From: Pseudomonas frederiksbergensis
Lineage (GTDB): Bacteria > Pseudomonadota > Gammaproteobacteria > Pseudomonadales > Pseudomonadaceae
Length of the DNA stretch: 64,000 nucleotides
Assembly: GCF_035751725.1 (NCBI RefSeq)
Contig: NZ_CP142104.1
Span: 4,464,001-4,528,000 of the forward strand
Reading direction: 5' to 3'
Position 1 is the first letter of the stretch; each line of letters opens with the position of its first letter. The position numbers and the translations under genes were made by a program. Shown here piece after piece: positions 1 to 64,000 of this stretch. The notes under the pieces were generated by a model. That model did not search any database, was not told the DNA's origin, and saw only the letters and a program-made list of their open reading frames with translations.

Positions 1-395
1 AGATCGGCCAGGGTCATGTCCGGGTGTCGCTTCAACGGCGGGTAGTACTGGGCTGCCGGATCATCCAGGGCAAAGCGTTTTTCACCGTAGGCCACGCCGA
101 ACACCGTCGCCAGCAGGCTTTTGCTGATGGACCAGGTCAGGTGCGGAGTCTGCGCGTCAGTCGGACCGGCGTAGCGTTCGTAGACCAATCGACCGTCCTG
201 GATAACGAGCAACGCGTCGGTGCGAATGCCTTGGCGGGTGGCATCATCCCTGGGCGCAAAAGCGTATTGCTCCAAGGCTTCGATGGACGGCCCGCTCGGG
301 GCCTGGCCGGTCGGCCATTGTTCTCCTGGCCAGTCTTCGGCGCGGGCCGTCAGGGTCAGCAGCAAGAGCGTGAACAACAACCAGCCTTTGGACAT
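1..395 (-). CDS. Secreted serine hydrolase (class C beta-lactamase-like), 3' end cut by window edge
   Basis: Read on the minus strand from the ATG at 393-395, this gives about 131 residues and runs off the left edge. The first ~19 residues form a classic signal peptide: MSK, then a Leu-rich core, then an ARA cleavage site before EDWPG, so the protein is exported. Near residue 80 the sequence TWSISKSLLATVFG contains an S-x-x-K motif (SISK), the nucleophile-plus-lysine motif of the beta-lactamase/penicillin-binding-protein fold. The following text (GEKRFALDDPAAQYYPPLK) is typical of class C beta-lactamase-related esterases/peptidases. Downstream motifs (YxN, HxG) lie outside the window. The substrate cannot be inferred; many members are esterases or D-aminopeptidases, not resistance enzymes. 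Confidence 0.8.
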   Translation of the reverse strand, partial: MSKGWLLFTLLLLTLTARAEDWPGEQWPTGQAPSGPSIEALEQYAFAPRDDATRQGIRTDALLVIQDGRLVYERYAGPTDAQTPHLTWSISKSLLATVFGVAYGEKRFALDDPAAQYYPPLKRHPDMTLAD

Positions 396-492
396 GCACG
401 GGGCTCGCAGAGGTGAACCTGCTGAGCCTAGCCAGGGTTGATGACAGTTTGAGGTTCTGGGTGTTGCCCCGGTGGGCGCGACGCTCGACCGG

Positions 493-1365
493 CTATCCCA
501 ACGCCTTGGCCAACCGCTTGGCCCGCGCCCCCGCCGCAATATCCATCACCCCTTTGTCCCGCACCCACATCTCGCGCCACGTTTGCGGCCCGGCGGCCAA
601 GGCATCATCCAGTTCAGCCTCAAGCCCCTTGAACTGGACGAACAACCCACCCAGCAGCACATGCCCAGCGGCTCTGGATGGATGATGACGGCTCACCTCG
701 GCGCAGCCCGCCAGCAGCGCCAGCAGACGCAATTGCAAGGCCTGGGGCCAATTGCATTCCTGGCCCACGCCATATAACCAGGCAGTCATGGCGCTGAGTA
801 CGTAAAGGTCTTCCAGTGTGCGGAACGGCTTGACGTACACATCCCAGCCATCGCCCGGCAGCAATTCGCACAATGCGCCATCCAGCAATACCCGGCCATG
901 GCTGATGTCCGGCATCAAGGGAATGGCGGGGAGTTTTTCCAACGTCACGCCAGGTTCGCCGGGATAGACCACAGCCATGTTCAGTCGCGGTGCCTCGTCG
1001 GCAGCCTCGCTTCGCGCCGCGATCAACAGCCATTCGGCCGCATCGCCAGCGGTGACGAAATCCTTGCGCCCGCTCACTCGCAAGTCGGTCAGCCGGGTCT
1101 TCATATCGGCCGGGCGCAAGCTGCGCTGTTCGGTGGCACACAACGCACCGAGGCTTTGGGGCGCACTCGGCCAAAGCGCTCGCAACGCCGCTTGATAGCC
1201 CACCAGGAACGCCAGCCCCGGCGTGGCCATCGACCGCGCTCCGAGCACGGCCAACTCGAATGGCGTGACCGACCCCAGGCGCTGCATCAATGTGGCATGA
1301 CCTTCCGCCAGATCCGCACAGGCAGGCAGCCGCTCGCTGCGTTCGATCAGGGTTTGCCAAGGCAT
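493..1365 (-). CDS. Acyl-CoA dehydrogenase-like protein (short, divergent)
   Basis: 290 residues, started by ATG at 1363-1365 with a near-perfect ribosome binding site (AAGGAGG) 5 bases upstream. The middle (around residues 90-115, DLRVSGRKDFVTAGDAAEWL) resembles the beta-domain of acyl-CoA dehydrogenases, where GxKxFVT(G/A)A binds FAD. The C-terminal half looks like the helical domain, but the protein is far shorter than the usual ~380 residues and lacks an obvious N-terminal helical domain of normal size. It may be a degenerate or specialised flavoprotein acting on acyl thioesters. It is divergent from the ornithine-lipid genes olsBA, which suggests but does not prove a link to acyl-chain supply. 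Family assignment is by recall of the motif, so it is moderate. Confidence 0.6.
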   Translation of the reverse strand: MPWQTLIERSERLPACADLAEGHATLMQRLGSVTPFELAVLGARSMATPGLAFLVGYQAALRALWPSAPQSLGALCATEQRSLRPADMKTRLTDLRVSGRKDFVTAGDAAEWLLIAARSEAADEAPRLNMAVVYPGEPGVTLEKLPAIPLMPDISHGRVLLDGALCELLPGDGWDVYVKPFRTLEDLYVLSAMTAWLYGVGQECNWPQALQLRLLALLAGCAEVSRHHPSRAAGHVLLGGLFVQFKGLEAELDDALAAGPQTWREMWVRDKGVMDIAAGARAKRLAKALG

Positions 1366-1383
1366 CGGGGCCTCCTTCGCAGG

Positions 1384-1412
1384 CTGTCATATAAGCATCA
1401 CCAAAGCTTCAT
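1384..1412 (+). promoter_or_regulatory. Pho-box-like triple direct repeat upstream of olsB
   Basis: Three heptamers lie at 11-base periodicity: CTGTCAT (1384-1390), GCATCAC (1395-1401) and GCTTCAT (1406-1412), with A/T-rich 4-base spacers (ATAA, CAAA). The first matches the PhoB consensus half-site CTGTCAT exactly; the others keep only the TCA(T/C) core. The position, ~108 bp before the olsB start, and known Pi-limitation induction of bacterial ornithine lipids make PhoB control plausible. It also sits 19 bp upstream of the divergent gene's start. Confidence 0.4.
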
Positions 1413-1519
1413 GGCGATGACACCGGGGCTACATAGCCTGACTTTGCACAACATGGCTGCATAAAGAAAGTCGATTGGCTCAACCCAAGACGGGAGCACA
1501 TCCCGCACGGAGATTCGCT

Positions 1520-2275
1520 ATGACTCAGATCGCCCGCATCAGCGACACCGGCAATGAACGCCGCCTGCAAGCCGAACGCCTGATCGGCGCCCAGGCCTTG
1601 CAAGAAGCACAGGCCCTGCGCTTCAACGTCTTCAGCGGCGAGTTCAACGCCAAGCTCAAGGGCGCGGAGATGGGTCTGGACATGGATGACTATGATGTTC
1701 ACTGCGCCCACATCGGCGTACGTGACTTGAACACCGGCCGCCTCGTGGCAACCACTCGCCTGCTCGATCACCAGGCCGCCAGCAGCCTGGGCCGGTTCTA
1801 CAGCGAAGAAGAATTCAGCCTCAATGGCCTGGTCCATCTCCAGGGCCCGATCCTGGAAATCGGCCGCACCTGCGTCGACCCGGCCTACCGCAACGGCGGC
1901 ACCATCGCGGTGCTCTGGGGCGAGCTGGCCGAGGTCCTGAACGAAGGCGGCTACAGCTACTTGATGGGTTGCGCGAGCATTCCGATGCAGGACGGCGGCA
2001 TTCAGGCCCAGGCCATCATGCAGCGCCTGCGCGAGCGCTACCTGTGCACCGAACACCTGCAAGCCGTGCCGAAAAAGCCATTGCCGACCCTGGACGTACC
2101 GTCCAACGTCATCGCCGAAATGCCCCCGCTGCTCAAGGCCTACATGCGCCTGGGCGCGAAAATCTGCGGCGAACCTTGCTGGGATGAAGATTTCCAGGTG
2201 GCCGACGTGTTTATCCTGCTCAAGCGCGACGAACTCTGCCCGCGTTACGCCCGTCACTTCAAGGCGGCGGTCTGA
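1520..2275 (+). CDS. olsB: L-ornithine N(alpha)-acyltransferase OlsB
   Basis: 251 residues from the ATG at 1520; a TTG at 1475 in frame would extend it, but CGGAG lies just before 1520 and the family begins near here. It transfers a 3-hydroxyacyl chain from acyl-ACP to the alpha-amino group of ornithine, giving lyso-ornithine lipid, the first step to phosphorus-free ornithine lipids. Visible GNAT-like hemolysin/autoinducer-synthase-type features are [14 protein letters not shown] near residue 32, and [16 protein letters not shown] around residues 113-128, the acyl-donor pocket region. Its stop shares one base with the start of olsA, so the two are translationally coupled. Confidence 0.93.
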
Positions 2276-3069
2276 TGAGCCGGTTGCGGGTGTACGCGCG
2301 AATCGCGCGAGTGTTGCTGGTCGTTACCCTGGGCCTGGCCATGGCCAGTGTGTTCGGGTTGCTGGAACGCCTGGGACTCGCTCATTCGATGGTGCGCCGC
2401 CAGCGCTGGTCGCGTTTTTTCATGGCGCGGCTGACCAACGCCCTGCCCTTTCGCGTCACCGTCCACGGACAACTGCCGAAACAGCCGATGCTGTGGGTCA
2501 GCAATCACGTGTCCTGGACCGATATCCCGCTGCTGGGCATGCTCACGCCTCTGTCGTTCCTGTCCAAGGCCGAAGTGCGCACCTGGCCGGTGGCCGGATG
2601 GTTGGCGGCCAAGGCCGGCAGCCTGTTCATCCGTCGTGGCTCGGGCGACAGCCAGTTGATCCGCAAGCAGATGAGCCGTCATCTGGAGCAGGCCCATCCG
2701 CTGCTCATGTTCCCCGAAGGCACCACCACCGACGGCCGCACGCTGCGCACCTTCCACGGTCGCCTGTTATCGGCGGCCATCGATGCCGATGTGGCCCTGC
2801 AGCCGGTGGCCATCCGTTACCTGCGCAAGGGCGGACCCGATCTGCTGGCACCGTTCATTGGCGATGACGATCTGCTGTCGCACTTGATGCGACTGTTCGC
2901 CAATGACCTTGGCGATGTGGAAATCCATCTGCTGGAGCCGATTGCCTGTCACGGACAGGAGCGTGCGGCCCTGGCTTTCCAGGCACAGCAGGCGGTGCAC
3001 AGAGCGCTGTTCGGCGAGATGCCCGAGAAGCAGCCAGTACCGGTGCGGCCGGCGGCGATTGCGGCCTGA
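2275..3069 (+). CDS. olsA: Lyso-ornithine lipid O-acyltransferase OlsA
   Basis: 264 residues; the ATG overlaps the olsB TGA by one base. It is a PlsC-family acyltransferase of the inner membrane that adds the second, ester-linked acyl chain to lyso-ornithine lipid. Visible motifs are the catalytic H-x4-D (NHVSWTD, His78 and Asp83), FIRRGSGDS near 118-126, and FPEGTT at 146-151, the glycerolipid acyltransferase block III. An N-terminal hydrophobic stretch (residues ~13-30) should anchor it. With olsB it makes a complete two-step ornithine-lipid pathway, a membrane remodelling response typical of phosphate shortage. Confidence 0.93.
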   Translation: MSRLRVYARIARVLLVVTLGLAMASVFGLLERLGLAHSMVRRQRWSRFFMARLTNALPFRVTVHGQLPKQPMLWVSNHVSWTDIPLLGMLTPLSFLSKAEVRTWPVAGWLAAKAGSLFIRRGSGDSQLIRKQMSRHLEQAHPLLMFPEGTTTDGRTLRTFHGRLLSAAIDADVALQPVAIRYLRKGGPDLLAPFIGDDDLLSHLMRLFANDLGDVEIHLLEPIACHGQERAALAFQAQQAVHRALFGEMPEKQPVPVRPAAIAA

Positions 3070-3094
3070 TCCATATCCGCATGGGCTCCCTTTA

Positions 3095-3116
3095 GGGAGC
3101 GAGCTTGCTCGCTTCC
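3095..3116. repeat. REP-like hairpin between convergent olsA and acpH
   Basis: GGGAGCGAGC, then TT, then GCTCGCTTCC: an imperfect inverted repeat of the Pseudomonas REP type. It lies in the 51-bp gap between two converging genes and could act as a bidirectional 3'-end barrier. Confidence 0.65.
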
Positions 3117-3120
3117 ACAA

Positions 3121-3705
3121 TCAATTCTGCGGCGTGGCTTGGTTTCGCGCAAAATCCTGCAGTTGCGGATAGAACAGCCGAAAGTCCTCGCTCAACGGCT
3201 CATAGAGCCGGACCAGCTCCCCCTTCGCCCCCGCCAGCTCCTCCGGCCGCGACAGGCGCCGCGAAATGCCGCGTAGCACCTGCTCGATCACCTCGAATTC
3301 CCGATAAGACCCCAGCCAGTCATCCGCGGCCATATAAGGTGCGATCTGCGCCAGGCGCCCGGGCAACTGCGGTTCGGTGGCGAGGACCTGGTAGACCCGG
3401 GAGGTGAAATCCATCAGCGGCCCTTCGCCGTACAACGTCCAGTCCCGCGCCAGGCAATGGTCGAAAAACACATCCAGCACGATCCCGGCATAACGCCGCC
3501 GCACCGTGGAAAAGCGCGACAAGGCGATGTCCACCAGCGGATGGCGATCGGTGTACATGTCGATGCGTCGATGCAGGGCAATCGCCGCTTCGATCTGCGG
3601 GTCGTACCGCCCTTGCAGCGGCCCCTTGACGAAATCGCCGTAAAGACTGCCGAGCAGTTGTTCCCGGCCAGGGCCGCCGAGGTGCAGGTGCGCGAGATAG
3701 TTCAT
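3121..3705 (-). CDS. acpH: Acyl carrier protein phosphodiesterase AcpH
   Basis: 194 residues. It matches the AcpH/YajB family, which hydrolyses the 4'-phosphopantetheine arm from holo-ACP. The start MNYLAHLHL is the family signature, followed by GSLYGDFVKG near residues 20-29, HRRIDMYTDRHP near 44-55 and LDVFFDHCLARDW near 77-89. These His/Asp clusters are the metal-binding HD-like residues. Length matches the E. coli enzyme (193). It is divergent from pyeR, and the shared upstream region carries palindromes that may control both. It follows olsBA in the same order that I recall in P. aeruginosa. Confidence 0.9.
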   Translation of the reverse strand: MNYLAHLHLGGPGREQLLGSLYGDFVKGPLQGRYDPQIEAAIALHRRIDMYTDRHPLVDIALSRFSTVRRRYAGIVLDVFFDHCLARDWTLYGEGPLMDFTSRVYQVLATEPQLPGRLAQIAPYMAADDWLGSYREFEVIEQVLRGISRRLSRPEELAGAKGELVRLYEPLSEDFRLFYPQLQDFARNQATPQN

Positions 3706-3730
3706 GACGGGCAGCTTAGCACTGCCACGC

Positions 3731-3834
3731 CTATATCGTTATAACCCGATATAGCGATTTGTGCGGCCTTCAGATCAAATACATATTGGTATATCGCGAA
3801 GCAACGATTTAAGGTTCGCCTCATCGCGATATAG
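3731..3834. promoter_or_regulatory. Palindromic operator candidates for PyeR (CGATATAG motif)
   Basis: Two dyads built from one motif lie upstream of pyeR. CTATATCG (3731-3738) faces CGATATAG (3747-3754) across 8 bases, and ATATCGCGA (3791-3799) faces TCGCGATAT (3824-3832). The second right arm again contains CGATATAG (3827-3834). Such repeated dyads before an autoregulated ArsR-type gene are typical operators. Binding by PyeR is inferred, not shown. Confidence 0.55.
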
Positions 3835-3856
3835 CGTTATTCATGTGAGCTGCCCC

Positions 3857-4159
3857 ATGCCCCTCGACCTCGACGAAATAATAAAAGCCCTGGCACACCC
3901 AGTCCGGCGAGACATCCTCAACTGGCTGAAGGACCCCAAGGTCCAGTTTCCCGAACAGTTGCACAATCACGAATTCGGTATTTGCGCCGGCCAGATCGAC
4001 CAGCGCTGCGGCCTGTCGCAGTCCACGGTCTCCGCGCATCTGGCGGTGTTGCAACGGGCGGGGTTAATCACCAGCCAGAAGGTCGGTCAATGGCACTTCT
4101 TCAAACGCAACGAGGACGTGATCCAACAGTTCCTCCAGCAAATGAGCCAAGAGCTCTGA
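3857..4159 (+). CDS. pyeR: ArsR-family repressor, PyeR-like
   Basis: 100 residues from the ATG at 3857. It is a winged-helix protein of the ArsR/SmtB fold: LAHPVRRDILNWL at residues ~11-23, the recognition helix QSTVSAHLAVLQRAGL at ~55-70, then the wing KVGQWHFFKRNE. It lacks the usual metal-binding ELCVCDL helix; two cysteines (FGICAG and QRCGL) could sense electrophiles or redox state, which is inference. It heads a rightward set pyeR-pyeM-xenB, the order known from P. aeruginosa, where PyeR represses its own operon. The symbol rests on that gene order and remembered similarity. Confidence 0.8.
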   Translation: MPLDLDEIIKALAHPVRRDILNWLKDPKVQFPEQLHNHEFGICAGQIDQRCGLSQSTVSAHLAVLQRAGLITSQKVGQWHFFKRNEDVIQQFLQQMSQEL

Positions 4160-4176
4160 CCCGACAAGGATTCAAC

Positions 4177-5343
4177 ATGCCCCTTTCCCTCTTCATCCTG
4201 GCGCTGAGCGCCTTTGCCATCGGCACGACAGAATTCGTCATCATGGGCCTGCTGCCCGACGTGGCGGCGGACCTCGGCGTATCGATTCCTGGCGCCGGCT
4301 GGTTGGTGACCGGCTACGCCCTGGGCGTGGCGATCGGTGCGCCGTTCATGGCCCTGGCGACCGCGCGACTGCCGCGCAAGGCTGCATTGGTGGCGTTGAT
4401 GGGGATCTTCATCGTCGGCAACCTGCTCTGCGCCGTTGCCAGCGACTACAACGTGCTGATGTTCGCCCGAGTCGTCACCGCCCTCTGCCACGGTGCGTTC
4501 TTCGGCATCGGTTCGGTGGTGGCCGCCGGCCTGGTGGCGCCCAACAAGCGTGCCTCGGCCGTGGCCCTGATGTTCACCGGCCTGACCCTGGCCAACGTGC
4601 TTGGCGTACCGCTGGGCACCGCACTGGGCCAGCAAGCTGGCTGGCGTTCCACCTTCTGGGCCGTGACGATCATCGGGGTGATTGCCTTGATCGGCCTGAT
4701 CCGCTTTTTGCCGGCCAAGCGCGACGAGGAAAAACTCGACATGCGTTCCGAGTTGGTGGCGCTCAAGGGCGCTGGCTTGTGGCTGTCGCTGAGCATGACC
4801 GCGCTGTTCTCCGCCTCGGTATTCACCCTGTTCACCTACGTCGCCCCGCTGCTGGGCGAAGTGACCGGAGTATCGCCCCGTGGCGTGACCTGGACCCTGG
4901 TGCTGATCGGCCTCGGCCTGACCCTGGGCAACATCATTGGCGGCAAGCTCGCGGACAAGAGCCTGGCGAACACGCTGATGGGCGTCTTCCTGACCATGGC
5001 CGTGGTGTCCACCGTACTGAGCTGGACCAGCGTGGCGCTCATCCCCACTGAGATCACCCTGTTCCTCTGGGCCACCGCCTGCTTTGCCGCCGTGCCCGCC
5101 TTGCAAGTCAACGTGGTGACCTTCGGCAAGGCCGCGCCCAACCTGGTGTCCACCTTGAACATCGGCGCCTTCAACATTGGCAATGCCCTGGGCGCCTGGG
5201 TCGGCGGCACTGTCATCGACCATGGCCTGGGCCTGACTACCGTGCCCCTCGCCGCCGGCGCGCTGGCCGTGCTGGCACTGCTGGTGACCCTGATTACTTT
5301 CCGCCAGGGCGGCCATGCCGACCTGGCACCTGCCACTCACTGA
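4177..5343 (+). CDS. pyeM: MFS drug-efflux-type transporter, PyeM-like
   Basis: 388 residues from the ATG at 4177, preceded by AAGGA, 17 bases after the pyeR stop. It is a 12-helix major facilitator of the DHA1/AraJ-YdhP group: FAIGTTEFVIMGLLPDVA at ~12-29, the TM4 region FARVVTALCHGAFFGIGS near 93-110, and a C-terminal half rich in hydrophobic helices. It should act in the inner membrane as a proton antiporter exporting small organic compounds. Its place between an electrophile-type repressor and xenB suggests export of quinones, nitro-compounds or their reduced products; the actual substrate is unknown. Confidence 0.85.
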   Translation: MPLSLFILALSAFAIGTTEFVIMGLLPDVAADLGVSIPGAGWLVTGYALGVAIGAPFMALATARLPRKAALVALMGIFIVGNLLCAVASDYNVLMFARVVTALCHGAFFGIGSVVAAGLVAPNKRASAVALMFTGLTLANVLGVPLGTALGQQAGWRSTFWAVTIIGVIALIGLIRFLPAKRDEEKLDMRSELVALKGAGLWLSLSMTALFSASVFTLFTYVAPLLGEVTGVSPRGVTWTLVLIGLGLTLGNIIGGKLADKSLANTLMGVFLTMAVVSTVLSWTSVALIPTEITLFLWATACFAAVPALQVNVVTFGKAAPNLVSTLNIGAFNIGNALGAWVGGTVIDHGLGLTTVPLAAGALAVLALLVTLITFRQGGHADLAPATH

Positions 5344-5376
5344 TTTTTAACCCCTTCACTTGCGAGGTTGTATTTC

Positions 5377-6426
5377 ATGGCAACAATTTTCGATCCCATC
5401 AAACTCGGCGATATCGAGCTGAAAAACCGCATCATCATGGCCCCGCTTACGCGTTGCCGCGCTGACGCCGGACGCGTACCCAACGCCTTGATGGCCGAGT
5501 ACTACGTGCAACGCGCTTCCGCCGGCCTAATCCTCAGCGAAGCTACTTCGGTTACGCCGATGGGCGTGGGTTACCCGGACACCCCGGGCATCTGGTCCAA
5601 TGACCAAGTACGCGGCTGGTCCAACGTGACCAAGGCAATCCACGGCGCCGGCGGCAAGATCTTCCTGCAACTGTGGCATGTGGGCCGGATCTCCCATCCT
5701 TCCTACTTGAACGGTGAGCTTCCGGTGGCGCCGAGCGCCATCCAGCCCAAGGGTCACGTGAGCCTGGTCCGCCCCTTGGCCGACTACCCAACGCCGCGTG
5801 CATTGGAAACCGCTGAAATCGCCGACATCGTCGACGCCTACCGCGTCGGTGCCGAGAATGCCAAGGCAGCCGGTTTCGACGGCGTGGAAATCCACGGTGC
5901 CAACGGCTATCTGCTCGACCAGTTCCTGCAAAGCAGCACGAACCAGCGCACCGACAACTACGGCGGCTCCCTGGAAAACCGTGCCCGCCTGCTGCTGGAA
6001 GTGACCGACGCGGCGATCGAAGTCTGGGGCGCCGGCCGGGTTGGCGTTCACTTGGCGCCACGCGCAGACTCCCATGACATGGGCGATGAGAACCGTCTGG
6101 AAACCTTCAGCTACGTGGCTCGCGAGCTGGGCAAGCGTGGCATCGCCTTTATCTGCTCCCGCGAGAAGGAAGGTGACGACAGCATCGGCCCTCAACTCAA
6201 ACAGGCGTTCGGCGGCCCGTACATTGCCAACGAACGCTTTACCAAAGAGAGCGCCAATGCGTGGCTGGCCGAAGGCAAGGCTGACGCCGTGGCATTCGGC
6301 GTGCCGTTCATTGCCAACCCGGATTTGCCGGCACGCTTGAAAGCCGACGCGCCATTGAACGAGCCGCATCCGGAAACGTTCTATGGAAAAGGCCCAGTGG
6401 GCTATATCGATTACCCGGTACTTTGA
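5377..6426 (+). CDS. xenB: Xenobiotic reductase B (Old Yellow Enzyme family)
   Basis: 349 residues from the ATG at 5377, with GAGG at a good distance; the in-frame TTG at 5368 is too close to that site. It is an FMN flavoprotein that uses NAD(P)H to reduce activated alkenes, N-ethylmaleimide and nitrate esters or nitroaromatics. Family marks are FDPIKLGDIELKNRI at the N-terminus, LQLWHVGRISHP near residue 98, the substrate-binding His-Asn pair in HGANGYLLDQF (~176-186), the proton-donor Tyr in DNYGGSLENR, and IANPDLPARL near the end. Sequence and length match the P. fluorescens XenB enzymes that degrade nitroglycerin and TNT. It is last in the operon and is followed by a strong terminator. 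Confidence 0.92.
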   Translation: MATIFDPIKLGDIELKNRIIMAPLTRCRADAGRVPNALMAEYYVQRASAGLILSEATSVTPMGVGYPDTPGIWSNDQVRGWSNVTKAIHGAGGKIFLQLWHVGRISHPSYLNGELPVAPSAIQPKGHVSLVRPLADYPTPRALETAEIADIVDAYRVGAENAKAAGFDGVEIHGANGYLLDQFLQSSTNQRTDNYGGSLENRARLLLEVTDAAIEVWGAGRVGVHLAPRADSHDMGDENRLETFSYVARELGKRGIAFICSREKEGDDSIGPQLKQAFGGPYIANERFTKESANAWLAEGKADAVAFGVPFIANPDLPARLKADAPLNEPHPETFYGKGPVGYIDYPVL

Positions 6427-6444
6427 TAACCCGTTAAAACAACA

Positions 6445-6474
6445 AAGCCCTGACACTTTGGTCAGGGCTTTTTT
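6445..6474 (+). terminator. Rho-independent terminator after xenB
   Basis: AAGCCCTGAC, loop ACTTTG, GTCAGGGCTT, then TTTT: a 10-bp perfect stem followed by a T tract, 19 bases after the xenB stop. Confidence 0.9.
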
Positions 6475-6605
6475 ATTCAGTTAAATATTCAGTCAAGCAT
6501 TGGCGCTTTCCGGGATTCCTTGAATATTCCATATTGATGCGGCACACACATCAACCGATCGAGTGTGCCCACCATTAATCACTTTATATTGAGATGGAAC
6601 TCGAC

Positions 6606-7232
6606 ATGAATCCCGCTATTGAAAACGCCCCTCAGGCAGACACAAGTCCTTTTGAAGAATTGCTGAAAAATTTCAATTACGCGCCTCTGGAGGTCTTGCG
6701 CAAATATGCAGCCTCTCTCGGCACGGACGATCACATGGAGCTGCTCAGGGCCCTGGCCATGCAGGCGCAAATGAAAGACGAAGTAGACAACAAGGTAGAG
6801 ATCTGGGAAAGAGAAGACCTTCATCGAAACAAAACCCGTCTTATCATAAGGATCAACAACTACACCCATCACGCCTTTGCAGCACGCACGGACAATCTCG
6901 ACCTGAGTGTCGACGAGCGAAACTTCATTGACCTGCGCCCCTGGGATTGCATGACATTTAAAATCGACTACACGTACATCAGGGAACTGGGCAGCCGCAG
7001 CAAAGATATTTATAGAAGCTTCATTGACTTCGGCGACGACGCACTGGGTTTGCGCTTCGACTTTGGCTTGCGCGTGAATACGTCCTTTGGCTTTTTCTCG
7101 CCGACACTGACTCCCGTCCGAACAGCGAGGGCGATGTCCACTGGCACGACCCCGGTCAACTGTTCGACGCGCATCACCCACGCGCCGAATGCAGAGCCTT
7201 ACCGTTTTACAGTGGAACTCACACTGACCTGA
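6606..7232 (+). CDS. Hypothetical protein, unrecognised, lower GC than neighbours
   Basis: 208 residues if started at the ATG at 6606; the ATG at 6594 adds four. I do not recognise a family. Residues ~1-75 look helical and charged (EELLKNFNYAPLEVLRKYA, EREDLHRNKT). The rest looks like beta-strands: RLIIRINNYTHHAF, DCMTFKIDYTYI, LGLRFDFGLRVNT, and a final YRFTVELTLT. This is a layout seen in some beta-sandwich lectin- or aegerolysin-like proteins, but that is only an impression. There is no signal peptide and no membrane segment. Codon use is visibly more A/T-rich than in xenB or emhR, and the gene stands alone between two terminator-like hairpins, consistent with acquisition. Confidence 0.65.
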   Translation: MNPAIENAPQADTSPFEELLKNFNYAPLEVLRKYAASLGTDDHMELLRALAMQAQMKDEVDNKVEIWEREDLHRNKTRLIIRINNYTHHAFAARTDNLDLSVDERNFIDLRPWDCMTFKIDYTYIRELGSRSKDIYRSFIDFGDDALGLRFDFGLRVNTSFGFFSPTLTPVRTARAMSTGTTPVNCSTRITHAPNAEPYRFTVELTLT

Positions 7233-7264
7233 AAAAAGCAGCCCCGCCAACAGGCTTGGTGGGG
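7231..7264 (-). terminator. Terminator-like hairpin at the end of the emhR transcript
   Basis: On the minus strand GCCCCACC faces GGCGGGGC (one G-T pair) across a 9-base loop, then TGC and a run of six T. It lies 165 bp beyond the emhR stop and abuts the stop of the rightward hypothetical gene, so it could serve both strands. Confidence 0.6.
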
Positions 7265-7428
7265 CGCCGACCAGCCCGTTCGGGCTGACGGGGCGACTTC
7301 GCTTCCTGAAGGAAACAAATTTCCTACAAAATTCGCCGTCGATTGCCTGTTAACCACGGCAGCGTCGGTTTATAACAGCACCCTTGCGCTCAGTATTGAC
7401 ACATACCGACGTAATTACGCATTTTGTT

Positions 7429-8061
7429 TCATTTGCGCAGGCTAGGGCTCAGGTGCAGCATGTCCAGCCCGATCTCCACCCACCGTGCGGCGTCATCCGC
7501 CAGGGCGAAGCTATCGGGGGCCAGCAGCCACTGGTACAAAATGCCATCGATGTAGGCATGCATGGCAACTGCCGCCCGTTCGGGGTCCAGATCATCCGGC
7601 AACTGGCCGCGTTTCATCGCATTGCGCAACGACAGGGCAATGCGCACATTGCAGTCGAGGCTGACTTCGCGTCGCTGCTGGCGCAAGTCGCACATTTCAT
7701 CGGTGAATTCGCACTTATGGAACAGGATCTCATTAATGCGGCGGGTTTTCGGGTCCAGGGCCACTTGCTGGAACAACCGGATCAACAGCTTGCGAATACA
7801 GCCCAGCGGGTCAAGCTCCTCCTCACTTTCACTGGCACGAGCCAGCTCATCGAGCGGTTCGTGGAGGGTATCGAGCATCGCCTGGAGCAGGTCCGCCTTG
7901 TTGCTGAAATGCCAATAGATGGCCCCACGCGTTACCCCGGCCAATGTCGCGATGTCAGCCAGGGTCGTACGCGCCACGCCACGCTCGAAAAAAGCCTTTT
8001 CGGCCGCTTCGAGGATCTGGCTGCGAGTCTCCTGGGCTTCCTCTTTGGTACGACGAACCAT
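7429..8061 (-). CDS. emhR: TetR-family repressor EmhR (TtgR orthologue)
   Basis: 210 residues from the ATG at 8059-8061 ([13 protein letters not shown]), exactly the length and start of P. putida TtgR; an in-frame extension of four residues is less likely. The N-terminal helix-turn-helix is [20 protein letters not shown] (~32-51). The C-terminal domain carries CEFTDEMC, the ligand-pocket region of TtgR, which binds flavonoids, chloramphenicol and other drugs. It represses the divergent emhABC pump operon and itself, with drugs causing release. The shared 266-bp intergenic region holds the matching operator. Confidence 0.93.
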
Positions 8062-8208
8062 GGCAGTAAACACCTCAAATCAGGATGCGTAAGCAATGCG
8101 TAAGAATCGGCAAGACAATCTGTAGGACAGCGTCTGTCAAAATGCGTCCCCAATCCGCACCGGCCTTTGTCAGGCTTTTGTAAATTCGGATGGTACGCAA
8201 TTTTGCTG

Positions 8209-8245
8209 TTTACAAACAACCGTGTACGTAAGTATATTTCTTAGC
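8209..8245. promoter_or_regulatory. EmhR/TtgR operator
   Basis: TTTACAAACAACCGTG at 8209-8224 followed by TACGTAAGTATATT forms an imperfect dyad (TTTACAAACA facing TGTACGTAAG). It closely follows the TtgR operator that I recall from P. putida, with its TTTACAAACAACC core and following GTAAGTATATT. It lies between the two divergent genes and overlaps likely promoter hexamers. Confidence 0.8.
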
Positions 8246-8327
8246 ATCCTACTAATTGCTTATCTCGCTCTTTTTTCACCTTCCACTTTCGAGCGCGCCT
8301 GTTACGCGCCTGGACCCGAGGATTTCC

Positions 8328-9485
8328 ATGCAATTCAAGCCAGCTGTTACCGCTCTGGTCACTGCCATCGCCCTGGCATCGCTGCTCAGCGGATGCAAAA
8401 AGGAAGAGGCTGCGCCTGCTGCTCCCCCTCCTCAGGTCGGCGTCGTAACCCTCAAGACCCAACCCTTTACCCTGACCTCCGAACTGCCGGGCCGCACCAG
8501 TGCGTTCCGCGTCGCGGAAGTGCGCCCGCAAGTCAACGGCATCATCCTCAAGCGCCTGTTCAAGGAAGGCGCCGACGTCAAGGCCGGCCAGCAGCTGTAC
8601 CAGATCGACCCCGCCGTCTATGAGGCCAACCTCAAGAGCGCCGAGGCCAACCTGCGTTCCACCAAGTCGATTGCCGATCGCTACAAGCAACTGGTTGACG
8701 AACAGGCTGTGAGCCGCCAGGAGTACGACACCGCCGTGGCCAATCGCCTGGAGTCGGAAGCCAACCTGCAGACTGCGCAGATCAACGTGCGCTACACCAA
8801 GGTCTATGCGCCGATCTCGGGTCGCATCGGCCGTTCTTCGGTGACCGAAGGCGCGCTGGTGAGCAACGGCCAGACCGATGCCATGGCGACCATCCAGCAA
8901 CTGGACCCGATCTACGTCGACGTGACGCAGAGCTCCGTCGAGCTGCTGAACCTGCGTCGCGAACTGGAGAGCGGTCGCTTGCAGAAGGCCGGCGAAAACG
9001 CCGCCACGGTCAAGCTGACCCTCGAAGACGGCAGCCAGTATGCCCATGAGGGCAAGCTGGAATTTTCCGAAGTCTCGGTCGACCCGACCACCGGTTCCGT
9101 GACCCTGCGCGCCGTGTTCCCCAACCCTGACCACACCCTGCTGCCGGGCATGTTCGTCCACGCGCAATTGCAGGCCGGTGTGAACAGCGCGGCGATCCTG
9201 GCACCGCAACAAGGCGTGACCCGCGACCTCAAGGGCTCGCCGACCGCCATGGTCGTCGGTGCCGATAACAAGGTCGAACTGCGTCAGCTCAAGGCCAGCC
9301 GCACCGTCGGTAACCAGTGGCTGATCGAAGACGGTCTCAAGGCCGGTGATCGCCTGATCACCGAAGGGTTGCAGTACGTACGGCCAGGGGTGGAAGTCAA
9401 AGCCACCGAAGCCACCAACGTTGGCGCAAAGAACCCGGCCCCCGCTCAGGCAGCTGACAAAGCCGCCGGCGGCAAAGGGGAGTAA
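8328..9485 (+). CDS. emhA: RND efflux periplasmic adaptor EmhA
   Basis: 385 residues from the ATG at 8328 (GAGG 6 bases before); an upstream extension in frame adds only unlikely sequence across the promoter. It is a lipoprotein: signal peptide with lipobox LLSGC and lipidated Cys23, anchoring it to the inner membrane facing the periplasm. HlyD/AcrA-type layout: lipoyl half PQVNGIILKRLFKEGADVKAGQ (~67-88), a long helical hairpin around residues 100-170, the second lipoyl half YAPISGRIGRSSVTEGALV, then the beta-barrel domain. It joins EmhB to EmhC. First gene of the operon, three bases before emhB. The EmhABC pump exports hydrophobic antibiotics, dyes and polycyclic aromatics. Confidence 0.95.
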   Translation: MQFKPAVTALVTAIALASLLSGCKKEEAAPAAPPPQVGVVTLKTQPFTLTSELPGRTSAFRVAEVRPQVNGIILKRLFKEGADVKAGQQLYQIDPAVYEANLKSAEANLRSTKSIADRYKQLVDEQAVSRQEYDTAVANRLESEANLQTAQINVRYTKVYAPISGRIGRSSVTEGALVSNGQTDAMATIQQLDPIYVDVTQSSVELLNLRRELESGRLQKAGENAATVKLTLEDGSQYAHEGKLEFSEVSVDPTTGSVTLRAVFPNPDHTLLPGMFVHAQLQAGVNSAAILAPQQGVTRDLKGSPTAMVVGADNKVELRQLKASRTVGNQWLIEDGLKAGDRLITEGLQYVRPGVEVKATEATNVGAKNPAPAQAADKAAGGKGE

Positions 9486-9488
9486 ACC

Positions 9489-12400
9489 ATGTCGAAATTT
9501 TTTATCGACCGTCCGATTTTCGCCTGGGTGATCGCCTTGGTGATCATGCTGGTCGGCGCGCTATCGATCCTCAAATTGCCGATCAACCAGTACCCGAGCA
9601 TCGCGCCGCCGGCCATTGCGATCCAAGTGACCTACCCGGGCGCGTCCGCGCAAACCGTGCAGGACACCGTGGTCCAGGTCATCGAGCAGCAGCTCAACGG
9701 CATCGACAACCTGCGTTATGTGTCGTCGGAAAGTAACTCCGACGGCAGCATGACCATCACCGCGACCTTCGAGCAAGGCACCAACTCCGATACCGCGCAG
9801 GTCCAGGTACAGAACAAGCTGAACCTGGCCACACCGCTGTTGCCGCAGGAAGTGCAGCAACAGGGCATCCGCGTGACCAAGTCGGTGAGAAACTTCCTGA
9901 TGGTGATCGGCGTGGTTTCGCGCGATGGCAGCATGACCCGCGAAGACCTGTCCAACTACATCGTGTCCAACATGCAGGACCCGATCTCGCGCACCAAGGG
10001 CGTCGGTGACTTCCAGGTCTTCGGTGCCCAATACGCGATGCGGATCTGGCTCGACCCGGCCAAGTTGAACAAATTCAACCTGACCCCGGTGGACGTGAGC
10101 ACCGCTATTTCGGCGCAGAACGTCCAGGTCGCGTCCGGCCAGCTCGGCGGCCTGCCCGCCCTGCCCGGCCAGCAATTGAACGCGACCATCATCGGCAAGA
10201 CCCGCCTGCAGACCGCCGAGCAATTCAAGGCGATCCTGCTCAAGGTCAACCCGGACGGCTCGCAAGTGCGCGTCGGTGACGTCGCCGATGTGGCTCTGGG
10301 CGGTGAAAACTACAGCATCAACGCCCAGTTCAACGGCGCCCCGGCTTCCGGCCTGGCGGTGCGACTGGCGACCGGTGCCAACGCACTCGACACGGCCAAG
10401 GCCCTGCGCCAGACCGTCGACGATCTCAAGCCGTTCTTCCCGCAAGGCCTGGAAGTGGTTTTCCCGTACGACACCACGCCGGTGGTGAGCGAATCGATCA
10501 AGGGTGTGATTGAAACCCTGATCGAAGCGGTCGCGCTGGTGTTCCTGGTGATGTTCCTCTTCCTGCAGAACTTCCGCGCCACCATCATCACCACGATGAC
10601 GGTGCCGGTGGTACTGCTGGGCACTTTCGGGATCCTGGCCGCGTTCGGCTTCAGCATCAACACCTTGACCATGTTCGGCATGGTGCTCGCCATCGGCTTG
10701 CTGGTGGACGACGCCATCGTCGTGGTGGAAAACGTCGAACGGGTAATGAGCGAAGAAGGCCTGTCGCCCAAGGAAGCCACCAAGAAATCCATGGGCCAGA
10801 TCCAGGGCGCCCTGGTGGGTATTGCCCTGGTGCTTTCGGCGGTATTGCTGCCGATGGCGTTCTTCGGCGGCTCCACCGGTGTGATCTACAAACAGTTCTC
10901 CATCACCATCGTCTCGGCCATGGCCCTGTCGGTACTGGTCGCCCTGATCTTCACCCCGGCCCTGTGCGCCACCATGCTAAAGGCCATTCCCAAAGGCGAG
11001 CATGGCACGCCCAAGCGTGGTTTCTTCGGCTGGTTCAACCGCAACTTCGACCGTGGCGTTCGCAGCTACGAGCGCGGCGTGGGCAACATCCTCAAGCACA
11101 AGGCCCCGTACCTGCTGGCCTACTTGATCATTGTCGTGGGCATGGTCTGGCTGTTTACCCGCATCCCGACCGCGTTCCTGCCGGAAGAAGACCAGGGCGT
11201 GTTGTTTGCCCAGGTGCAGACACCCGCCGGCTCGAGTGCCGAGCGCACCCAGGTGGTGGTGGACAATATGCGAGAGTTCCTGCTGCGCCCGGGCAAGGAC
11301 GGCGGTGAAGGTGACGGCGTGGCCTCGGTGTTTACCGTGACCGGCTTCAACTTCGCCGGTCGTGGCCAAAGCTCCGGCATGGCGTTCATCATGCTAAAGC
11401 CGTGGGACGAGCGAAACGCCGACAACACCGTATTCAAGATTGCCGCCCGCGCCCAACAGCACTTCTTCACCTTCCGCGACGCGATGGTGTTTGCCTTCGC
11501 TCCGCCAGCGGTGATGGAGCTGGGTAACGCCACTGGTTTCGACGTGTTCCTGCAGGACCGCGCCGGCATCGGTCACGACAAGCTGATGGAAGCCCGCAAC
11601 CAGTTCCTGGGCATGGCTTCGCAAAGCAAAGTCCTCGCCCAGGTGCGTCCGAACGGCCTGAACGACGAACCGCAGTACCAGCTGGAAATCGATGACGAGA
11701 AGGCCAGTGCCCTGGGCATTACCCTTTCGGATATCAACAACACCCTGTCGATTGCCCTGGGCAGTAACTATGTGAACGACTTCATCGACCGGGGCCGGGT
11801 GAAGCGCGTCTACGTTCAAGGCCAGCCGGATTCGCGGATGAGTCCCGAGGACTTGAACAAGTGGTACGTACGCAACAGCGCCGGGACCATGGTGCCGTTC
11901 AGCGCCTTTGCCAAAGGCGAATGGACCTACGGTTCGCCGAAACTGGCCCGCTACAACGGCGTGGAGGCGATGGAAGTCCTGGGTGCCCCGGCGCCGGGTT
12001 ATTCCACCGGTGAAGCCATGGCCGAAGTCGAGGCCATCGCCCAGAAGCTGCCGGCCGGTGTCGGCATCTCCTGGACAGGCCTGTCGTATGAGGAACGCCT
12101 GTCGGGTTCCCAGGCCCCTGCCCTGTACGCGCTCTCGCTGCTGATGGTATTCCTCTGCCTGGCGGCGCTGTATGAAAGCTGGTCGATCCCGATCGCGGTC
12201 ATGCTCGTGGTGCCCCTGGGGATCATCGGTGCCCTGCTGGCGACCAGCTTGCGTGGCCTGTCCAATGACGTGTACTTCCAGGTGGGCTTGTTGACAACCA
12301 TCGGCCTGGCGGCAAAAAACGCCATCCTGATCGTCGAGTTCGCCAAGGAACTCCATGAACAAGGCCGGACCCTGGCGGAAGCCGCCATCGAAGCCTGTAG

Positions 12401-12653
12401 GATGCGTCTGCGGCCGATCATCATGACGTCCCTGGCGTTCGTCCTCGGCGTCGTCCCGCTGGCAATTTCCACCGGCGCCGGCTCGGGCAGCCAGCACGCC
12501 ATCGGTACCGGCGTGATTGGCGGTATGCTCACCGCAACCATCCTGGCAATCTTCTGGGTGCCCTTGTTCTTCGTGACCGTGTCGTCGTTGGGTCGTCGCA
12601 AAAATATCGACCAGGACGATACTCCTGAAACTTCCAAAGAGGCTGGCCAATGA
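9489..12653 (+). CDS. emhB: RND efflux transporter EmhB (AcrB/TtgB type)
   Basis: 1054 residues, the usual size for hydrophobe/amphiphile RND pumps. N-terminus [21 protein letters not shown] is the first membrane helix. The proton-relay residues are visible: the pair Asp407-Asp408 in [16 protein letters not shown] (TM4) and a Lys near 940 in [15 protein letters not shown] (TM10). Two large periplasmic loops (roughly residues 30-330 and 560-870) form the trimeric substrate pocket, including GFAGRG-like and PPAVMELG segments. It uses the proton gradient to expel solvents, aromatic hydrocarbons, chloramphenicol and similar compounds. It overlaps emhC by four bases. Confidence 0.96.
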
Positions 12654-14107
12654 GCAAGTCGCTACTCTCCCTGACCATCGCCGCCGTCGTGCTCAGCGGT
12701 TGCTCGCTGATTCCCGACTACCAGCGGCCCGAAGCACCGGTCGCGGCGCAATACCCGCAAGGCCCGGCCTACGAGTCGGCCAATGCGCCCGGCCAGGCCG
12801 CCGCCGAGCAGGGCTGGAAGCAGTTTTTCCATGACCCTGCGCTGCAACAGCTGATCCAGGTCGCCCTGGAGAACAACCGCGACCTGCGCGTCGCCGCGTT
12901 GAACATCGACGCCTACGCCGCGCAATACCGCATCCAGCGCGCGGACCTGTTCCCGGCGGTCTCGGCCACCGGTTCCGGCAGCCGCCAGCGGGTGCCGGCG
13001 CGGGCTTCGCAAACCGGTGAAGCGGCGATCAGCAGCTCCTACTCGGCAACACTGGGGATCAGCGCGTACGAGCTGGACCTGTTCGGTCGCGTCCGCAGCC
13101 TGAGCGAGCAAGCGTTGCAAAGCTACTTCGCCACCGAAGAAGCCCGCCGCAGCACCCAGATCAGCCTGGTGGCCAACGTCGCCAACGCCTACCTGACCTG
13201 GCAGGCCGACAAGGAACTGCTCAAGTTGACCCAGGAAACCCTGGGCACCTACGAGCAGAGCCTGAAACTGACCTCCCGCAGCGCCGAAGTCGGCGTGGCC
13301 TCGGCCCTGGACCTGAGCCAGGCGCGTACGGCAGTAGAAAACGCCCGCGTGCAACTGGCCCGCTACACCCGCCAGGTGGCACAGGACGAGAACAGCCTGA
13401 CCCTGCTGCTGGGCACCGGCCTGCCGGCCAACCTGAGCACCCAGCCGCTGAGCGATGACCTGCTCAGCGAAGTGCCGGCCGGCCTGCCGTCGGACCTGCT
13501 GCAACGTCGTCCGGACATCCTCCAGGCCGAACGCAACCTGCTTGCCGCCAACGCCAACATCGGCGCCGCGCGGGCCGCGTTCTTCCCGAGCATCAGCCTG
13601 ACGGCCAACGCCGGCACCCTGAGCCCGGACCTGTCCGGCCTGTTCAAGGGCGGCTCGGGCACCTGGACCTTCGCGCCGCAAATCAACCTGCCGATCTTCA
13701 ATGCCGGCAGCCTGCGGGCGAGCCTGGATTACGCCAAGATCCAGAAAGACATCAACGTCGCGCAGTACGAGAAGTCGATTCAGACGGCGTTCCAGGAAGT
13801 CTCCGACGGCCTGGCCGCGCGCCAGACCTACAACGAACAGTTGCAGGCCCAGACCGATTTCGTCGCCGCCAACCAGGACTACTACCGCTTGGCCGAGCGT
13901 CGCTACCGCATCGGTGTCGACAGCAACCTGACCTTCCTCGACGCCCAGCGCCAGTTGTTCAGCGCGCAACAGTCGCTGATCACCGACCGCCTTGCGCAAC
14001 TGACCAGTGAGGTCAATTTGTACAAGGCATTGGGCGGTGGTTGGAATGCCGAGACGGGCAAGAACGAACCGGTGGCGGAGAAAGCGCCACCGATGAAATT
14101 GTTCTGA
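12650..14107 (+). CDS. emhC: Outer-membrane efflux channel EmhC (OprM/TtgC type)
   Basis: 485 residues; the ATG overlaps the emhB TGA (ATGA), indicating coupled translation. It is a lipoprotein with lipobox LSGC (Cys18), then the TolC-like fold: two repeats of the outer-membrane efflux domain (roughly 60-250 and 270-460) made of long helices, with [15 protein letters not shown] and [35 protein letters not shown] segments typical of the NodT/OprM family. It forms the trimeric exit duct for EmhAB. A terminator follows 27 bases after the stop. Confidence 0.95.
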
Positions 14108-14134
14108 TTTGATGTCTGAACGTTGAAACACGAA

Positions 14135-14159
14135 GCCCACCGGAAGGTGGGCTTTTTGT
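14135..14159 (+). terminator. Terminator after emhC
   Basis: AAGCCCACC, loop GGAA, GGTGGGCTT, then TTT. The stem is perfect with a tetraloop. It lies between the converging emhC and DUF6124 genes and could work in both directions (the A-rich side is short). Confidence 0.88.
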
Positions 14160-14185
14160 TTGTGTGTGTTTTAACCGCGACTTGG

Positions 14186-14536
14186 TTAACGCGGGTCGAC
14201 GATATCCAGCGCTCGATTGGCCAACAGCTCACTCAAGTCAATCATCTGCACCACGCCGAGCGCGACATGCCGCCGCGAGCCTTCCAGATCGAACGCCAGG
14301 TCGTTGACCATGGCACTGGCTGAGGCCAGGGTTTCGCTGAGATTTGCTAGCAGGCACTCGGTGTCGAGGGTATCGATGACGGTGAAAACTTGAGTTGAGG
14401 TTTTGGGTTTGGGATCAGGGTGGGTGCCCAGATGGTAATCGAGTGCTCGGTCTGCGGCCTCTTGGAGCTTTTCCGGATCGGGGTCGTTGTAGGGGAAGGC
14501 GGATTCTGATGTTGAAGAAGGATGATGTCTTTTCAT
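14186..14536 (-). CDS. DUF6124-family small Pseudomonas protein
   Basis: 116 residues. The pattern EKLQEAADRALDYHL near residue 22, VFTVIDTLDTECLLANLSETLASASAMVNDLAFDLEG in the middle, and a final VVQMIDLSELLANRALD matches the DUF6124 group of short proteins widespread and often multicopy in Pseudomonas. No signal peptide or membrane segment; function unknown. It converges on emhC and lies at the edge of the repeat island, where such genes are common. Confidence 0.75.
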   Translation of the reverse strand: MKRHHPSSTSESAFPYNDPDPEKLQEAADRALDYHLGTHPDPKPKTSTQVFTVIDTLDTECLLANLSETLASASAMVNDLAFDLEGSRRHVALGVVQMIDLSELLANRALDIVDPR

Positions 14537-14728
14537 AGCGGCGCTCCTGTATCAATTGGAGCCCGAAACGTTGGGTCCGGGCGCTGGCGCCTGACGAATT
14601 CGGCGGGCTTGCAGTCCCGCTCGCTGAATGGGCAGCGACACGAACAAGCTAGAGATATCGCTTCCGAGCGGCAACCTTAAAACCTCGTCGGAAAAGTCGT
14701 CGCGTCCGTCAGACCGGCCACAAATCTT

Positions 14729-14750
14729 GTGGGAGCGAGCTTGCTCGCGA
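14729..14750. repeat. REP hairpin
   Basis: GTGGGAGCGAGC-TT-GCTCGCGA, the common P. fluorescens-group REP sequence, directly at the outer border of the long inverted-repeat element. Confidence 0.8.
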
Positions 14751-14752
14751 CG

Positions 14753-15034
14753 CCCTGCTTTTGTTGGCTGGGTATATATCCATTTCTGCGGTAACGGCCG
14801 CTGGCGGTTCCGCCCTTACGGCGGCTCACTTTTTTTCAGACGCCAAAAAAAGTAAGCAAAAAAGGCTTCGCCCCACCACTCGGTGCCTCGCCTAGGCTCG
14901 GCATCCCCGCACTCCGGCCTTGCTCCGTGGGCCGCCGCGAAGGGCCATCCATGGCCCAGCGCGGCTACCTCGGCATCCATGCCGAGGTACCCACTGCGCA
15001 AGACCTACGTGCGGCCATCGTGGTTAATGGGGCG
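14753..15034. repeat. Left arm of a long imperfect inverted repeat
   Basis: From 14771 to 15034 this arm is the imperfect reverse complement of 15320-15583. Its outer 114 bases (14753-14866) also match, nearly base for base, the reverse complement of 15764-15878. It contains nested palindromes: ACGCC-type short stems, GGGCCATccATGGCCC at 14942-14957, and ACCTCGGCAT-CC-ATGCCGAGGT at 14967-14988. Short runs of T and A (CTTTTTTTC, CAAAAAAAG) flank GACGCC. I recall related elements scattered in many Pseudomonas intergenic regions; no protein is encoded. Confidence 0.85.
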
Positions 15035-15040
15035 CCCCAG

Positions 15041-15104
<64 letters not shown>

Positions 15105-15106
<2 letters not shown>

Positions 15107-15152
15107 AGCCAAAGCCAAAGCCAAAGCCAAAGCCAAAGCCAAAGCCAAAGCC
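15105..15152. repeat. Hexanucleotide array (AAAGCC)8
   Basis: Eight exact tandem copies of AAAGCC immediately following the GTCAAG array. Confidence 0.95.
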
Positions 15153-15199
15153 AGGCGGCCAGAGAGCCTGCCTGGTTTTGGTGAGGACCGCATTTCTCC

Positions 15200-15220
15200 T
15201 GTGCGAGCCTGCTCGCGAAG
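15200..15220. repeat. REP half-element inside the island
   Basis: TGTGCGAGCCTGCTCGCGAAG, a shortened REP hairpin between the second and third hexamer arrays. Confidence 0.6.
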
Positions 15221-15256
15221 GTGGTGGCTCAGCCACATAGATCTGCAAGTGCCCCC

Positions 15257-15304
15257 TTGCTCTTGCTCTTGCTCTTGCTCTTGCTCTTGCTCTTGCTCTT
15301 GCTC
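15257..15304. repeat. Hexanucleotide array (TTGCTC)8
   Basis: Eight exact tandem copies of TTGCTC (GAGCAA on the minus strand), just inside the right inverted arm. Confidence 0.95.
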
Positions 15305-15319
15305 TGCTTTTGATCTCGA

Positions 15320-15583
15320 CGCCCCGTTAACCACGATGGCCGAACGCAGGCATTGTGGAGTGGGCATCCCGGCATGGATGCCGGGATAGCCGCGCTGGGC
15401 CATGGATGGCCCTTCGCGGCGGGCCCACGGAGCAATGCCGGAGTGAGGGAACACCTCGCCTAGGCGAGGTGCCGAGTGGTGGGGCAAGCCTTTTTTGCTT
15501 ACTTTTTTTGGCGTCTGAAAAAAAGTGAACCGCCGTAAGGGCGGAACCATAAGTGGCCGTTACCGCAGGAATGGATATGTACC
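15320..15583. repeat. Right arm of the long inverted repeat
   Basis: Imperfect reverse complement of 14771-15034. It carries the equivalent inner hairpin ATCCCGGCAT-GG-ATGCCGGGAT (15366-15387), which differs from the left hairpin at two base pairs but still pairs perfectly. Confidence 0.85.
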
Positions 15584-15615
15584 TGATCAACAACCTTGGG
15601 CGGCCGTAAGATCGC

Positions 15616-15639
15616 TATCGCGAGCAAGCTCGCCACAGG
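15616..15639. repeat. REP hairpin
   Basis: TATCGCGAGCAAGCTCGCCACAGG, inverted relative to the REP at 14729, so the two REPs bracket the inverted-arm element. Confidence 0.7.
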
Positions 15640-15709
15640 AGGTTGGCGTTCAACCGAAACCAGATCGGCAGTCCAGATCCTCGAAAACCGACCCTGCCAG
15701 TTAAAAACT

Positions 15710-15751
15710 GTTACCTATGTGAGTGAACTGATTTGTAACCTATGTGGGTGA
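15710..15751. repeat. Pair of 17-bp direct repeats, possible insertion-sequence end remnant
   Basis: GTTACCTATGTGAGTGA (15710-15726) and GTAACCTATGTGGGTGA (15735-15751) differ at two positions and are 25 bases apart. The TGT(T/A)ACCTATGT core resembles ends of IS481-group elements as I remember them; no transposase is present. Confidence 0.45.
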
Positions 15752-15763
15752 GTCATATCCCCG

Positions 15764-15878
15764 AGCCTTTTTTGCTTACTTTTTTTGGCGTCTGAAAAAA
15801 AGTGAGCCGCCGTAAGGGCGGAACCGCCAGCGGCCGTTACCGCAGAAATGGATATGTACCCAGCCAATAAAAGCAGGG
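15764..15878. repeat. Third, partial copy of the inverted-arm element
   Basis: Nearly exact reverse complement of 14753-14866 (the outer part of the left arm, starting AGCCTTTTTTGCTT and ending AAGCAGGG). It is closer to the left arm than the right arm is, so it and the left arm could also pair. Confidence 0.85.
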
Positions 15879-15896
15879 CCGACCGTCAGGCTGCCT

Positions 15897-15920
15897 TCGC
15901 GAGCAGGCTCGCTCCCACAG
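15897..15920. repeat. REP hairpin upstream of oprD
   Basis: TCGCGAGCAGGCTCGCTCCCACAG, adjoining the third copy of the arm element in the same way the REP at 14729 adjoins the left arm. Confidence 0.75.
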
Positions 15921-15951
15921 GACCCTCATCCAGCCAACTAGTGCTTTTGCC

Positions 15952-15966
15952 GTTCGATAATCGCCC
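15952..15966 (+). promoter_or_regulatory. PcaR-type box upstream of oprD
   Basis: GTTCGATAATCGCCC differs by one base from the 15-base P. putida PcaR site as I recall it (GTTCGATAATCGCAC). It lies 214 bp before the oprD start and on the same strand. The same core occurs before pcaR, pcaK and pcaI in this window. Confidence 0.6.
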
Positions 15967-16179
15967 AAAACCCGCAAACAGCAATTGAACCGATCCCGGG
16001 CCGCCCTTCACCATCGCTCGCACAAAACCAATAACAACAGGTTCGACGCCATGTCCCTACGCCCTGCACCGTCCGGCTGATCCTCGGTCGCTTTAACAAC
16101 CTGGCCCAACTGTACCGTTCGCAACCCAAAAGATGCGGCAACAACTCGCTTCGTCCACTAAAAATAAGAGACAACGCCC

Positions 16180-17433
16180 ATGAAGCCCACACAGCACCTG
16201 TTCCCCAGCCTCATCGCCGTCGCCCTGAGCAGTACCGCCCTGCCCATCATGGCGGCGGAATCGGGGTTTGTCGAAGACGCCAAAGCCACCCTGAACCTGC
16301 GCAACTTCTACATCAACCGCAACTTCACCAATCCGGACAATGCCCAGGGCAAAGCCGAAGAGTGGACCCAGAGTTTCATCCTCGACGCCAAGTCCGGTTT
16401 CACCCAAGGCACCGTCGGTTTCGGCGTGGACGTACTGGGCATGTACTCGGTCAAGCTCGACGGTGGCCGTGGCACTGCAAACACTTCCTTGCTGCCGATC
16501 CATGACGACGGCCGTCCGGCCGATGACTTCGGTCGCCTGGGCGTGGCCCTGAAGGCCAAGGTCTCCAAGACTGAACTGAAGGTCGGCGAGTGGATGCCGG
16601 TGCTGCCGATCCTGCGTTCCGACGATGGTCGTTCCCTGCCCCAGACCTTCCGTGGCGGCCAGGTGACCTCCACCGAAATCAACGGCCTGAGCCTCTACGG
16701 CGGCCAGTTCCGTGGCAACAGCCCGCGTAACGACGCGAGCATGGAAGACATGTCGATGAACGGCCGCGGTGCGTTCACCTCCGACCGTTTCAACTTCGGC
16801 GGCGGCGAATACGCCTTCAACGAAAAACGCACCCAGGTCGGTGTCTGGTACGCGGAACTGTCCGACATCTACCAGCAGCAGTATTTCAACCTGACCCACA
16901 GCCAACCCATGGGCGACTGGACCCTGGGCGCCAACCTCGGTTACTTCACCGGCAAGGAAAACGGCAGCGCCCTGGCCGGCGACCTCGACAACAAAACCGC
17001 CTTCGCCATGCTCTCCGCCAAATACGGTGGCAACACCTTCTACGTCGGCCTGCAGAAAGTCGGCGGCGACGATGCCTGGATGCGCGTCAACGGCACCAGC
17101 GGCGGCACCCTGGCGAACGACAGCTACAACTCCAGCTACGACAACGCCAAGGAAAAATCCTGGCAAGTGCGCCACGACTTCAACTTCGCGGCTGTCGGCG
17201 TGCCGGGCTTGACCCTGATGAACCGCTACATCAGCGGTGACAACGTGCACACCGCCACCGTCGATGATGGCAAGGAATGGGGTCGCGAGAGTGAGCTGGC
17301 CTACACCGTGCAGAGCGGTGTGCTGAAGAGCCTGAATGTGAAGTGGCGTAACTCGACGATGCGTCGGGATTTCAGCACCAATGAGTTCGATGAGAACCGA
17401 TTGATCGTCAGCTATCCAATCAGTTTGCTGTAA
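16180..17433 (+). CDS. OprD-family outer-membrane porin, probably for aromatic acids
   Basis: 417 residues, normal for OprD/Occ porins, with a signal peptide ending near residue 24 (LPIMAAES). Family marks are SGFVEDAKATLNLRNFYINRNF right after the cleavage site, GFGVDVLGMYSVKLD near 85, GEWMPVLPILRSDDGRSLPQTFRGG near 137-160, the acidic/basic pore-loop region SMEDM, and a terminal strand ending in SLL. These 18-strand monomer channels take up basic amino acids or carboxylates. The PcaR-type box upstream and the convergent pca operon argue for protocatechuate, 4-hydroxybenzoate or a related carboxylate as substrate; this is inference, and no BenF/OpdK-level assignment is possible by eye. Confidence 0.88.
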   Translation: MKPTQHLFPSLIAVALSSTALPIMAAESGFVEDAKATLNLRNFYINRNFTNPDNAQGKAEEWTQSFILDAKSGFTQGTVGFGVDVLGMYSVKLDGGRGTANTSLLPIHDDGRPADDFGRLGVALKAKVSKTELKVGEWMPVLPILRSDDGRSLPQTFRGGQVTSTEINGLSLYGGQFRGNSPRNDASMEDMSMNGRGAFTSDRFNFGGGEYAFNEKRTQVGVWYAELSDIYQQQYFNLTHSQPMGDWTLGANLGYFTGKENGSALAGDLDNKTAFAMLSAKYGGNTFYVGLQKVGGDDAWMRVNGTSGGTLANDSYNSSYDNAKEKSWQVRHDFNFAAVGVPGLTLMNRYISGDNVHTATVDDGKEWGRESELAYTVQSGVLKSLNVKWRNSTMRRDFSTNEFDENRLIVSYPISLL

Positions 17434-17481
17434 AGCTGACGTGGTGGGCCAGTCGGCATTGATGTTGGCTTATCTATCGCT

Positions 17482-17567
17482 ATCGCGAGCTTGCTCGCGA
17501 TGACTTTGGCACATCCAATATCATCGCTAACTGGCACACCGCTTTCGCGAGCAGGCTCGCACACAGG
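17482..17567. repeat. Two REP hairpins between convergent oprD and pcaC
   Basis: ATCGCGAGCTTGCTCGCGAT (17482-17501) and TTCGCGAGCAGGCTCGCACA (within 17544-17567). They fill the 149-bp gap between the 3' ends of two converging transcription units. Confidence 0.75.
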
Positions 17568-17582
17568 GATCGGGGAAATGTC

Positions 17583-17975
17583 TTAATCCCGCGATTCGAC
17601 GCCCAGTTCATCCCAGACCGACTCGGCCAGATGGAAAGTGGCATTGGCCGCCGGAATGCCGCAATAAATGGCGCTCTGCATGATCACTTCCTTGATCTCG
17701 CTACGGCTCACGCCATTGTTGGCGGCGGCGCGCAGGTGCAGCTTGAGTTCTTCGTTGCGGTTCATGCCGATCAACATGGCGATGGTGATCAGGCTGCGGG
17801 TATGGCGCGGCAGGCCCGGGCGGGTCCAGATGTCGCCCCAGGCATGGCGGGTGATCATCTCCTGGAATTCACTGTTGAATTCGGTCAGGGCATTGAGGCT
17901 GCGATCGACATGGGCATCGCCCAGCACGGCGCGGCGCACTTGCATGCCTTCGTCGTAACGTTGTTTCTCGTCCAC
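17583..17975 (-). CDS. pcaC: 4-Carboxymuconolactone decarboxylase PcaC
   Basis: 130 residues from a GTG at 17973-17975 (MDEKQRYDEGMQVRRAVLGDAHVD), preceded by GGAG; this matches P. putida PcaC in length and start. It decarboxylates gamma-carboxymuconolactone to 3-oxoadipate enol-lactone, a step of the protocatechuate branch of the beta-ketoadipate pathway, in the cytoplasm. AhpD-like all-helical CMD fold: ITRHAWGDIWTRPGLPRHTRSL (~40-61) and HLRAAANNGVSRSEIKEVIMQ (~79-99). It is the last gene of the pca series, 10 bases after pcaD. Confidence 0.95.
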   Translation of the reverse strand: MDEKQRYDEGMQVRRAVLGDAHVDRSLNALTEFNSEFQEMITRHAWGDIWTRPGLPRHTRSLITIAMLIGMNRNEELKLHLRAAANNGVSRSEIKEVIMQSAIYCGIPAANATFHLAESVWDELGVESRD

Positions 17976-17985
17976 AAAAAACTCC

Positions 17986-18786
17986 TCAGGCACGGCCAGA
18001 ATCAAGCAGGAAATCCAGCACCCGCGCGCTGAAAGCAGCGCCAGCCTGGACGTTGGACAGGTGCGCGGCATGGAACTCGGCGTATTCGGCGCCACTGACG
18101 CGCGCTTGGATAAAGTGCCCGCCCGACGGCGGCGTCACCGCATCTTCGGTGCCTGCCACGACCAACAACGGCACGCGGATCGACGACAGTTGCTCGCGCA
18201 AATCGGCATCACGCACCGCCGCGCAGTTGGCCGCATAACCCTGGGGCGAGGTCGCAGCCAGCATGTCGGTGATTTTCTTTACCGCCGCGGGATGCGCCTG
18301 GGCGAAGTCCGGCGTAAACCAGCGGCCAATCGAGGCGTCACGCAGCGCCACCATCGCCGCTTGGCCGTCGCGCAGCACGGTTTCGATGCGCGGGTTCCAC
18401 ACCGATGGGTCGCCGATCTTGGCTGCGGTGTTGCAGATCACCAGTTTGAGCAGCCGCTCGCCGGCGTTGATTCCCAGCCATTGACCGATCAACCCGCCCA
18501 TGGACAAGCCACAGAAATGCACCTTGTCGATATTCAACTGATCAAGCATCGCCAGCACATCGCGACCCAGTTGTTCGATGCTGTAGGGGCCTTCGGTCAC
18601 CAGCGACTGGCCATGACCTCGCGTGTCGAAACGCAGCACACGAAAGTGTTCACTGAAGGCCGGGATCTGCTCGTCCCACATATGCAGGTCGGTGCCCAGG
18701 GAGTTGGAGAGCACCAGCACTGGTGCATCTTCCGGCCCGTCCAATCGGTAGTTCAGATCGCCCTCGGCGAGTTTGACGAATCCCAC
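17986..18786 (-). CDS. pcaD: 3-Oxoadipate enol-lactonase PcaD
   Basis: 266 residues from a GTG at 18784-18786, with AAGGAGA 5-8 bases before. It is an alpha/beta hydrolase that opens the enol-lactone to 3-oxoadipate. The nucleophile elbow is GLSMGG with Ser95; the oxyanion region is LSNSLGTDLHMW (26-37); the acid lies in VAGTEDAVTPP and the His in FHAAHLSNVQ. It sits 12 bases after pcaB and 10 before pcaC, so it is clearly co-transcribed. Confidence 0.95.
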   Translation of the reverse strand: MGFVKLAEGDLNYRLDGPEDAPVLVLSNSLGTDLHMWDEQIPAFSEHFRVLRFDTRGHGQSLVTEGPYSIEQLGRDVLAMLDQLNIDKVHFCGLSMGGLIGQWLGINAGERLLKLVICNTAAKIGDPSVWNPRIETVLRDGQAAMVALRDASIGRWFTPDFAQAHPAAVKKITDMLAATSPQGYAANCAAVRDADLREQLSSIRVPLLVVAGTEDAVTPPSGGHFIQARVSGAEYAEFHAAHLSNVQAGAAFSARVLDFLLDSGRA

Positions 18787-18798
18787 AACAATCTCCTT

Positions 18799-20163
18799 TC
18801 AGGCGTTCAAGGCAAGGTGTTCGGCCACGGCCCGGGCGACCCAGGTCCGGGCTTGTCCCAGGTAATGGGCCGGGTCGAGCAGGCGGTCCAGCTCGGTCGC
18901 GGATAACTGTGCGGTGACTTGCGGTTCATCGCCGAGCACAGCGCGCAGATGCCGCTGTTCGGCCACGGCGCGCTTGCAGCATTGTTCAAGCAGATGATGC
19001 GCGGTATCACGCCCCACACGCTGGGCCAGGACGATGCTCACCGCTTCAGCCAGCACCAGCCCTTGGGTCAGTTCCAGGTTGCGGGCCATGCGAACGGCAT
19101 CCACCTCCAGCCCGTCGGCCAGCAGGCGCGCCTGTTGCAGCGCGCCCGATACCAGGCAGCAGATCTCTGGCAGGGTTTCCCATTCGGCGTGCCACAGGCC
19201 CAGGCTGCGCTCGTGTTCCTGGGGCATGGCGCTGAACAGCGTCGACAGCAGGCCAGGCACCCGTGTTGCCGCGCCGATCAGCACGGCAGCTCCCACGGGG
19301 TTGCGCTTGTGGGGCATGGTGGACGAACCGCCCTTGCCCGCCGCAGAGGGTTCGAACGCTTCGCCGGCCTCGGTCTGCATCAACAAACTCATATCGCGCC
19401 CCAGCTTGCCCAGGCTGCCGGCGATCAGGCCCAGCACCGCACCGAACTCCACCAGGCGATCGCGCTGGGTGTGCCACGGCTGTTCCGGCAGGTCCAATTG
19501 CAGCTCGGCAGCCAGCGCCTCGGCGACCGGCAGAGCATGTTCACCCAAGGCAGCGAGCGTCCCGGACGCGCCGCCGAATTGCAGCACCAGCAAGCGCGGC
19601 TTGAGTTCGCGCAAGCGTTGGCGACTGCGGGTGATTGCCCCCAGCCAACCGGCGATCTTCATGCCCAGGGTCACCGGCGTGGCGTGTTGCAGCCAGGTGC
19701 GTCCGGCCAGCGGCGTCGCGGCATAACGTTCGGCTTGTCGGGCCAGGGTGATCGCCAGTTGCGCCAACTCATACTCGATCAGGCCCAACGCCTGGCGCAG
19801 TTGCAGCACCAGCCCGCTGTCCATTACATCCTGGCTGGTGGCGCCCAAATGCACGTAACGCTCAGCTTCGGCGCTGTCGGTGGCGATGCGCTTGCCCAAC
19901 GCCTTGACCAGCGGGATCGCCGAATTGCCGGCGCTGGCAATCGCTTCGCTCAACGCCGAAAAATCGTACAGCTGGGCACGACAGGCGTTCTCGATCGGCG
20001 CCACGGCGTCCTGGGGTATCAACCCCACTCGCGCTTGTGCCCGGGCCAATGCAGCCTCGACATCCAGCATGGCTTGCACCCGCCCCGCATCGCAGAACAC
20101 TTCGCGCATGTCGCGGGCGGTGAAGTAGGCATCGAACAGCTGATTGCCCGGTCGTTCGCTCAT
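18799..20163 (-). CDS. pcaB: 3-Carboxy-cis,cis-muconate cycloisomerase PcaB
   Basis: 454 residues from the ATG at 20161-20163; a TTG two codons upstream is less likely because AAGGA is best spaced for the ATG. It cyclises 3-carboxymuconate to gamma-carboxymuconolactone. It belongs to the fumarase/aspartase superfamily: the signature GKGGSSTMPHKRNPVGAAV (~274-292) holds the flexible catalytic Ser loop, and TSQDVMDSG and GRTWLQHATP are the other two conserved blocks that build the tetrameric active site. It follows pcaT by 44 bases. Confidence 0.95.
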   Translation of the reverse strand: MSERPGNQLFDAYFTARDMREVFCDAGRVQAMLDVEAALARAQARVGLIPQDAVAPIENACRAQLYDFSALSEAIASAGNSAIPLVKALGKRIATDSAEAERYVHLGATSQDVMDSGLVLQLRQALGLIEYELAQLAITLARQAERYAATPLAGRTWLQHATPVTLGMKIAGWLGAITRSRQRLRELKPRLLVLQFGGASGTLAALGEHALPVAEALAAELQLDLPEQPWHTQRDRLVEFGAVLGLIAGSLGKLGRDMSLLMQTEAGEAFEPSAAGKGGSSTMPHKRNPVGAAVLIGAATRVPGLLSTLFSAMPQEHERSLGLWHAEWETLPEICCLVSGALQQARLLADGLEVDAVRMARNLELTQGLVLAEAVSIVLAQRVGRDTAHHLLEQCCKRAVAEQRHLRAVLGDEPQVTAQLSATELDRLLDPAHYLGQARTWVARAVAEHLALNA

Positions 20164-20207
20164 AAACAATCCTTGGGTGCGCCGGCCTCACGGCCGGCGC
20201 GGTTGGG

Positions 20208-21503
20208 TCAAAGGTCGTGGTGCAAATACGCCGGTTGCTTGGGCAGGCGCAGGCTGAACAGAAACGCCACCACCATCATCACCGTGACATACCAGTAAAA
20301 GGCGTTTTCCATGCCCTGGGCCTTCAGGCTCAAGGCGACGTATTCGGCCGATCCGCCAAAAATCGCATTCGCCACCGCGTAGGCCAACCCTACTCCCAGC
20401 GCGCGCACTTCAGGTGGAAACATTTCGGCTTTCACCAAGCCGCTGATGGAGGTGTAGAAACTGACGATCGCCAGCGCCAGCGTGATCAGGACGAATGCCA
20501 GGAACGGGCTGCTGATGCTTTTGAGCGTCAGCAGGATCGGCACCGTGCACAGCGCGCCCAGGCCACCGAACCAGAGCATCGAATTACGCCGGCCGATCTT
20601 GTCCGCCAGCATGCCGAACAGCGGCTGCATGCACATATAGAGGAACAGCGCGCCGGTCATGATGTAGCTGGCGGTCTTGGCGTGCAGGCCGGCGGTGTTC
20701 ACCAGGTATTTCTGCATATAAGTGGTGAAGGTGTAGAAAATCAGCGAACCGCCGGCGGTGTAGCCCAGTACGGTGATGAACGCCGCCTTGTGGTCGCGAA
20801 ACAACGCCGCGATGCTGCCGGCGTCCTTGTTTTCGCGCATTTCCTTGCTGCTGGTTTCTTTCAGCGAGCGGCGCAGGAACAGGGAAATCAACGCCGCCAC
20901 GGCGCCGACCACGAACGGGATCCGCCAGCCGTAGGCACGCAATTCGTCTTCGTTGAGAAACTGTTGCAGGATCACCACCAGCGACACCGCCAGCAGTTGG
21001 CCGCCAATCAACGTCACGTACTGGAACGAGGCAAAGAAGCCGCGCTGGCCTTTCAGTGCGACTTCGCTCATGTAGGTGGCGGTGGTGCCGTACTCGCCGC
21101 CCACCGACAGGCCTTGCAGCAAACGAGCGAACAACAACAGCACCGGCGCCCAGACGCCGATGTCGTTGTAGGTGGGCAGGCAGGCGATGAGCAACGAGCC
21201 GAAGCACATCATCAGCACTGAGATCATCATCGAATTCTTGCGCCCGTGACGGTCCGCCACCCGGCCAAAAATCCAGCCACCGATGGGCCGCATCAGGAAC
21301 CCGGCGGCGAACACACCTGCGGTGTTGACCAGTTGCACGGTGGGGTTGTCCGACGGGAAGAACGCCGGCGCGAAATAGATCGCGCAGAATGCATAGACAT
21401 AGAAGTCGAACCATTCGACCAGGTTGCCGGATGAGGCACCGACGATGGCGAAGATGCGTTTGCTGCGCTCCTCACCGGTGTAGTGGCTGATTGGGGTGGT
21501 CAT
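20208..21503 (-). CDS. pcaT: Dicarboxylate MFS permease PcaT
   Basis: 431 residues, 12 membrane helices. It belongs to the metabolite:H+ symporter group (KgtP/ProP-like): [17 protein letters not shown] near 24-40 and [14 protein letters not shown] near 79-92 are the group's signature after TM1 and between TM2 and TM3, and [13 protein letters not shown] is the TM4 motif. In P. putida PcaT takes up 3-oxoadipate or related dicarboxylates. Its place inside the pca series supports that job. It is preceded by a 140-bp gap after pcaG that holds a degenerate REP, so a partial transcription break here is possible. Confidence 0.9.
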
Positions 21504-21643
21504 AGGCTATTCACTCGTTGGGGACTGACGACGTCTAGACACACTTCGTAACAGTCCCGTTCCACAAACAGGCTTTCAAGCACCGCGCCGCCATCGCGAG
21601 CAAGCGCGCTCTCAGAGCGGTGCGCCCTCGCCACGGGTTTCAA

Positions 21644-22210
21644 TCAGTAATCGAAGAACACCGTCTCGGCATCCGTGCCCTGCAGGATCACATTCCACTG
21701 ATACATCCCCGACGCATCCGGCTTGGCGATGATGGTGCCGCGACGCTCCTCGGGCACGCAGGCCAGCAGCGGGTCAGCTTCGTTGGCCTGTTCACCGTCA
21801 AAGTAGATCCGCGTCAGCAAGTGCTTGACCAACCCGCGAGCGAACACCAGCACCACAAGATGCGGCGCCTGGGTCGTACCGCCCAACCCCGGCACAGTGC
21901 CCGGCTTGATGGTGGTGAAGCGGAAGCGCCCTTCGGCATCCACCGGCACCCGGCCGAAACCTTCGAAGTGCGGGTCCAGGGGTTTGTCCTGGTCATCTTC
22001 CGGATGGGCGTATTTGCCGGCGGCGTTGGCCTGCCAGACTTCCAGCATCGCGTCGTTGACGAATTGGCCATTGCCATCGACCACCTGCCCGGTGATCGCC
22101 ACGCGCTGGCCGAGGGTCTGGGCGTCGGTCAGGTCTTCACGGTTCAGCCACGTCAGGCCGATGTGGTAGTAAGGCCCGACGGTATGGGATGTAGTGGCGT
22201 TGAGCGTCAT
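21644..22210 (-). CDS. pcaG: Protocatechuate 3,4-dioxygenase alpha subunit PcaG
   Basis: 188 residues from the ATG at 22208-22210, one base after the pcaH stop; an in-frame upstream extension lies inside pcaH and is rejected. The alpha chain has the same intradiol fold as PcaH but lacks the iron ligands: the motif VWQANAAGKYAHPEDD is present, while the position of the HIH pair reads QAPHLVVLVF. With PcaH it forms the (alpha-beta-Fe3+)12 enzyme that opens protocatechuate to 3-carboxy-cis,cis-muconate. Confidence 0.95.
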   Translation of the reverse strand: MTLNATTSHTVGPYYHIGLTWLNREDLTDAQTLGQRVAITGQVVDGNGQFVNDAMLEVWQANAAGKYAHPEDDQDKPLDPHFEGFGRVPVDAEGRFRFTTIKPGTVPGLGGTTQAPHLVVLVFARGLVKHLLTRIYFDGEQANEADPLLACVPEERRGTIIAKPDASGMYQWNVILQGTDAETVFFDY

Positions 22211-22211
22211 C

Positions 22212-22916
22212 TTATTTCTCCATCGGCGTGGCATCGCGGCCGCGCAAGACGATGTCCCAGCGATAACCGAGGGCGTAGTGAGGGACGGTTTTTTCCAGGT
22301 CGAAACGGGCGATCAGGCGTTCCTTGGCACGGGTGTCCGGCACGCAGTTGTAGATCGGGTCGTATTCCAGCAACGGGTCGCCCGGGAAATACATCTGCGT
22401 CACCAGGCGCGTCAGGATACTCGGCCCGAACAGTGAAAAATGGATATGGGCCGGGCGCCAGGCGTTGTGGTGGTTGCCCCACGGATAGGCGCCGGGCTTG
22501 ATGGTCTGGAACTGATACCAGCCATCGGCGTCGGTGACGGTGCGACCAGTGCCGGTGAAGTTCGGGTCCAGCGGCGCGTCATGGTTGTCGCGGTCATGGT
22601 TATAGCGACCGGCGGCGTTGGCCTGCCAGATCTCCACGAGGATGCCCGGCACCGGCTGGCCATGCTCATCCAGCACGCGTCCGTGGATGATGATCCGCTC
22701 GCCGAGCGGCTCACCGGCATGCTGGGCGGTCAGGTCGTGGTCCTTTTCCTTCAGGCGATCAGCACCTACGGTCGGGCCGGTAATTTCCGACAGCGAATGG
22801 GGCAAATACACCAGCGGCTTCGACGGCGAGCGCAGGTTGGTGGACTGGTAGGACGGGTGCAGGTACTCCGGCTGAGTGCCCGCTTGCGGGCGACGGTAAC
22901 CAGGCTTGTCAGTCAT
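22212..22916 (-). CDS. pcaH: Protocatechuate 3,4-dioxygenase beta subunit PcaH
   Basis: 234 residues from the ATG at 22914-22916 (MTDKPGYRRPQAG). It is the catalytic chain: the ferric iron is held by two Tyr and two His, visible as the Tyr in QANAAGRYNHDRD, the Tyr in KPGAYPWGNHHNAWRP, and both His of PAHIHFS. It carries out intradiol cleavage of protocatechuate with O2. It follows pcaF by 35 bases and precedes pcaG by one base. Its place inside the pcaIJF-TBDC series differs from P. putida, where pcaHG stand apart. Confidence 0.96.
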   Translation of the reverse strand: MTDKPGYRRPQAGTQPEYLHPSYQSTNLRSPSKPLVYLPHSLSEITGPTVGADRLKEKDHDLTAQHAGEPLGERIIIHGRVLDEHGQPVPGILVEIWQANAAGRYNHDRDNHDAPLDPNFTGTGRTVTDADGWYQFQTIKPGAYPWGNHHNAWRPAHIHFSLFGPSILTRLVTQMYFPGDPLLEYDPIYNCVPDTRAKERLIARFDLEKTVPHYALGYRWDIVLRGRDATPMEK

Positions 22917-22951
22917 GAAGCATTCCTCGGTTCTTATTAGTAGAGCGACCG

Positions 22952-24153
<1,202 letters not shown>

Positions 24154-24154
<1 letters not shown>

Positions 24155-24933
24155 CATGCTTCTCCCGGTGTCTGGCCATGGGCCGACGCGGTACGGGCTT
24201 CGAGGTCGCGCAATGCGCGCAGCTCCACTTCGGTCGGCTCGGCGGTAGTCTGCACCTGATCGGCGAAACGGATCGCCCACCCGGTGGCCGCAATGACTTG
24301 CTCGCGGGTGACGCCGGGATGCAGGGAGGTGACCACGAATTCATGGCTGCCGGCCTCCGGCTCCATGATGCACAAGTCAGTGATGATCCCTACCGGGCCG
24401 GCGCCCGGCAGGCCCAAACGCTTGCGCGAATCGCCGCCTTCGCCGTGACCGACCGAGGTGATGAAGTCCAGCTTGTCGACAAACGAACGCGCCGACTGCT
24501 TGAGGATGATCAGCACGCTCTTGGCGGAACCGGCGATCTCCGGCGCGCCACCGGCACCCGGCAAGCGCACTTTCGGTTGATGGTAGTCGCCCACCACCGT
24601 GGTGTTGATGTTACCGAAACGGTCGACCTGGGCCGCGCCGAGGAAACCGACGTCGATACGTCCGCCCTGCAACCAGTAGCGAAAAATCTCACCGGTCGGG
24701 ACGACGGTGTCGGCGGTTTCAGCCAGTTCACCGTCGCCGATGGACAGCGGCAATACGCTGGGCTTGGCACCGATCGGGCCGGATTCGTAGATGAGGACTA
24801 CATCGGGTGACGAAGTCAGCCGCGCCAGGTTGGCCGCTTTCGACGGCAGGCCGATGCCGACGAAGCACACGGCATTGTTCTTCAAGCGCCGCGCCGCGGC
24901 GACGGTCATCATTTCGTTGGTGGAGTAGCTCAT
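24154..24933 (-). CDS. pcaJ: 3-Oxoadipate CoA-transferase beta subunit
   Basis: 259 residues. It is a class I CoA-transferase subunit: the motif YESGPIGAKPSVLPLSIGD near 50 contains E-S-G-x-x-G, with the glutamate that forms the CoA thioester. With the alpha subunit it moves CoA from succinyl-CoA to 3-oxoadipate. Length and sequence fit the CatJ type (as in P. knackmussii and the P. aeruginosa pca locus) and not the 213-residue P. putida PcaJ. ATGA overlaps join it to the genes on both sides. Confidence 0.9.
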
Positions 24934-25790
24934 GGTTTCACCTGCGAAGCGGCTGCCAATCGGGCCTGGAATTCACTGAAGTCCCGGGTGCCATGGATGT
25001 ATTCGTTGATCCATGCGGTAAAGGTCTCACGGTCCCGGGCGATCGGATCCCACGCCTGGTAGAAACGGTTGTCACGTTCGGTGTAACCGTGGGCGTAGGA
25101 CGGATGAGCACCGCCGGGGACGTGGCACACGGCGCTCAATGCCCAGGTCGGCAGCACGCAGGCGTTCATCGGCGCGTTCAGGTCGTCGACGATTTCCTCC
25201 ACGGTGACGATGCAACGCTTGGCAGCCAGGGCGGCTTCTTTCTGCACGCCGAGGATGCCCCACAACAGCACGTTGCCCCTGCGGTCGGCTTTCTGCGCGT
25301 GAATCACCGTAACGTCCGGACGCACCGAAGGCACGGCGGCCAGGACTTCACCAGTGAAGGGACAGGTCACGCTCTTGATCAGCGGGTTGACCTTCGGCAG
25401 GTCGGAACCGGCGTAGGCTCGCAGCACCGCGAACGGTAGGCCGGAGGCGCCGGCGACGTAGGCATTGGCCAGGTCGGCGTGGCTGTGCTCCTCGATTTCC
25501 AGTGAGTGCGGCCATTGTTTTTCCACCGCGTCACGCAACCGGTGCAACGAGCCCACGCCAGGGTTGCCCCCCCAGGAAAAAATCAGCTTGCGAGCACAAC
25601 CGGCGCCGATCAATTGGTCATAGATCAGGTCGGGCGTCATGCGGACCAGGGTCAGTTCTTTTTTGCCCTGACGAATGATTTCATGACCCGCCGCTGTCGG
25701 GATCAAGTGGGTGAAGCCTTCGAGCGCGACGGTATCGCCGTCGTTGACGAATTGCTTCACCGCGTCGTGCAGCGAAAGGATTTCAGCCAT
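24930..25790 (-). CDS. pcaI: 3-Oxoadipate CoA-transferase alpha subunit (CatI type)
   Basis: 286 residues from the ATG at 25788-25790 (MAEILSLHDAVKQFV). GDTVALEGFTHLIPTAAGHEI and LIFSWGGNPGVGSLHR are the CoA-binding segments of the glutaconate-CoA-transferase-like group. The P. putida PcaI is a shorter, differently built protein (~231 residues, GGFGTAGMP motif), so this is the CatI-type isofunctional enzyme. First gene of the long pca operon; a PcaR-type box lies ~120-130 bp upstream. Confidence 0.88.
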   Translation of the reverse strand: MAEILSLHDAVKQFVNDGDTVALEGFTHLIPTAAGHEIIRQGKKELTLVRMTPDLIYDQLIGAGCARKLIFSWGGNPGVGSLHRLRDAVEKQWPHSLEIEEHSHADLANAYVAGASGLPFAVLRAYAGSDLPKVNPLIKSVTCPFTGEVLAAVPSVRPDVTVIHAQKADRRGNVLLWGILGVQKEAALAAKRCIVTVEEIVDDLNAPMNACVLPTWALSAVCHVPGGAHPSYAHGYTERDNRFYQAWDPIARDRETFTAWINEYIHGTRDFSEFQARLAAASQVKP

Positions 25791-25891
25791 GGGGCAGGCT
25801 CCCGTTTTCCAGTAGACCGACATGAAGAAGCAGCGCGAGATCAAGCGCCGGAGTGGCTGAAGATTAAGCTTCGGGAAGACGGCAAAACAAT

Positions 25892-25923
25892 CCGATAATC
25901 GACACAGTGTGCGTTTATCGAAC
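25892..25923 (-). promoter_or_regulatory. PcaR-type double box upstream of pcaI
   Basis: On the minus strand GTTCGATAAACGCAC (25909-25923) is followed by CGATTATCG (25893-25901), so two copies of the CGATnAnCG core lie about two helical turns apart, as expected where PcaR covers -35 and -10. It points towards pcaI, whose start is about 100-130 bp downstream. Confidence 0.7.
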
Positions 25924-25971
25924 AGATTGTTGTTTGGCTATCGATTTGCCCTGCCATCGAAAACACGCGGG

Positions 25972-26007
25972 ACCTGTGGCGAGGGAGCTTGCTCCCTCGC
26001 CACAGGT
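25972..26007. repeat. 17-bp perfect inverted repeat between pcaK and pcaI
   Basis: ACCTGTGGCGAGGGAGC faces GCTCCCTCGCCACAGGT across TT. This is a common Pseudomonas intergenic hairpin. It lies 22 bases beyond the pcaK stop and may end the pcaK transcript before the pcaI promoter. Confidence 0.85.
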
Positions 26008-26029
26008 GAGGACTCAGGCTCAGAAAATC

Positions 26030-27376
26030 TCAGGTCGCATCCGCATGGCTGACCATGCCCTTGATCACCACCGCCGTGGTCGCCAGGGCTGCGGGGATGA
26101 CCAACGCGGTCAGGACCTGTTCAAAGTTCCACCCCAGCCCCAGCAGCGTGGCGCCCATCCAGGCGCCCAGGATAGCGCCGAACCGGCCGATGCCCAGCAT
26201 CCACGAAACACCGGTGGCCCGGCCCTGGGTCGGGTAGAAACGCGCCGCGAGGGACGGCATCGCCGACTGGGCGCCGTTGACACACATCCCGGCCACCAGC
26301 ACCAAGGTCGCTAGCAGAGTGATATTGCCCAGGCTCTGCCCTACCGCGTAGGCAAATATCCCGGCCATCAGGTAGAAAATACCGATGACCTTGTGCGGAT
26401 TGAACCGGTCCATCGCCCAGCCCACGCCAACGGCGCTAAGCACCCCACCGAACTGGAACAGCGCGCCGATGAACGCCGCCTGCTCCATGCTCGCGCCACT
26501 GTCGCGCATCAGGGTCGGCAACCAGCTGGTCAGAAGATAAACAATTACCAGGCCCATGAAATAGGTGAGCCACAGCAACAACGTCCCCGCGCTGTACGTG
26601 CCCGAGAAAATCACCGCCAACACATTGCGCGCCTTAACGGTTTTCTGTTCCGGCACGCTGAAGCTGGACGCCTGAGCGATGGTCGGCGGGTCAATCGGCG
26701 CCAGGGTCTTGCGTACTTTGTCCGTGCCACGGTTACGCACCACCAGGTAACGCGCCGACTCCGGCAACCAGAACAACAGCACGACCGCGAGCATCAATGG
26801 CAGGACGCCGCCAATCAGCAGCAGGCTGTGCCAGCCGAATGCAGGGATCAACTTGGCCGAGATGAAACCGCCACCGGCCATGCCAAGGTTGAAGCCGCAG
26901 AACATGCTCGTGACCAGCAGTGACTTCTTGCGCTCCGGCGTGTACTCGGAAAGCAGCGTCGTAGCGTTCGGCATGCCAGCGCCCAGGCCCAGGCCCGTCA
27001 GGAAACGCAACACCAGTAATTGGTCGACATTGGTGCTGTAGGCCGAGGCCAGGCTGAACGCGCCAAACAGGACGACGGCCCCGACCAGCACGACTTTGCG
27101 CCCAAAGCGATCGGCCAACGGGCCGGAACCCAACGCGCCGAAGACCATGCCGATCAACGCGGCACTCATCACCGGCCCAAGGCTGGCCCGGTCGATGCCC
27201 CAATCCTGGGACAGGGCCGGCGCGATGAAGCCCATTGCCGCGGTATCGAGGCCGTCGAGGAAAACAATCAGGAAACAGAGAATGACCACGCGCCATTGAT
27301 AACGCGAGATCGGTTGAGCATTGATGAAGGACTGCACATCGAGGCAAGTGCCTACGGAAGTCTGGGGCTGGTTCAT
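26030..27376 (-). CDS. pcaK: 4-Hydroxybenzoate/protocatechuate transporter PcaK
   Basis: 448 residues, 12 helices. It is a member of the aromatic acid:H+ symporter group of the major facilitators. Diagnostic motifs are the TM1 DGxD in FLDGLDTAAMGF (~41-52), loop 2-3 GPLADRFGRK (~84-93), and LLSEYTPERKKS after TM4. In P. putida PcaK imports 4-hydroxybenzoate and protocatechuate and also supports chemotaxis to them. It stands between pcaR and the pcaI operon with its own PcaR-type box upstream, so it is probably a separate transcription unit. Confidence 0.93.
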   Translation of the reverse strand: MNQPQTSVGTCLDVQSFINAQPISRYQWRVVILCFLIVFLDGLDTAAMGFIAPALSQDWGIDRASLGPVMSAALIGMVFGALGSGPLADRFGRKVVLVGAVVLFGAFSLASAYSTNVDQLLVLRFLTGLGLGAGMPNATTLLSEYTPERKKSLLVTSMFCGFNLGMAGGGFISAKLIPAFGWHSLLLIGGVLPLMLAVVLLFWLPESARYLVVRNRGTDKVRKTLAPIDPPTIAQASSFSVPEQKTVKARNVLAVIFSGTYSAGTLLLWLTYFMGLVIVYLLTSWLPTLMRDSGASMEQAAFIGALFQFGGVLSAVGVGWAMDRFNPHKVIGIFYLMAGIFAYAVGQSLGNITLLATLVLVAGMCVNGAQSAMPSLAARFYPTQGRATGVSWMLGIGRFGAILGAWMGATLLGLGWNFEQVLTALVIPAALATTAVVIKGMVSHADAT

Positions 27377-27467
27377 TTTATTTTTATTCCACGCAAGAAA
27401 CGCCAGATGACGCTGCGCGACATTAATGAGGCCGGGCGAATACCGTCAATTCGCCACAGCCGAGTGT

Positions 27468-27482
27468 GTGCGTTTATCGAAC
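27468..27482 (-). promoter_or_regulatory. PcaR-type box upstream of pcaK
   Basis: Minus-strand GTTCGATAAACGCAC, identical to the pcaI box, located 92-106 bp before the pcaK start and immediately after the pcaR stop codon. Confidence 0.7.
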
Positions 27483-27485
27483 AGG

Positions 27486-28328
27486 TTAAGAGAACAGCTG
27501 CGCGCTCAAATCGCGGCTGGCCCCCAGCAGGCCCGGCAGGAAGCGTTGCTCCAACTCATTGCGGCTGACACGCCCGGCATGGGTGCTGACGTTCAGCGCC
27601 GCGACCACTTGGCCCGACGCGTCATAGACCGGCACGGCAATCGAGCGAAGGCCCTGTTCCAATTCCTGATCGACGATGCACCAGCCTTGTTGACGAACCT
27701 GCTGCAAACATTCAAGGAGCGCCTCGGGTGTATGCAGGGTCCGGCTGGTCTTGGCTTGCAGATCGGCATGGTCGAGGTAATCGCGCAGGGAAGCGTCATC
27801 CAAAGCCGCCAACAGGATCCTGCCCATGGACGTGCAGTAGGCCGGCAGCCGGCCGCCGACGGACAAGTCCACGGAAATCAATCGCTGGGTCGTCGCCGAC
27901 CGGGCGATGTAGAGAATATCGTCGCCTTCGAGCGTGGCCATGTTGCAGGCCTCATGCAACTGTTCGCTCATGCGATCCAGATAGGGCTGGGCGGACACGG
28001 CCAACGGCGTCGACGACAGATAGGCATGGCCCAGGGTCAGGACTTTGGGCAGCAATGAATAGGTACGTCCATCCGTGGTCGCATAACCGAGCTTGATCAA
28101 GGTGTGCAGGCAACGGCGGACAGCCGCGCGGGGAATTTCCGTGCGATGGCTGATTTGAGCGATGGTCAGGTGCCGCTTGCGCTCTTGGAAAGCCTGGACC
28201 ACGGCCAGCCCACGGGCGAGTGAGGTCATGAAATCCGGATCGCCCGTCATGGCCTGGATCCGCTTGGCCGGCGAGGCGACAATCGGCGGCGCTACTGACG
28301 TGAAGGCGTTGCGCAATTGGTCATTCAT
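27486..28328 (-). CDS. pcaR: IclR-family regulator PcaR
   Basis: 280 residues. The N-terminal helix-turn-helix (~30-85: GLAVVQAFQERKRHLTIAQISHRTEIPRAAVRRCLHTLI) is followed by the IclR effector-binding domain (GHAYLSSTPLAVSAQPYLD onward, ending in VVAALNVSTHAGR). PcaR binds 3-oxoadipate and activates pca transport and degradation genes while repressing itself. The box pattern in this window (pcaR, pcaK, pcaI, oprD) fits that regulon. Confidence 0.94.
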   Translation of the reverse strand: MNDQLRNAFTSVAPPIVASPAKRIQAMTGDPDFMTSLARGLAVVQAFQERKRHLTIAQISHRTEIPRAAVRRCLHTLIKLGYATTDGRTYSLLPKVLTLGHAYLSSTPLAVSAQPYLDRMSEQLHEACNMATLEGDDILYIARSATTQRLISVDLSVGGRLPAYCTSMGRILLAALDDASLRDYLDHADLQAKTSRTLHTPEALLECLQQVRQQGWCIVDQELEQGLRSIAVPVYDASGQVVAALNVSTHAGRVSRNELEQRFLPGLLGASRDLSAQLFS

Positions 28329-28403
28329 GTCCGGTCCTCGGGAGATTGACGGCTATTACAAGCGGCTGCCCGGCCCAGAGGCAAGGACTTGGCCACCAAG
28401 ACC

Positions 28404-28437
28404 GTTCGATTATCGAACCGGCGACCGATAATCGCAA
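28404..28437 (-). promoter_or_regulatory. PcaR autoregulatory boxes upstream of pcaR
   Basis: A perfect palindrome GTTCGATTATCGAAC (28404-28418) and a second half-like copy CCGATAATCGCAA (28425-28437) lie 76-110 bp before the pcaR start. Two adjacent cores mirror the arrangement before pcaI. Confidence 0.65.
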
Positions 28438-28654
28438 TTCGCGCGAACGACCCAGCGCCTTTCGATACCGTGCCAATGCGCTCGCTCAGCTGAGAATAAA
28501 ACAGCCTGGCGATTGAATTGGCAAACGCACGCCCATTATTGAACTTGTGGCACGTCTCGGAACTCTGTTGACACAACTAGTACAAACAAACATTGGTTCA
28601 CACAAGGCGACGGTTGTTTTAACTTTTACCGATAGTGTTATTCAGATGGACCGC

Positions 28655-28660
28655 TATAAT
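28655..28660 (+). promoter_or_regulatory. Candidate -10 element (TATAAT) before the small 66-residue gene
   Basis: Exact TATAAT on the plus strand, but no good -35 hexamer at 16-18 bases. It would give a ~220-base leader before the GTG at 28888. Confidence 0.35.
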
Positions 28661-28887
28661 GCGCTCAGTGACGGTGCGGCCATTCGGCCTGTCCTGTCCG
28701 CAGGCACTGCAGTTCTCTACTGTTGTGCCGGCAGCCGGTGCGTGAAGCACCCATGACCGCTTCCCCTGTATCGGCAATATCCCGAAGTCCTGATGCTACG
28801 TCAGCTGTCAGCTCTGGTGCCGTGGCCGTCTGCATGACCGCATGCAGTGCGTATCACCAGATTAATTTCAATTCATTAGGTAATACT

Positions 28888-29088
28888 GTGACGAAAGACG
28901 AACTGCGCGCGGAACTTGAGCGCCAGGAACAACGTTACAAGGAAGTCTACGGCGGGGAGATCACCACCTACGCCGCGCAGCCCGAGCCGGAACGCAAACC
29001 TTGGCGTAAACGCGCCACCGTTCAGGACCAGGCTTTCAGCCAGGAACTTCAAAAGATGGAGAAGGAACTCAAGACCGAAGAAGGATGA
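28888..29088 (+). CDS. Small charged conserved protein, function unknown
   Basis: 66 residues from a GTG at 28888 ([23 protein letters not shown]), with AGG 8 bases before. It is almost entirely hydrophilic and probably helical, with two Glu/Lys/Gln-rich helices around a Pro-containing linker ([13 protein letters not shown]), no signal and no membrane segment. I recognise it only as a conserved Pseudomonas small protein. An ATG at 28753 in frame would add 45 residues of Ser/Ala-rich, unlikely sequence. It may be co-transcribed with nothing; pit follows 354 bp later. Confidence 0.7.
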
Positions 29089-29442
29089 CCTCGCGCACTT
29101 GATGTTCTTGCCGACCGTGTCCGGTCGCCACCCAGGCCGGATTCGCAAAGGAATGCCCGCCAAAAGCGGGCCACCTTTACTGCCCAGCCATCGGTCGGGG
29201 AACTGGAAAGATCGCTCCTCCCTTCAGTTTTTTTCCCCCTGCTGGTCCCAACCGAGGCGAACCCGGCAACAGGGCTTTTGGCCTTGTAAACAAAGGCTTG
29301 CGCCTCCCAAACGGACCCCGCACGGGACAGGCCCGGCCCCGGTCGCTTAGCAGAAGATTGTTACCGATTAGCAGGCAATGCATCGATTAGTGAGGTTTTC
29401 TGGCATAATCGCGCCCCCTTATGACCGGGTCAGAAAACCTTC
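29089..29442. other. Intergenic region upstream of the phosphate transporter
   Basis: 354 bp. A GC hairpin GCCCGC-CAAAA-GCGGGC (29155-29171) without a good T tract may end the preceding gene. A CATAAT (29404-29409) 34 bases before the next start is a plausible -10, though the -35 is weak. I see no coding sequence and no clear Pho box. Confidence 0.6.
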
Positions 29443-30918
29443 ATGATCGATTTATTCAGCGGACTGGATGCTTGGGTGCTCGTGAGCCTCTTGCTCGCCC
29501 TGGCTTTTGTCCTCGCCTTCGAGTTCATCAACGGCTTTCATGACACCGCTAACGCGGTTGCCACTGTTATCTACACCAAAGCCATGCCGCCTCACTTGGC
29601 GGTGTTCTTTTCCGGTGTGTTCAATTTCCTCGGCGTGCTGCTGGGTGGCGTGGGGGTGGCGTATGCCATCGTTCACTTGCTGCCAGTGGAACTGCTGATC
29701 AACGTGAACACCGGACACGGGTTGGCCATGGTGTTCTCGCTGCTCGCGGCGGCCATCACCTGGAACCTGGGCACCTGGTACTTCGGTATCCCTGCGTCCA
29801 GCTCCCATACCCTGATCGGCTCGATCCTCGGCGTCGGCCTGGCCAACGCACTGATCAACGACATTGCGCTGCGCGATGGGGTGAATTGGCAGAAAGCGAT
29901 CGATATCGGGGCTTCCCTGGTGTTCTCGCCCATGGCCGGCTTCCTGATCGCCGCCCTGGTGTTGATCAGTCTGAAATGGTGGCGCCCGCTGTCGAAGATG
30001 CACAAGACGCCGGAACAGCGCCGCAAGATCGACGACAAGAAACATCCGCCATTCTGGAATCGCCTGGTACTGGTGATCTCCGCCATGGCCGTCAGCTTCG
30101 TCCACGGCTCCAACGACGGCCAGAAAGGTATCGGCCTGATCATGCTGGTGTTGATCGGTATCGTGCCCGCACAGTTCGTTCTCGACCTGAACAGCACCAC
30201 CTACCAGATCGAGCGGACTCGCGACGCGACCCTGCACTTGAGCCAGTTCTACAAGCGCAACAGCGAGTCCCTTGGCGAATTCCTCGCCTTGGGCAAGAGC
30301 GTCGAAGGCGACCTGCCGGAGAAATTCCGCTGCAACCCGCAACAGACCGAACCGACCATCAACGCGCTGCTCGACACGCTGAAAGGCGTTGCGGACTATC
30401 ATTCGCTGCCGTCGGAAAGCCGTATCGAGGTGCGCCGCTACTTGCTCTGCCTGGATGACACGGCGAAGAAGGTCGGCAAGCTGCCAGGCTTGGCGGCGCG
30501 TGAGAAAGACGACCTGAACAAGCTGCGCAAGGACCTGACGGCGACTACCGAATACGCGCCGTTCTGGGTAATCCTGGCGGTCGCGTTGGCACTGGGCCTT
30601 GGCACCATGGTCGGTTGGAAACGCGTGGTACTGACCATCGGCGAGAAGATCGGCAAGCAAGGCATGACCTACGCCCAAGGCATGTCGGCCCAGATCACCA
30701 CCGCCTGCATGATTGGCGCGGCGAACATCTTCAGCCTGCCGGTTTCCACCACTCACGTATTGTCTTCCGGCGTGGCGGGCACCATGGTCGCCAACAAGAG
30801 CGGCCTGCAAGGCGGCACGGTCAAGACCATCCTCCTGGCCTGGGTGCTGACCTTGCCGGCGACAGTGGCGCTGTCGGCGGCGCTGTTCTGGCTGGCGTCC
30901 AAGGCCATCAGCGGCTGA
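29443..30918 (+). CDS. Low-affinity inorganic phosphate transporter (PiT family)
   Basis: 491 residues. The two PiT signature repeats are visible: NGFHDTANAVATVIYTKAM in the N-terminal half (~27-45) and FVHGSNDGQKGIGLIMLVLIG (~219-239), each at the start of a membrane-inserted half; a third related piece is GAANIFSLPVSTTHVLSSGVAG near the end. About 9-10 helices, with a large cytoplasmic loop at ~255-365. It symports metal-phosphate with protons in the inner membrane and is normally constitutive. A clear terminator follows. Confidence 0.92.
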   Translation: MIDLFSGLDAWVLVSLLLALAFVLAFEFINGFHDTANAVATVIYTKAMPPHLAVFFSGVFNFLGVLLGGVGVAYAIVHLLPVELLINVNTGHGLAMVFSLLAAAITWNLGTWYFGIPASSSHTLIGSILGVGLANALINDIALRDGVNWQKAIDIGASLVFSPMAGFLIAALVLISLKWWRPLSKMHKTPEQRRKIDDKKHPPFWNRLVLVISAMAVSFVHGSNDGQKGIGLIMLVLIGIVPAQFVLDLNSTTYQIERTRDATLHLSQFYKRNSESLGEFLALGKSVEGDLPEKFRCNPQQTEPTINALLDTLKGVADYHSLPSESRIEVRRYLLCLDDTAKKVGKLPGLAAREKDDLNKLRKDLTATTEYAPFWVILAVALALGLGTMVGWKRVVLTIGEKIGKQGMTYAQGMSAQITTACMIGAANIFSLPVSTTHVLSSGVAGTMVANKSGLQGGTVKTILLAWVLTLPATVALSAALFWLASKAISG

Positions 30919-30935
30919 GCCCTCGGCAGTAATTG

Positions 30936-30971
30936 AAAAAGGTGCGTTCCTTGCGGTTCGCACCTTTTTTT
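30936..30971 (+). terminator. Terminator after the PiT gene
   Basis: AAAAAGGTGCG and CGCACCTTTTT around a 12-base loop, followed by further T. It is 17 bases after the stop. Confidence 0.92.
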
Positions 30972-31042
30972 ATGCCCGGACACCTGACTCCTGCGAGCAC
31001 GCTCCCACAAATGGCTTTTGTGTGAAATAGGAAAGTCTGCCC

Positions 31043-31068
31043 AAAAAAAAGGGCGACCGAAGTCGCCC
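31043..31068 (-). terminator. Terminator of the CcoM-like small gene
   Basis: On the minus strand GGGCGAC, loop TTCG, GTCGCCC, then eight T. It starts 36 bases beyond the small gene's stop and has the canonical shape. Confidence 0.92.
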
Positions 31069-31103
31069 AAAATGCCTTGCGTGCTCGTTGTCGCTGGAAA
31101 GAC

Positions 31104-31220
31104 CTACGGCTTCTTGCGCTTGTGTGCATCTTTCCAGATGAATAATCCAAAACCTGCGAAGAACACGAACATGAGGCCAACCGTCAACACACCGGCAAAC
31201 ACCACATTATCGAAAAACAT
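31104..31220 (-). CDS. 38-residue single-helix membrane protein, probably CcoM-like cbb3 oxidase subunit
   Basis: ATG at 31218-31220 with an excellent AGGAGG six bases upstream, and its own terminator after the TAG. The product is MFFDNVVFAGVLTVGLMFVF plus a Phe/Gly-rich end of the helix, then IWKDAHKRKKP: a short N-terminus outside, one membrane helix (~8-30) and a basic cytoplasmic tail. This fits my recollection of CcoM, the tiny accessory subunit of the cbb3 cytochrome c oxidase described in P. stutzeri. Two ANR-type dyads upstream support a role in low-oxygen respiration. The family call is from memory and should be checked; that it is a real small gene is well supported. Confidence 0.75.
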   Translation of the reverse strand: MFFDNVVFAGVLTVGLMFVFFAGFGLFIWKDAHKRKKP

Positions 31221-31286
31221 GACTGGCCTCCTGGTCTTGCCCCTGTTTCGTTGGAGCCAAGTTAACCAATCAGGCCTGGATGAAAA

Positions 31287-31300
31287 TTGACCGGCGTCAA
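31287..31300 (-). promoter_or_regulatory. ANR-type dyad TTGAC-N4-GTCAA
   Basis: A perfect dyad that differs from the FNR/ANR consensus TTGAT-N4-ATCAA only by symmetric T-to-C and A-to-G changes. It is centred 73 bp before the small gene's ATG, which suits an activator site at -41.5 with a ~32-base leader. Confidence 0.5.
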
Positions 31301-31336
31301 TAACGCTCGCGACGGAGCGAAAAGGAGGGGGAATAA

Positions 31337-31350
31337 CTGATCTGCATCAA
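31337..31350 (-). promoter_or_regulatory. ANR-type dyad CTGAT-N4-ATCAA
   Basis: One mismatch from TTGAT-N4-ATCAA, 50 bases further upstream of the first dyad. It lies just after the stop of the upstream small basic protein gene. Confidence 0.5.
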
Positions 31351-31365
31351 TGAATCGAGGGGGGC

Positions 31366-31527
31366 TCAGCGCTTTTTCGGTTTGTTTTTCGGTTTTTTCT
31401 TTGGCTTGCCCAGCGGCATGGCCTGCTCGAAAGCCTGGCGAACTTCATTGAGGCGTTTTTCATTGAGGTCGTGAACGCGCTTGGCACGCTCAGCGCCCAG
31501 GTCAATCAGCTTGTTTTCTTGGCTCAT
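31366..31527 (-). CDS. Small basic protein with Lys/Pro tail
   Basis: 53 residues from the ATG at 31525-31527 (MSQENKLIDLGAERAKRVHDLNEKRLNEVRQAFE). The first two thirds should be one amphipathic helix; the last 16 residues are almost only Lys, Pro and Arg (KPKKKPKNKPKKR). That suggests nucleic-acid or membrane-surface binding. No family recognised beyond conserved in Pseudomonas. Upstream extension in frame has no coding character. It precedes the CcoM-like gene on the same strand, with ANR-type dyads between. Confidence 0.7.
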   Translation of the reverse strand: MSQENKLIDLGAERAKRVHDLNEKRLNEVRQAFEQAMPLGKPKKKPKNKPKKR

Positions 31528-31619
31528 GGTGTGTCGGCATCGTACGGTGAATTGCGAATGCGCCCATGATGCGGACTGTAGCCGGCCTTGACCAGCCCGA
31601 CCGTCTCGGCAGGCCTGGA

Positions 31620-31961
31620 TCAGATCTGGATATCGACCCACAGGCCTTGGCGCGCCTCTCCTTCCACCAGCGGTACGACCGGCACGGTGTTATCGGCGTT
31701 CAGCTCGGTGCCCGGCACCGCCAGGTGCTCCTCGGGATCTTCATCGGCTTCACGGCGGCGCCGTTCCCGGTCCTGCTGGCGACGCTGTTCCTCGCGCAGC
31801 AATAAAGCGGTTTCTTCAGGATCACGCTTTTGCAGGTCGATGGTGCTTTCGTTGGAGCTTTGCTGGACAGGGACCACGGGCGGAATATCCGGTCGCGGAC
31901 GGATCGGATCCTGCTGCGCGGTAACGGGTACGGCGCTCAAAGGAAGCATGGGTGGCAACAT
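31620..31961 (-). CDS. Conserved hypothetical protein with charged coiled-coil centre
   Basis: 113 residues from the ATG at 31959-31961, with AGGAGA 5-8 bases before. Pro-rich N-terminus (PIRPRPDIPPVVPVQ), then a highly charged, probably coiled-coil stretch LQKRDPEETALLLREEQRRQ (43-62) followed by QDRERRRREADED, and a hydrophobic tail ending GLWVDIQI. Relatives in Pseudomonas have sometimes been labelled aspartate-semialdehyde dehydrogenase, but nothing here supports that enzyme. Function unknown. Divergent from rapA. Confidence 0.72.
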   Translation of the reverse strand: MLPPMLPLSAVPVTAQQDPIRPRPDIPPVVPVQQSSNESTIDLQKRDPEETALLLREEQRRQQDRERRRREADEDPEEHLAVPGTELNADNTVPVVPLVEGEARQGLWVDIQI

Positions 31962-32210
31962 AAAGGTCTCCTGTCTTCAGGTTGTCGGCTGTGGCGGGGC
32001 CAGCTTTAACCGCTGGTCCGAAAGTTGTGACCCGGTTGGCATTCCGCCCTGCCGGCCCACAAGCTTGTTTGATCGCGCAACCCGTTTAAGTTCCCTTGGC
32101 CAGGTTGACGGGGCAAGCCTGCATGAGGCCGGGATATGTGCGTAAATCCTTTGGTCTGGCGGCTCATTCCGTTAAGATAGCCGGCTTTTTCACGGCGGGA
32201 GTCAGGCAGC

Positions 32211-35057
32211 ATGGCGCAGCAGTATCAACCGGGGCAACGCTGGATCAGTGACAGCGAAGCCGAGCTGGGTTTAGGCACCGTTCTGGCACAGGATGGCCGC
32301 TTGTTGACCGTGCTCTATCCGGCCACTGGCGACACTCGCCAGTACGCGCTACGGAATGCGCCCCTGACCCGCGTTCGGTTTTCGCCGGGCGACGTGATCA
32401 CTCATTTCGAAGGCTGGAAAATGACCGTGCGCGAAGTCGACGATGTCGACGGATTGCTGGTCTACCACGGTCTGAATGGGCAGAACGAAGTCGTCACGCT
32501 GCCGGAAACCCAGCTGTCGAACTTTATCCAGTTCCGCCTGGCCAGCGACCGCCTGTTTGCCGGCCAGATCGATCCACTGGCCTGGTTCTCCCTGCGGTAC
32601 CACACCCTGGAACATACCAGCCGCCAATTGCAGTCCCCGCTCTGGGGCCTGGGCGGCGTCCGCGCCCAACCCATTGCCCACCAACTGCACATCGCCCGTG
32701 AAGTGGCTGATCGCATTGCGCCACGCGTGCTGCTAGCGGACGAAGTGGGCCTGGGCAAGACCATCGAAGCCGGCCTGATCATCCACCGCCAGCTGCTTTC
32801 CGGGCGCGCCAGCCGCATCCTGATCCTGGTCCCGGAAAACCTCCAGCATCAATGGCTGGTGGAAATGCGCCGACGCTTCAATCTGCAGGTTGCGCTGTTC
32901 GACGAAGAACGTTTCATCGAAAGCGATGCCAGCAATCCATTCGAAGACACCCAACTGGCGCTGGTGGCGCTGGAGTGGCTGGTGGACGACGAGAAGGCCC
33001 AGGACGCGCTGTTTGCCGCCGGCTGGGACTTGATGGTGGTCGACGAAGCCCATCACCTGGTCTGGCATGAAGACCATGTCAGCCCCCAATACGCACTGGT
33101 CGAGCAACTTGCCGAAACCATTCCCGGCGTACTGCTGCTGACCGCGACGCCGGAGCAATTGGGCCAGGACAGCCATTTCGCCCGCCTGCGCCTGCTGGAC
33201 CCGAACCGCTTCCACGACCTGCAAGCCTTCCGCGCCGAAAGCGAGAACTATCGCCCGGTGGCCGAAGCCGTCCAGGAACTGCTGGACAAAGGTCGCCTGT
33301 CGCCCGAAGCCCACCAGACCATCCATGGTTTCCTGGGCAACGAAGGCGAAGCGCTGCTGACCGCCGTCAATGATGGCGACATCGAAGCCAGCGCCCGCCT
33401 GGTTCGCGAATTGCTCGACCGCCATGGCACCGGCCGGGTGCTGTTCCGCAATACCCGCGCCGCCGTACAGGGCTTCCCGGAGCGCAAGCTGCACGCCTAT
33501 CCGCTGCCTTGCCCGGACGAATACCTCGAACTGCCGCTGGGCGATCACGCCGAGCTGTACCCGGAAGTCAGCTTCCAGGCCCAGCCGGACGCCAGCGAAG
33601 AAGAGCGCTGGTGGAAATTCGACCCGCGCGTCGAATGGCTGATCGACCAGCTGAAAATGCTCAAGCGCACCAAGGTCCTGGTGATCTGCGCCCACGCCGA
33701 AACTGCCATGGACCTGGAAGATGCCCTGCGCGTACGCTCCGGCATCCCGGCCACGGTGTTCCATGAAGGCATGAACATTCTGGAACGCGACCGCGCCGCC
33801 GCTTACTTCGCCGATGAAGAATTCGGCGCGCAAGTATTGATCTGTTCGGAAATCGGCAGCGAAGGTCGCAACTTCCAGTTCGCTCATCACTTGGTCCTGT
33901 TCGATCTGCCGTCGCACCCGGACCTGCTGGAACAGCGGATCGGCCGCCTGGACCGTATCGGCCAGAAACACACAATCGAGCTGCACGTGCCCTACCTGGA
34001 AACCAGCCCGCAAGCGCGGCTGTTCCAGTGGTATCACGAAGCGCTGAATGCCTTTCTCAATACCTGCCCGACCGGCAATGCCTTGCAGCACCAGTTCGGC
34101 CCGCGCCTGCTGCCGCTGCTGGAAGAAGCCGACGATGGCGATTGGCAAGCGCTGATCGACGAGGCCCGCGCAGAACGCGAGCGCCTGGAAGCCGAACTGC
34201 ACACCGGCCGTGACCGCCTGCTGGAGCTCAACTCCGGCGGCGCGGGTGAAGGCGATGCGCTGGTGGAAGCCATTCTCGAACAGGACGACCAGTTTGCCCT
34301 GCCGATCTATATGGAGACTTTGTTCGACGCCTTCGGCATCGACAGCGAGGACCACTCCGACAACGCGCTGATCCTCAAGCCGAGCGAAAAAATGCTCGAC
34401 GCCAGCTTCCCCTTGGGCGACGACGAAGGCGTGACCATCACCTACGACCGCAACCAGGCCTTGTCTCGCGAAGACATGCAGTTCATTACCTGGGAGCACC
34501 CGATGGTGCAAGGCGGCATGGACCTGGTGCTGTCCGGTTCCATGGGCAACACCGCCGTGGCGCTGATCAAGAACAAGGCGCTCAAGCCCGGCACTGTGTT
34601 GCTGGAGCTGCTCTATGTCAGTGAGGTGGTTGCGCCGCGCTCACTGCAACTGGGTCGCTACCTGCCACCGGCCGCCCTGCGCTGCCTGTTGGACGCCAAC
34701 GGCAACGACCTGGCCGCCCGGGTCTCGTTCGAAACCCTGAACGACCAGCTCGAAAGCGTGCCCCGCGCCAGCGCCAACAAGTTCATCCAGGCCCAGCGCG
34801 ACCAGCTCGCGCCGCGGATCAACGCCGGCGAGCAGAAGATCACCCCGCGCCATGCCGAGCGCGTGGCCGAGGCTCAACGTCGTCTTGCGGCTGATACCGA
34901 AGAAGAATTGGCACGTTTGACCGCCCTGCAAGCGGTCAACCCTACCGTTCGGGATAGCGAGCTGGAGGCCTTGCGCCAGCAGCGTGAGCAAGGGTTGGCG
35001 ATGCTGGAGAAGGCGGCGTTGCGGTTGGAGGCGATTCGGGTATTGGTGGCGGGCTGA
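32211..35057 (+). CDS. rapA: RNA polymerase-associated ATP-dependent translocase RapA (HepA)
   Basis: 948 residues, typical of RapA. It is a Swi2/Snf2-type ATPase that rides with core RNA polymerase and recycles it after termination under salt or stress. N-terminal Tudor-like domains (~1-110: [17 protein letters not shown]), helicase lobe 1 with Walker [16 protein letters not shown] (~176-190) and DEAH box [10 protein letters not shown] (~277-286), lobe 2 with [18 protein letters not shown] and the arginine finger block [11 protein letters not shown] (~577-587), then spacer and C-terminal domains with charged helices. It stands alone. Confidence 0.95.
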
Positions 35058-35078
35058 TTTCGGCTGGGTTCATGGTCT

Positions 35079-35118
35079 TGGGTGTATAGCCGTTGCTGCG
35101 GCAGCGGCTATACACCCA
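35079..35118. repeat. 14-bp hairpin between convergent rapA and the Cache gene
   Basis: TGGGTGTATAGCCG faces CGGCTATACACCCA across a 12-base loop that contains TTGCTGCGGCAG. It resembles the outer tip of the long element at 14771 (a GGTATATATCC side with CTGCGGTAACGG) and is probably a short relative; it can also end both converging transcripts. Confidence 0.7.
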
Positions 35119-35129
35119 GAAACCAAAGA

Positions 35130-35972
35130 TCAAGGACTGTAATACCCCACCGCCACCAACAACCGTCCCGCCTTCTTCAAATACGCATGCTTGTTTTCAA
35201 CCCTCCCCGTCACCGGATTCTTCCAGCGATATTCGTACTCCCCCGTTTCCTGCTTGCCCATCATGCCCAGGATCGGCTCGCCCACCGGTTTCCCTTCCGG
35301 GTCCTTGACCTTGGTGAAATCGGTGTTGATCAGGCGCAGGTTAGTGCCGTGCCCAACATAACGGCGAGTATCGAGATCAACGACAAAGACATACAGATCG
35401 TCCTGAAGATAGCCACCCTTGAGGGAATTGATCGCCGTCAGGGTGGCTTTCTCGTTCTTCGATAGATCACCGGCGGCCTTGTCCAGCAGCGCCCTGGCCT
35501 GATCGGCCGACGCCCTGGGCAGGTAGTAGCCGACCGCCAGGATCCGCTCGCCCACTCGTTGGAAATACACGTGCTTGCGCTCGACCTTGCCATCCGCCCA
35601 GTTGTGCCAGCGGTACTCGGCCTGCTGGATACCGCTGCCTTCAGGGATCTTCAGGGCGTCCTTGAAAGCCTTGCGTAAATCCGGCCCCAACACCTCGGAC
35701 ACGTCTCGACCGATCAGCGCGGACGAGGGCCCGCCGCTGGCAAGCATCACGCCTTCGGTATCGACCACAAACACGTAGCGGTCCTTGTCGACGAATTCGC
35801 CTTGGCGGCTGAACGCGGCAAACGCCTTGTCACCCTGGTCATGGTAATAAGCCAGGGCCTTTTCAAGCAGCGTCCGGGCAGCCTGGCCGTCATCCGGCGT
35901 AGCAGCCTGGGCCTGTCCCAGCATCAGCACCATCATCGCAGCCAGCCAGGCCGTCCTTCGAATAAAACCCAT
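35130..35972 (-). CDS. Secreted protein with two tandem Cache domains
   Basis: 280 residues from the ATG at 35970-35972, after GAGGG. A signal peptide ends near residue 23 (LGQAQA-ATPDD). Two homologous single-Cache units follow (~30-145 and ~155-280): each has a helix (ARTLLEKALAYYHDQGDKAF; ARALLDKAAGDLSKNEKATL), then YVFVVDTEGVMLA or YVFVVDLDTRRYVGH, an EYRW(H/K)N strand and a closing VGERILAVGYYLP or AGRLLVAVGYYSP. It is a periplasmic ligand-binding protein without a transmembrane signalling domain, so it may sense or sequester a small carboxylate or amine for an unknown partner. Confidence 0.82.
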   Translation of the reverse strand: MGFIRRTAWLAAMMVLMLGQAQAATPDDGQAARTLLEKALAYYHDQGDKAFAAFSRQGEFVDKDRYVFVVDTEGVMLASGGPSSALIGRDVSEVLGPDLRKAFKDALKIPEGSGIQQAEYRWHNWADGKVERKHVYFQRVGERILAVGYYLPRASADQARALLDKAAGDLSKNEKATLTAINSLKGGYLQDDLYVFVVDLDTRRYVGHGTNLRLINTDFTKVKDPEGKPVGEPILGMMGKQETGEYEYRWKNPVTGRVENKHAYLKKAGRLLVAVGYYSP

Positions 35973-36070
35973 GGGCACGCCCTCGTTCTTGTTGGTGTTC
36001 CAAGAGCGTAGACGCCGCAGGGTAATGTTCGAGTATTCAGCGGACTGTTGCAGGTGAACCTGCAACGCCG

Positions 36071-36156
36071 GTGGGAGCGAGCCTGCTCGCGATGGCAACA
36101 TCAGCTCAATGAAGATGCCGGACAGGCTGGCGTCTTCGCGAGCAGGCTCGCACAGG
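36071..36156. repeat. Pair of inverted REP hairpins
   Basis: GTGGGAGCGAGCCTGCTCGC (from 36071) and TTCGCGAGCAGGCTCGCACA (within 36134-36156) face each other about 40 bases apart, a BIME-like doublet in the ~190-bp gap upstream of the Cache gene. Confidence 0.75.
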
Positions 36157-36161
36157 GTTCG

Positions 36162-37040
36162 TTACTGGGATCGGTTGCTCAGTTGCTGTTGCAGGTACTG
36201 GATCTGCGATTGCAGGGTGTTGATGTTGCGCGTCACCTGGCCACGGAAGGCATCGAACTCGGCGGTGTTGCCGGAACGGTTTTCCTGTTGGCTCTTGAGC
36301 ACGACCATGTCTTGCTCCAGACGGTCGATGGCCGAGTTGGAAGTGGCGCGTTTCAAGGCCGTGATGTCGGCACCGATGCTCTTGAGCTGGGCATCCAGGG
36401 CACCGCCCTCGCCTTGGTTCTTCAAGGCCGACACTTCGGCCGCCAACGCCTTGACCTGGGCCTGGAGTTCCTTGTTGGACGCTTGCAGCTGGGTGTTGGT
36501 GTTTTCCTGTTGCGAAGCCTGGGCGATCATCTTGGCCAGTTGTGTGTCGAGGTCGGCGGACGGGCCGAACGCGCCTTGCAGCGCCTTATATTGCTCTTGC
36601 AGCTTGCCCTCGAATTGCCGGTTTTGCTCCTGCAGCTTGTTTTCCAACTGTTTGATCTGCAGTTTCAAGGCTTCGCTGTCGCTCATGACGTTGGATTGTC
36701 CGGCGACCACCTTGCCGGAAATGTCCTGCAGGCGACCAGCCGCGTCCTCACTGATCCGGGCGAAGCTTTCCTGAGTGGCCACCAATTGTTGTTCCATCAT
36801 GGAAATCTGCTGGAAACTCCACCACGCCAGGAAAGCCAGTGCGCAGAGCAAGGCGCCGACCAACGCCCACAGCGGCCCGGTGGTCGGAGCCTTGACCTTG
36901 GCCGCGGCGACGGACGCCGGACGCGCCTGCACGTGGGGCTGGCGGTTGCTCAGGAAGTCATCGTCATCGGGGATGTCCGCCCGCATCCGCAGGCTCGGTA
37001 CATCGTCGAAGTCGTCGTTGGCATCGTTACGCGTGGGCAT
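36162..37040 (-). CDS. Membrane-anchored coiled-coil protein
   Basis: 292 residues from the ATG at 37038-37040. An acidic N-terminus (MPTRNDANDDFDDV), a basic Ala/Pro stretch, one membrane helix at ~58-78 (GPLWALVGALLCALAFLAWW), then ~210 residues of heptad-rich Gln/Leu/Lys coiled coil (LKLQIKQLENKLQEQNRQ and similar) in the periplasm. Often annotated as a chromosome-segregation ATPase-like protein, but there is no Walker motif; that label reflects coiled-coil similarity only. Function unknown. It lies on the same strand as the next gene, 107 bp after it. Confidence 0.75.
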   Translation of the reverse strand: MPTRNDANDDFDDVPSLRMRADIPDDDDFLSNRQPHVQARPASVAAAKVKAPTTGPLWALVGALLCALAFLAWWSFQQISMMEQQLVATQESFARISEDAAGRLQDISGKVVAGQSNVMSDSEALKLQIKQLENKLQEQNRQFEGKLQEQYKALQGAFGPSADLDTQLAKMIAQASQQENTNTQLQASNKELQAQVKALAAEVSALKNQGEGGALDAQLKSIGADITALKRATSNSAIDRLEQDMVVLKSQQENRSGNTAEFDAFRGQVTRNINTLQSQIQYLQQQLSNRSQ

Positions 37041-37147
37041 GGGTTCAACCTTTGGAAAATCGGTGGTGACTCGATGCGGCGAGTATAACCCCCTCGCCCG
37101 CCGCACCCATTGACCCCGAACCGGGCACTCGGTTCATGACGGGGCGA

Positions 37148-38140
37148 TCAGCGGCCATGCTGGTTGCGCCACCAGGCGCAGAATTCATCGAGCGCCGCCC
37201 ACAGGCTGACCTTCGGATCATAATCGAGATAATGCCGGGCACGAGTGATATCCAGGGTGAAATTGGTGCTCATGACTTGCATGCCCAGGCGCGACAGCGT
37301 CGGTTCAGGCCGTCCGGGCCAGATCGCGCAAAACCCTTCGTTAAGGGCCGCGACGCTGTAGGCCAGCCCATAAGAGCGGTAACGCCTGACCTGCGGGACT
37401 TCCATCTGCCGCATCACATAATTGACCACATCCCACAGCGGAACGGGCGCCCCGTTGCTGATGTTGTAGGCTTTTCCCAAGGCCGAATCGGTGGCCAGCA
37501 GGCTGCTCAGCAGCGCTTCGTTGAGGTTCTGTACGCTGGTGAAATCCACCTTGTTCAAGCCGTTGCCGATAATGGCCAGCCGCCCCTTGCGCTGCATTTT
37601 AAGCAGGCGCGGAAAGATGCTCATGTCGCCGGCGCCGGTGACGAATCGCGGACGCAAGGCCAGTACTTCCAGGCCGAACTCCTGGGCACCAAAGACTTTC
37701 TGCTCGGCCAGGTATTTGGTGGCGGCGTAGGGATGCTTGAAGCGTTTGGGCACCTGTTCCTCGGTCAATCCCAAGTGATCACGACCATCGAAGTAGATGG
37801 AGGGCGAGGAAAGGTGCACCAATCGCCGGACCTTCTGCTTGAGACAAGCCTCGACGATGTTTTCGGTGAGTTGGACATTGCCCTGGTGAAAGTCCTGGTA
37901 GCGTCCCCAGAGCCCCACCGAACCGGCGCAATGCACCACGGCGTCGACATCGCGGCACAGGTCGCGGGCCAGCATCGGGTCGCCCAGGTCGCCCGCGATG
38001 AATTCGGCGCCACGCGTCACCAGATGCTCGACGCTTTCAGCCCTGCGACCATTGACCCGAACCCCCAGGCCTTGCTCCAGGGCGAAACGCGCAAAGCGCC
38101 CGCCAATGAAGCCGCTTGCGCCGGTGACCAGAATTTTCAT
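37148..38140 (-). CDS. NAD(P)-dependent epimerase/dehydratase (3-beta-HSD-like extended SDR)
   Basis: 330 residues. Rossmann nucleotide motif GASGFIGGRF (7-16), GDLGDP near 50, VVHCAGSVGLWGR near 67-79, LSSPSIYFDG around 109-118, and the catalytic YAATK. The pattern HCAGSVGLWG and the absence of sugar-epimerase features place it near the 3-beta-hydroxysteroid dehydrogenase/sterol-decarboxylating group, though bacterial members act on other hydroxy-ketones. Substrate unknown. It is isolated; the neighbour upstream is the ArgP-like regulator gene on the same strand. Confidence 0.82.
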   Translation of the reverse strand: MKILVTGASGFIGGRFARFALEQGLGVRVNGRRAESVEHLVTRGAEFIAGDLGDPMLARDLCRDVDAVVHCAGSVGLWGRYQDFHQGNVQLTENIVEACLKQKVRRLVHLSSPSIYFDGRDHLGLTEEQVPKRFKHPYAATKYLAEQKVFGAQEFGLEVLALRPRFVTGAGDMSIFPRLLKMQRKGRLAIIGNGLNKVDFTSVQNLNEALLSSLLATDSALGKAYNISNGAPVPLWDVVNYVMRQMEVPQVRRYRSYGLAYSVAALNEGFCAIWPGRPEPTLSRLGMQVMSTNFTLDITRARHYLDYDPKVSLWAALDEFCAWWRNQHGR

Positions 38141-38196
38141 GAAGTGCTCCTAGACCAATTTCGAGCCACAAGCCACGAGCTGCGAGCCAGTTGCGA

Positions 38197-39093
38197 TCAG
38201 CTCAACACTTGCAGCTTGCTGCTTGCCGCTGCAATCAGTTGTTCGGTCAACAAACCGAGCAACTGACCGCCATTGCGCCAATGATGCCAGTACAGCGGCA
38301 CATCAATCGGCTTATCTGCCAGCAGTTCCACCAAGTCGCCGCGTGCCAGTGCCTCGCGCACTTGCAGCTCGGGCACCAGGCCCCAGCCAAGCCCTGCCTC
38401 GATGAGGCGAATGAAACCTTCGGACGATGGGCATAAATGATGTTCGAAGCCGCCCTCGACCCCGAGGGCAGCCAGGTACCGGTGCTGCAGGAAGTCATCC
38501 GGACCGAACACCAGGGCCGACGTGCGGGCCAGCAGGTCGGCACGCACCCCCTCGGGGAAATGCCGAGCGATAAAGGCGGGGCTGGCAAGCGCCCGGTAGC
38601 GCATGGCCCCCAATAACACGCTGCGCGCACCGGCCACGGGGCGCTCGCTCGCGCAGAGGCAAGCGGCGACTTCTCCGGCGCGCATCCGCTTGAGGCCTAC
38701 GGTCTGGTCTTCCACCACCAAATCGAGCAACACATGCTGCTCGGCACAGAACTCCCCCACCGCGCTGGCCCACCACGTGGCCAGGCTGTCGGCGTTGAGT
38801 GCGATGCGCAGGCGTTCCGGCCGTCCCTCTTCGTCCAGGGCGGGCACCTGGCTTTGCAGGTCGCGCTCCAGCAATCGGACCTGTTGCACGTGGTTGAGCA
38901 GCCGACGACCGATTTCGGTAGGCACCGGGGGCGTGGCACGCACCAGCACGGGCTGGCCGATTCGCGCTTCCAGCAGCTTTATCCGCTGGGAGATGGCTGA
39001 TTGCGACAATCCCAACACCTGCGCGGCTCGCTCGAAGCCTGCTTGCTCGACGACGGCTGCCAGGGCGGAAAGCAGTTTGTAGTCAAACATCAT
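38197..39093 (-). CDS. argP: LysR-family regulator ArgP/LysG-like
   Basis: 298 residues. N-terminal winged helix-turn-helix FERAAQVLGLSQSAISQRIKLLEARIG (~20-46), then the periplasmic-binding-like effector domain. Sequence MFDYKLLSALAAVVEQAGFE is characteristic of ArgP (IciA)/LysG, which sense lysine and arginine and activate an amino-acid exporter gene. That gene is divergent here at 39188, in the classic regulator-exporter arrangement with a 94-bp shared promoter region. Two adjacent ATG codons (39093, 39090) make the first residue uncertain. Confidence 0.88.
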   Translation of the reverse strand: MMFDYKLLSALAAVVEQAGFERAAQVLGLSQSAISQRIKLLEARIGQPVLVRATPPVPTEIGRRLLNHVQQVRLLERDLQSQVPALDEEGRPERLRIALNADSLATWWASAVGEFCAEQHVLLDLVVEDQTVGLKRMRAGEVAACLCASERPVAGARSVLLGAMRYRALASPAFIARHFPEGVRADLLARTSALVFGPDDFLQHRYLAALGVEGGFEHHLCPSSEGFIRLIEAGLGWGLVPELQVREALARGDLVELLADKPIDVPLYWHHWRNGGQLLGLLTEQLIAAASSKLQVLS

Positions 39094-39187
39094 TTTTCCT
39101 TATGGCCGATCAGCAAGATTGGTTTTTCTTATACATCTATGAGCCGGACAATGGCCAGCAATTGTGAACCATTGGAGTGACGACGCT

Positions 39188-39790
39188 ATGTGGCAAAGCT
39201 ATGTGAATGGCCTGCTGGTGGCCCTTGGATTGATCATGGCGATCGGCGCGCAGAACGCGTTTGTTGTCGCCCAGAGCCTGCGCCGCGAGCATCACTTGCC
39301 GGTGGCTGCGCTGTGCATCGCCTGCGATGCGCTGCTGGTCGCCGCCGGAGTGTTCGGCCTGGCGACGCTGTTGGCCCAGAGCCCGCTGCTGCTTTCGATC
39401 GCTCGTTGGGGCGGTGCTGCGTTCCTGCTCTGGTACGGCAGCCAGGCGCTGCGTCGGGCCTGTTCGAGACAGAGCCTGCAGCGCGATGACAAGCAGGTCG
39501 CGCGGTCCTTGGGAACCGTGCTGCTGAGCGCGCTGGCGGTCACGCTGCTCAACCCGCACGTGTACCTCGACACCGTGCTGCTGATCGGCTCCCTCGGCGC
39601 CCAGCAGAGCGTGCCTGGCGCCTATGTCGTGGGCGCGGCCAGTGCTTCGCTGTTGTGGTTTTCCACATTGGCCCTGGGCGCCGCATGGCTCGCCCCCTGG
39701 CTGGCCCGCCCCACGACCTGGCGCGTCCTCGACCTGCTGGTGGCGGTGATGATGTTCACGGTGGCAGCGCAACTGATCGTATCGGGCTGA
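39188..39790 (+). CDS. argO: LysE/ArgO-family basic amino-acid exporter
   Basis: 200 residues from the ATG at 39188, with GGAG nine bases before; a GTG at 39164 is less likely. Six membrane helices. MWQSYVNGLLVALGLIMAIG with GAQNAFVVAQSLRREHHL (residues ~16-37) is the LysE/ArgO signature, followed by CIACDALLVAAGVFG and LNPHVYLDTVLLIGSLG (~120-136). It exports lysine and/or arginine. Divergent from argP, which should activate it when basic amino acids accumulate. The symbol is by family; lysine or arginine preference is not readable from sequence. Confidence 0.85.
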   Translation: MWQSYVNGLLVALGLIMAIGAQNAFVVAQSLRREHHLPVAALCIACDALLVAAGVFGLATLLAQSPLLLSIARWGGAAFLLWYGSQALRRACSRQSLQRDDKQVARSLGTVLLSALAVTLLNPHVYLDTVLLIGSLGAQQSVPGAYVVGAASASLLWFSTLALGAAWLAPWLARPTTWRVLDLLVAVMMFTVAAQLIVSG

Positions 39791-39964
39791 TATTCCAAAC
39801 CGCTCTGGAACCTCTATTCCACACAGTTGTTGCGTGGTTATGCCGCACCCCCGGTGCTATGATCCGACTCCTGCGCCGCAAAGAGTACAAACTCCCCGGC
39901 GCTAGTCTGGCCGCCCGTGATCGGCCTTGCGCTCACCGCAACTGACCTGATTAGGAGAATCACC

Positions 39965-40561
39965 ATGGCTTTCGAATTGCCGCCGCTGCCGTACCCACAC
40001 GACGCACTGGCGCCACACATCTCCAAAGAAACGCTGGAATACCACCACGACAAGCACCACAACACCTATGTCGTGAACCTGAACAACCTGGTGCCCGGCA
40101 CCGAGTTCGAAGGCAAGACCCTGGAAGAAATCGTCAAGACTTCCTCGGGCGGTATCTTCAACAACGCCGCTCAGGTCTGGAACCACACCTTCTACTGGAA
40201 CTGCCTGACGCCTAACGGCGGCGGCGCACCTACCGGCGCGCTGGCTGAAGCCATCAACGCAGCCTTCGGTTCGTTCGACAAGTTCAAGGAAGAATTCAGC
40301 AAGACTTCCATCGGCACCTTCGGTTCCGGCTGGGGCTGGCTGGTCAAGAAAGCTGACGGTTCCCTGGCCCTGGCCAGCACCATCGGCGCCGGCAACCCGC
40401 TGACCAGCGGCGACACCCCGCTGCTGACCTGCGACGTCTGGGAACATGCGTACTACATCGACTACCGCAACGTGCGTCCGAAATACGTCGAGGCGTTCTG
40501 GAACCTGGTCAACTGGAAGTTCGTGGCTGAGCAGTTCGAAGGCAAGACCTTCACTGCGTAA
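39965..40561 (+). CDS. sodB: Iron superoxide dismutase SodB
   Basis: 198 residues from the ATG at 39965, preceded by AGGAGAATCACC. It dismutates superoxide in the cytoplasm. Metal ligands are His27 (EYHHDKHH), the His in [14 protein letters not shown] (~74), and Asp and His in [11 protein letters not shown] (~157/161). The Gln-His and FYWNC context together with FGSGWGWLV indicate the iron enzyme, not the manganese one. Usually expressed when iron is plentiful and lowered by PrrF small RNAs; no Fur box is seen here. A terminator follows. Confidence 0.95.
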
Positions 40562-40576
40562 GTTGTGATGCCAATG

Positions 40577-40616
40577 AAAACGGCGCTTTTCCGTCATGGA
40601 ATGCGCCGTTTTTTTT
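40577..40616 (+). terminator. Terminator after sodB
   Basis: AAAACGGCGC pairs with GCGCCGTTTT around a 16-base loop, followed by a total run of eight T. It is 15 bases after the sodB stop. Confidence 0.9.
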
Positions 40617-40879
40617 GCGCGGGTTTATTGCGCCCATTAAGGCTTTGCCGTCGGCAAATGACCTCGCGTCTGAAAACCAATAAAAAAACCCGCCAAGCCT
40701 CAAGTTGCAGGCCTCTCCAACCGAAACAATGGTCGTAGAGTAATCACTCTGCTAACACCGTATAACGGCCAGGTTTCAGGCGAAATCCCTTGTGTTTGAT
40801 TGTCCCTTTGACTGACATCACAGGATTGCCAATACTCATGGCAACTTGACGCTACCCGCACGGAACAAGGAATCCCTCT
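40617..40879. other. Upstream region of bifA
   Basis: The whole sodB-bifA gap is 318 bp; after the sodB terminator this remainder has an A-run (40681-40687) and no open frame with coding character. I see no convincing promoter hexamer pair. AAGGA at 40867-40871 serves the bifA start. Confidence 0.55.
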
Positions 40880-42931
40880 TTGAAGCTGGAACTCAAAAAC
40901 AGCTTGTCTGTGAAGTTGCTCCGGGTCGTGCTCCTCTCGGCGTTGATCGTTGGCATGGTGTTGAGCTGCGCCCAGATCGTTTTCGACGCCTACAAAACCA
41001 ACCGGGCCGTCGCCGAAGACGCCCAGCGCATCCTCGATATGTTCCGCGACCCGTCTACCCAGGCGGTCTACAGCCTCGACCGCGAGATGGGCATGCAGGT
41101 GATCGAAGGCCTGTTCCAGGACGAAGCCGTGCGCATGGCGTCCATCGGCCACCCGCGCGAAACCATGCTCGCCGAAAAAACCCGGCCCCTGCAGCAGTCC
41201 GAAAGCCGCTGGCTGACCGATCTGATCCTGGGCCAGGAACGAACCTTCACCACTCAACTGGTGGGCCGCGGGCCCTACAGCGAATATTACGGCGACCTGA
41301 GCATTACGCTGGACACCGCCACCTACGGCCAGGGTTTTATCGTCAGTTCAGTCATCATTTTCATTTCCGGAATGTTGCGCGCCCTGGCCATGGGCCTGGT
41401 GCTGTACCTGGTCTACCACTGGCTGCTCACCAAGCCACTGTCGCGAATCATCCAGCACCTGACCGAAATAAACCCCGACCGCCCCAGCGCCCACAAGATC
41501 CCACAACTACGGGGTCACGAGCACAACGAACTGGGCCTGTGGATCAACACTGCCAACCAGTTGCTGGCCTCTATCGAGCGCAATACCCACCTGCGCCATG
41601 AGGCGGAAAACAGCCTGTTGCGCATGGCCCAGTACGATTTCCTGACCGGCCTGCCCAACCGCCAGCAACTGCAACAGCAACTGGACAAGATCCTGGTGGA
41701 CGCCGGACGCCTGCAACGTCGCGTCGCGGTACTGTGCGTGGGGCTGGATGACTTCAAGAGCATCAACGAGCAGTTCAGCTACCAGACCGGTGACCAATTG
41801 CTGCTGGCCCTGGCCGATCGGCTGCGCGCCCACAGCGGACGCCTCGGCGCACTGGCGCGACTGGGGGGTGACCAGTTTGCGCTGGTCCAGGCCGATATCG
41901 AACAACCCTATGAGGCCGCAGAGCTGGCCCAGAGCATCCTCGATGACCTGGAAGCGCCGTTCGCGCTGGATGACCAGGAAATCCGCCTGCGGGCGACCAT
42001 CGGTATCACCCTGTTTCCCGAAGACGGCGACAGCACCGAGAAGCTGCTGCAAAAAGCCGAGCAGACCATGACCCTGGCCAAGACCCGGTCACGCAATCGC
42101 TACCAGTTCTACATCGCCAGCGTCGACAGTGAGATGCGCCGTCGTCGCGAGTTGGAAAAGGACCTGCGTGAAGCCCTGGCACGCGAGCAGTTCACTTTGG
42201 TGTACCAACCACAGATCAGCTATCGCGACTTGCGCGTGGTGGGCACCGAGGCGCTGATTCGCTGGCACCATCCTGAGCATGGTTTGGTGCCGCCTGACCT
42301 GTTCATTCCCCTGGCCGAACAGAACGGCACCATCATCGCCATCGGCGAATGGGTACTGGACCAGGCCTGCAAGCAGTTGCGCGACTGGCATGACCAAGGC
42401 TTCGTCGACCTGCGCATGGCGGTCAACCTGTCCACGGTGCAGTTGCACCACGCCGAACTGCCGCGGGTGGTGAACAACTTCCTGCAGATGTACCGCTTGC
42501 CGCCACGCAGCCTGGAACTTGAAGTCACCGAAACCGGGCTGATGGAAGACATTACCACCGCGGCCCAGCACCTGCTGAGCCTGCGCCGTTCCGGTGCGCT
42601 GATTGCCATCGATGATTTCGGCACCGGCTATTCGTCGCTGAGTTATCTCAAGAGCCTGCCGCTGGACAAGATCAAGATCGACAAGAGCTTCGTCCAGGAC
42701 CTGCTCGATGACGAAGACGATGCAACCATCGTCCGGGCGATCATCCAGCTGGGCAAGAGCCTGGGAATGCAGGTTATTGCCGAAGGCGTAGAGACGATCG
42801 AGCAAGAGGCCTACATCATTGCCGAGGGCTGCCATGAAGGCCAGGGCTACTACTACAGCAAACCCCTGCCGGCGCGGGAGCTGGGCCTTTATCTGAAACA
42901 GGCGGAGCGCATCAAGGCCTCCATCGTCTGA
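40880..42931 (+). CDS. bifA: Cyclic-di-GMP phosphodiesterase BifA (GGDEF-EAL)
   Basis: 683 residues from a TTG at 40880 (MKLELKNSLSVKLLR), with AAGGA eight bases upstream and no ATG that keeps the first membrane helix. Layout: membrane helix ~13-32, periplasmic sensor ~33-155, second helix ~158-180, HAMP-like linker, GGDEF domain ~245-410 with the degenerate motif GGDQF (329-333), EAL domain ~425-670 with intact TEALIRWHHP (Glu457-Leu459), DDFGTGYSSLSYLK and EGVET. The product lowers c-di-GMP and so promotes swarming and biofilm dispersal. Adjacent to sodB as in P. aeruginosa. Confidence 0.93.
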   Translation: MKLELKNSLSVKLLRVVLLSALIVGMVLSCAQIVFDAYKTNRAVAEDAQRILDMFRDPSTQAVYSLDREMGMQVIEGLFQDEAVRMASIGHPRETMLAEKTRPLQQSESRWLTDLILGQERTFTTQLVGRGPYSEYYGDLSITLDTATYGQGFIVSSVIIFISGMLRALAMGLVLYLVYHWLLTKPLSRIIQHLTEINPDRPSAHKIPQLRGHEHNELGLWINTANQLLASIERNTHLRHEAENSLLRMAQYDFLTGLPNRQQLQQQLDKILVDAGRLQRRVAVLCVGLDDFKSINEQFSYQTGDQLLLALADRLRAHSGRLGALARLGGDQFALVQADIEQPYEAAELAQSILDDLEAPFALDDQEIRLRATIGITLFPEDGDSTEKLLQKAEQTMTLAKTRSRNRYQFYIASVDSEMRRRRELEKDLREALAREQFTLVYQPQISYRDLRVVGTEALIRWHHPEHGLVPPDLFIPLAEQNGTIIAIGEWVLDQACKQLRDWHDQGFVDLRMAVNLSTVQLHHAELPRVVNNFLQMYRLPPRSLELEVTETGLMEDITTAAQHLLSLRRSGALIAIDDFGTGYSSLSYLKSLPLDKIKIDKSFVQDLLDDEDDATIVRAIIQLGKSLGMQVIAEGVETIEQEAYIIAEGCHEGQGYYYSKPLPARELGLYLKQAERIKASIV

Positions 42932-42967
42932 TCCTACTGCAAGCGCAACCCGACATTGCCTACAGAC

Positions 42968-42983
42968 GCCGCCGAAAGGCGGC
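42968..42983. terminator. Possible weak terminator hairpin after bifA
   Basis: GCCGCC-GAAA-GGCGGC, 37 bases after the stop, but without a T tract; may only slow transcription or shield the 3' end. Confidence 0.35.
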
Positions 42984-43029
42984 TACCTGCATTATCAAAT
43001 AAGAAATATTTACAGCCACAACCCTTTAC

Positions 43030-43056
43030 ACATAATGCAAATCTTTCGCATTATGT
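43030..43056. promoter_or_regulatory. Fur-box-like dyad upstream of the imelysin gene
   Basis: ACATAATGC (43030-43038) and GCATTATGT (43048-43056) form a perfect 9-bp dyad. Read as hexamers in the 6-6-1-6-6 Fur pattern, the outer two (CATAAT, ATTATG) each match the consensus at 5 of 6, the inner ones at 3-4 of 6. It lies 58 bp before the start at 43114. Confidence 0.5.
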
Positions 43057-43113
43057 CGCAGTTTTGCGCGACCTCGCGCCTGTCCCATTCATCACCGAAG
43101 CAGGATGTTCGCC

Positions 43114-44457
43114 ATGATTCGTATGCCTCTGGCTACCGCCAGTCTGTTGGCCATCGCTATTTCCCTCGCCGGTTGCGGCGAAGGCAAAGACAAGGCCGCC
43201 GCGCCGCAAGCGCCAACGCCGGCCGCCAGCACCGCTGCACCGGCGGCCCCCGCTGCCGCTGGCAAGATCGACGAAGCCGCCGCCAAGGCAGTTGTCGCGC
43301 ATTACGCCGACATCGTCTACGCCGTCTACAGCGATGCCGAATCCACCGCGAAAACCCTGCAAACCGCCGTCGACGCCTTCCTGGCCAAGCCGAACGCCGA
43401 TACCCTGAAAGCCGCGAAGGCTGCCTGGGTCGCCGCGCGCGTACCTTACCTGCAGAGCGAAGTGTTCCGCTTTGGCAACACCATCATCGATGACTGGGAA
43501 GGTCAACTGAACGCATGGCCCCTGGACGAAGGCCTGATCGACTACGTCGATAAATCCTACGAGCACGCCTTGGGTAACCCGGGTGCCACCGCCAACATCA
43601 TCGCCAATACCGAAGTCCAGGTCGGCGAAGACAAGGTCGACGTCAAGGACATCACCCCGGAAAAACTCGCCAGCCTGAACGAGCTGGGTGGTTCCGAGGC
43701 CAACGTTGCCACCGGCTACCACGCCATCGAATTCCTGCTGTGGGGCCAGGACCTCAACGGCACCGGCCCTGGCGCTGGCAATCGCCCGGCCTCCGACTAC
43801 CTGGAAGGCGCAGGCGCCACTGGTGGCCACAACGATCGTCGTCGTGCCTACCTGAAGTCCGTCACCCAGCTGCTGGTCAACGACCTGCAGGAAATGGTCG
43901 GCAACTGGAAGCCGAACGTGGCCGACAACTACCGCGCCACCCTGGAAGCCGAACCGGCCGAAAGCGGCCTGCGCAAGATGCTGTTCGGCATGGGCAGCCT
44001 GTCCCTGGGCGAACTGGCGGGCGAGCGCATGAAAGTCTCCCTGGAAGCCAACTCTCCGGAAGACGAACAGGATTGCTTCAGCGACAACACCCACAACTCG
44101 CACTTCTACGATGCCAAGGGTGTGCGTAACGTTTACCTGGGCGAATACACCCGCGTAGACGGCACCAAGCTGACCGGCGCCAGCCTGTCCTCCTTGGTGG
44201 CGAAAGCCGACCCGGCCGCCGACACCGCGCTCAAGGCCGACCTGGCCGATACCGAAGCCAAGATCCAGGTCATGGTCGATCACGCCAACAAGGGCGAGCA
44301 CTACGACCAACTGATCGCCGCCGGCAACACTGCGGGTAACCAGATCGTACGCGACGCCATCGCCGCGCTGGTCAAGCAGACCGGCTCGATCGAACAGGCC
44401 GCCGGCAAGCTGGGCATCAGCGACCTGAACCCGGACAGCGCTGATCACGAGTTCTGA
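43114..44457 (+). CDS. Imelysin-family lipoprotein (IrpA/IcmA-like)
   Basis: 447 residues from the ATG at 43114, for which AGGA is correctly spaced (the ATG at 43105 overlaps that site). Lipoprotein signal with lipobox SLAGC (Cys21), then an Ala/Pro-rich linker, then the imelysin (peptidase M75) fold. The GxHxxE motif is GYHAIEFLLWGQDL near residue 205, with EFRFGNTIIDDWEG-like text (VFRFGNTIIDDWEG) in the first helical half. Imelysins are iron-regulated periplasmic or outer-membrane proteins believed to take part in iron uptake; peptidase activity is doubtful. The Fur-like dyad upstream fits. In P. aeruginosa further iron genes follow; here they do not. Confidence 0.88.
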   Translation: MIRMPLATASLLAIAISLAGCGEGKDKAAAPQAPTPAASTAAPAAPAAAGKIDEAAAKAVVAHYADIVYAVYSDAESTAKTLQTAVDAFLAKPNADTLKAAKAAWVAARVPYLQSEVFRFGNTIIDDWEGQLNAWPLDEGLIDYVDKSYEHALGNPGATANIIANTEVQVGEDKVDVKDITPEKLASLNELGGSEANVATGYHAIEFLLWGQDLNGTGPGAGNRPASDYLEGAGATGGHNDRRRAYLKSVTQLLVNDLQEMVGNWKPNVADNYRATLEAEPAESGLRKMLFGMGSLSLGELAGERMKVSLEANSPEDEQDCFSDNTHNSHFYDAKGVRNVYLGEYTRVDGTKLTGASLSSLVAKADPAADTALKADLADTEAKIQVMVDHANKGEHYDQLIAAGNTAGNQIVRDAIAALVKQTGSIEQAAGKLGISDLNPDSADHEF

Positions 44458-44476
44458 TCAACGCCGGACGATTGAA

Positions 44477-44503
44477 AGAGGCGACCTTCGGGTCGCCTTT
44501 TTT
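44477..44503 (+). terminator. Terminator after the imelysin gene
   Basis: AGGCGACC, loop TTCG, GGTCGCCT, then a T tract. It separates the gene from the converging sigma-factor gene. Confidence 0.9.
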
Positions 44504-44556
44504 GTTTGACGTGTCTTCAGCGCACGGACATAAGGGACCCCTGTGCTCGGCCTCCC

Positions 44557-45792
44557 TTATTGCAACCCGGCAAGCCGGGCTTCGATAAACCGCCGCTCCG
44601 GCAACTGCTGCGTCAATTCAAGCGCACGTCGATACGCCGCCCTCGCCTCTTCCACCCGCCCGAGCTGTCGACAGAACTCCGCCCGCGCCGAATGGGCCAG
44701 GTGGTAGTCGTCCAGATCGCCCCGGCCGAGTATTCCATTGACCAAACTCAACCCAGCCTGCGGCCCGTCGCGCTTGGCGAGGGCGGCCGCGCGGTTGAGT
44801 TCGATGACCGGCGAAGGCAGTGCACGCAGCAGCACATCGTAGAGGCCGACGATCTGCGGCCAGTCGGTCTCCTGCGCTGTCGGCGCTTCGGCGTGCACCG
44901 CAGCGATCGCCGCTTGCAGGCAATAAGGTCCGAACCGCCGGGTATTGAGCGCGGCCTCGACCATGGCGCAACCCTCGGCAATCATTGCCTGATCCCACAG
45001 CGATCGGTCCTGCTCATCCAATAAAACCAGCTCACCGGCCATCGACATCCGCGCCGGTCGCCGCGATTCGTGCAACAGCATCAACGCCAGCAACCCCATG
45101 ACTTCGGCTTCCGGCAACAGCTCCACCAGCAGGCGCGCCAGGCGTATGGCTTCGCGGGTCAGGTCTTCGCGGATCAACTCGGCGCCCATCGACGCCGAGT
45201 ACCCCTCGTTGAAGACCAGGTAAATCACGCGCAGGACACTGTCGAGTCGTTCGGGCAATTCCGTGCGGGACGGCACCTGGTAGGGAATCTTCGCATCGCG
45301 GATCTTCGCCTTGGCCCGCACGATGCGCTGGGCAATGGCCGCTGGCGCGGCAAGAAAGGCGTGGGCGATCTCCTCGGTGGTCAGGTCACACACTTCACGC
45401 AGCGTCAGCGGCACCTGCGCGTCAGCCGCCAGGGCCGGGTGGCAACAGGTGAAAATCAGCCGCAGGCGATCGTCCTCCACGTCTTCATCACTCCACTCGG
45501 CCTGCTCCAATGCCTCGATCTGTGCAATCAACATCGGCTGCGACGCCACGAAGCGCGCCCGCCGACGCAGGCTGTCGATCGCCTTGAAACGCCCGGCCGA
45601 TACCAGCCAGGCCCGCGGATTGTCCGGTACTCCGTCGCGCTGCCAGCGCTCGACCGCGATGAAGAAGGCCTCGTGCAGGGCTTCTTCAGCGAGGTCGAAA
45701 TCCCCCAGCAGGCGAATCAAGGTTGCCAGGATTCGCCGCGAGTCCTGCCGGTAGACCTGCTCGACCCGTGCCTTGACCGCTTCGGCCGACAT
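44557..45792 (-). CDS. ECF sigma factor of the ECF42 type with C-terminal TPR-like extension
   Basis: 411 residues from the ATG at 45790-45792 (MSAEAVKARVEQVYRQDSRR); a TTG 16 codons upstream has no ribosome binding site. Sigma region 2 spans ~15-85 (DFDLAEEALHEAFFIAVERW, NPRAWLVSAGRFKAID), region 4 ~115-175 (LTLREVCDLTTEEIAHAFL, AIAQRIVRAKAKIRD). A ~230-residue C-terminal extension ends in a TPR-like helical repeat (YHLAHSARAEFCRQLGRVEEARAAYRRALEL). This is the ECF42 layout, always found with DGPF (YCII) proteins and without an anti-sigma factor, exactly as here. The extension is required for activity in studied members. Last of a three-gene leftward set. Confidence 0.9.
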   Translation of the reverse strand: MSAEAVKARVEQVYRQDSRRILATLIRLLGDFDLAEEALHEAFFIAVERWQRDGVPDNPRAWLVSAGRFKAIDSLRRRARFVASQPMLIAQIEALEQAEWSDEDVEDDRLRLIFTCCHPALAADAQVPLTLREVCDLTTEEIAHAFLAAPAAIAQRIVRAKAKIRDAKIPYQVPSRTELPERLDSVLRVIYLVFNEGYSASMGAELIREDLTREAIRLARLLVELLPEAEVMGLLALMLLHESRRPARMSMAGELVLLDEQDRSLWDQAMIAEGCAMVEAALNTRRFGPYCLQAAIAAVHAEAPTAQETDWPQIVGLYDVLLRALPSPVIELNRAAALAKRDGPQAGLSLVNGILGRGDLDDYHLAHSARAEFCRQLGRVEEARAAYRRALELTQQLPERRFIEARLAGLQ

Positions 45793-45884
45793 CAATCGGG
45801 ATGGCCTTGGATTGACGGACTGTTGAATCGTGTGGAGCAAGCTGGCTCAAGACTCATGGAGGCGATCCTGTCGATGACCATTGT

Positions 45885-46229
45885 TCAGACATTCAGTTGG
45901 CGTACCGGCCGGACCTCGACGCAGCCAACCCGGGCCGCCGGTATGTTGCCGGCGACCTGGATGGCTTCGTTCAAGTCCTTGGCGTCGATCAGGTAGAAGC
46001 CCGCCAGTTGTTCCTTGGTTTCGGCGAACGGGCCGTCGGTGATCGACAGCTTGCCGCCGCGCATGCGCACCGTGGTGGCGGTCTGCACCGACTCCAGGGC
46101 TTCGGCCGCAACCATCCGGCCGCTGCGCTGGATCGATTCGGCGTAGTCCATGCACTCGGCGTCCTCGGGACTGTCCGCCGAGTTATGCAGGACCTGTTCG
46201 TTGCTGTAAACCAGGCATAAATACTTCAT
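45885..46229 (-). CDS. YCII/DGPF-domain protein
   Basis: 114 residues from the ATG at 46227-46229 with GGAG upstream. The text MKYLCLVYSNEQ and ITDGPFAETKEQLAGFYLID contains the DGPF motif after which this YCII-related group is named. The ferredoxin-like fold may carry a small enzymatic or ligand-binding site; its biochemical role is unknown. DGPF genes are the diagnostic neighbours of ECF42 sigma factors. It lies 92 bp before the sigma gene and 56 bp after the SnoaL-like gene. Confidence 0.9.
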   Translation of the reverse strand: MKYLCLVYSNEQVLHNSADSPEDAECMDYAESIQRSGRMVAAEALESVQTATTVRMRGGKLSITDGPFAETKEQLAGFYLIDAKDLNEAIQVAGNIPAARVGCVEVRPVRQLNV

Positions 46230-46285
46230 GGAAAGCTCCGTGATCAGGCTGATCGACAAGGATGGCAGAAGCGAACCGCAGCCGC

Positions 46286-46720
46286 TCAGGGCTGCAGGTC
46301 GAAAATCGCTGTCCCGGCCATCGGATCGAACGGCGCCGACCAATGCTCATGGACGATTTTCCACTGCCCAGCCGAACGCTTGTAGCAGGCCGTCACGCGC
46401 ATCCAGCAGGCCTGTTCCTCGCCTTTTTCGTTGGTGCCACCGCAATAGGCCAACCAATGGGCGAACGCAATGTCATCAGCCGCGCTGATCTGGACCTGGT
46501 GAAAATCGAACTTGTGCGGGCCCGGGCACATCTCCATGCAGGCCTCCCAGTGAGCCTGGTAGGCGACCTTGCCCTTGAATTGCAGGGCCTGGATGGCATC
46601 GAATGAAACAATGTCGTCGGCATACAGCGCCATGACCTTCTTCACGTCCTTGGCCATCACGGCTTGGCGATAAGTGTCGATCAGCGTCTGGATTTCGGTT
46701 TCGGCAGCTTGGGTATTCAT
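46286..46720 (-). CDS. SnoaL-like (NTF2-fold, YybH/DUF4440 type) protein
   Basis: 144 residues from the ATG at 46718-46720 with GGAG at the right distance. The NTF2-like pattern is clear: ETEIQTLIDTYRQAVMAKDVKKVMALYADDIVSFDA at the N-terminus, then CWMRVTACYKRSAGQWKIVHEHWSAPFDP in the last third. Such cone-shaped barrels often act as isomerases, hydrolases or binding proteins; substrate unknown. First gene of the leftward ECF42 set, directly after the palindromic TGTCGA promoter, so likely the main sigma target together with the DGPF gene. Confidence 0.85.
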   Translation of the reverse strand: MNTQAAETEIQTLIDTYRQAVMAKDVKKVMALYADDIVSFDAIQALQFKGKVAYQAHWEACMEMCPGPHKFDFHQVQISAADDIAFAHWLAYCGGTNEKGEEQACWMRVTACYKRSAGQWKIVHEHWSAPFDPMAGTAIFDLQP

Positions 46721-46756
46721 GGTGATTCTCCGCAGGTTTTTGTTAGAGACACCCTT

Positions 46757-46784
46757 TGTCGATTGGAGAAACGGCAAATCGACA
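46757..46784. promoter_or_regulatory. Self-complementary ECF42-type promoter between divergent genes
   Basis: On the plus strand TGTCGA (46757-46762), 17 bases, CGAC (46780-46783). On the minus strand TGTCGA (46784-46779), 17 bases, CGAC (46761-46758). Both match the ECF42 target pattern as I recall it (-35 TGTCGA, -10 CGA(T/C)). The outer arms TGTCGATT and AATCGACA are an exact inverted repeat, so one element can serve both the SnoaL-DGPF-sigma set and the GNAT-PPOX pair. Confidence 0.65.
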
Positions 46785-46861
46785 GCTAAACAAAAATAAT
46801 CCAAAGAAAAAATTTCGCTAGAATCCAAGGTCCATTCTGTCAGCAAACAACGGACGTTTTC

Positions 46862-47377
46862 GTGACCGCTCAGCTCGTACCTTATGAAGACCTGACCCCG
46901 CTGCAACGGCAACAGGTCGAATCCATCGAAATCCACCCCGAACAAATCAAATTCTCCGGCGACATCCACGGTGCGCTGCACACGTTGCTGTCCAAGCCCG
47001 GCCCAGGGGTCAAGGGTTTCGCGCTGTTGGCCGGCGAAGTGCCGGTGGCCTTCCTGCTGCTCAAGCGTCCGCCCGTGCTGCCGGCCTGGGCCGACGAGCA
47101 CAGCGCGACCCTGCACGCCTTGCAAGTCGACCATCGCGCCCAGGGCAAAGGCTACGGCAAGGCCTGCCTGCAAGCGCTACCCGCCGCGGCTCGCGCGGCG
47201 TGGCCGGAAATCAAGGGACTGGAGCTGTCGGTCGATGCGGACAACGACTCGGCCATTGGTCTTTATACCCGGCTGGGCTGGGTCGACAGCGGAGAAGCCT
47301 ACAAGGGCCGCATCGGTTATGAACGGCGGATGGGCTTGGTGTTCCAGCCAGACGAATCTGCCGCCGGGGAGGCCTGA
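46862..47377 (+). CDS. GNAT-family N-acetyltransferase
   Basis: 171 residues from a GTG at 46862. The acetyl-CoA-binding motif A is ALQVDHRAQGKGYGKACLQAL (~83-103, Q/R-x-x-G-x-G), followed by LELSVDADNDSAIGLYTRLGWVDSGE (~120-145), the standard motif B. The substrate cannot be inferred. It starts ~80 bp after the ECF42-like palindrome on the opposite side of the sigma-factor set, and is separated by only 3 bases from the next gene, so the two form an operon that may belong to the same sigma regulon. Confidence 0.85.
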   Translation: MTAQLVPYEDLTPLQRQQVESIEIHPEQIKFSGDIHGALHTLLSKPGPGVKGFALLAGEVPVAFLLLKRPPVLPAWADEHSATLHALQVDHRAQGKGYGKACLQALPAAARAAWPEIKGLELSVDADNDSAIGLYTRLGWVDSGEAYKGRIGYERRMGLVFQPDESAAGEA

Positions 47378-47380
47378 ACC

Positions 47381-47983
47381 ATGTTGACATCGATTGAACA
47401 ACTGGAAGCCATCTACGGCCAGCCCCATGAACGGGCAGTACGCAAACAGATCCCTTTTCTCAACGAGGATTACCAGGCGATGGTCCGGGCCTCGCCAATG
47501 GTGGTCATCGGCTCGGCAGGGCCGGATGGCCTGGACAGTTCGCCCCGTGGCGACGCACCGGGTTTCGTGCAGATCCTCGACGAACACACCTTGGCGCTCC
47601 CCGACCGCCCGGGCAATAACCGCATCGACACCCTACGCAACGTTCTTCATGACCCGCGGGTGTCGCTGCTGTTCATTATCCCCGGGATCGGCGAAACGTT
47701 GCGAGTCAACGGCAGCGCGCGCGTCAGCGCCGAACCCGAGCTGCTCGAGCGCTTCGCAGTCGATGGGAAGCTGCCTCGCACGGTATTGCTGGTCACGGTC
47801 GAAGCGGCATTTTTTCATTGTTCCAAGGCCATCGTGCGCTCGCAGCTGTGGAACCCGGAGCGCCACCTTGATCGCTCGACAGTCCCTAGCGCCGGAGCGA
47901 TCCACAAGCGTCTGGATGAGGGGTTCGATGCCGAGGCCTACGACCGCGAGACACCTGCCCGGGTGCAGGCCAGCCTATATTGA
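47381..47983 (+). CDS. Pyridoxamine 5'-phosphate oxidase-family FMN protein
   Basis: 200 residues from the ATG at 47381, three bases after the GNAT stop. It has the split-barrel flavin-binding fold: MVVIGSAGPDGLDSSPRGDAPGFVQILDEHTLALPDRPGNNRIDTLRNVLHDPRV-type text spans ~40-94, and FFHCSKAIVRSQLWNP (~145-160) is typical of the MSMEG_1061-like subgroup. These proteins are F420- or FMN-dependent oxidoreductases or flavin binders and not the vitamin B6 enzyme. Role unknown; the link to the ECF42 set suggests a stress function. Confidence 0.85.
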   Translation: MLTSIEQLEAIYGQPHERAVRKQIPFLNEDYQAMVRASPMVVIGSAGPDGLDSSPRGDAPGFVQILDEHTLALPDRPGNNRIDTLRNVLHDPRVSLLFIIPGIGETLRVNGSARVSAEPELLERFAVDGKLPRTVLLVTVEAAFFHCSKAIVRSQLWNPERHLDRSTVPSAGAIHKRLDEGFDAEAYDRETPARVQASLY

Positions 47984-48019
47984 ACAACCCTCTTCGCGCT
48001 CAAGGACCAATGGACCAAG

Positions 48020-48508
48020 TCACTTTGGCTTGAGGGGTATCCAGATTTCCAGGCTGCCTTCGCCGGTACGAGGGTTGAAATCTTCACTGTAGCGCTCGAA
48101 CTCCGGCTCATCAGCCGCCTGATGGCCGGATTGCGGCAGCCATTCCTTCCAGATGTACTGGAAGGTCTCCGGCAGGTTTTTCAGCGGCCCCTTGTGCTCG
48201 AACACTGCGTACGGCCCGGGCTGGACCTCGATCCAACGGTATTGTTCGGGCAGATCGTCGAGGCGGCTGATTTCCACGCCAGCGATGTATTCGAAGCCGC
48301 CCTTACCGTCCGGGTTGCAGCACACCCCGTAGGTTACTTCATCTTTTTGCCCCGGAACCTTGCCGAGCCAAGGCAGGAATTTTTCCCAGAGCTGCGGGAT
48401 GTCCTCGGCGGTGTCCTGGGTAAAACGCGCGCCGAAACCGGCGATGAGCTGAAAGCGTCCCTGCTCGAAGCGAGGCTCGGCTGCGTTAACGCGTTCTTGC
48501 GTTTCCAT
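48020..48508 (-). CDS. GyrI-like/AraC effector-binding domain protein
   Basis: 162 residues from the ATG at 48506-48508. A stand-alone GyrI-like domain without a DNA-binding part: RFQLIAGFGARFTQDTAEDIPQLWEKFLPWLG near 18-49, TYGVCCNPDGKGGFEYIAGVEIS, then a PGPYAVFEHKGPLKNLPETFQYIWKEWLPQSG block near 98-129, with a conserved Glu (FEHKG) and the final LEIWIPLK strand. Such proteins bind small cationic or aromatic molecules, and some hydrolyse cyclopropanoids. Converges on the PPOX gene with a 36-bp gap. Confidence 0.83.
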   Translation of the reverse strand: METQERVNAAEPRFEQGRFQLIAGFGARFTQDTAEDIPQLWEKFLPWLGKVPGQKDEVTYGVCCNPDGKGGFEYIAGVEISRLDDLPEQYRWIEVQPGPYAVFEHKGPLKNLPETFQYIWKEWLPQSGHQAADEPEFERYSEDFNPRTGEGSLEIWIPLKPK

Positions 48509-48587
48509 TGCTTCAACACTCCGGAAAATCTGAAGTCGGGCTTGGCAGTATAGAAGCCAAACCGTAATTGCCAGGCCGTTTCGCTTG

Positions 48588-49250
48588 TCAAAGTCCGGGC
48601 AAGCCGGCCGCGTTTACTTTTCCTACGAACTCGTTATAACCAGAAACAATCACATAGACCGCGAAATAACAGAAGATCGCCGCTGATGCCCAATAGGAAT
48701 AGCGCAGCAATTTATCGCCCAGCAATTTTCCACCCTGGGTCGCTGCCAGGCACAGCCCCGCACTCCACAGCAGGCCGGCGCTGAGGAATCCACCCAGGAA
48801 CAACGCCGAACTGAGCACCGTGCCACCACCTGAGCGGGCGATCAGCGTCCCGCCCACCGCGGCAAACCAGAGGATGGCGCTGGGCGATGACATGGCGAGG
48901 AAAATCCCGCGGAAAAATTCCTGGCGCGGCGAGTTGCCTCGAGTCTCGCCCGCCTCAGCCAGCACCGCGCTGTGATAGATCGCCGAATGAATCATCTTCG
49001 CGGCGAAATACAGGAGCAGCACCGAGCCGCCGATCCACAACACCCAACGCACCGCTTCGTATTGCAACAGAACGGTCATTCCGGCCAACGCCAGGATTGC
49101 GTAGACCAAGTCCCCCACGCAGGTGCCAAGGCCCAAGGCGAAGCCCTGGAAATAGCCCCGCTGCATCGCCAGGGTGATCATCGCGATGTTGGCCACGCCA
49201 ATGTCCAGGCACAGCGAAAGGCTCAGCAGGAAACCGCTGGAAAATTCCAT
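48588..49250 (-). CDS. LysE/RhtB-type amino-acid exporter family protein
   Basis: 220 residues, six membrane helices. The N-terminus [20 protein letters not shown] has the LysE-superfamily position of the PGP-type motif replaced by LDIGVAN, a known variation. [18 protein letters not shown] (~40-57) and [23 protein letters not shown] (~112-134) are the other conserved blocks. It should export an amino acid or a related small compound; specificity is unknown. Divergent from alaC, with a 207-bp gap that shows no obvious operator. Confidence 0.82.
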
Positions 49251-49457
49251 TGTTCATTCCATCAGGATTGGGTATGCGTATTCAGCCGTCCGCAAGGTCG
49301 TTCGGTGGCCCTGCAGCCAGGGCGACAGTGTCGTCGAAAAATGTTCGGCGCGGCTACTGGACAATTTGATATCAGGCCGATTATCTTGCGCCGCAGGCCA
49401 CCGCAGTGGCCAACGTCGCTCGGACGGTTCCGGGCGCTCACGTATTTCGAGGCAACA

Positions 49458-50675
49458 ATGGCCGAACAAGGTTCGCCGCGCCGCTTTGCGCGCATCGATC
49501 GACTCCCCCCGTACGTATTCAATATCACTGCCGAGCTGAAGATGGCTGCGCGTCGGCGCGGCGAAGACATCATCGACTTGAGCATGGGTAACCCAGACGG
49601 CGCCACGCCTCCACACATCGTGGAAAAACTGGTCACTGTCGCCCAGCGTGAAGACACCCACGGCTATTCCACGTCCAAAGGCATCCCGCGCCTGCGCCGC
49701 GCCATTTCGCGCTGGTACAAAGACCGCTATGAAGTGGACATCGACCCGGAAAGCGAAGCCATCGTCACCATCGGTTCCAAGGAAGGCCTGGCGCACCTGA
49801 TGCTGGCCACCCTGGACCAGGGCGACACGGTGCTGGTCCCCAACCCCAGCTACCCGATCCACATCTACGGCGCGGTGATTGCCGGCGCCCAGGTGCGTTC
49901 GGTGCCGCTGGTGCCTGGCGTGGATTTCTTCGACGAACTGGAGCGGGCCATTCGCGGCTCGATCCCCAAGCCGAAGATGATGATCCTGGGCTTTCCGTCC
50001 AACCCCACCGCCCAGTGCGTGGAGCTGGACTTCTTCGAACGGGTCATCGCCCTGGCCAAGCAGTACGATGTCCTGGTGATCCACGACCTGGCCTACGCCG
50101 ACATCGTCTATGACGGCTGGAAAGCCCCGTCGATCATGCAAGTGCCGGGAGCAAAAGACATCGCGGTGGAGTTCTTCACCCTGTCCAAGAGCTACAACAT
50201 GGCCGGCTGGCGCATCGGCTTCATGGTCGGCAATCCGGAACTGGTCAACGCCCTGGCGCGGATCAAGAGCTACCACGACTACGGCACTTTCACTCCGTTG
50301 CAAGTGGCCGCCATCGCCGCCCTCGAAGGCGACCAGCAATGCGTGCGCGATATCGCCGAGCAGTACCGCCAACGCCGCAATGTATTGGTCAAGGGCCTGC
50401 ATGAGCTGGGCTGGATGGTGGAAAACCCGAAGGCGTCGATGTACGTCTGGGCGAAGATTCCCGAAGCCTATGCGCACATGGGTTCATTGGAATTTGCCAA
50501 GAAGCTGCTGGCCGAGGCCAAGGTCTGCGTCTCGCCGGGGGTGGGGTTCGGGGAATACGGGGATGATCACGTGCGCTTCGCACTGATCGAGAACCAGGAC
50601 CGGATTCGCCAGGCGGTGCGGGGAATCCGAGGGATGTTCCGGGCGGATGGGTTGGTAAGCAAACCTGGCGCCTGA
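49458..50675 (+). CDS. alaC: Alanine transaminase AlaC (class I aminotransferase)
   Basis: 405 residues from the ATG at 49458, with CGAGG at a good distance; longer in-frame starts run through non-coding sequence. It makes alanine from pyruvate and glutamate with pyridoxal phosphate. The PLP lysine is Lys244 in [16 protein letters not shown]; other marks are [14 protein letters not shown] (~38-51), [37 protein letters not shown] with the PLP-binding Asp and Tyr, and the C-terminal Arg in VRFALIEN. The sequence matches the AlaC/YfdZ group and not aspartate aminotransferases. Confidence 0.9.
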
Positions 50676-50688
50676 CACAAGACCCAAT

Positions 50689-50777
50689 GTGGGAGCGGGC
50701 TTGCTCGCGAAGGCAGACTGACAGTCAACAAACAGGTTGAGTGTTAAATCGTCTTCGCGAGCAAGCCCGCTCCCACA
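50689..50777. repeat. BIME-like pair of inverted REPs between convergent alaC and gntP
   Basis: TGTGGGAGCGGGCTTGCTCG (50689-50713 in full) and its reverse complement (50753-50777) are perfect inverted copies 39 bases apart, filling the 120-bp gap between the two converging genes. Confidence 0.9.
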
Positions 50778-50795
50778 GTTATTTTGCAGTGGTTG

Positions 50796-52148
50796 TCAGA
50801 TCACCAACGACAGCAGCAAGATAAAGATCAAGCCCACCACCGACAGGATGGTTTCCATCGCGGTCCAGGTCTTGAACGTTTCGGCCACGGTCATGTTGAA
50901 GTACTGCTTGACCAGCCAGAAGCCTGCATCGTTTACGTGGGACAGGATCAACGAACCGGCACCGGTCGCCAGTACCAGCAGCTCACGGTTCACGCCTGGC
51001 ATCATCCCAACGACAGGCACCACGATCCCGGCACCGGTGATGGTCGCCACGGTCGCCGAGCCTGTGGCGATGCGGATCACCGCAGCCACCAGCCACGCCA
51101 ACAGGATCGGCGAAATCTGCGCGCTCACCGCCATGTGGCCGATCACATCGCCCACGCCGCTGGTCACCAGCATCTGCTTGAAGCCACCGCCAGCGCCGAT
51201 GATCAGGATGATCGCGGCGGTCGGTGCAAGGCTGGCGTCCAGCCATTTGAGCATTTGGTTGGAACCGATGCCCTGCTTGTAGCCAAAGGTGTACAGCGAC
51301 AGCAGCAATGCCAGCAACAGTGCCGAGATCGGGTGGCCGATCATGTCCATCCAGACGCGGAACAGGTTGCCGTCCGGCAGCGCCACGTCAGCGAACGTCT
51401 TGAGCAGCATCAGGAATACCGGCGACAGCACGGTGATCAAGGTGATGCTGAAGCTAGGCAGCTCGGCGGAGTTCGTCTCGCGAGCCAGTTGGTCCACCAG
51501 TTCCTGGTTCGGATGGCCGGGGATGTGCTTGGCAATGAACGTACCGAAGATCGGGCCGGCGATGATGGCAGTCGGCAGCGCGACGATCAGGCCATAGAGA
51601 ATGGTCTTGCCGATGTCGGCGCCAAAGATGCCGATCGCCAGCAGCGGACCCGGGTGCGGCGGCACCAGGCCATGGACTGCGGAAAGACCCGCCAGCAACG
51701 GGATACCAATCTTGATGATCGAAACGCCGGTACGGCGCGCCACGATGAACACCAGCGGGATCAGCAGCACGAAGCCGATCTCGAAGAACAGCGGGATGCC
51801 CACCAGGAACGCAGCGAACATCATCGCCCACTGCACCTTATCCTTGCCGAAGGCACGGATCAGGGTCTGGGCGATCTGGTCGGCCCCGCCCGACTCGGCC
51901 ATCATTTTGCCGAGCATCGTGCCCAGCGCCAGGATGATGCCGACAAAGCCCAGCACGCCACCGAAGCCGTCCTGGAACGCCTTGATGATGGTGCCGGTCG
52001 GCATGCCCGACGTCAGGCCGAGGAACGCGGCGGCGATGGTCAGCGCAATGAACGGGTGGAATTTGAACTTGGTGATGAGGACGATGAGTCCGATCACCGT
52101 GACCACTGCATCAAGCAGTAGGAACGTCTCGTGGGACATGCCGAACAT
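50796..52148 (-). CDS. gntP: Gluconate permease (GntP family)
   Basis: 450 residues, 12-14 membrane helices. It is a GntP-type gluconate:H+ symporter of the inner membrane. Recognisable blocks are FHPFIALTIAAAFLGLTSGMP near 30-50, GDFGGVLGFVGIILALGTMLGKMM-like text (~60-83), HGLVPPHPGPLLAIGIFGAD near 158-177, and IIGAGGGFKQMLVTSGVGD near 316-334. Start at 52148 with AGGAG upstream; an internal ATG three codons later is possible. A GntR operator lies 60 bp upstream. It follows gntK on the same strand. Confidence 0.93.
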   Translation of the reverse strand: MFGMSHETFLLLDAVVTVIGLIVLITKFKFHPFIALTIAAAFLGLTSGMPTGTIIKAFQDGFGGVLGFVGIILALGTMLGKMMAESGGADQIAQTLIRAFGKDKVQWAMMFAAFLVGIPLFFEIGFVLLIPLVFIVARRTGVSIIKIGIPLLAGLSAVHGLVPPHPGPLLAIGIFGADIGKTILYGLIVALPTAIIAGPIFGTFIAKHIPGHPNQELVDQLARETNSAELPSFSITLITVLSPVFLMLLKTFADVALPDGNLFRVWMDMIGHPISALLLALLLSLYTFGYKQGIGSNQMLKWLDASLAPTAAIILIIGAGGGFKQMLVTSGVGDVIGHMAVSAQISPILLAWLVAAVIRIATGSATVATITGAGIVVPVVGMMPGVNRELLVLATGAGSLILSHVNDAGFWLVKQYFNMTVAETFKTWTAMETILSVVGLIFILLLSLVI

Positions 52149-52207
52149 GGGAGGTGTCTCCTGATTTGTTGTTGTTATTGAAGCAGTTATTTATGGGCCG
52201 TCGGGAC

Positions 52208-52221
52208 AGCGCTATCTTTCT
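52208..52221 (-). promoter_or_regulatory. GntR operator upstream of gntP
   Basis: Minus-strand AGAAAGATAGCGCT. The P. aeruginosa GntR operator as I recall is AC-N-AAG-N-TAGCGCT; this copy keeps AAG-N-TAGCGCT and differs only in the first two bases (AG). Confidence 0.7.
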
Positions 52222-52240
52222 GACGCGATTTTTATGAAAC

Positions 52241-52774
52241 TCAACTGGCGAGCTTCAAACCGTGGGCCAACCACCAGACGTAAGCCTGGCGGGCCAGCTC
52301 GTCGATGCTGTGGCTGGACGCGTCCAGAGCCAGGGTCAGGGGCTCGCCGACAGGGGATTCAAGGGTGGCAAACTGGCTGTCGATCAAGGTCGACGGCATG
52401 AAATGGCCGGGACGGTGGGAAACACGGTCGGCGGCCACTTCGGGGGTCAATTCAAGGAATACGAAACCCAGGCCCGGCAAGGCACTGCGCAGACGCTCGC
52501 GATAGCTGTGCTTGAGGGCCGAGCAGGTCAGCACCGGGCGTGCACCCGTCGCGTCGACACGGCGCAACTCGTCGCACAGGCTGTCGAGCCAGCCGGCACG
52601 GTCATCGTCATTCAGGGGAATACCGGCGCTCATCTTCTTGATGTTGGCCGCAGGGTGAAACGTGTCGCCTTCAATGGCGGTGGCGCCGCTCAATTGGCAC
52701 AGGGCCTGGCTGACGCAGGTTTTGCCGCAACCGGCAACGCCCATGATGACCAGGGCGGTGATTGGATTATTCAT
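52241..52774 (-). CDS. gntK: Gluconokinase
   Basis: 177 residues. P-loop GVAGCGKT at 12-19, EGDTFHPAANIKKMSAGIPLNDDDRAGWL around 35-63 (gluconate/ATP site of GntK), and CSALKHSYRERLR near 84-96. It phosphorylates gluconate to 6-phosphogluconate, which enters the Entner-Doudoroff pathway. It is the first gene before gntP and has its own GntR operator 22 bp upstream of its start. Confidence 0.94.
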   Translation of the reverse strand: MNNPITALVIMGVAGCGKTCVSQALCQLSGATAIEGDTFHPAANIKKMSAGIPLNDDDRAGWLDSLCDELRRVDATGARPVLTCSALKHSYRERLRSALPGLGFVFLELTPEVAADRVSHRPGHFMPSTLIDSQFATLESPVGEPLTLALDASSHSIDELARQAYVWWLAHGLKLAS

Positions 52775-52795
52775 GTAACACCTCAGCGCGCAGAC

Positions 52796-52809
52796 AGCGC
52801 TACCTTTGC
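52796..52809 (-). promoter_or_regulatory. GntR operator upstream of gntK
   Basis: Minus-strand GCAAAGGTAGCGCT; keeps AAG-N-TAGCGCT and differs from the consensus only in its first two bases. It lies 22-35 bp before the gntK start. Confidence 0.7.
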
Positions 52810-52946
52810 CAGTTATGACACCGCAGCAAAAGCAGAAGTTGCCGACGCCTTCTTGTCATTTTTGTGGTTGCAGCATGTTCGTCCACGACACCAACGGTTG
52901 GAGGATCAGGCAACCCCCGTTCATGCATTTGCAGGCGCGTCGAGAC

Positions 52947-52960
52947 AGCGCTACCTTAGT
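52947..52960 (-). promoter_or_regulatory. GntR operator upstream of gntR
   Basis: Minus-strand ACTAAGGTAGCGCT, an exact match to AC-N-AAG-N-TAGCGCT, located 31 bp before the gntR ATG on the opposite side from gntK. Confidence 0.78.
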
Positions 52961-52990
52961 GCCTTGATTTTTGTTTGGCAAGCCGCCCTG

Positions 52991-54022
52991 ATGACCGTCC
53001 CTAAAAACGATAAGAATACACGCACCACCGGTCGCCCCACGCTCAATGAAGTCGCACGCCTGGCCGGTGTCAGCCCCATCACCGCCTCTCGGGCCCTGCG
53101 CGGCGTCAGCACCGTGGCCGTTGAATTGGTGGAAAAAGTCCGCCAGGCCGCCGTGGAGCTCAACTATGTCGTCAACCCCGCCGCCCGCGCCCTCGCCTCG
53201 GCCCAGAGCCATTCGGTGGTGGTGCTGGTGCCGTCGTTGTCCAACCTGTTGTTCATCGACACCCTGGAAGCCATCCATCGGGTCCTGCGGCCCAAGGGCT
53301 TCGAAGTGGTGATCGGCAACTACCACTACTCACGGGATGAAGAAGAAAACCTGCTGCGCAACTACATGGCCTACCAGCCCCGTGGCTTGTTGCTGACCGG
53401 ATTCGACCGTACCGAAAGCGCCCGGCGCATGATCGAGGCCAGCAACATTCCATGCGTGTACATGATGGAACTGGACCCTGGCGCCGGCCTCAACTGCGTG
53501 GGATTTTCCCAGCTCAAGGCCGGCGAGACCGCCGCCGAGCACTTGGTTTCCCGAGGTCGCAAGCGCCTGGCCTACATCGGCGCGCAACTGGACCAACGTA
53601 CGTTGCTGCGCGGCGAAGGTTTTCGTCGCGCGCTGCAGAAGGCCGGGCTTTACGATCCTGATCTGGAAGTGCTTACCCCTCGCCCGTCATCGGTGGGTCT
53701 GGGCGGCGAGTTATTCCTGCAACTGCTGGCCAGCCATCCGGACGTCGACGCCATCTTCTTCGGCAACGATGACCTGGCGCACGGTGCCCTGCTCGAAGCG
53801 TTGCGCAATGGCATCAAGGTCCCCGAGCAGGTTTCGATCCTGGGCTTCAACGACCTGCCCGCCTCGGCTCACATGGTCCCGCGCTTGAGCAGCATCAGCA
53901 CCCCGCGGGAAGCCATTGGCCGCCGCGCCGCCGAGCAGATGCTCACGTTGATGGCTGGTAATCGCATTGCCCAGCCGGTCGTGGACCTGGGTTTCGAACT
54001 CAAGGTTCGCGAAAGTACCTGA
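52991..54022 (+). CDS. gntR: LacI-family gluconate repressor GntR
   Basis: 343 residues from the ATG at 52991. The N-terminal LacI helix-turn-helix is RPTLNEVARLAGVSPITASRALRG (~17-40), followed by the hinge helix NPAARALASAQ, then the periplasmic-binding-protein fold for the sugar-acid ligand (HSVVVLVPSLSNLLF, DAIFFGNDDLAHGALLEA near 250). Gluconate or 6-phosphogluconate releases it from DNA. It is divergent from gntK-gntP, and exact or near-exact operators stand before each of the three genes. A longer upstream reading frame lies opposite gntK and is rejected. Confidence 0.92.
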   Translation: MTVPKNDKNTRTTGRPTLNEVARLAGVSPITASRALRGVSTVAVELVEKVRQAAVELNYVVNPAARALASAQSHSVVVLVPSLSNLLFIDTLEAIHRVLRPKGFEVVIGNYHYSRDEEENLLRNYMAYQPRGLLLTGFDRTESARRMIEASNIPCVYMMELDPGAGLNCVGFSQLKAGETAAEHLVSRGRKRLAYIGAQLDQRTLLRGEGFRRALQKAGLYDPDLEVLTPRPSSVGLGGELFLQLLASHPDVDAIFFGNDDLAHGALLEALRNGIKVPEQVSILGFNDLPASAHMVPRLSSISTPREAIGRRAAEQMLTLMAGNRIAQPVVDLGFELKVREST

Positions 54023-54181
54023 GGCTCGGCACGATGCGGTCGATCCCTGCCGACGAACGGCAAGGATTGGCCGCCTCCGCTGCAAGCAACTTTCCCGCAG
54101 CCCTTGAAATACGGGCCCCTGCGGCGATGGCACGGGAAATGCTCCTGCCCATCGCTCAGCCATTACCCACAGGTACACATC

Positions 54182-54706
54182 ATGTTGGTCAGTGCCAAAC
54201 AGCAAGCGATGATCATGCCGATCAAGCGGTCGGAAAGGGACCCTGCCGCCGAAGCCGCCAGCGGCCTTCAGAGCGCCGCGCTACAAGCGCTGCGCGATAA
54301 CCTCCATGGCGCCCAGGTCCAGGAGTCCGCGACGGAACAAGCCACACAACAGGTCAACGCAGCTACCGCCATCAGCGACAACGTCGACGAAGCCTTCGCC
54401 AAGACCCGTGTGCAACTGCAGACGGTTGGCTCTTCAGCCCCTGAAGACATCAGCTCTGCCATGGCGCAGTTCAAGGACTACATGAGCAAGACGCCGGAAG
54501 AGCGCCTGCGCGACAGCATCCTCGAAGAGATGGGCATTACCGAAGAGGAATACGAGGCGATGCCGCCCGAGAAGCAGCTGGCGGTCGGCGAGGAAATTGC
54601 CCAGCGCATGCAGGACAAGGCGGCAATGGCACAGGTTGAAAAAGCCCAGGAAAGCCGGTCGGATGAGAAAAACCCGGCCACGGACATGTTCCTCGCCTCG
54701 CTGTGA
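54182..54706 (+). CDS. Conserved hypothetical Pseudomonas protein
   Basis: 174 residues from the ATG at 54182 (MLVSAKQQAMIMPIKRSERDP). The N-terminus is hydrophobic only briefly and has no signal peptide. The body is Ala/Gln/Glu-rich and helical (ALRDNLHGAQVQESATEQATQQ; MAQFKDYMSKTPEERLRDSI), with the block LRDSILEEMGITEEEYEAMPPEKQLAVGEEIAQRM near 122-156 resembling short regulatory or phage-like domains, but I do not recognise a family. Lies 160 bp after gntR with a strong hairpin at its end. Confidence 0.75.
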   Translation: MLVSAKQQAMIMPIKRSERDPAAEAASGLQSAALQALRDNLHGAQVQESATEQATQQVNAATAISDNVDEAFAKTRVQLQTVGSSAPEDISSAMAQFKDYMSKTPEERLRDSILEEMGITEEEYEAMPPEKQLAVGEEIAQRMQDKAAMAQVEKAQESRSDEKNPATDMFLASL

Positions 54707-54719
54707 ATCCGTCAGACAA

Positions 54720-54748
54720 GCGCCGGGAGTCTCCCGGCGCATTGTTTG
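54720..54748 (+). terminator. Terminator after the 174-residue protein gene
   Basis: GCGCCGGGA, GTC, TCCCGGCGC, then ATTGTTT. The stem is perfect and very GC-rich, and the T tract is interrupted. It lies 14 bases after the stop. Confidence 0.7.
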
Positions 54749-54792
54749 CTCCCTTACAATCCCCCGCTTTCATTCCCCACCGCACCTGCGCC

Positions 54793-55215
54793 ATGTCCGA
54801 ATTCCATTGCACACGTCTCGACGAACCCCTGTGGCCGTTGATGAACAAGTTCTACCGCGCCCATCAATCCTCGATGAAAGCCGTGCGCGACGCACAGCTG
54901 TGGGTGGCGCGGCGCGAGGAAATCGTCGCAGCACTGTGCCTGCGACCGGTTTCGGGTGGGCATTGGCTGACGGGGCTGTTTGTCGACCCGGCGTACCGCA
55001 CGCAGGGCATCGCGGGGCGGTTGATCGCCGAAGCGGTGAAAAACCTGGACGCGCCGGTGTGGTTGTTTTGCCACCCCGATCTACGCCGTTTTTACGAGCG
55101 ACAAGGGTTCGGTTTCGACCCTGACCTGCCCTACGCGATGGCCGAGCGCCTGAGTCGTTATGCGCGCAGCAAGCCGATGATCGCGATGGGACTGAAGCGG
55201 AATAAACAGTCCTGA
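54793..55215 (+). CDS. GNAT-family N-acetyltransferase
   Basis: 140 residues from the ATG at 54793 (MSEFHCTRLDEPLWPLMNKFYRAHQSSMKAV). The acetyl-CoA motif is LFVDPAYRTQGIAGRLIAEAVKNL (~59-82), with Q-x-x-A/G; motif B is VWLFCHPDLRRFYERQGFGF (~88-108). It is short but contains the complete fold. Substrate unknown. It converges on def with a 32-bp gap. Confidence 0.82.
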   Translation: MSEFHCTRLDEPLWPLMNKFYRAHQSSMKAVRDAQLWVARREEIVAALCLRPVSGGHWLTGLFVDPAYRTQGIAGRLIAEAVKNLDAPVWLFCHPDLRRFYERQGFGFDPDLPYAMAERLSRYARSKPMIAMGLKRNKQS

Positions 55216-55247
55216 AGGTGCAGCTCATATCAGAGGTGTGTGGATGT

Positions 55248-55787
55248 TCAATCGTCGGCCGTGGGGTCCAGATCCGGAAACATCACCTCGGTGAATCCGA
55301 ACTTGCTGAAATCGGTGATGCGCGACGGATACAAGCGACCGATCAGGTGGTCGCATTCATGCTGGACCACCCGCGCATGAAAGCCCGAGGCGATGCGCAC
55401 GATCGGCTCGCCCTTGGGGTCGAAACCTTCGTAGCGGATCTGCTGGTAGCGATCCACCGCGCCGCGCAAGCCTGGCACCGACAGGCAGCCTTCAAAGCCT
55501 TCCTCCATCAACGGACTCAGCGGCGTGATCAACGGGTTGATCAGGATTGTCTGCGGCACCGCCTCGGCATCGGGATAACGCTCGCTGTGCTCGAAGCCGA
55601 AGATCACCAGTTGCAGGTCTACACCGATCTGCGGCGCCGCCAGGCCGACGCCGCCGACGCTTTCCATGGTCTGGAACATGTCGTCGATCAACTGCCACAA
55701 CTCGGGACTGTCGAACATTTCCGGCGGCACCGGCGGGGCAATGCGCAACAGGCGCTCGTCGCCCATCTTGAGGATTTCGCGAATCAT
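55248..55787 (-). CDS. def: Peptide deformylase
   Basis: 179 residues. It removes the formyl group from nascent proteins. The three motifs are present: [11 protein letters not shown] (~46-56), [11 protein letters not shown] (~97-107, Cys metal ligand), and [13 protein letters not shown] (~142-154, HExxH with the two His ligands and catalytic Glu). The start [14 protein letters not shown] fits the family. It overlaps the upstream yihY gene by four bases (ATGA). As a second or alternative deformylase (not beside fmt), it may be an accessory copy. Confidence 0.92.
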
Positions 55788-56734
55788 GGTCGGGCTTCGT
55801 CAGTGTGGGTGTGGTGGATGGAATGGTCGCGCCCCAGGCCCGACACATGCTGTTTTTCGTGCTCGCCGGGGTTCTTTTCGCCAGGATCCTTGCCTTCGGC
55901 GGACATGTGCTCGATCACCGCGTTCATTTCCGCACCGAGCAACAGCACGGCCGCCGAGATATAAAAGTACAACAACAGCACGATGATTGCCCCGATACTG
56001 CCATACATGGCGTTGTAGTCGGCGAAGGTCTTGACGTAGAACGCGAAGCCCAGGGACGCGATGATCCACACCACAACAGCCAATACCGAACCCGGCGTGA
56101 TGAAGCGAAACTCCTGCTTGACGTCCGGCATCACGTAATAGATCAGCGCCACCGCCACCATCAGCAAAAACACGATGACCGGCCAGCGCGCAATAGTCCA
56201 GACCGTGACGATGAATTCCTCCAGCCCGATCTGCGCGGCAATCCAACCCATCACTTGCGGACCCAGTACCATCAAGGCCGCGGCGGCCAGCAGCATGCCG
56301 GCAATGCCGACGGTGTAGAGAATCGACAGCGGAAAGCGCTTCCAGGCCGGACGTCCCTCTACCACGTCGTAGGCGGCGTTCATCGCGCTCATCATCAATC
56401 GCACGCCGGCCGACGCGGTCCACAGCGCAACCACGATACCCACCGAGAGCAATCCGCCCTTGGATTGCTGGAGCTGGTCGATCACCGGGTTGACTTGCTC
56501 CAACGCCTGGGGCGGCAGCACCAGTTCCGATTGCAGGCGCAGCCAGGAAAAGAAATCCGGCAGATGAAGGAAGCCAATCAGTGCAATCAGGAAAAGAATG
56601 AAGGGAAACAGCGAAAACAGCATCTGGTATGCCAGCGCGGAGGCATAGGTCGACATCTCGTCGTCGAGAAACTCTGTCACCGTGCGCATCATCACGCGAT
56701 GCAGGGGCAAGCCTTTCAAGGCCGGGAACATCAT
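55784..56734 (-). CDS. YihY/BrkB-family inner-membrane protein
   Basis: 316 residues from the ATG at 56732-56734 with GGAG six bases before. About six membrane helices: [21 protein letters not shown] (~40-60), [21 protein letters not shown] (~93-113), [14 protein letters not shown] and [22 protein letters not shown], then [19 protein letters not shown] near 270-288. The family was once thought to be ribonuclease BN, which is incorrect; its function is unsettled (suggested lipid transport). C-terminal tail is His/Glu-rich. Overlaps def by four bases, so both are probably co-transcribed. Confidence 0.85.
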
Positions 56735-56980
56735 AAGCGTCTCCTTTCGCCGCAAGAAAGAGGAGTCCGTGGCGACTCAAGGGCCGTTTTCTACATCAAA
56801 GTAGCCGGTTTGGCGACTTTGGAACACTGTCAGCGTTTTTCCCGCCGACGCAGAATTGACCGGCGATTCACGAGGCAAGTTTCATCGTTCGCACAGGCGG
56901 GGCTTTATGTTTGCCCGGCAACCGTCGAGAATGCCTCTCTATTCCGGCCTGGCCCGAAGCTCCAATCCCGTAGGAACGTT

Positions 56981-57358
56981 ATGAAACTCGACAAAAAGCA
57001 GGCCATCGCCCGCAGGAACCAGCAACTGGGCGGCGCCGTCCTGGGTGTCAACAACTGCCATTTCAGCGAACTGAACCGCAACCGCAACATCTTCTGGTTC
57101 GACATTCCGGTGGCTCGCCTGGCCATCGGGCAGTACGAATGGATTCATCTGCTGTTGCACACACCGGCCACCGACGAGTTGTTGCACCTGAAGGTGCCAA
57201 CCGTATTCCTGCGAGAAAAAATGGAAGGCCTGGAAGTGCGCAACCAGGGCAAACGCAAGGCCGCCCTGAGCCTGGAACTCAGTGCCGACAAGGATTCCTA
57301 CCTGCAGGACATGCGGCCGGGTGGCACCAACCTGGATTTCGCGCAGTTCCGGTTGTAG
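56981..57358 (+). CDS. Conserved hypothetical protein
   Basis: 125 residues from the ATG at 56981 (MKLDKKQAIARRNQQLGGAVLGVNNCHFSEL), with TAGGA upstream. No membrane or signal segments. Basic N-terminus and a beta-rich body: NIFWFDIPVARLAIGQYEWIHLLLH near 36-60, LKVPTVFLREKMEGLEVRNQ near 69-88, ending in LEL-type strands and FAQFRL. It is conserved in Pseudomonas to my recollection; no function can be read. A bidirectional terminator separates it from fadD1. Divergent from yihY. Confidence 0.72.
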   Translation: MKLDKKQAIARRNQQLGGAVLGVNNCHFSELNRNRNIFWFDIPVARLAIGQYEWIHLLLHTPATDELLHLKVPTVFLREKMEGLEVRNQGKRKAALSLELSADKDSYLQDMRPGGTNLDFAQFRL

Positions 57359-57372
57359 CGCTCCGCTCCATA

Positions 57373-57403
57373 ATAAAAAGCCCCGCATCGCGGGGCTTTT
57401 TAT
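57373..57403. terminator. Bidirectional terminator between the small gene and fadD1
   Basis: AAAAAGCCCCG, loop CATCG, CGGGGCTTTTT: an 11-bp stem with A and T tails on both sides, so it works for both converging genes. Confidence 0.93.
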
Positions 57404-57414
57404 TGGCGGCTGTC

Positions 57415-59106
57415 TTACTTCTTCAGTCCCAACTTCCTCAGCTCTTCATCACGTAACTCGCGCCGCAGGATCTTACCGACGTTGGTGGTCGGCAGTGCAT
57501 CGCGGAACTCTACCGACTTGGGCACTTTGTAGCCGGTGACATTGGCGCGCATGTGTTCCATCACCTGTTCCTTGGTCAGCGTGACGCCCGGACGCACGAC
57601 GATGAAGATCTTGATCGCCTCGCCGGATTTCTCATCCGGTACGCCGATGGCCGCGCATTGCAGCACGCCCGGCAGGGCCGCCAACACGTCTTCCAGCTCG
57701 TTGGGGTAAACGTTGAAGCCGGAGATCAGGATCATGTCTTTCTTGCGATCGACGATGCGCATGTAGCCATCCGGCTGGATCAGCGCGATGTCCCCGGTCT
57801 TGAGCCAGCCTTCGCTGTCGAGGATCTCGTCGGTGGCATCCTGGCGCTGCCAGTAGCCCTTCATCACTTGCGGGCCTTTCACGCACAATTCGCCAATTTC
57901 ACCCAAAGGCAGTTCTTCGCCCGCGTCGTTGATGACCTTGCACAACGTCGACGGAACCGGGATGCCAATGGTGCCAATCTGGATGTTCTGGATCGGATTC
58001 ACGGTGGCCACCGGGCTGGTTTCGGTCATGCCGTAGCCTTCGCAGATCGGGCAACCGGTGACCGCTTTCCAACGCTCCGCCGCTGCCAATTGCAGAGCCA
58101 TGCCGCCAGACAGGGTGACCTTCAGCGCCGAGAAATCCAGTTTGCGGAAGGCTTCGTTGTTGCACAGCGCCACGAACAAAGTATTGAGGCCGACGAAGCC
58201 GCTGAATTTCCACTTCGACAGTTCCTTGACCATCGCCGACAAATCGCGCGGGTTGCTGATCAGGATGTTGTGGTTGCCGATCAGCATCATCGCCATGCAA
58301 TGAAAGGTGAAGGCATAGATGTGGTACAGCGGCAGCGGCGTGATCAGTACTTCGCAGCCTTCATTGAGATTGGAACCCATCAGCGCCTTGCACTGCAGCA
58401 TGTTCGCCACCAGGTTGCGGTGGGTCAGCATCGCGCCCTTGGCCACGCCAGTGGTGCCGCCGGTATATTGCAGCACCGCCACGTCATCACTGGTCGGGCT
58501 GGCTTCGTTCACGGGCTGGCCGTGGCCTTTGCTCAGCACGTCGTTGAACTTGATGGCCTTGGGCAAATGATAAGCCGGGACCATCTTCTTGACGTACTTG
58601 ATGACGCTGTTGATCAACAGGCGCTTGAGCGGCGGCAGCAAATCGGCCACTTCGGTGACGATGACGTGCTTGACGCCAGTCTTGGGCACCACGCTTTCGG
58701 CCAGGTGCGCCATGTTTGCCAGGCACACCAGCGCCTTGGCGCCGGAGTCGTTGAATTGGTGCTCCATTTCCCGCGCGGTGTAGAGCGGGTTGGTATTGAC
58801 CACGATCAGGCCGGCGCGGATGGCACCAAACACAGCGACTGGGTATTGGAGGACGTTGGGCAGCTGCACGGCGATTCGATCGCCCGGCTGCAAATCGGTA
58901 TGCTGTTGCAGGTACGCGGCGAAGGCACCGGACAACTCGTAGAGTTCACCATAGGTGATGGTCTTGCCGAGGTTGCTGAATGCCGGCTTGTCGGCGAAGC
59001 GTTGGCAGGATTGCTTCAGCACCGCCTGAATATTCGGATACTCATCTGGATTGATGTCGGCAGCAATCCCAGCTGGGTATTTATCCTTCCAAAAGTTTTC
59101 AATCAT
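57415..59106 (-). CDS. fadD1: Long-chain fatty-acid-CoA ligase FadD1
   Basis: 563 residues from the ATG at 59104-59106 (MIENFWKDKYPAG). It is an acyl-adenylate-forming enzyme that activates fatty acids at the inner membrane for beta-oxidation. Motifs are the ATP/AMP P-loop YTGGTTGVAKGAMLTHRN (~213-230), GYGMTETSPV (~361-370), GWLKTGDIALIQPDGYMRIVDRKKDMI (~437-463, FACS signature) and the catalytic Lys in TTNVGKILRRELR near the C-terminus. It is paired in tandem with fadD2. The order fadD1-fadD2-lipase-phaJ1 matches P. aeruginosa. Confidence 0.94.
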   Translation of the reverse strand: MIENFWKDKYPAGIAADINPDEYPNIQAVLKQSCQRFADKPAFSNLGKTITYGELYELSGAFAAYLQQHTDLQPGDRIAVQLPNVLQYPVAVFGAIRAGLIVVNTNPLYTAREMEHQFNDSGAKALVCLANMAHLAESVVPKTGVKHVIVTEVADLLPPLKRLLINSVIKYVKKMVPAYHLPKAIKFNDVLSKGHGQPVNEASPTSDDVAVLQYTGGTTGVAKGAMLTHRNLVANMLQCKALMGSNLNEGCEVLITPLPLYHIYAFTFHCMAMMLIGNHNILISNPRDLSAMVKELSKWKFSGFVGLNTLFVALCNNEAFRKLDFSALKVTLSGGMALQLAAAERWKAVTGCPICEGYGMTETSPVATVNPIQNIQIGTIGIPVPSTLCKVINDAGEELPLGEIGELCVKGPQVMKGYWQRQDATDEILDSEGWLKTGDIALIQPDGYMRIVDRKKDMILISGFNVYPNELEDVLAALPGVLQCAAIGVPDEKSGEAIKIFIVVRPGVTLTKEQVMEHMRANVTGYKVPKSVEFRDALPTTNVGKILRRELRDEELRKLGLKK

Positions 59107-59477
59107 GGAAGCCCCACTCCTCAGCAACGCGAATTCTCACCGCATTTGATGCGATTATTATTGGTGTGTGTCTATTGGTGAATCTGGCTTGGATAAAGGC
59201 CGAGAAGTCACAAAAGCGCGCCGAGAGTAGCAGCTTTGCCAAGGGTCGCCTAGAGCCAAAAACGGCCCCTACAGTCATAAACTTGACTCAAGAATATTCA
59301 ATGGTCATTTTTAGAGTAAAAATTCTAAGCCCCGTATGATTTCGCTGGATACCTGAATATTGTGAGAGCGAGCCTGCTTGCGAAAGCGGCGTGCCAGTCC
59401 ATTTCTCTGGCGCTGTCATACCGCTTCGCGAGCAGGCTCGCTCCCACAGGATCTAGTACTGGACAGGCTGTTTATCG
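59107..59477. other. Intergenic region between fadD2 and fadD1
   Basis: 371 bp. The half near fadD1 is A/T-rich with short TTGACT (59282-59287) and other hexamers in the direction away from fadD1. The half near fadD2 holds a doublet of REPs. fadD1 should have its own promoter here; I see no clear fatty-acid regulator site. Confidence 0.6.
59361..59449. repeat. BIME-like doublet of inverted REPs
   Basis: TGTGAGAGCGAGCCTGCTTG (from 59361) and GCGAGCAGGCTCGCTCCCAC (within 59424-59449) face each other, 37 bases apart, just beyond the fadD2 stop. Confidence 0.85.
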
Positions 59478-61166
59478 TCAGGCGATATCGCGCAGTTCCC
59501 GGCGCAGGATCTTGCCCACTGGGGTCATCGGCAGCGATTCCCGCAACACGATGTGCTTGGGAACCTTGTAGCCGGCAAAGTTCTCCTTGCAGTACGCCTT
59601 GAGCTCTTCAAGGCTGACCCCCGACTCACGGGCCACGACGAACAGTTTCACCGCCTCCCCCGAACGCTCGTCCGGCACGCCGATTACCGCGCAACTGGCG
59701 ACTTTCGGATGGGCCATCACCACGTCCTCGATTTCGTTTGGATACACGTTGAAACCCGAGACGATGATCATGTCCTTCTTGCGGTCGACAATGCGCACGA
59801 ACCCATCGGGATCGATCACCGCGACATCACCGGACTTGAACCAGCCCTCGCTGTCGAGCACTTCGGCGGTCGCTTCGGGCTTGTTCCAGTAGCCCTTCAT
59901 GATCTGCGGCCCCTTGATGCACAGCTCGCCGCGCTCGCCCAAAGGTAGCTCGACGCCGTCGTCGCTGATGACTTTCATCAGCGTACCCGGTACCGGCAGC
60001 CCCACCGTGCCCAGGCGCGACTTGCCACCGTAAGGATTGGCGCTGGCCACTGGCGAGGTTTCGGTCAACCCGTAGCCCTCGGTAATACCGCAACCGGTCA
60101 TCTGCTTCCAACGCTCCGCGGTGGCCTTGACCAGTGCGGTGCCGCCTGAGTTGGTGACCTTGAGGTTGGAGAAATCCAGCGTCTTGAAATCAGGATGGTC
60201 CATCAGCGCGACGAACAGCGTGTTCAGCCCCAGCAGCAGCGAAAACCGCCAGTTCTTCAGCTCCTTGATAAAACCGCCGATGTCCCTGGGATTGGTGATC
60301 AGCACGTTGTGGTTGCCGGTGACCATCATGCACATGCAGTTCGCCGTGAAGGCATAGATGTGATACAGCGGCAGCGGTGCGATCATCACTTCCTGGCCCT
60401 CGCGCAACAACGGCTGGCCGTCGTCGCCGATCTGCCCCAGGCAGGCGCGGGCCTGCTGCATGTTGGCCACCAGGTTGCGATGGGTCAGCATGGCACCTTT
60501 GGCCAAGCCGGTGGTGCCACCGGTGTATTGCAGCACGGCAATGTCGTCGAGGCCGACGCTCAGCGGCTTGATGCCCTGGCCTCGTCCCAGCCGCAAGGCA
60601 CTCTTGAAGGAAATGGCCTGGGGCAGTGAATAGTCCGGGACCATCTTCTTGACCTTGCTCACCACCGTATTGACCAGCCAGCCCTTGGCGGTGGGCATCA
60701 GGTCGCCCATCTTCGCTTCGATCAGGTATTGCAGGTCGGTGTCGGGCAGCACTTCCTGGACTTTCTGCCCGAACAGGTTCATGTACACCAGCGCCCGGGC
60801 ACCGGAGTCCTTGAACTGATGACGCATTTCCCGGGGGGTATAAAGCGGGTTGGTATTGACCACCACCAGCCCGGCGCGCAGGGCGCCGAAGACCGCGATC
60901 GGGTACTGCAGGACGTTGGGCATCTGCACGGCGATACGATCGCCCGGCGCCAGGTCGGTATGGGCTTGCAGATAGCCGGCAAAGGCCGCGCTGTAGCGCT
61001 CCAGCTCGGCATAGGTGAGCGTCACGCCCATGTTGCTGTAGGCCGGACGGTCGGCGAATTTCTTGCAGGAACGCTCGAACACCTCGACAACCGACTTGTA
61101 GGCACTCAGGTCGATGTCCGAGGGCACGCCGGCCGGGCGTTTGTCATTCCAGAAATCAGGCTGCAT
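59478..61166 (-). CDS. fadD2: Long-chain fatty-acid-CoA ligase FadD2
   Basis: 562 residues from the ATG at 61164-61166 (MQPDFWNDKRPAG), with GAGGA nine bases upstream; a longer in-frame extension has no coding character. Same adenylate-forming fold as FadD1, with P-loop YTGGTTGLAKGAMLTHRN, GYGLTETSPV, GWFKSGDVAVIDPDGFVRIVDRKKDMI and the C-terminal catalytic Lys (TPVGKILRRELRD). The two enzymes probably differ in chain-length preference and regulation. Separated from fadD1 by 371 bp that holds REPs, so it is a distinct unit. Confidence 0.94.
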   Translation of the reverse strand: MQPDFWNDKRPAGVPSDIDLSAYKSVVEVFERSCKKFADRPAYSNMGVTLTYAELERYSAAFAGYLQAHTDLAPGDRIAVQMPNVLQYPIAVFGALRAGLVVVNTNPLYTPREMRHQFKDSGARALVYMNLFGQKVQEVLPDTDLQYLIEAKMGDLMPTAKGWLVNTVVSKVKKMVPDYSLPQAISFKSALRLGRGQGIKPLSVGLDDIAVLQYTGGTTGLAKGAMLTHRNLVANMQQARACLGQIGDDGQPLLREGQEVMIAPLPLYHIYAFTANCMCMMVTGNHNVLITNPRDIGGFIKELKNWRFSLLLGLNTLFVALMDHPDFKTLDFSNLKVTNSGGTALVKATAERWKQMTGCGITEGYGLTETSPVASANPYGGKSRLGTVGLPVPGTLMKVISDDGVELPLGERGELCIKGPQIMKGYWNKPEATAEVLDSEGWFKSGDVAVIDPDGFVRIVDRKKDMIIVSGFNVYPNEIEDVVMAHPKVASCAVIGVPDERSGEAVKLFVVARESGVSLEELKAYCKENFAGYKVPKHIVLRESLPMTPVGKILRRELRDIA

Positions 61167-61392
61167 TGTTTTTGTCCTCTTTACCTGAACATATCCGGGG
61201 ACCGCTTGCGTATCGCTTGCACAGGCGGAGCTCATGGGACACTAGCAGCTATGGCCAATCAGGCAAATATGGCAACTTGCGTCATAGATTGTGTGAATCT
61301 TCCTGAATTGCCTTGGCCTGTTCAGGCGAGACGCAACGGATGCGCTATACAATGCAGCGACGCTGCGTCTGACTTTGTGCAAAGGAACCGCC

Positions 61393-62337
61393 ATGATCCA
61401 CCAAACGTTCTGGCTGACCGCGACCGATCATAGCCGCTTGTTCGTCAATCAGTGGCTACCCGAAACCGCCCCGCGGGCGGTGATCATGCTGGCCCACGGC
61501 ATGGCCGAACACAGCGGCCGCTATGGGCGCCTGGCCCAGGCACTGTGCGATGAGGGCTATGGCATCTACGCGCCGGACCTGCGTGGGCATGGCAAGACCG
61601 GCGAAGCAGCGATCCTCGGTCACTTCGCCGACCACGACGGTTGGACCAAGGTTGTCGGCGACCTGGCGAGCCTGAACCACCACATCGGCCAGCAACATCC
61701 AGAAATACCAATCCTGCTACTGGGCCACAGCATGGGCAGTTATATCGCCCAGGGATATTTGTTACACCACAGCGCCAGCCTGCACGGGGCCATCCTCAGC
61801 GGCTCGAATTTCCAGCCCGTGGCGCTTTACGGCGCGGCGCGACTGATCGCCCGTTTCGAGCGACGACGCCAGGGACCCACAGGGCGCAGCGCGCTGATCG
61901 AGTGGCTGTCCTTCGGCAGTTTCAACAAAAAATTCAAACCCGTGCGCACGCCCTTCGACTGGCTCAGCCGCGACCCCGCGGAAGTGGACAAGTACGTCCA
62001 GGACCCGCTATGCGGCTTTCGTTGCACCAATCAACTGTGGGTCGACCTGCTCGGCGGGTTGCAGCAGATCAGCAAAGCGTCCACTCTCGCGCAGATCGAT
62101 CCAGGCCTGCCGTTGCTGGTGATCGGCGGCGAATGTGATCCGGTGAGCGAAGGCAAGCGTCTGAAAGATCTGGCCGATGCCCTGCGCGACGGCGGCAACC
62201 AGCATTTGCAGTTAAAGATCTATCCGCAGGCCCGGCACGAACTGTTCAACGAAACCAACCGCGATGAAGTGACCGCCGACGTGCTGGCCTGGATTGCCCA
62301 GGCCCTGAGCCATCGGCGGCCGCCACGCAGCGAGTAG
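61393..62337 (+). CDS. Alpha/beta hydrolase, monoacylglycerol lipase/lysophospholipase-like
   Basis: 314 residues from the ATG at 61393, preceded by AAAGGAACC. Serine hydrolase 4 pattern: LAHGMAEHSGRYG at 33-45 (oxyanion region), DLRGHGKTG, nucleophile elbow LGHSMGS with Ser113, IGGECDPVSEG with the acid near residue 242, and YPQARHELFNE with the catalytic His near 282. No signal peptide. It should release fatty acids from mono- or lysolipids in the cytoplasm, feeding the neighbouring fadD genes. Divergent from fadD2; phaJ1 follows 39 bases later. Confidence 0.88.
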   Translation: MIHQTFWLTATDHSRLFVNQWLPETAPRAVIMLAHGMAEHSGRYGRLAQALCDEGYGIYAPDLRGHGKTGEAAILGHFADHDGWTKVVGDLASLNHHIGQQHPEIPILLLGHSMGSYIAQGYLLHHSASLHGAILSGSNFQPVALYGAARLIARFERRRQGPTGRSALIEWLSFGSFNKKFKPVRTPFDWLSRDPAEVDKYVQDPLCGFRCTNQLWVDLLGGLQQISKASTLAQIDPGLPLLVIGGECDPVSEGKRLKDLADALRDGGNQHLQLKIYPQARHELFNETNRDEVTADVLAWIAQALSHRRPPRSE

Positions 62338-62376
62338 GTTTGCAGCGTTTTTCTCTACACGTCACAGGATCCAGAC

Positions 62377-62847
62377 ATGACCCAGGTTACCAACATCCCT
62401 TACGAAGCCCTCGAAGTCGGCCAGACCGCCAGCTACAGCAAGACCGTCGAAGAGCGCGACATCCAGCTGTTCGCCGCCATGTCCGGCGATCACAACCCGG
62501 TGCACCTGGACGCCGAGTTCGCCGCCGCCAGCATGTTCAAGGAGCGTATTGCCCATGGCATGTTCAGCGGCGCACTGATCAGCGCGGCAGTGGCGTGCGA
62601 GTTGCCTGGGCCGGGCACTATCTACATCGGCCAGCAGATGAGCTTCCAGAAACCCGTGAAGATTGGCGATACCCTGACCGTACGCCTGGAGATCCTGGAG
62701 AAACTGCCAAAATTCCGCGTACGCATTGCGACCCGCGTATTCAATCAGCGCGATGAACTGGTGGTGGACGGCGAAGCGGAAATCCTCGCACCACGCAAGC
62801 AGCAGACTGTGACGTTGCCGGAGTTGCCGGCAATTACTGTCGGTTGA
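62377..62847 (+). CDS. phaJ1: (R)-specific enoyl-CoA hydratase PhaJ1 (MaoC-like)
   Basis: 156 residues, exactly the size of P. aeruginosa PhaJ1. It hydrates trans-2-enoyl-CoA from beta-oxidation to (R)-3-hydroxyacyl-CoA, the monomer for polyhydroxyalkanoates. Hot-dog fold with the hydratase-2 motif MSGDHNPVHLD (35-45): catalytic Asp38 and His43. Also KERIAHGMFSGALISA, the overhang segment shared by the family. Co-directional with the lipase gene 39 bases upstream, so probably one transcript linking lipid release to PHA supply. Confidence 0.9.
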   Translation: MTQVTNIPYEALEVGQTASYSKTVEERDIQLFAAMSGDHNPVHLDAEFAAASMFKERIAHGMFSGALISAAVACELPGPGTIYIGQQMSFQKPVKIGDTLTVRLEILEKLPKFRVRIATRVFNQRDELVVDGEAEILAPRKQQTVTLPELPAITVG

Positions 62848-62869
62848 TTGCGATCCAAAGTAAGTGATG

Positions 62870-62899
62870 TGTGGCGAGGGGATTTATCCCCGCGCCACA
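62870..62899. repeat. Hairpin between convergent phaJ1 and the HlyD gene
   Basis: TGTGGCGAGGGGATTTATCC and its partner CCCCGCGCCACA form an imperfect 13-bp stem. It is the common TGTGGCGAGGG-type Pseudomonas intergenic hairpin, related to the one at 25972, and lies between two 3' ends. Confidence 0.75.
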
Positions 62900-62901
62900 A
62901 G

Positions 62902-63765
62902 TTATCGCGCAGTGTCGAGGACCTGCACGCTCGCCGTCATCCCGGCACTCAGGCTCACGCCCTCCGGCACCTTGTCCAGCTTGATCCGCACCGGGATCCG
63001 CTGGGCCAGGCGCACCCAGTTGAAGGTCGGCTCGACTTCCGCCAGCAGTTGCGCATCGGGATTGGTGTTGCGGTCGGTGATGCCTCGGCTGATGCTTTCC
63101 ACATGGCCTTGCAGGGCATGGCCGGCGCTCATCAACCAGACCTTGACCGGATCGCCGACGCGAATCCTCGGCAATTTGGTTTCTTCGAAGTAGGCCTGCA
63201 CGTAGAACGTTGAATCATCGATCAATGCCATGACCGGTTGGCCGGCGTTCACGTAGTTGCCTTGGGCCAGGCGCAGGTTGGTGATGTGACCGCTACGTGG
63301 GGCCAGGACCTGGCTGCGGGCCAGGTTCAGCTCCGCAACCTTGGCCTCGGCCTGGGCCTCGCGCAGTTCGCCTCGGGCAATGCCCGCATTGATCTGGGCG
63401 TTTTCACGCAATTCCGCACTGATGGCCTGGGGCCCCAGGGCCGCCCGGCGGCTGGCTTCGTGTTCGCGCAGGCTCAATTGCTGCTGGCGCGTCTGGACCA
63501 CCGCCCGAGCTTTCTCCAATGCGGCCTCGAAACGCTCGCGATCGATACTCAGCAAGAGATCCCCCGCCTTGACTGGCTGGTTGTCCACGGCCTTGAGTTC
63601 ACGCACCCAACCAGAAACGTCAGGGGCGATGACCACCACATCGGCGCGGATGCGTGCATCCCGGGTCCAGGGTGTGAGCATGTAGTACTGCCACAAATGC
63701 AGGCCGGCGAAGATCGCCACGGCCACCACGCTCAGCGTGACGGCGACACGTACGGAAGTACGCAT
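62902..63765 (-). CDS. HlyD-family membrane fusion protein (AaeA/EmrA type)
   Basis: 287 residues from the ATG at 63763-63765, for which AAGGAG is ideally spaced (a TTG two codons upstream is not). One N-terminal membrane helix (~5-25: RVAVTLSVVAVAIFAGLHLW), then PWTRDARIRADVVVIAPDVSGWV, a lipoyl-like half (LKAVDNQPVKAGDLLLSIDRERFE), a helical hairpin ~75-140, and the second half LAPRSGHITNLRLAQGNYVNAGQPVMALID. It is the periplasmic adaptor of an aromatic-carboxylate-type efflux pump whose FUSC-family pore should lie just beyond the right edge. DUF1656 gene precedes it. Confidence 0.88.
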   Translation of the reverse strand: MRTSVRVAVTLSVVAVAIFAGLHLWQYYMLTPWTRDARIRADVVVIAPDVSGWVRELKAVDNQPVKAGDLLLSIDRERFEAALEKARAVVQTRQQQLSLREHEASRRAALGPQAISAELRENAQINAGIARGELREAQAEAKVAELNLARSQVLAPRSGHITNLRLAQGNYVNAGQPVMALIDDSTFYVQAYFEETKLPRIRVGDPVKVWLMSAGHALQGHVESISRGITDRNTNPDAQLLAEVEPTFNWVRLAQRIPVRIKLDKVPEGVSLSAGMTASVQVLDTAR

Positions 63766-63775
63766 GTTCAACTCC

Positions 63776-63982
63776 TTATAACGGTCCGAGGACCCGGGTA
63801 ATGACAGTCAGGACGCAGACATACAGGGCGCAGTCGAACAACGCTTCGTGCCAGATCCAGCGCCCGGCCGGCACCAGGCTGAGCAACAGGCGCAGGCCCC
63901 CGGTCACCAACAAGGCAAGCACGACATAAATCAGGAACGGACTGAGCAACACCCCGCCGATCGACCACTCACGCAAGCCCAT
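63776..63982 (-). CDS. DUF1656 small membrane protein (AaeX-like)
   Basis: 68 residues from the ATG at 63980-63982 (MGLREWSIGGVLLSPFLIYV). Two membrane helices (~10-35 and ~48-66) with a Pro-Phe loop, typical of DUF1656. These proteins accompany HlyD adaptors and FUSC-type (AaeB-like) transporters as a three-gene efflux set. Ten bases separate it from the HlyD gene, so they are co-transcribed. The third member would be upstream on this strand, outside the window. Confidence 0.88.
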   Translation of the reverse strand: MGLREWSIGGVLLSPFLIYVVLALLVTGGLRLLLSLVPAGRWIWHEALFDCALYVCVLTVITRVLGPL

Positions 63983-64000
63983 GGCTATGTTTCCCTTCTG

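Follow-up and report, generated by a model that had tools for sequence, protein, structure and literature searches.

A palindromic element before a SnoaL-YCII-sigma operon of Pseudomonas frederiksbergensis probably acts as a one-way ECF42-type promoter, with the divergent GNAT gene served by a candidate promoter of its own

The ECF42 group of sigma factors is exemplified by RpoE10 of Sinorhizobium meliloti, Sven_0747 of Streptomyces venezuelae and ECF-10 of Pseudomonas putida, and the motif used in Streptomyces reportedly consists of TGTCGA and CG[AT]C. ECF42 proteins carry a TPR tail, for which control by protein interaction has been proposed (PMC8999054). In S. meliloti, three promoter sequences associated with RpoE10 read TGTCGG-17-CGTC; the motif overlaps the mapped start of the YCII-rpoE10 operon, and overexpression of RpoE10 did not raise that operon (PMC6180224). 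Promoters that fire in two directions have been described in Escherichia coli, where the two directions share a -10 element and the commonest distances between the starts are 18, 10 and 23 bp (PMC12825309).

The window analysed here, the whole stretch of 64,000 nucleotides from the P. frederiksbergensis contig NZ_CP142104.1, contains three genes on the minus strand in the order SnoaL-like protein (46286..46720; Pfam SnoaL_3, 1.1e-17), YCII (DGPF) protein (45885..46229; Pfam YCII, 7.7e-25) and ECF42-type sigma factor (44557..45792, the ATG at 45792 being an assumed start in a frame open from 45840). Pfam searches place Sigma70_r2, Sigma70_r4_2 and DUF6596 above their cut-offs in the sigma factor, and the TPR models are significant while falling just under theirs (E 5.6e-6 and weaker), so that sigma regions 2 and 4 are followed by a long C-terminal DUF6596/TPR-type extension. 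The YCII/DGPF gene stands beside the sigma gene here and near it in most relatives examined. On the plus strand, a GNAT acetyltransferase gene (46862..47377; Pfam Acetyltransf_1, 2.1e-11) is followed by a PPOX-type flavoprotein gene (47381..47983; NCBIfam TIGR04025, 1.2e-79); since only some of the GNAT loci showed a PPOX relative next to GNAT, the two genes do not seem to form a fixed unit. The relatives of the window belong to Pseudomonas, and P. frederiksbergensis SI8 has a SnoaL protein identical to that of the window and the same motif in the gap.

The gap between the SnoaL and GNAT genes contains TGTCGATT at 46757-46764 and AATCGACA at 46777-46784, which are exact inverted repeats 12 bp apart. 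As the initial annotation had observed, these arms allow TGTCGA-17-CGAC to be read on each strand, on the plus strand at 46757-46783 and on the minus strand at 46758-46784. Leftward, the -35 TGTCGA occupies 46779..46784 and the -10 CGAC occupies 46758..46761 of the minus strand, with a spacer of 17 bp, and the CGAC is 37 bp from the SnoaL ATG (46720); rightward, the CGAC is 78 bp from the GNAT GTG (46862). The distances of about 30 and 70 bases to the two start codons that had been given earlier agree with these values on the assumption that transcripts begin about 7 bp beyond the -10. The annotation went further and suggested that the element may be one ECF42 promoter firing in both directions, which would have added the GNAT-PPOX pair to the regulon; the two halves of that claim fared differently.

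The leftward half was followed in three partly overlapping sets of loci. The 149 genomes sampled from the genus contain 90 places that encode a close relative of SnoaL at E up to 1e-40, and all 90 were examined; 22 weaker rows or fragments were left out. With a pattern that itself required TGTCGA-17-CGAC, an exact site was found before SnoaL in 76 of the 90 loci, exactly those where SnoaL comes ahead of YCII; the same loci were also scanned with a looser pattern at spacings of 13-21, which found only 17 and no near misses. The remaining 14 loci, which have no site before SnoaL, comprise 13 with YCII upstream of SnoaL and one in which no YCII was found; further upstream, seven of the 14 have a site before YCII and three have no sigma match, and in the other four no site was found, YCII lying outside the stretch fetched. 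In some Pseudomonas loci (L219-L231) the order is sigma, YCII and, further on, SnoaL, with an ECF42 site before YCII and downstream of sigma; in L227 another stands 44 bp before sigma. A second, named set, consisting of the best 80 of 113 relatives, overlaps the genus set and was counted separately; TGTCGA and CGAC occur at 17 bp in all 80. Within the spacer, GCC close to the -10 is well conserved, and an inner TGGC-N5-GCCA inverted repeat is present in part of the GNAT clade (e.g., L016, L031 and L034).

The wider set reaches beyond close relatives. With a threshold of E 1e-60, 59 of 299 genomes of the phylum contain a sigma relative. Part of these matches supplied 74 loci, and 11 of the 14 genus loci with no site before SnoaL brought the set to 85, within which L134 and L223 cover the same place; not included were three further loci with no sigma match, and also L129 and L130, which stand for the window and for a genome that the genus set already contained. 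A search of the 20-200 bp preceding YCII, SnoaL or sigma yielded TGTCG[AGT]-17-CG[AT]C ahead of the operon in 68 of the 85 loci (72 sites altogether) and no site within that distance in the other 17. The same search yielded 0-3 loci at each spacing of 10-16 and 18-25, and three loci with the two elements in reversed order. The -10 reads CGTC in 43 of the 72 sites and CGAC in 29. The sixth base of the -35 co-varies with it: G occurs only with CGTC (21 sites), T only with CGAC (6), and A with both (23 CGAC, 22 CGTC). Taken together, a TGTCG-type -35, a CG[AT]C -10 and a fixed spacing recur before the operon, and the assignment of the leftward element as an ECF42-type promoter for SnoaL-YCII-sigma, as first proposed, is strongly supported by the 76 genus loci and the 68 wider ones.

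Counts of the bare motif carry less weight. The window has four matches to TGTCGA-(15-19)-CGAC against a shuffle mean of 0.85; in the whole genome (6.0 Mb, a single contig), TGTCGA-(16-18)-CGAC matches 57+61 times against 42+42 for the reversed control, which makes the motif weak evidence by itself. Drawing a genome-wide regulon from the loose motif was given up, the motif being too common. Among the matches listed of these 118, seven places can be read in either direction, two of them at 17 bp, and of these two the one other than the window element overlaps open reading frames. A tighter pattern, TGTCGAT-16-CGACNA, has four genome matches against none in the control, namely the SnoaL operon, a place before a glyoxalase/VOC-type gene, L239, and L240, which falls inside open frames. 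The site before the glyoxalase/VOC-type gene, TGTCGATCTTCCCCTACGTCATTCGACTA (L241 1501-1529, corresponding to C1:3348007-3348035 of the same genome, minus strand), stands about 100 bp before that gene, which is likely another target of the same sigma factor. A plasmid search with the SnoaL-GNAT gap as query gave no match, nor did a literature search for an ECF sigma factor with a divergent palindromic promoter.

The rightward half of the claim did not hold in the alignments. The test proposed with it was whether both copies of TGTCGA, and both of CGAC, persist in the same gap of related genomes. The leftward TGTCGA is exact in all 76 site-bearing genus loci, of which 56 have a divergent GNAT and 20 do not; at the rightward position (46757..46783, plus strand, the same base pairs), the hexamer in the 56 GNAT-divergent loci is AGTCGT in 33, AGTCGA in 11, TGTCGT in 5, AGTCGC in 4 and GGTCGT, AGTCGG and TGTCGA in one each, the single TGTCGA being that of the window. 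Rightward TGTCGA likewise occurs in one of the best 80 of 113 named relatives, a locus whose SnoaL protein is identical. Selection has thus not kept the elements of the two directions together. In each of the 20 genus loci with no divergent GNAT the rightward hexamer reads GGTCGA, so that a partly symmetric TCGAC arm is not tied to the presence of GNAT on the other side. The four site-bearing loci among a further 20 GNAT loci, described below, read AGTCGA, AGTCGA, AGTCGT and GGTCGA.

A true two-way promoter, with one site firing in both directions and GNAT-PPOX joined to the ECF42 regulon, would account for the perfect symmetry in the window and for the preservation of CGAC and of the 17 bp in the rightward direction. 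The kept rightward letters, GTCG and CGAC, are however already fixed by the leftward promoter, being the same base pairs as its -10 and -35, and their preservation needs no rightward function. Closer relatives give this reading somewhat more: in the 19 closest named loci (among the best 80 of 113) the hexamer is TGTCGA in 1, TGTCGT in 15, TGTCGC in 1 and GGTCGT in 2, so that the first T of the rightward -35 is kept, as TGTCG[ATC], in 17 of the 19. The two GGTCGT exceptions are L274, in which the 5' part of GNAT is lost, and L278, in which GNAT is intact. In other genera of the phylum, six ECF42 sites have TGTCGT as their -35, and, together with the kept T, this makes a weak rightward start possible in the clade of the window, which consists of P. 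corrugata/brassicacearum-type species with a backward -35 that is mostly TGTCG[AT]. There is an outside chance that the ECF42 polymerase starts weakly backwards at many quasi-symmetric CGAC promoters and that GNAT could gain a second, sigma-dependent promoter in this clade; such backward starts, if real, would represent a recently arisen two-way promoter in which an entire -35/-10 pair is used in both directions.

The palindrome itself does not call for a second direction. Since GTCG and CGAC are reverse complements, any ECF42 promoter of the CGAC type shows nGTCGn-17-CGAC on the other strand, and all that the two-way claim adds to this consensus symmetry is the first T and the final A of the second TGTCGA. 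Outside loci serve as controls: in L138 and L140, TGTCGAAT-12-ATTCGACA before YCII-sigma is a palindrome as perfect as that of the window (8 bp), and the upstream neighbour in L138 is a YqeY gene that runs in the same direction and ends before the site; the upstream sequence of L140 is closely similar and comprises the 3' end of a co-directional gene. A palindrome of this kind therefore needs no divergent gene, which counts against the two-way promoter. L136 (273-358) contains two separate ECF42-type sites back to back, one of them, with CGTC, before YCII, and the other before a small divergent open frame, its CGAC lying 34 bp from the ATG; this frame looks like an ECF42 target, and it has a separate site. 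The second site is a 6-bp palindrome in L136 and L137 and is degenerate in L141. Across the 56 aligned gaps, complementarity is found at arm pair 1 in 6 loci, at pair 6 in 12 and at pair 7 in 23; only these low counts are used, the invariant left arm leaving the column expectation empty. At arm pair 8, whose left side does vary, 40 of the 56 loci are complementary where the columns predict 31.5, an excess that perhaps reflects one clade-level change. Judged from these alignments, the apparent origin of the symmetry is the ECF42 consensus (GTCG/CGAC) with private substitutions added.

The alignment of the 56 gaps also revealed signals on the GNAT side. TAGAAT (46819..46824, plus strand) resembles the -10 box of a promoter belonging to GNAT and has no recognisable -35. 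It is exact in 51 of the 56 loci, four of the other five having TAGACT, TAAACT or TAAAAT, and it is lost in one, L013, a locus that has an intact ECF42 site and lacks the 5' part of GNAT. In a search that also admitted near variants, it was found in 79 of the best 80 of 113 named relatives, the exception being L274, whose ECF42 site is intact. A block around TCGCTAGAATCCG before GNAT is conserved as well, and an A/T tract, AAAAATAAT (46792..46800), lies between the two promoters and is a possible UP-like contact for either side. A consensus scan before GNAT found no sigma-70 -35/-10 pair, for which reason only a -10-like box is claimed; a missing -35 can be compensated by an AT-rich spacer (PMC12825309). 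Twenty additional GNAT loci were chosen among a larger number of genomes with no close SnoaL; one of the twenty has a SnoaL remnant. Four of these loci have an ECF42 site and 16 have none, and in eight of the 16 a TA[GA]A[AC]T box stands 37-42 bp before GNAT; the other eight lack such a box too. The A/T tract also occurs in two GNAT loci with no ECF42 site (L163 and L164). Where measured, the ECF42 and GNAT promoters are 33-37 bp apart.

A GNAT box conserved with and without the ECF42 site makes two separate back-to-back promoters the simplest reading. GNAT thus appears to have its own start signal. This separate box, added to the single full rightward copies in the alignments and the palindromes beside co-directional genes, leaves the two-way promoter improbable. 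Slightly less probable again is that TAGAAT is some other conserved site and no promoter, GNAT being transcribed by read-through or from the ECF42 site; the lack of a -35 partner and the absence of the box from half of the GNAT loci with no ECF42 site speak for it, but the box stands about 40 bp before GNAT with or without an ECF42 site and disappears along with the GNAT 5' end. Least probable by a clear step, and set aside, is the idea that the dyad between the divergent units serves a repressor or some other dimeric regulator as its operator, the pattern of kept arms at varying spacing that the initial annotation had named as the counter-case to its own: an inverted repeat does lie within a divergent gap and arm pair 8 has its weak excess of complementarity, but the spacing is constant, the arms do not stay complementary outside the promoter cores (pairs 1, 6 and 7), and at the CGTC majority of the wider sites the inverted repeat is lost while the element stays.

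The element is, with high probability, a one-way ECF42 promoter, with GNAT transcribed from its own back-to-back promoter; conservation, asymmetry, fixed spacing and the GNAT box present where there is no ECF42 site are the sequence evidence on which this rests. On the minus strand, TGTCGA (46784-46779) and CGAC (46761-46758) would be the elements that the TPR-tailed sigma factor (44557-45792) recognises, and transcription of SnoaL, YCII and the sigma factor's own gene would begin at about 46751, which implies a putative autoregulation. Such autoregulation would not be general, since S. meliloti RpoE10, in the account of its operon cited above (PMC6180224), did not raise its own operon. GNAT, possibly with PPOX, would be transcribed from the TAGAAT promoter, whose box lies some 35 bp past the ECF42 -35. 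The palindrome would arise because the cores are reverse complements when the -10 is CGAC, this genome adding T and A at the flanks.

The comparison thus decides which half of the two-way reading is likely real, namely an ECF42-type promoter widely kept at a spacing of 17. With a palindrome that comes largely from the consensus, caution is advisable in calling dyads of ECF42 regions operators or two-way promoters, and the set of ECF42 sites with its split between CGAC and CGTC can be used for regulon prediction.

The domain make-up of the sigma factor is that described for ECF42 (PMC8999054, PMC6180224), and the locus resembles ECF42 systems in the long C-terminal TPR-type extension, the TGTCG-type -35 and the CG[AT]C -10. 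As in S. meliloti, the sigma gene stands beside a YCII gene; unlike the RpoE10 promoters given in that source, which have CGTC, the -10 is CGAC, making the cores reverse complements (PMC6180224). With the E. coli bidirectional promoters the element shares pseudo-symmetric DNA able to bind polymerase both ways; it differs from them in that the whole -35/-10 pair would be reversed, which would place the starts about 40 bp apart, and in that rightward use finds no support in conservation (PMC12825309).
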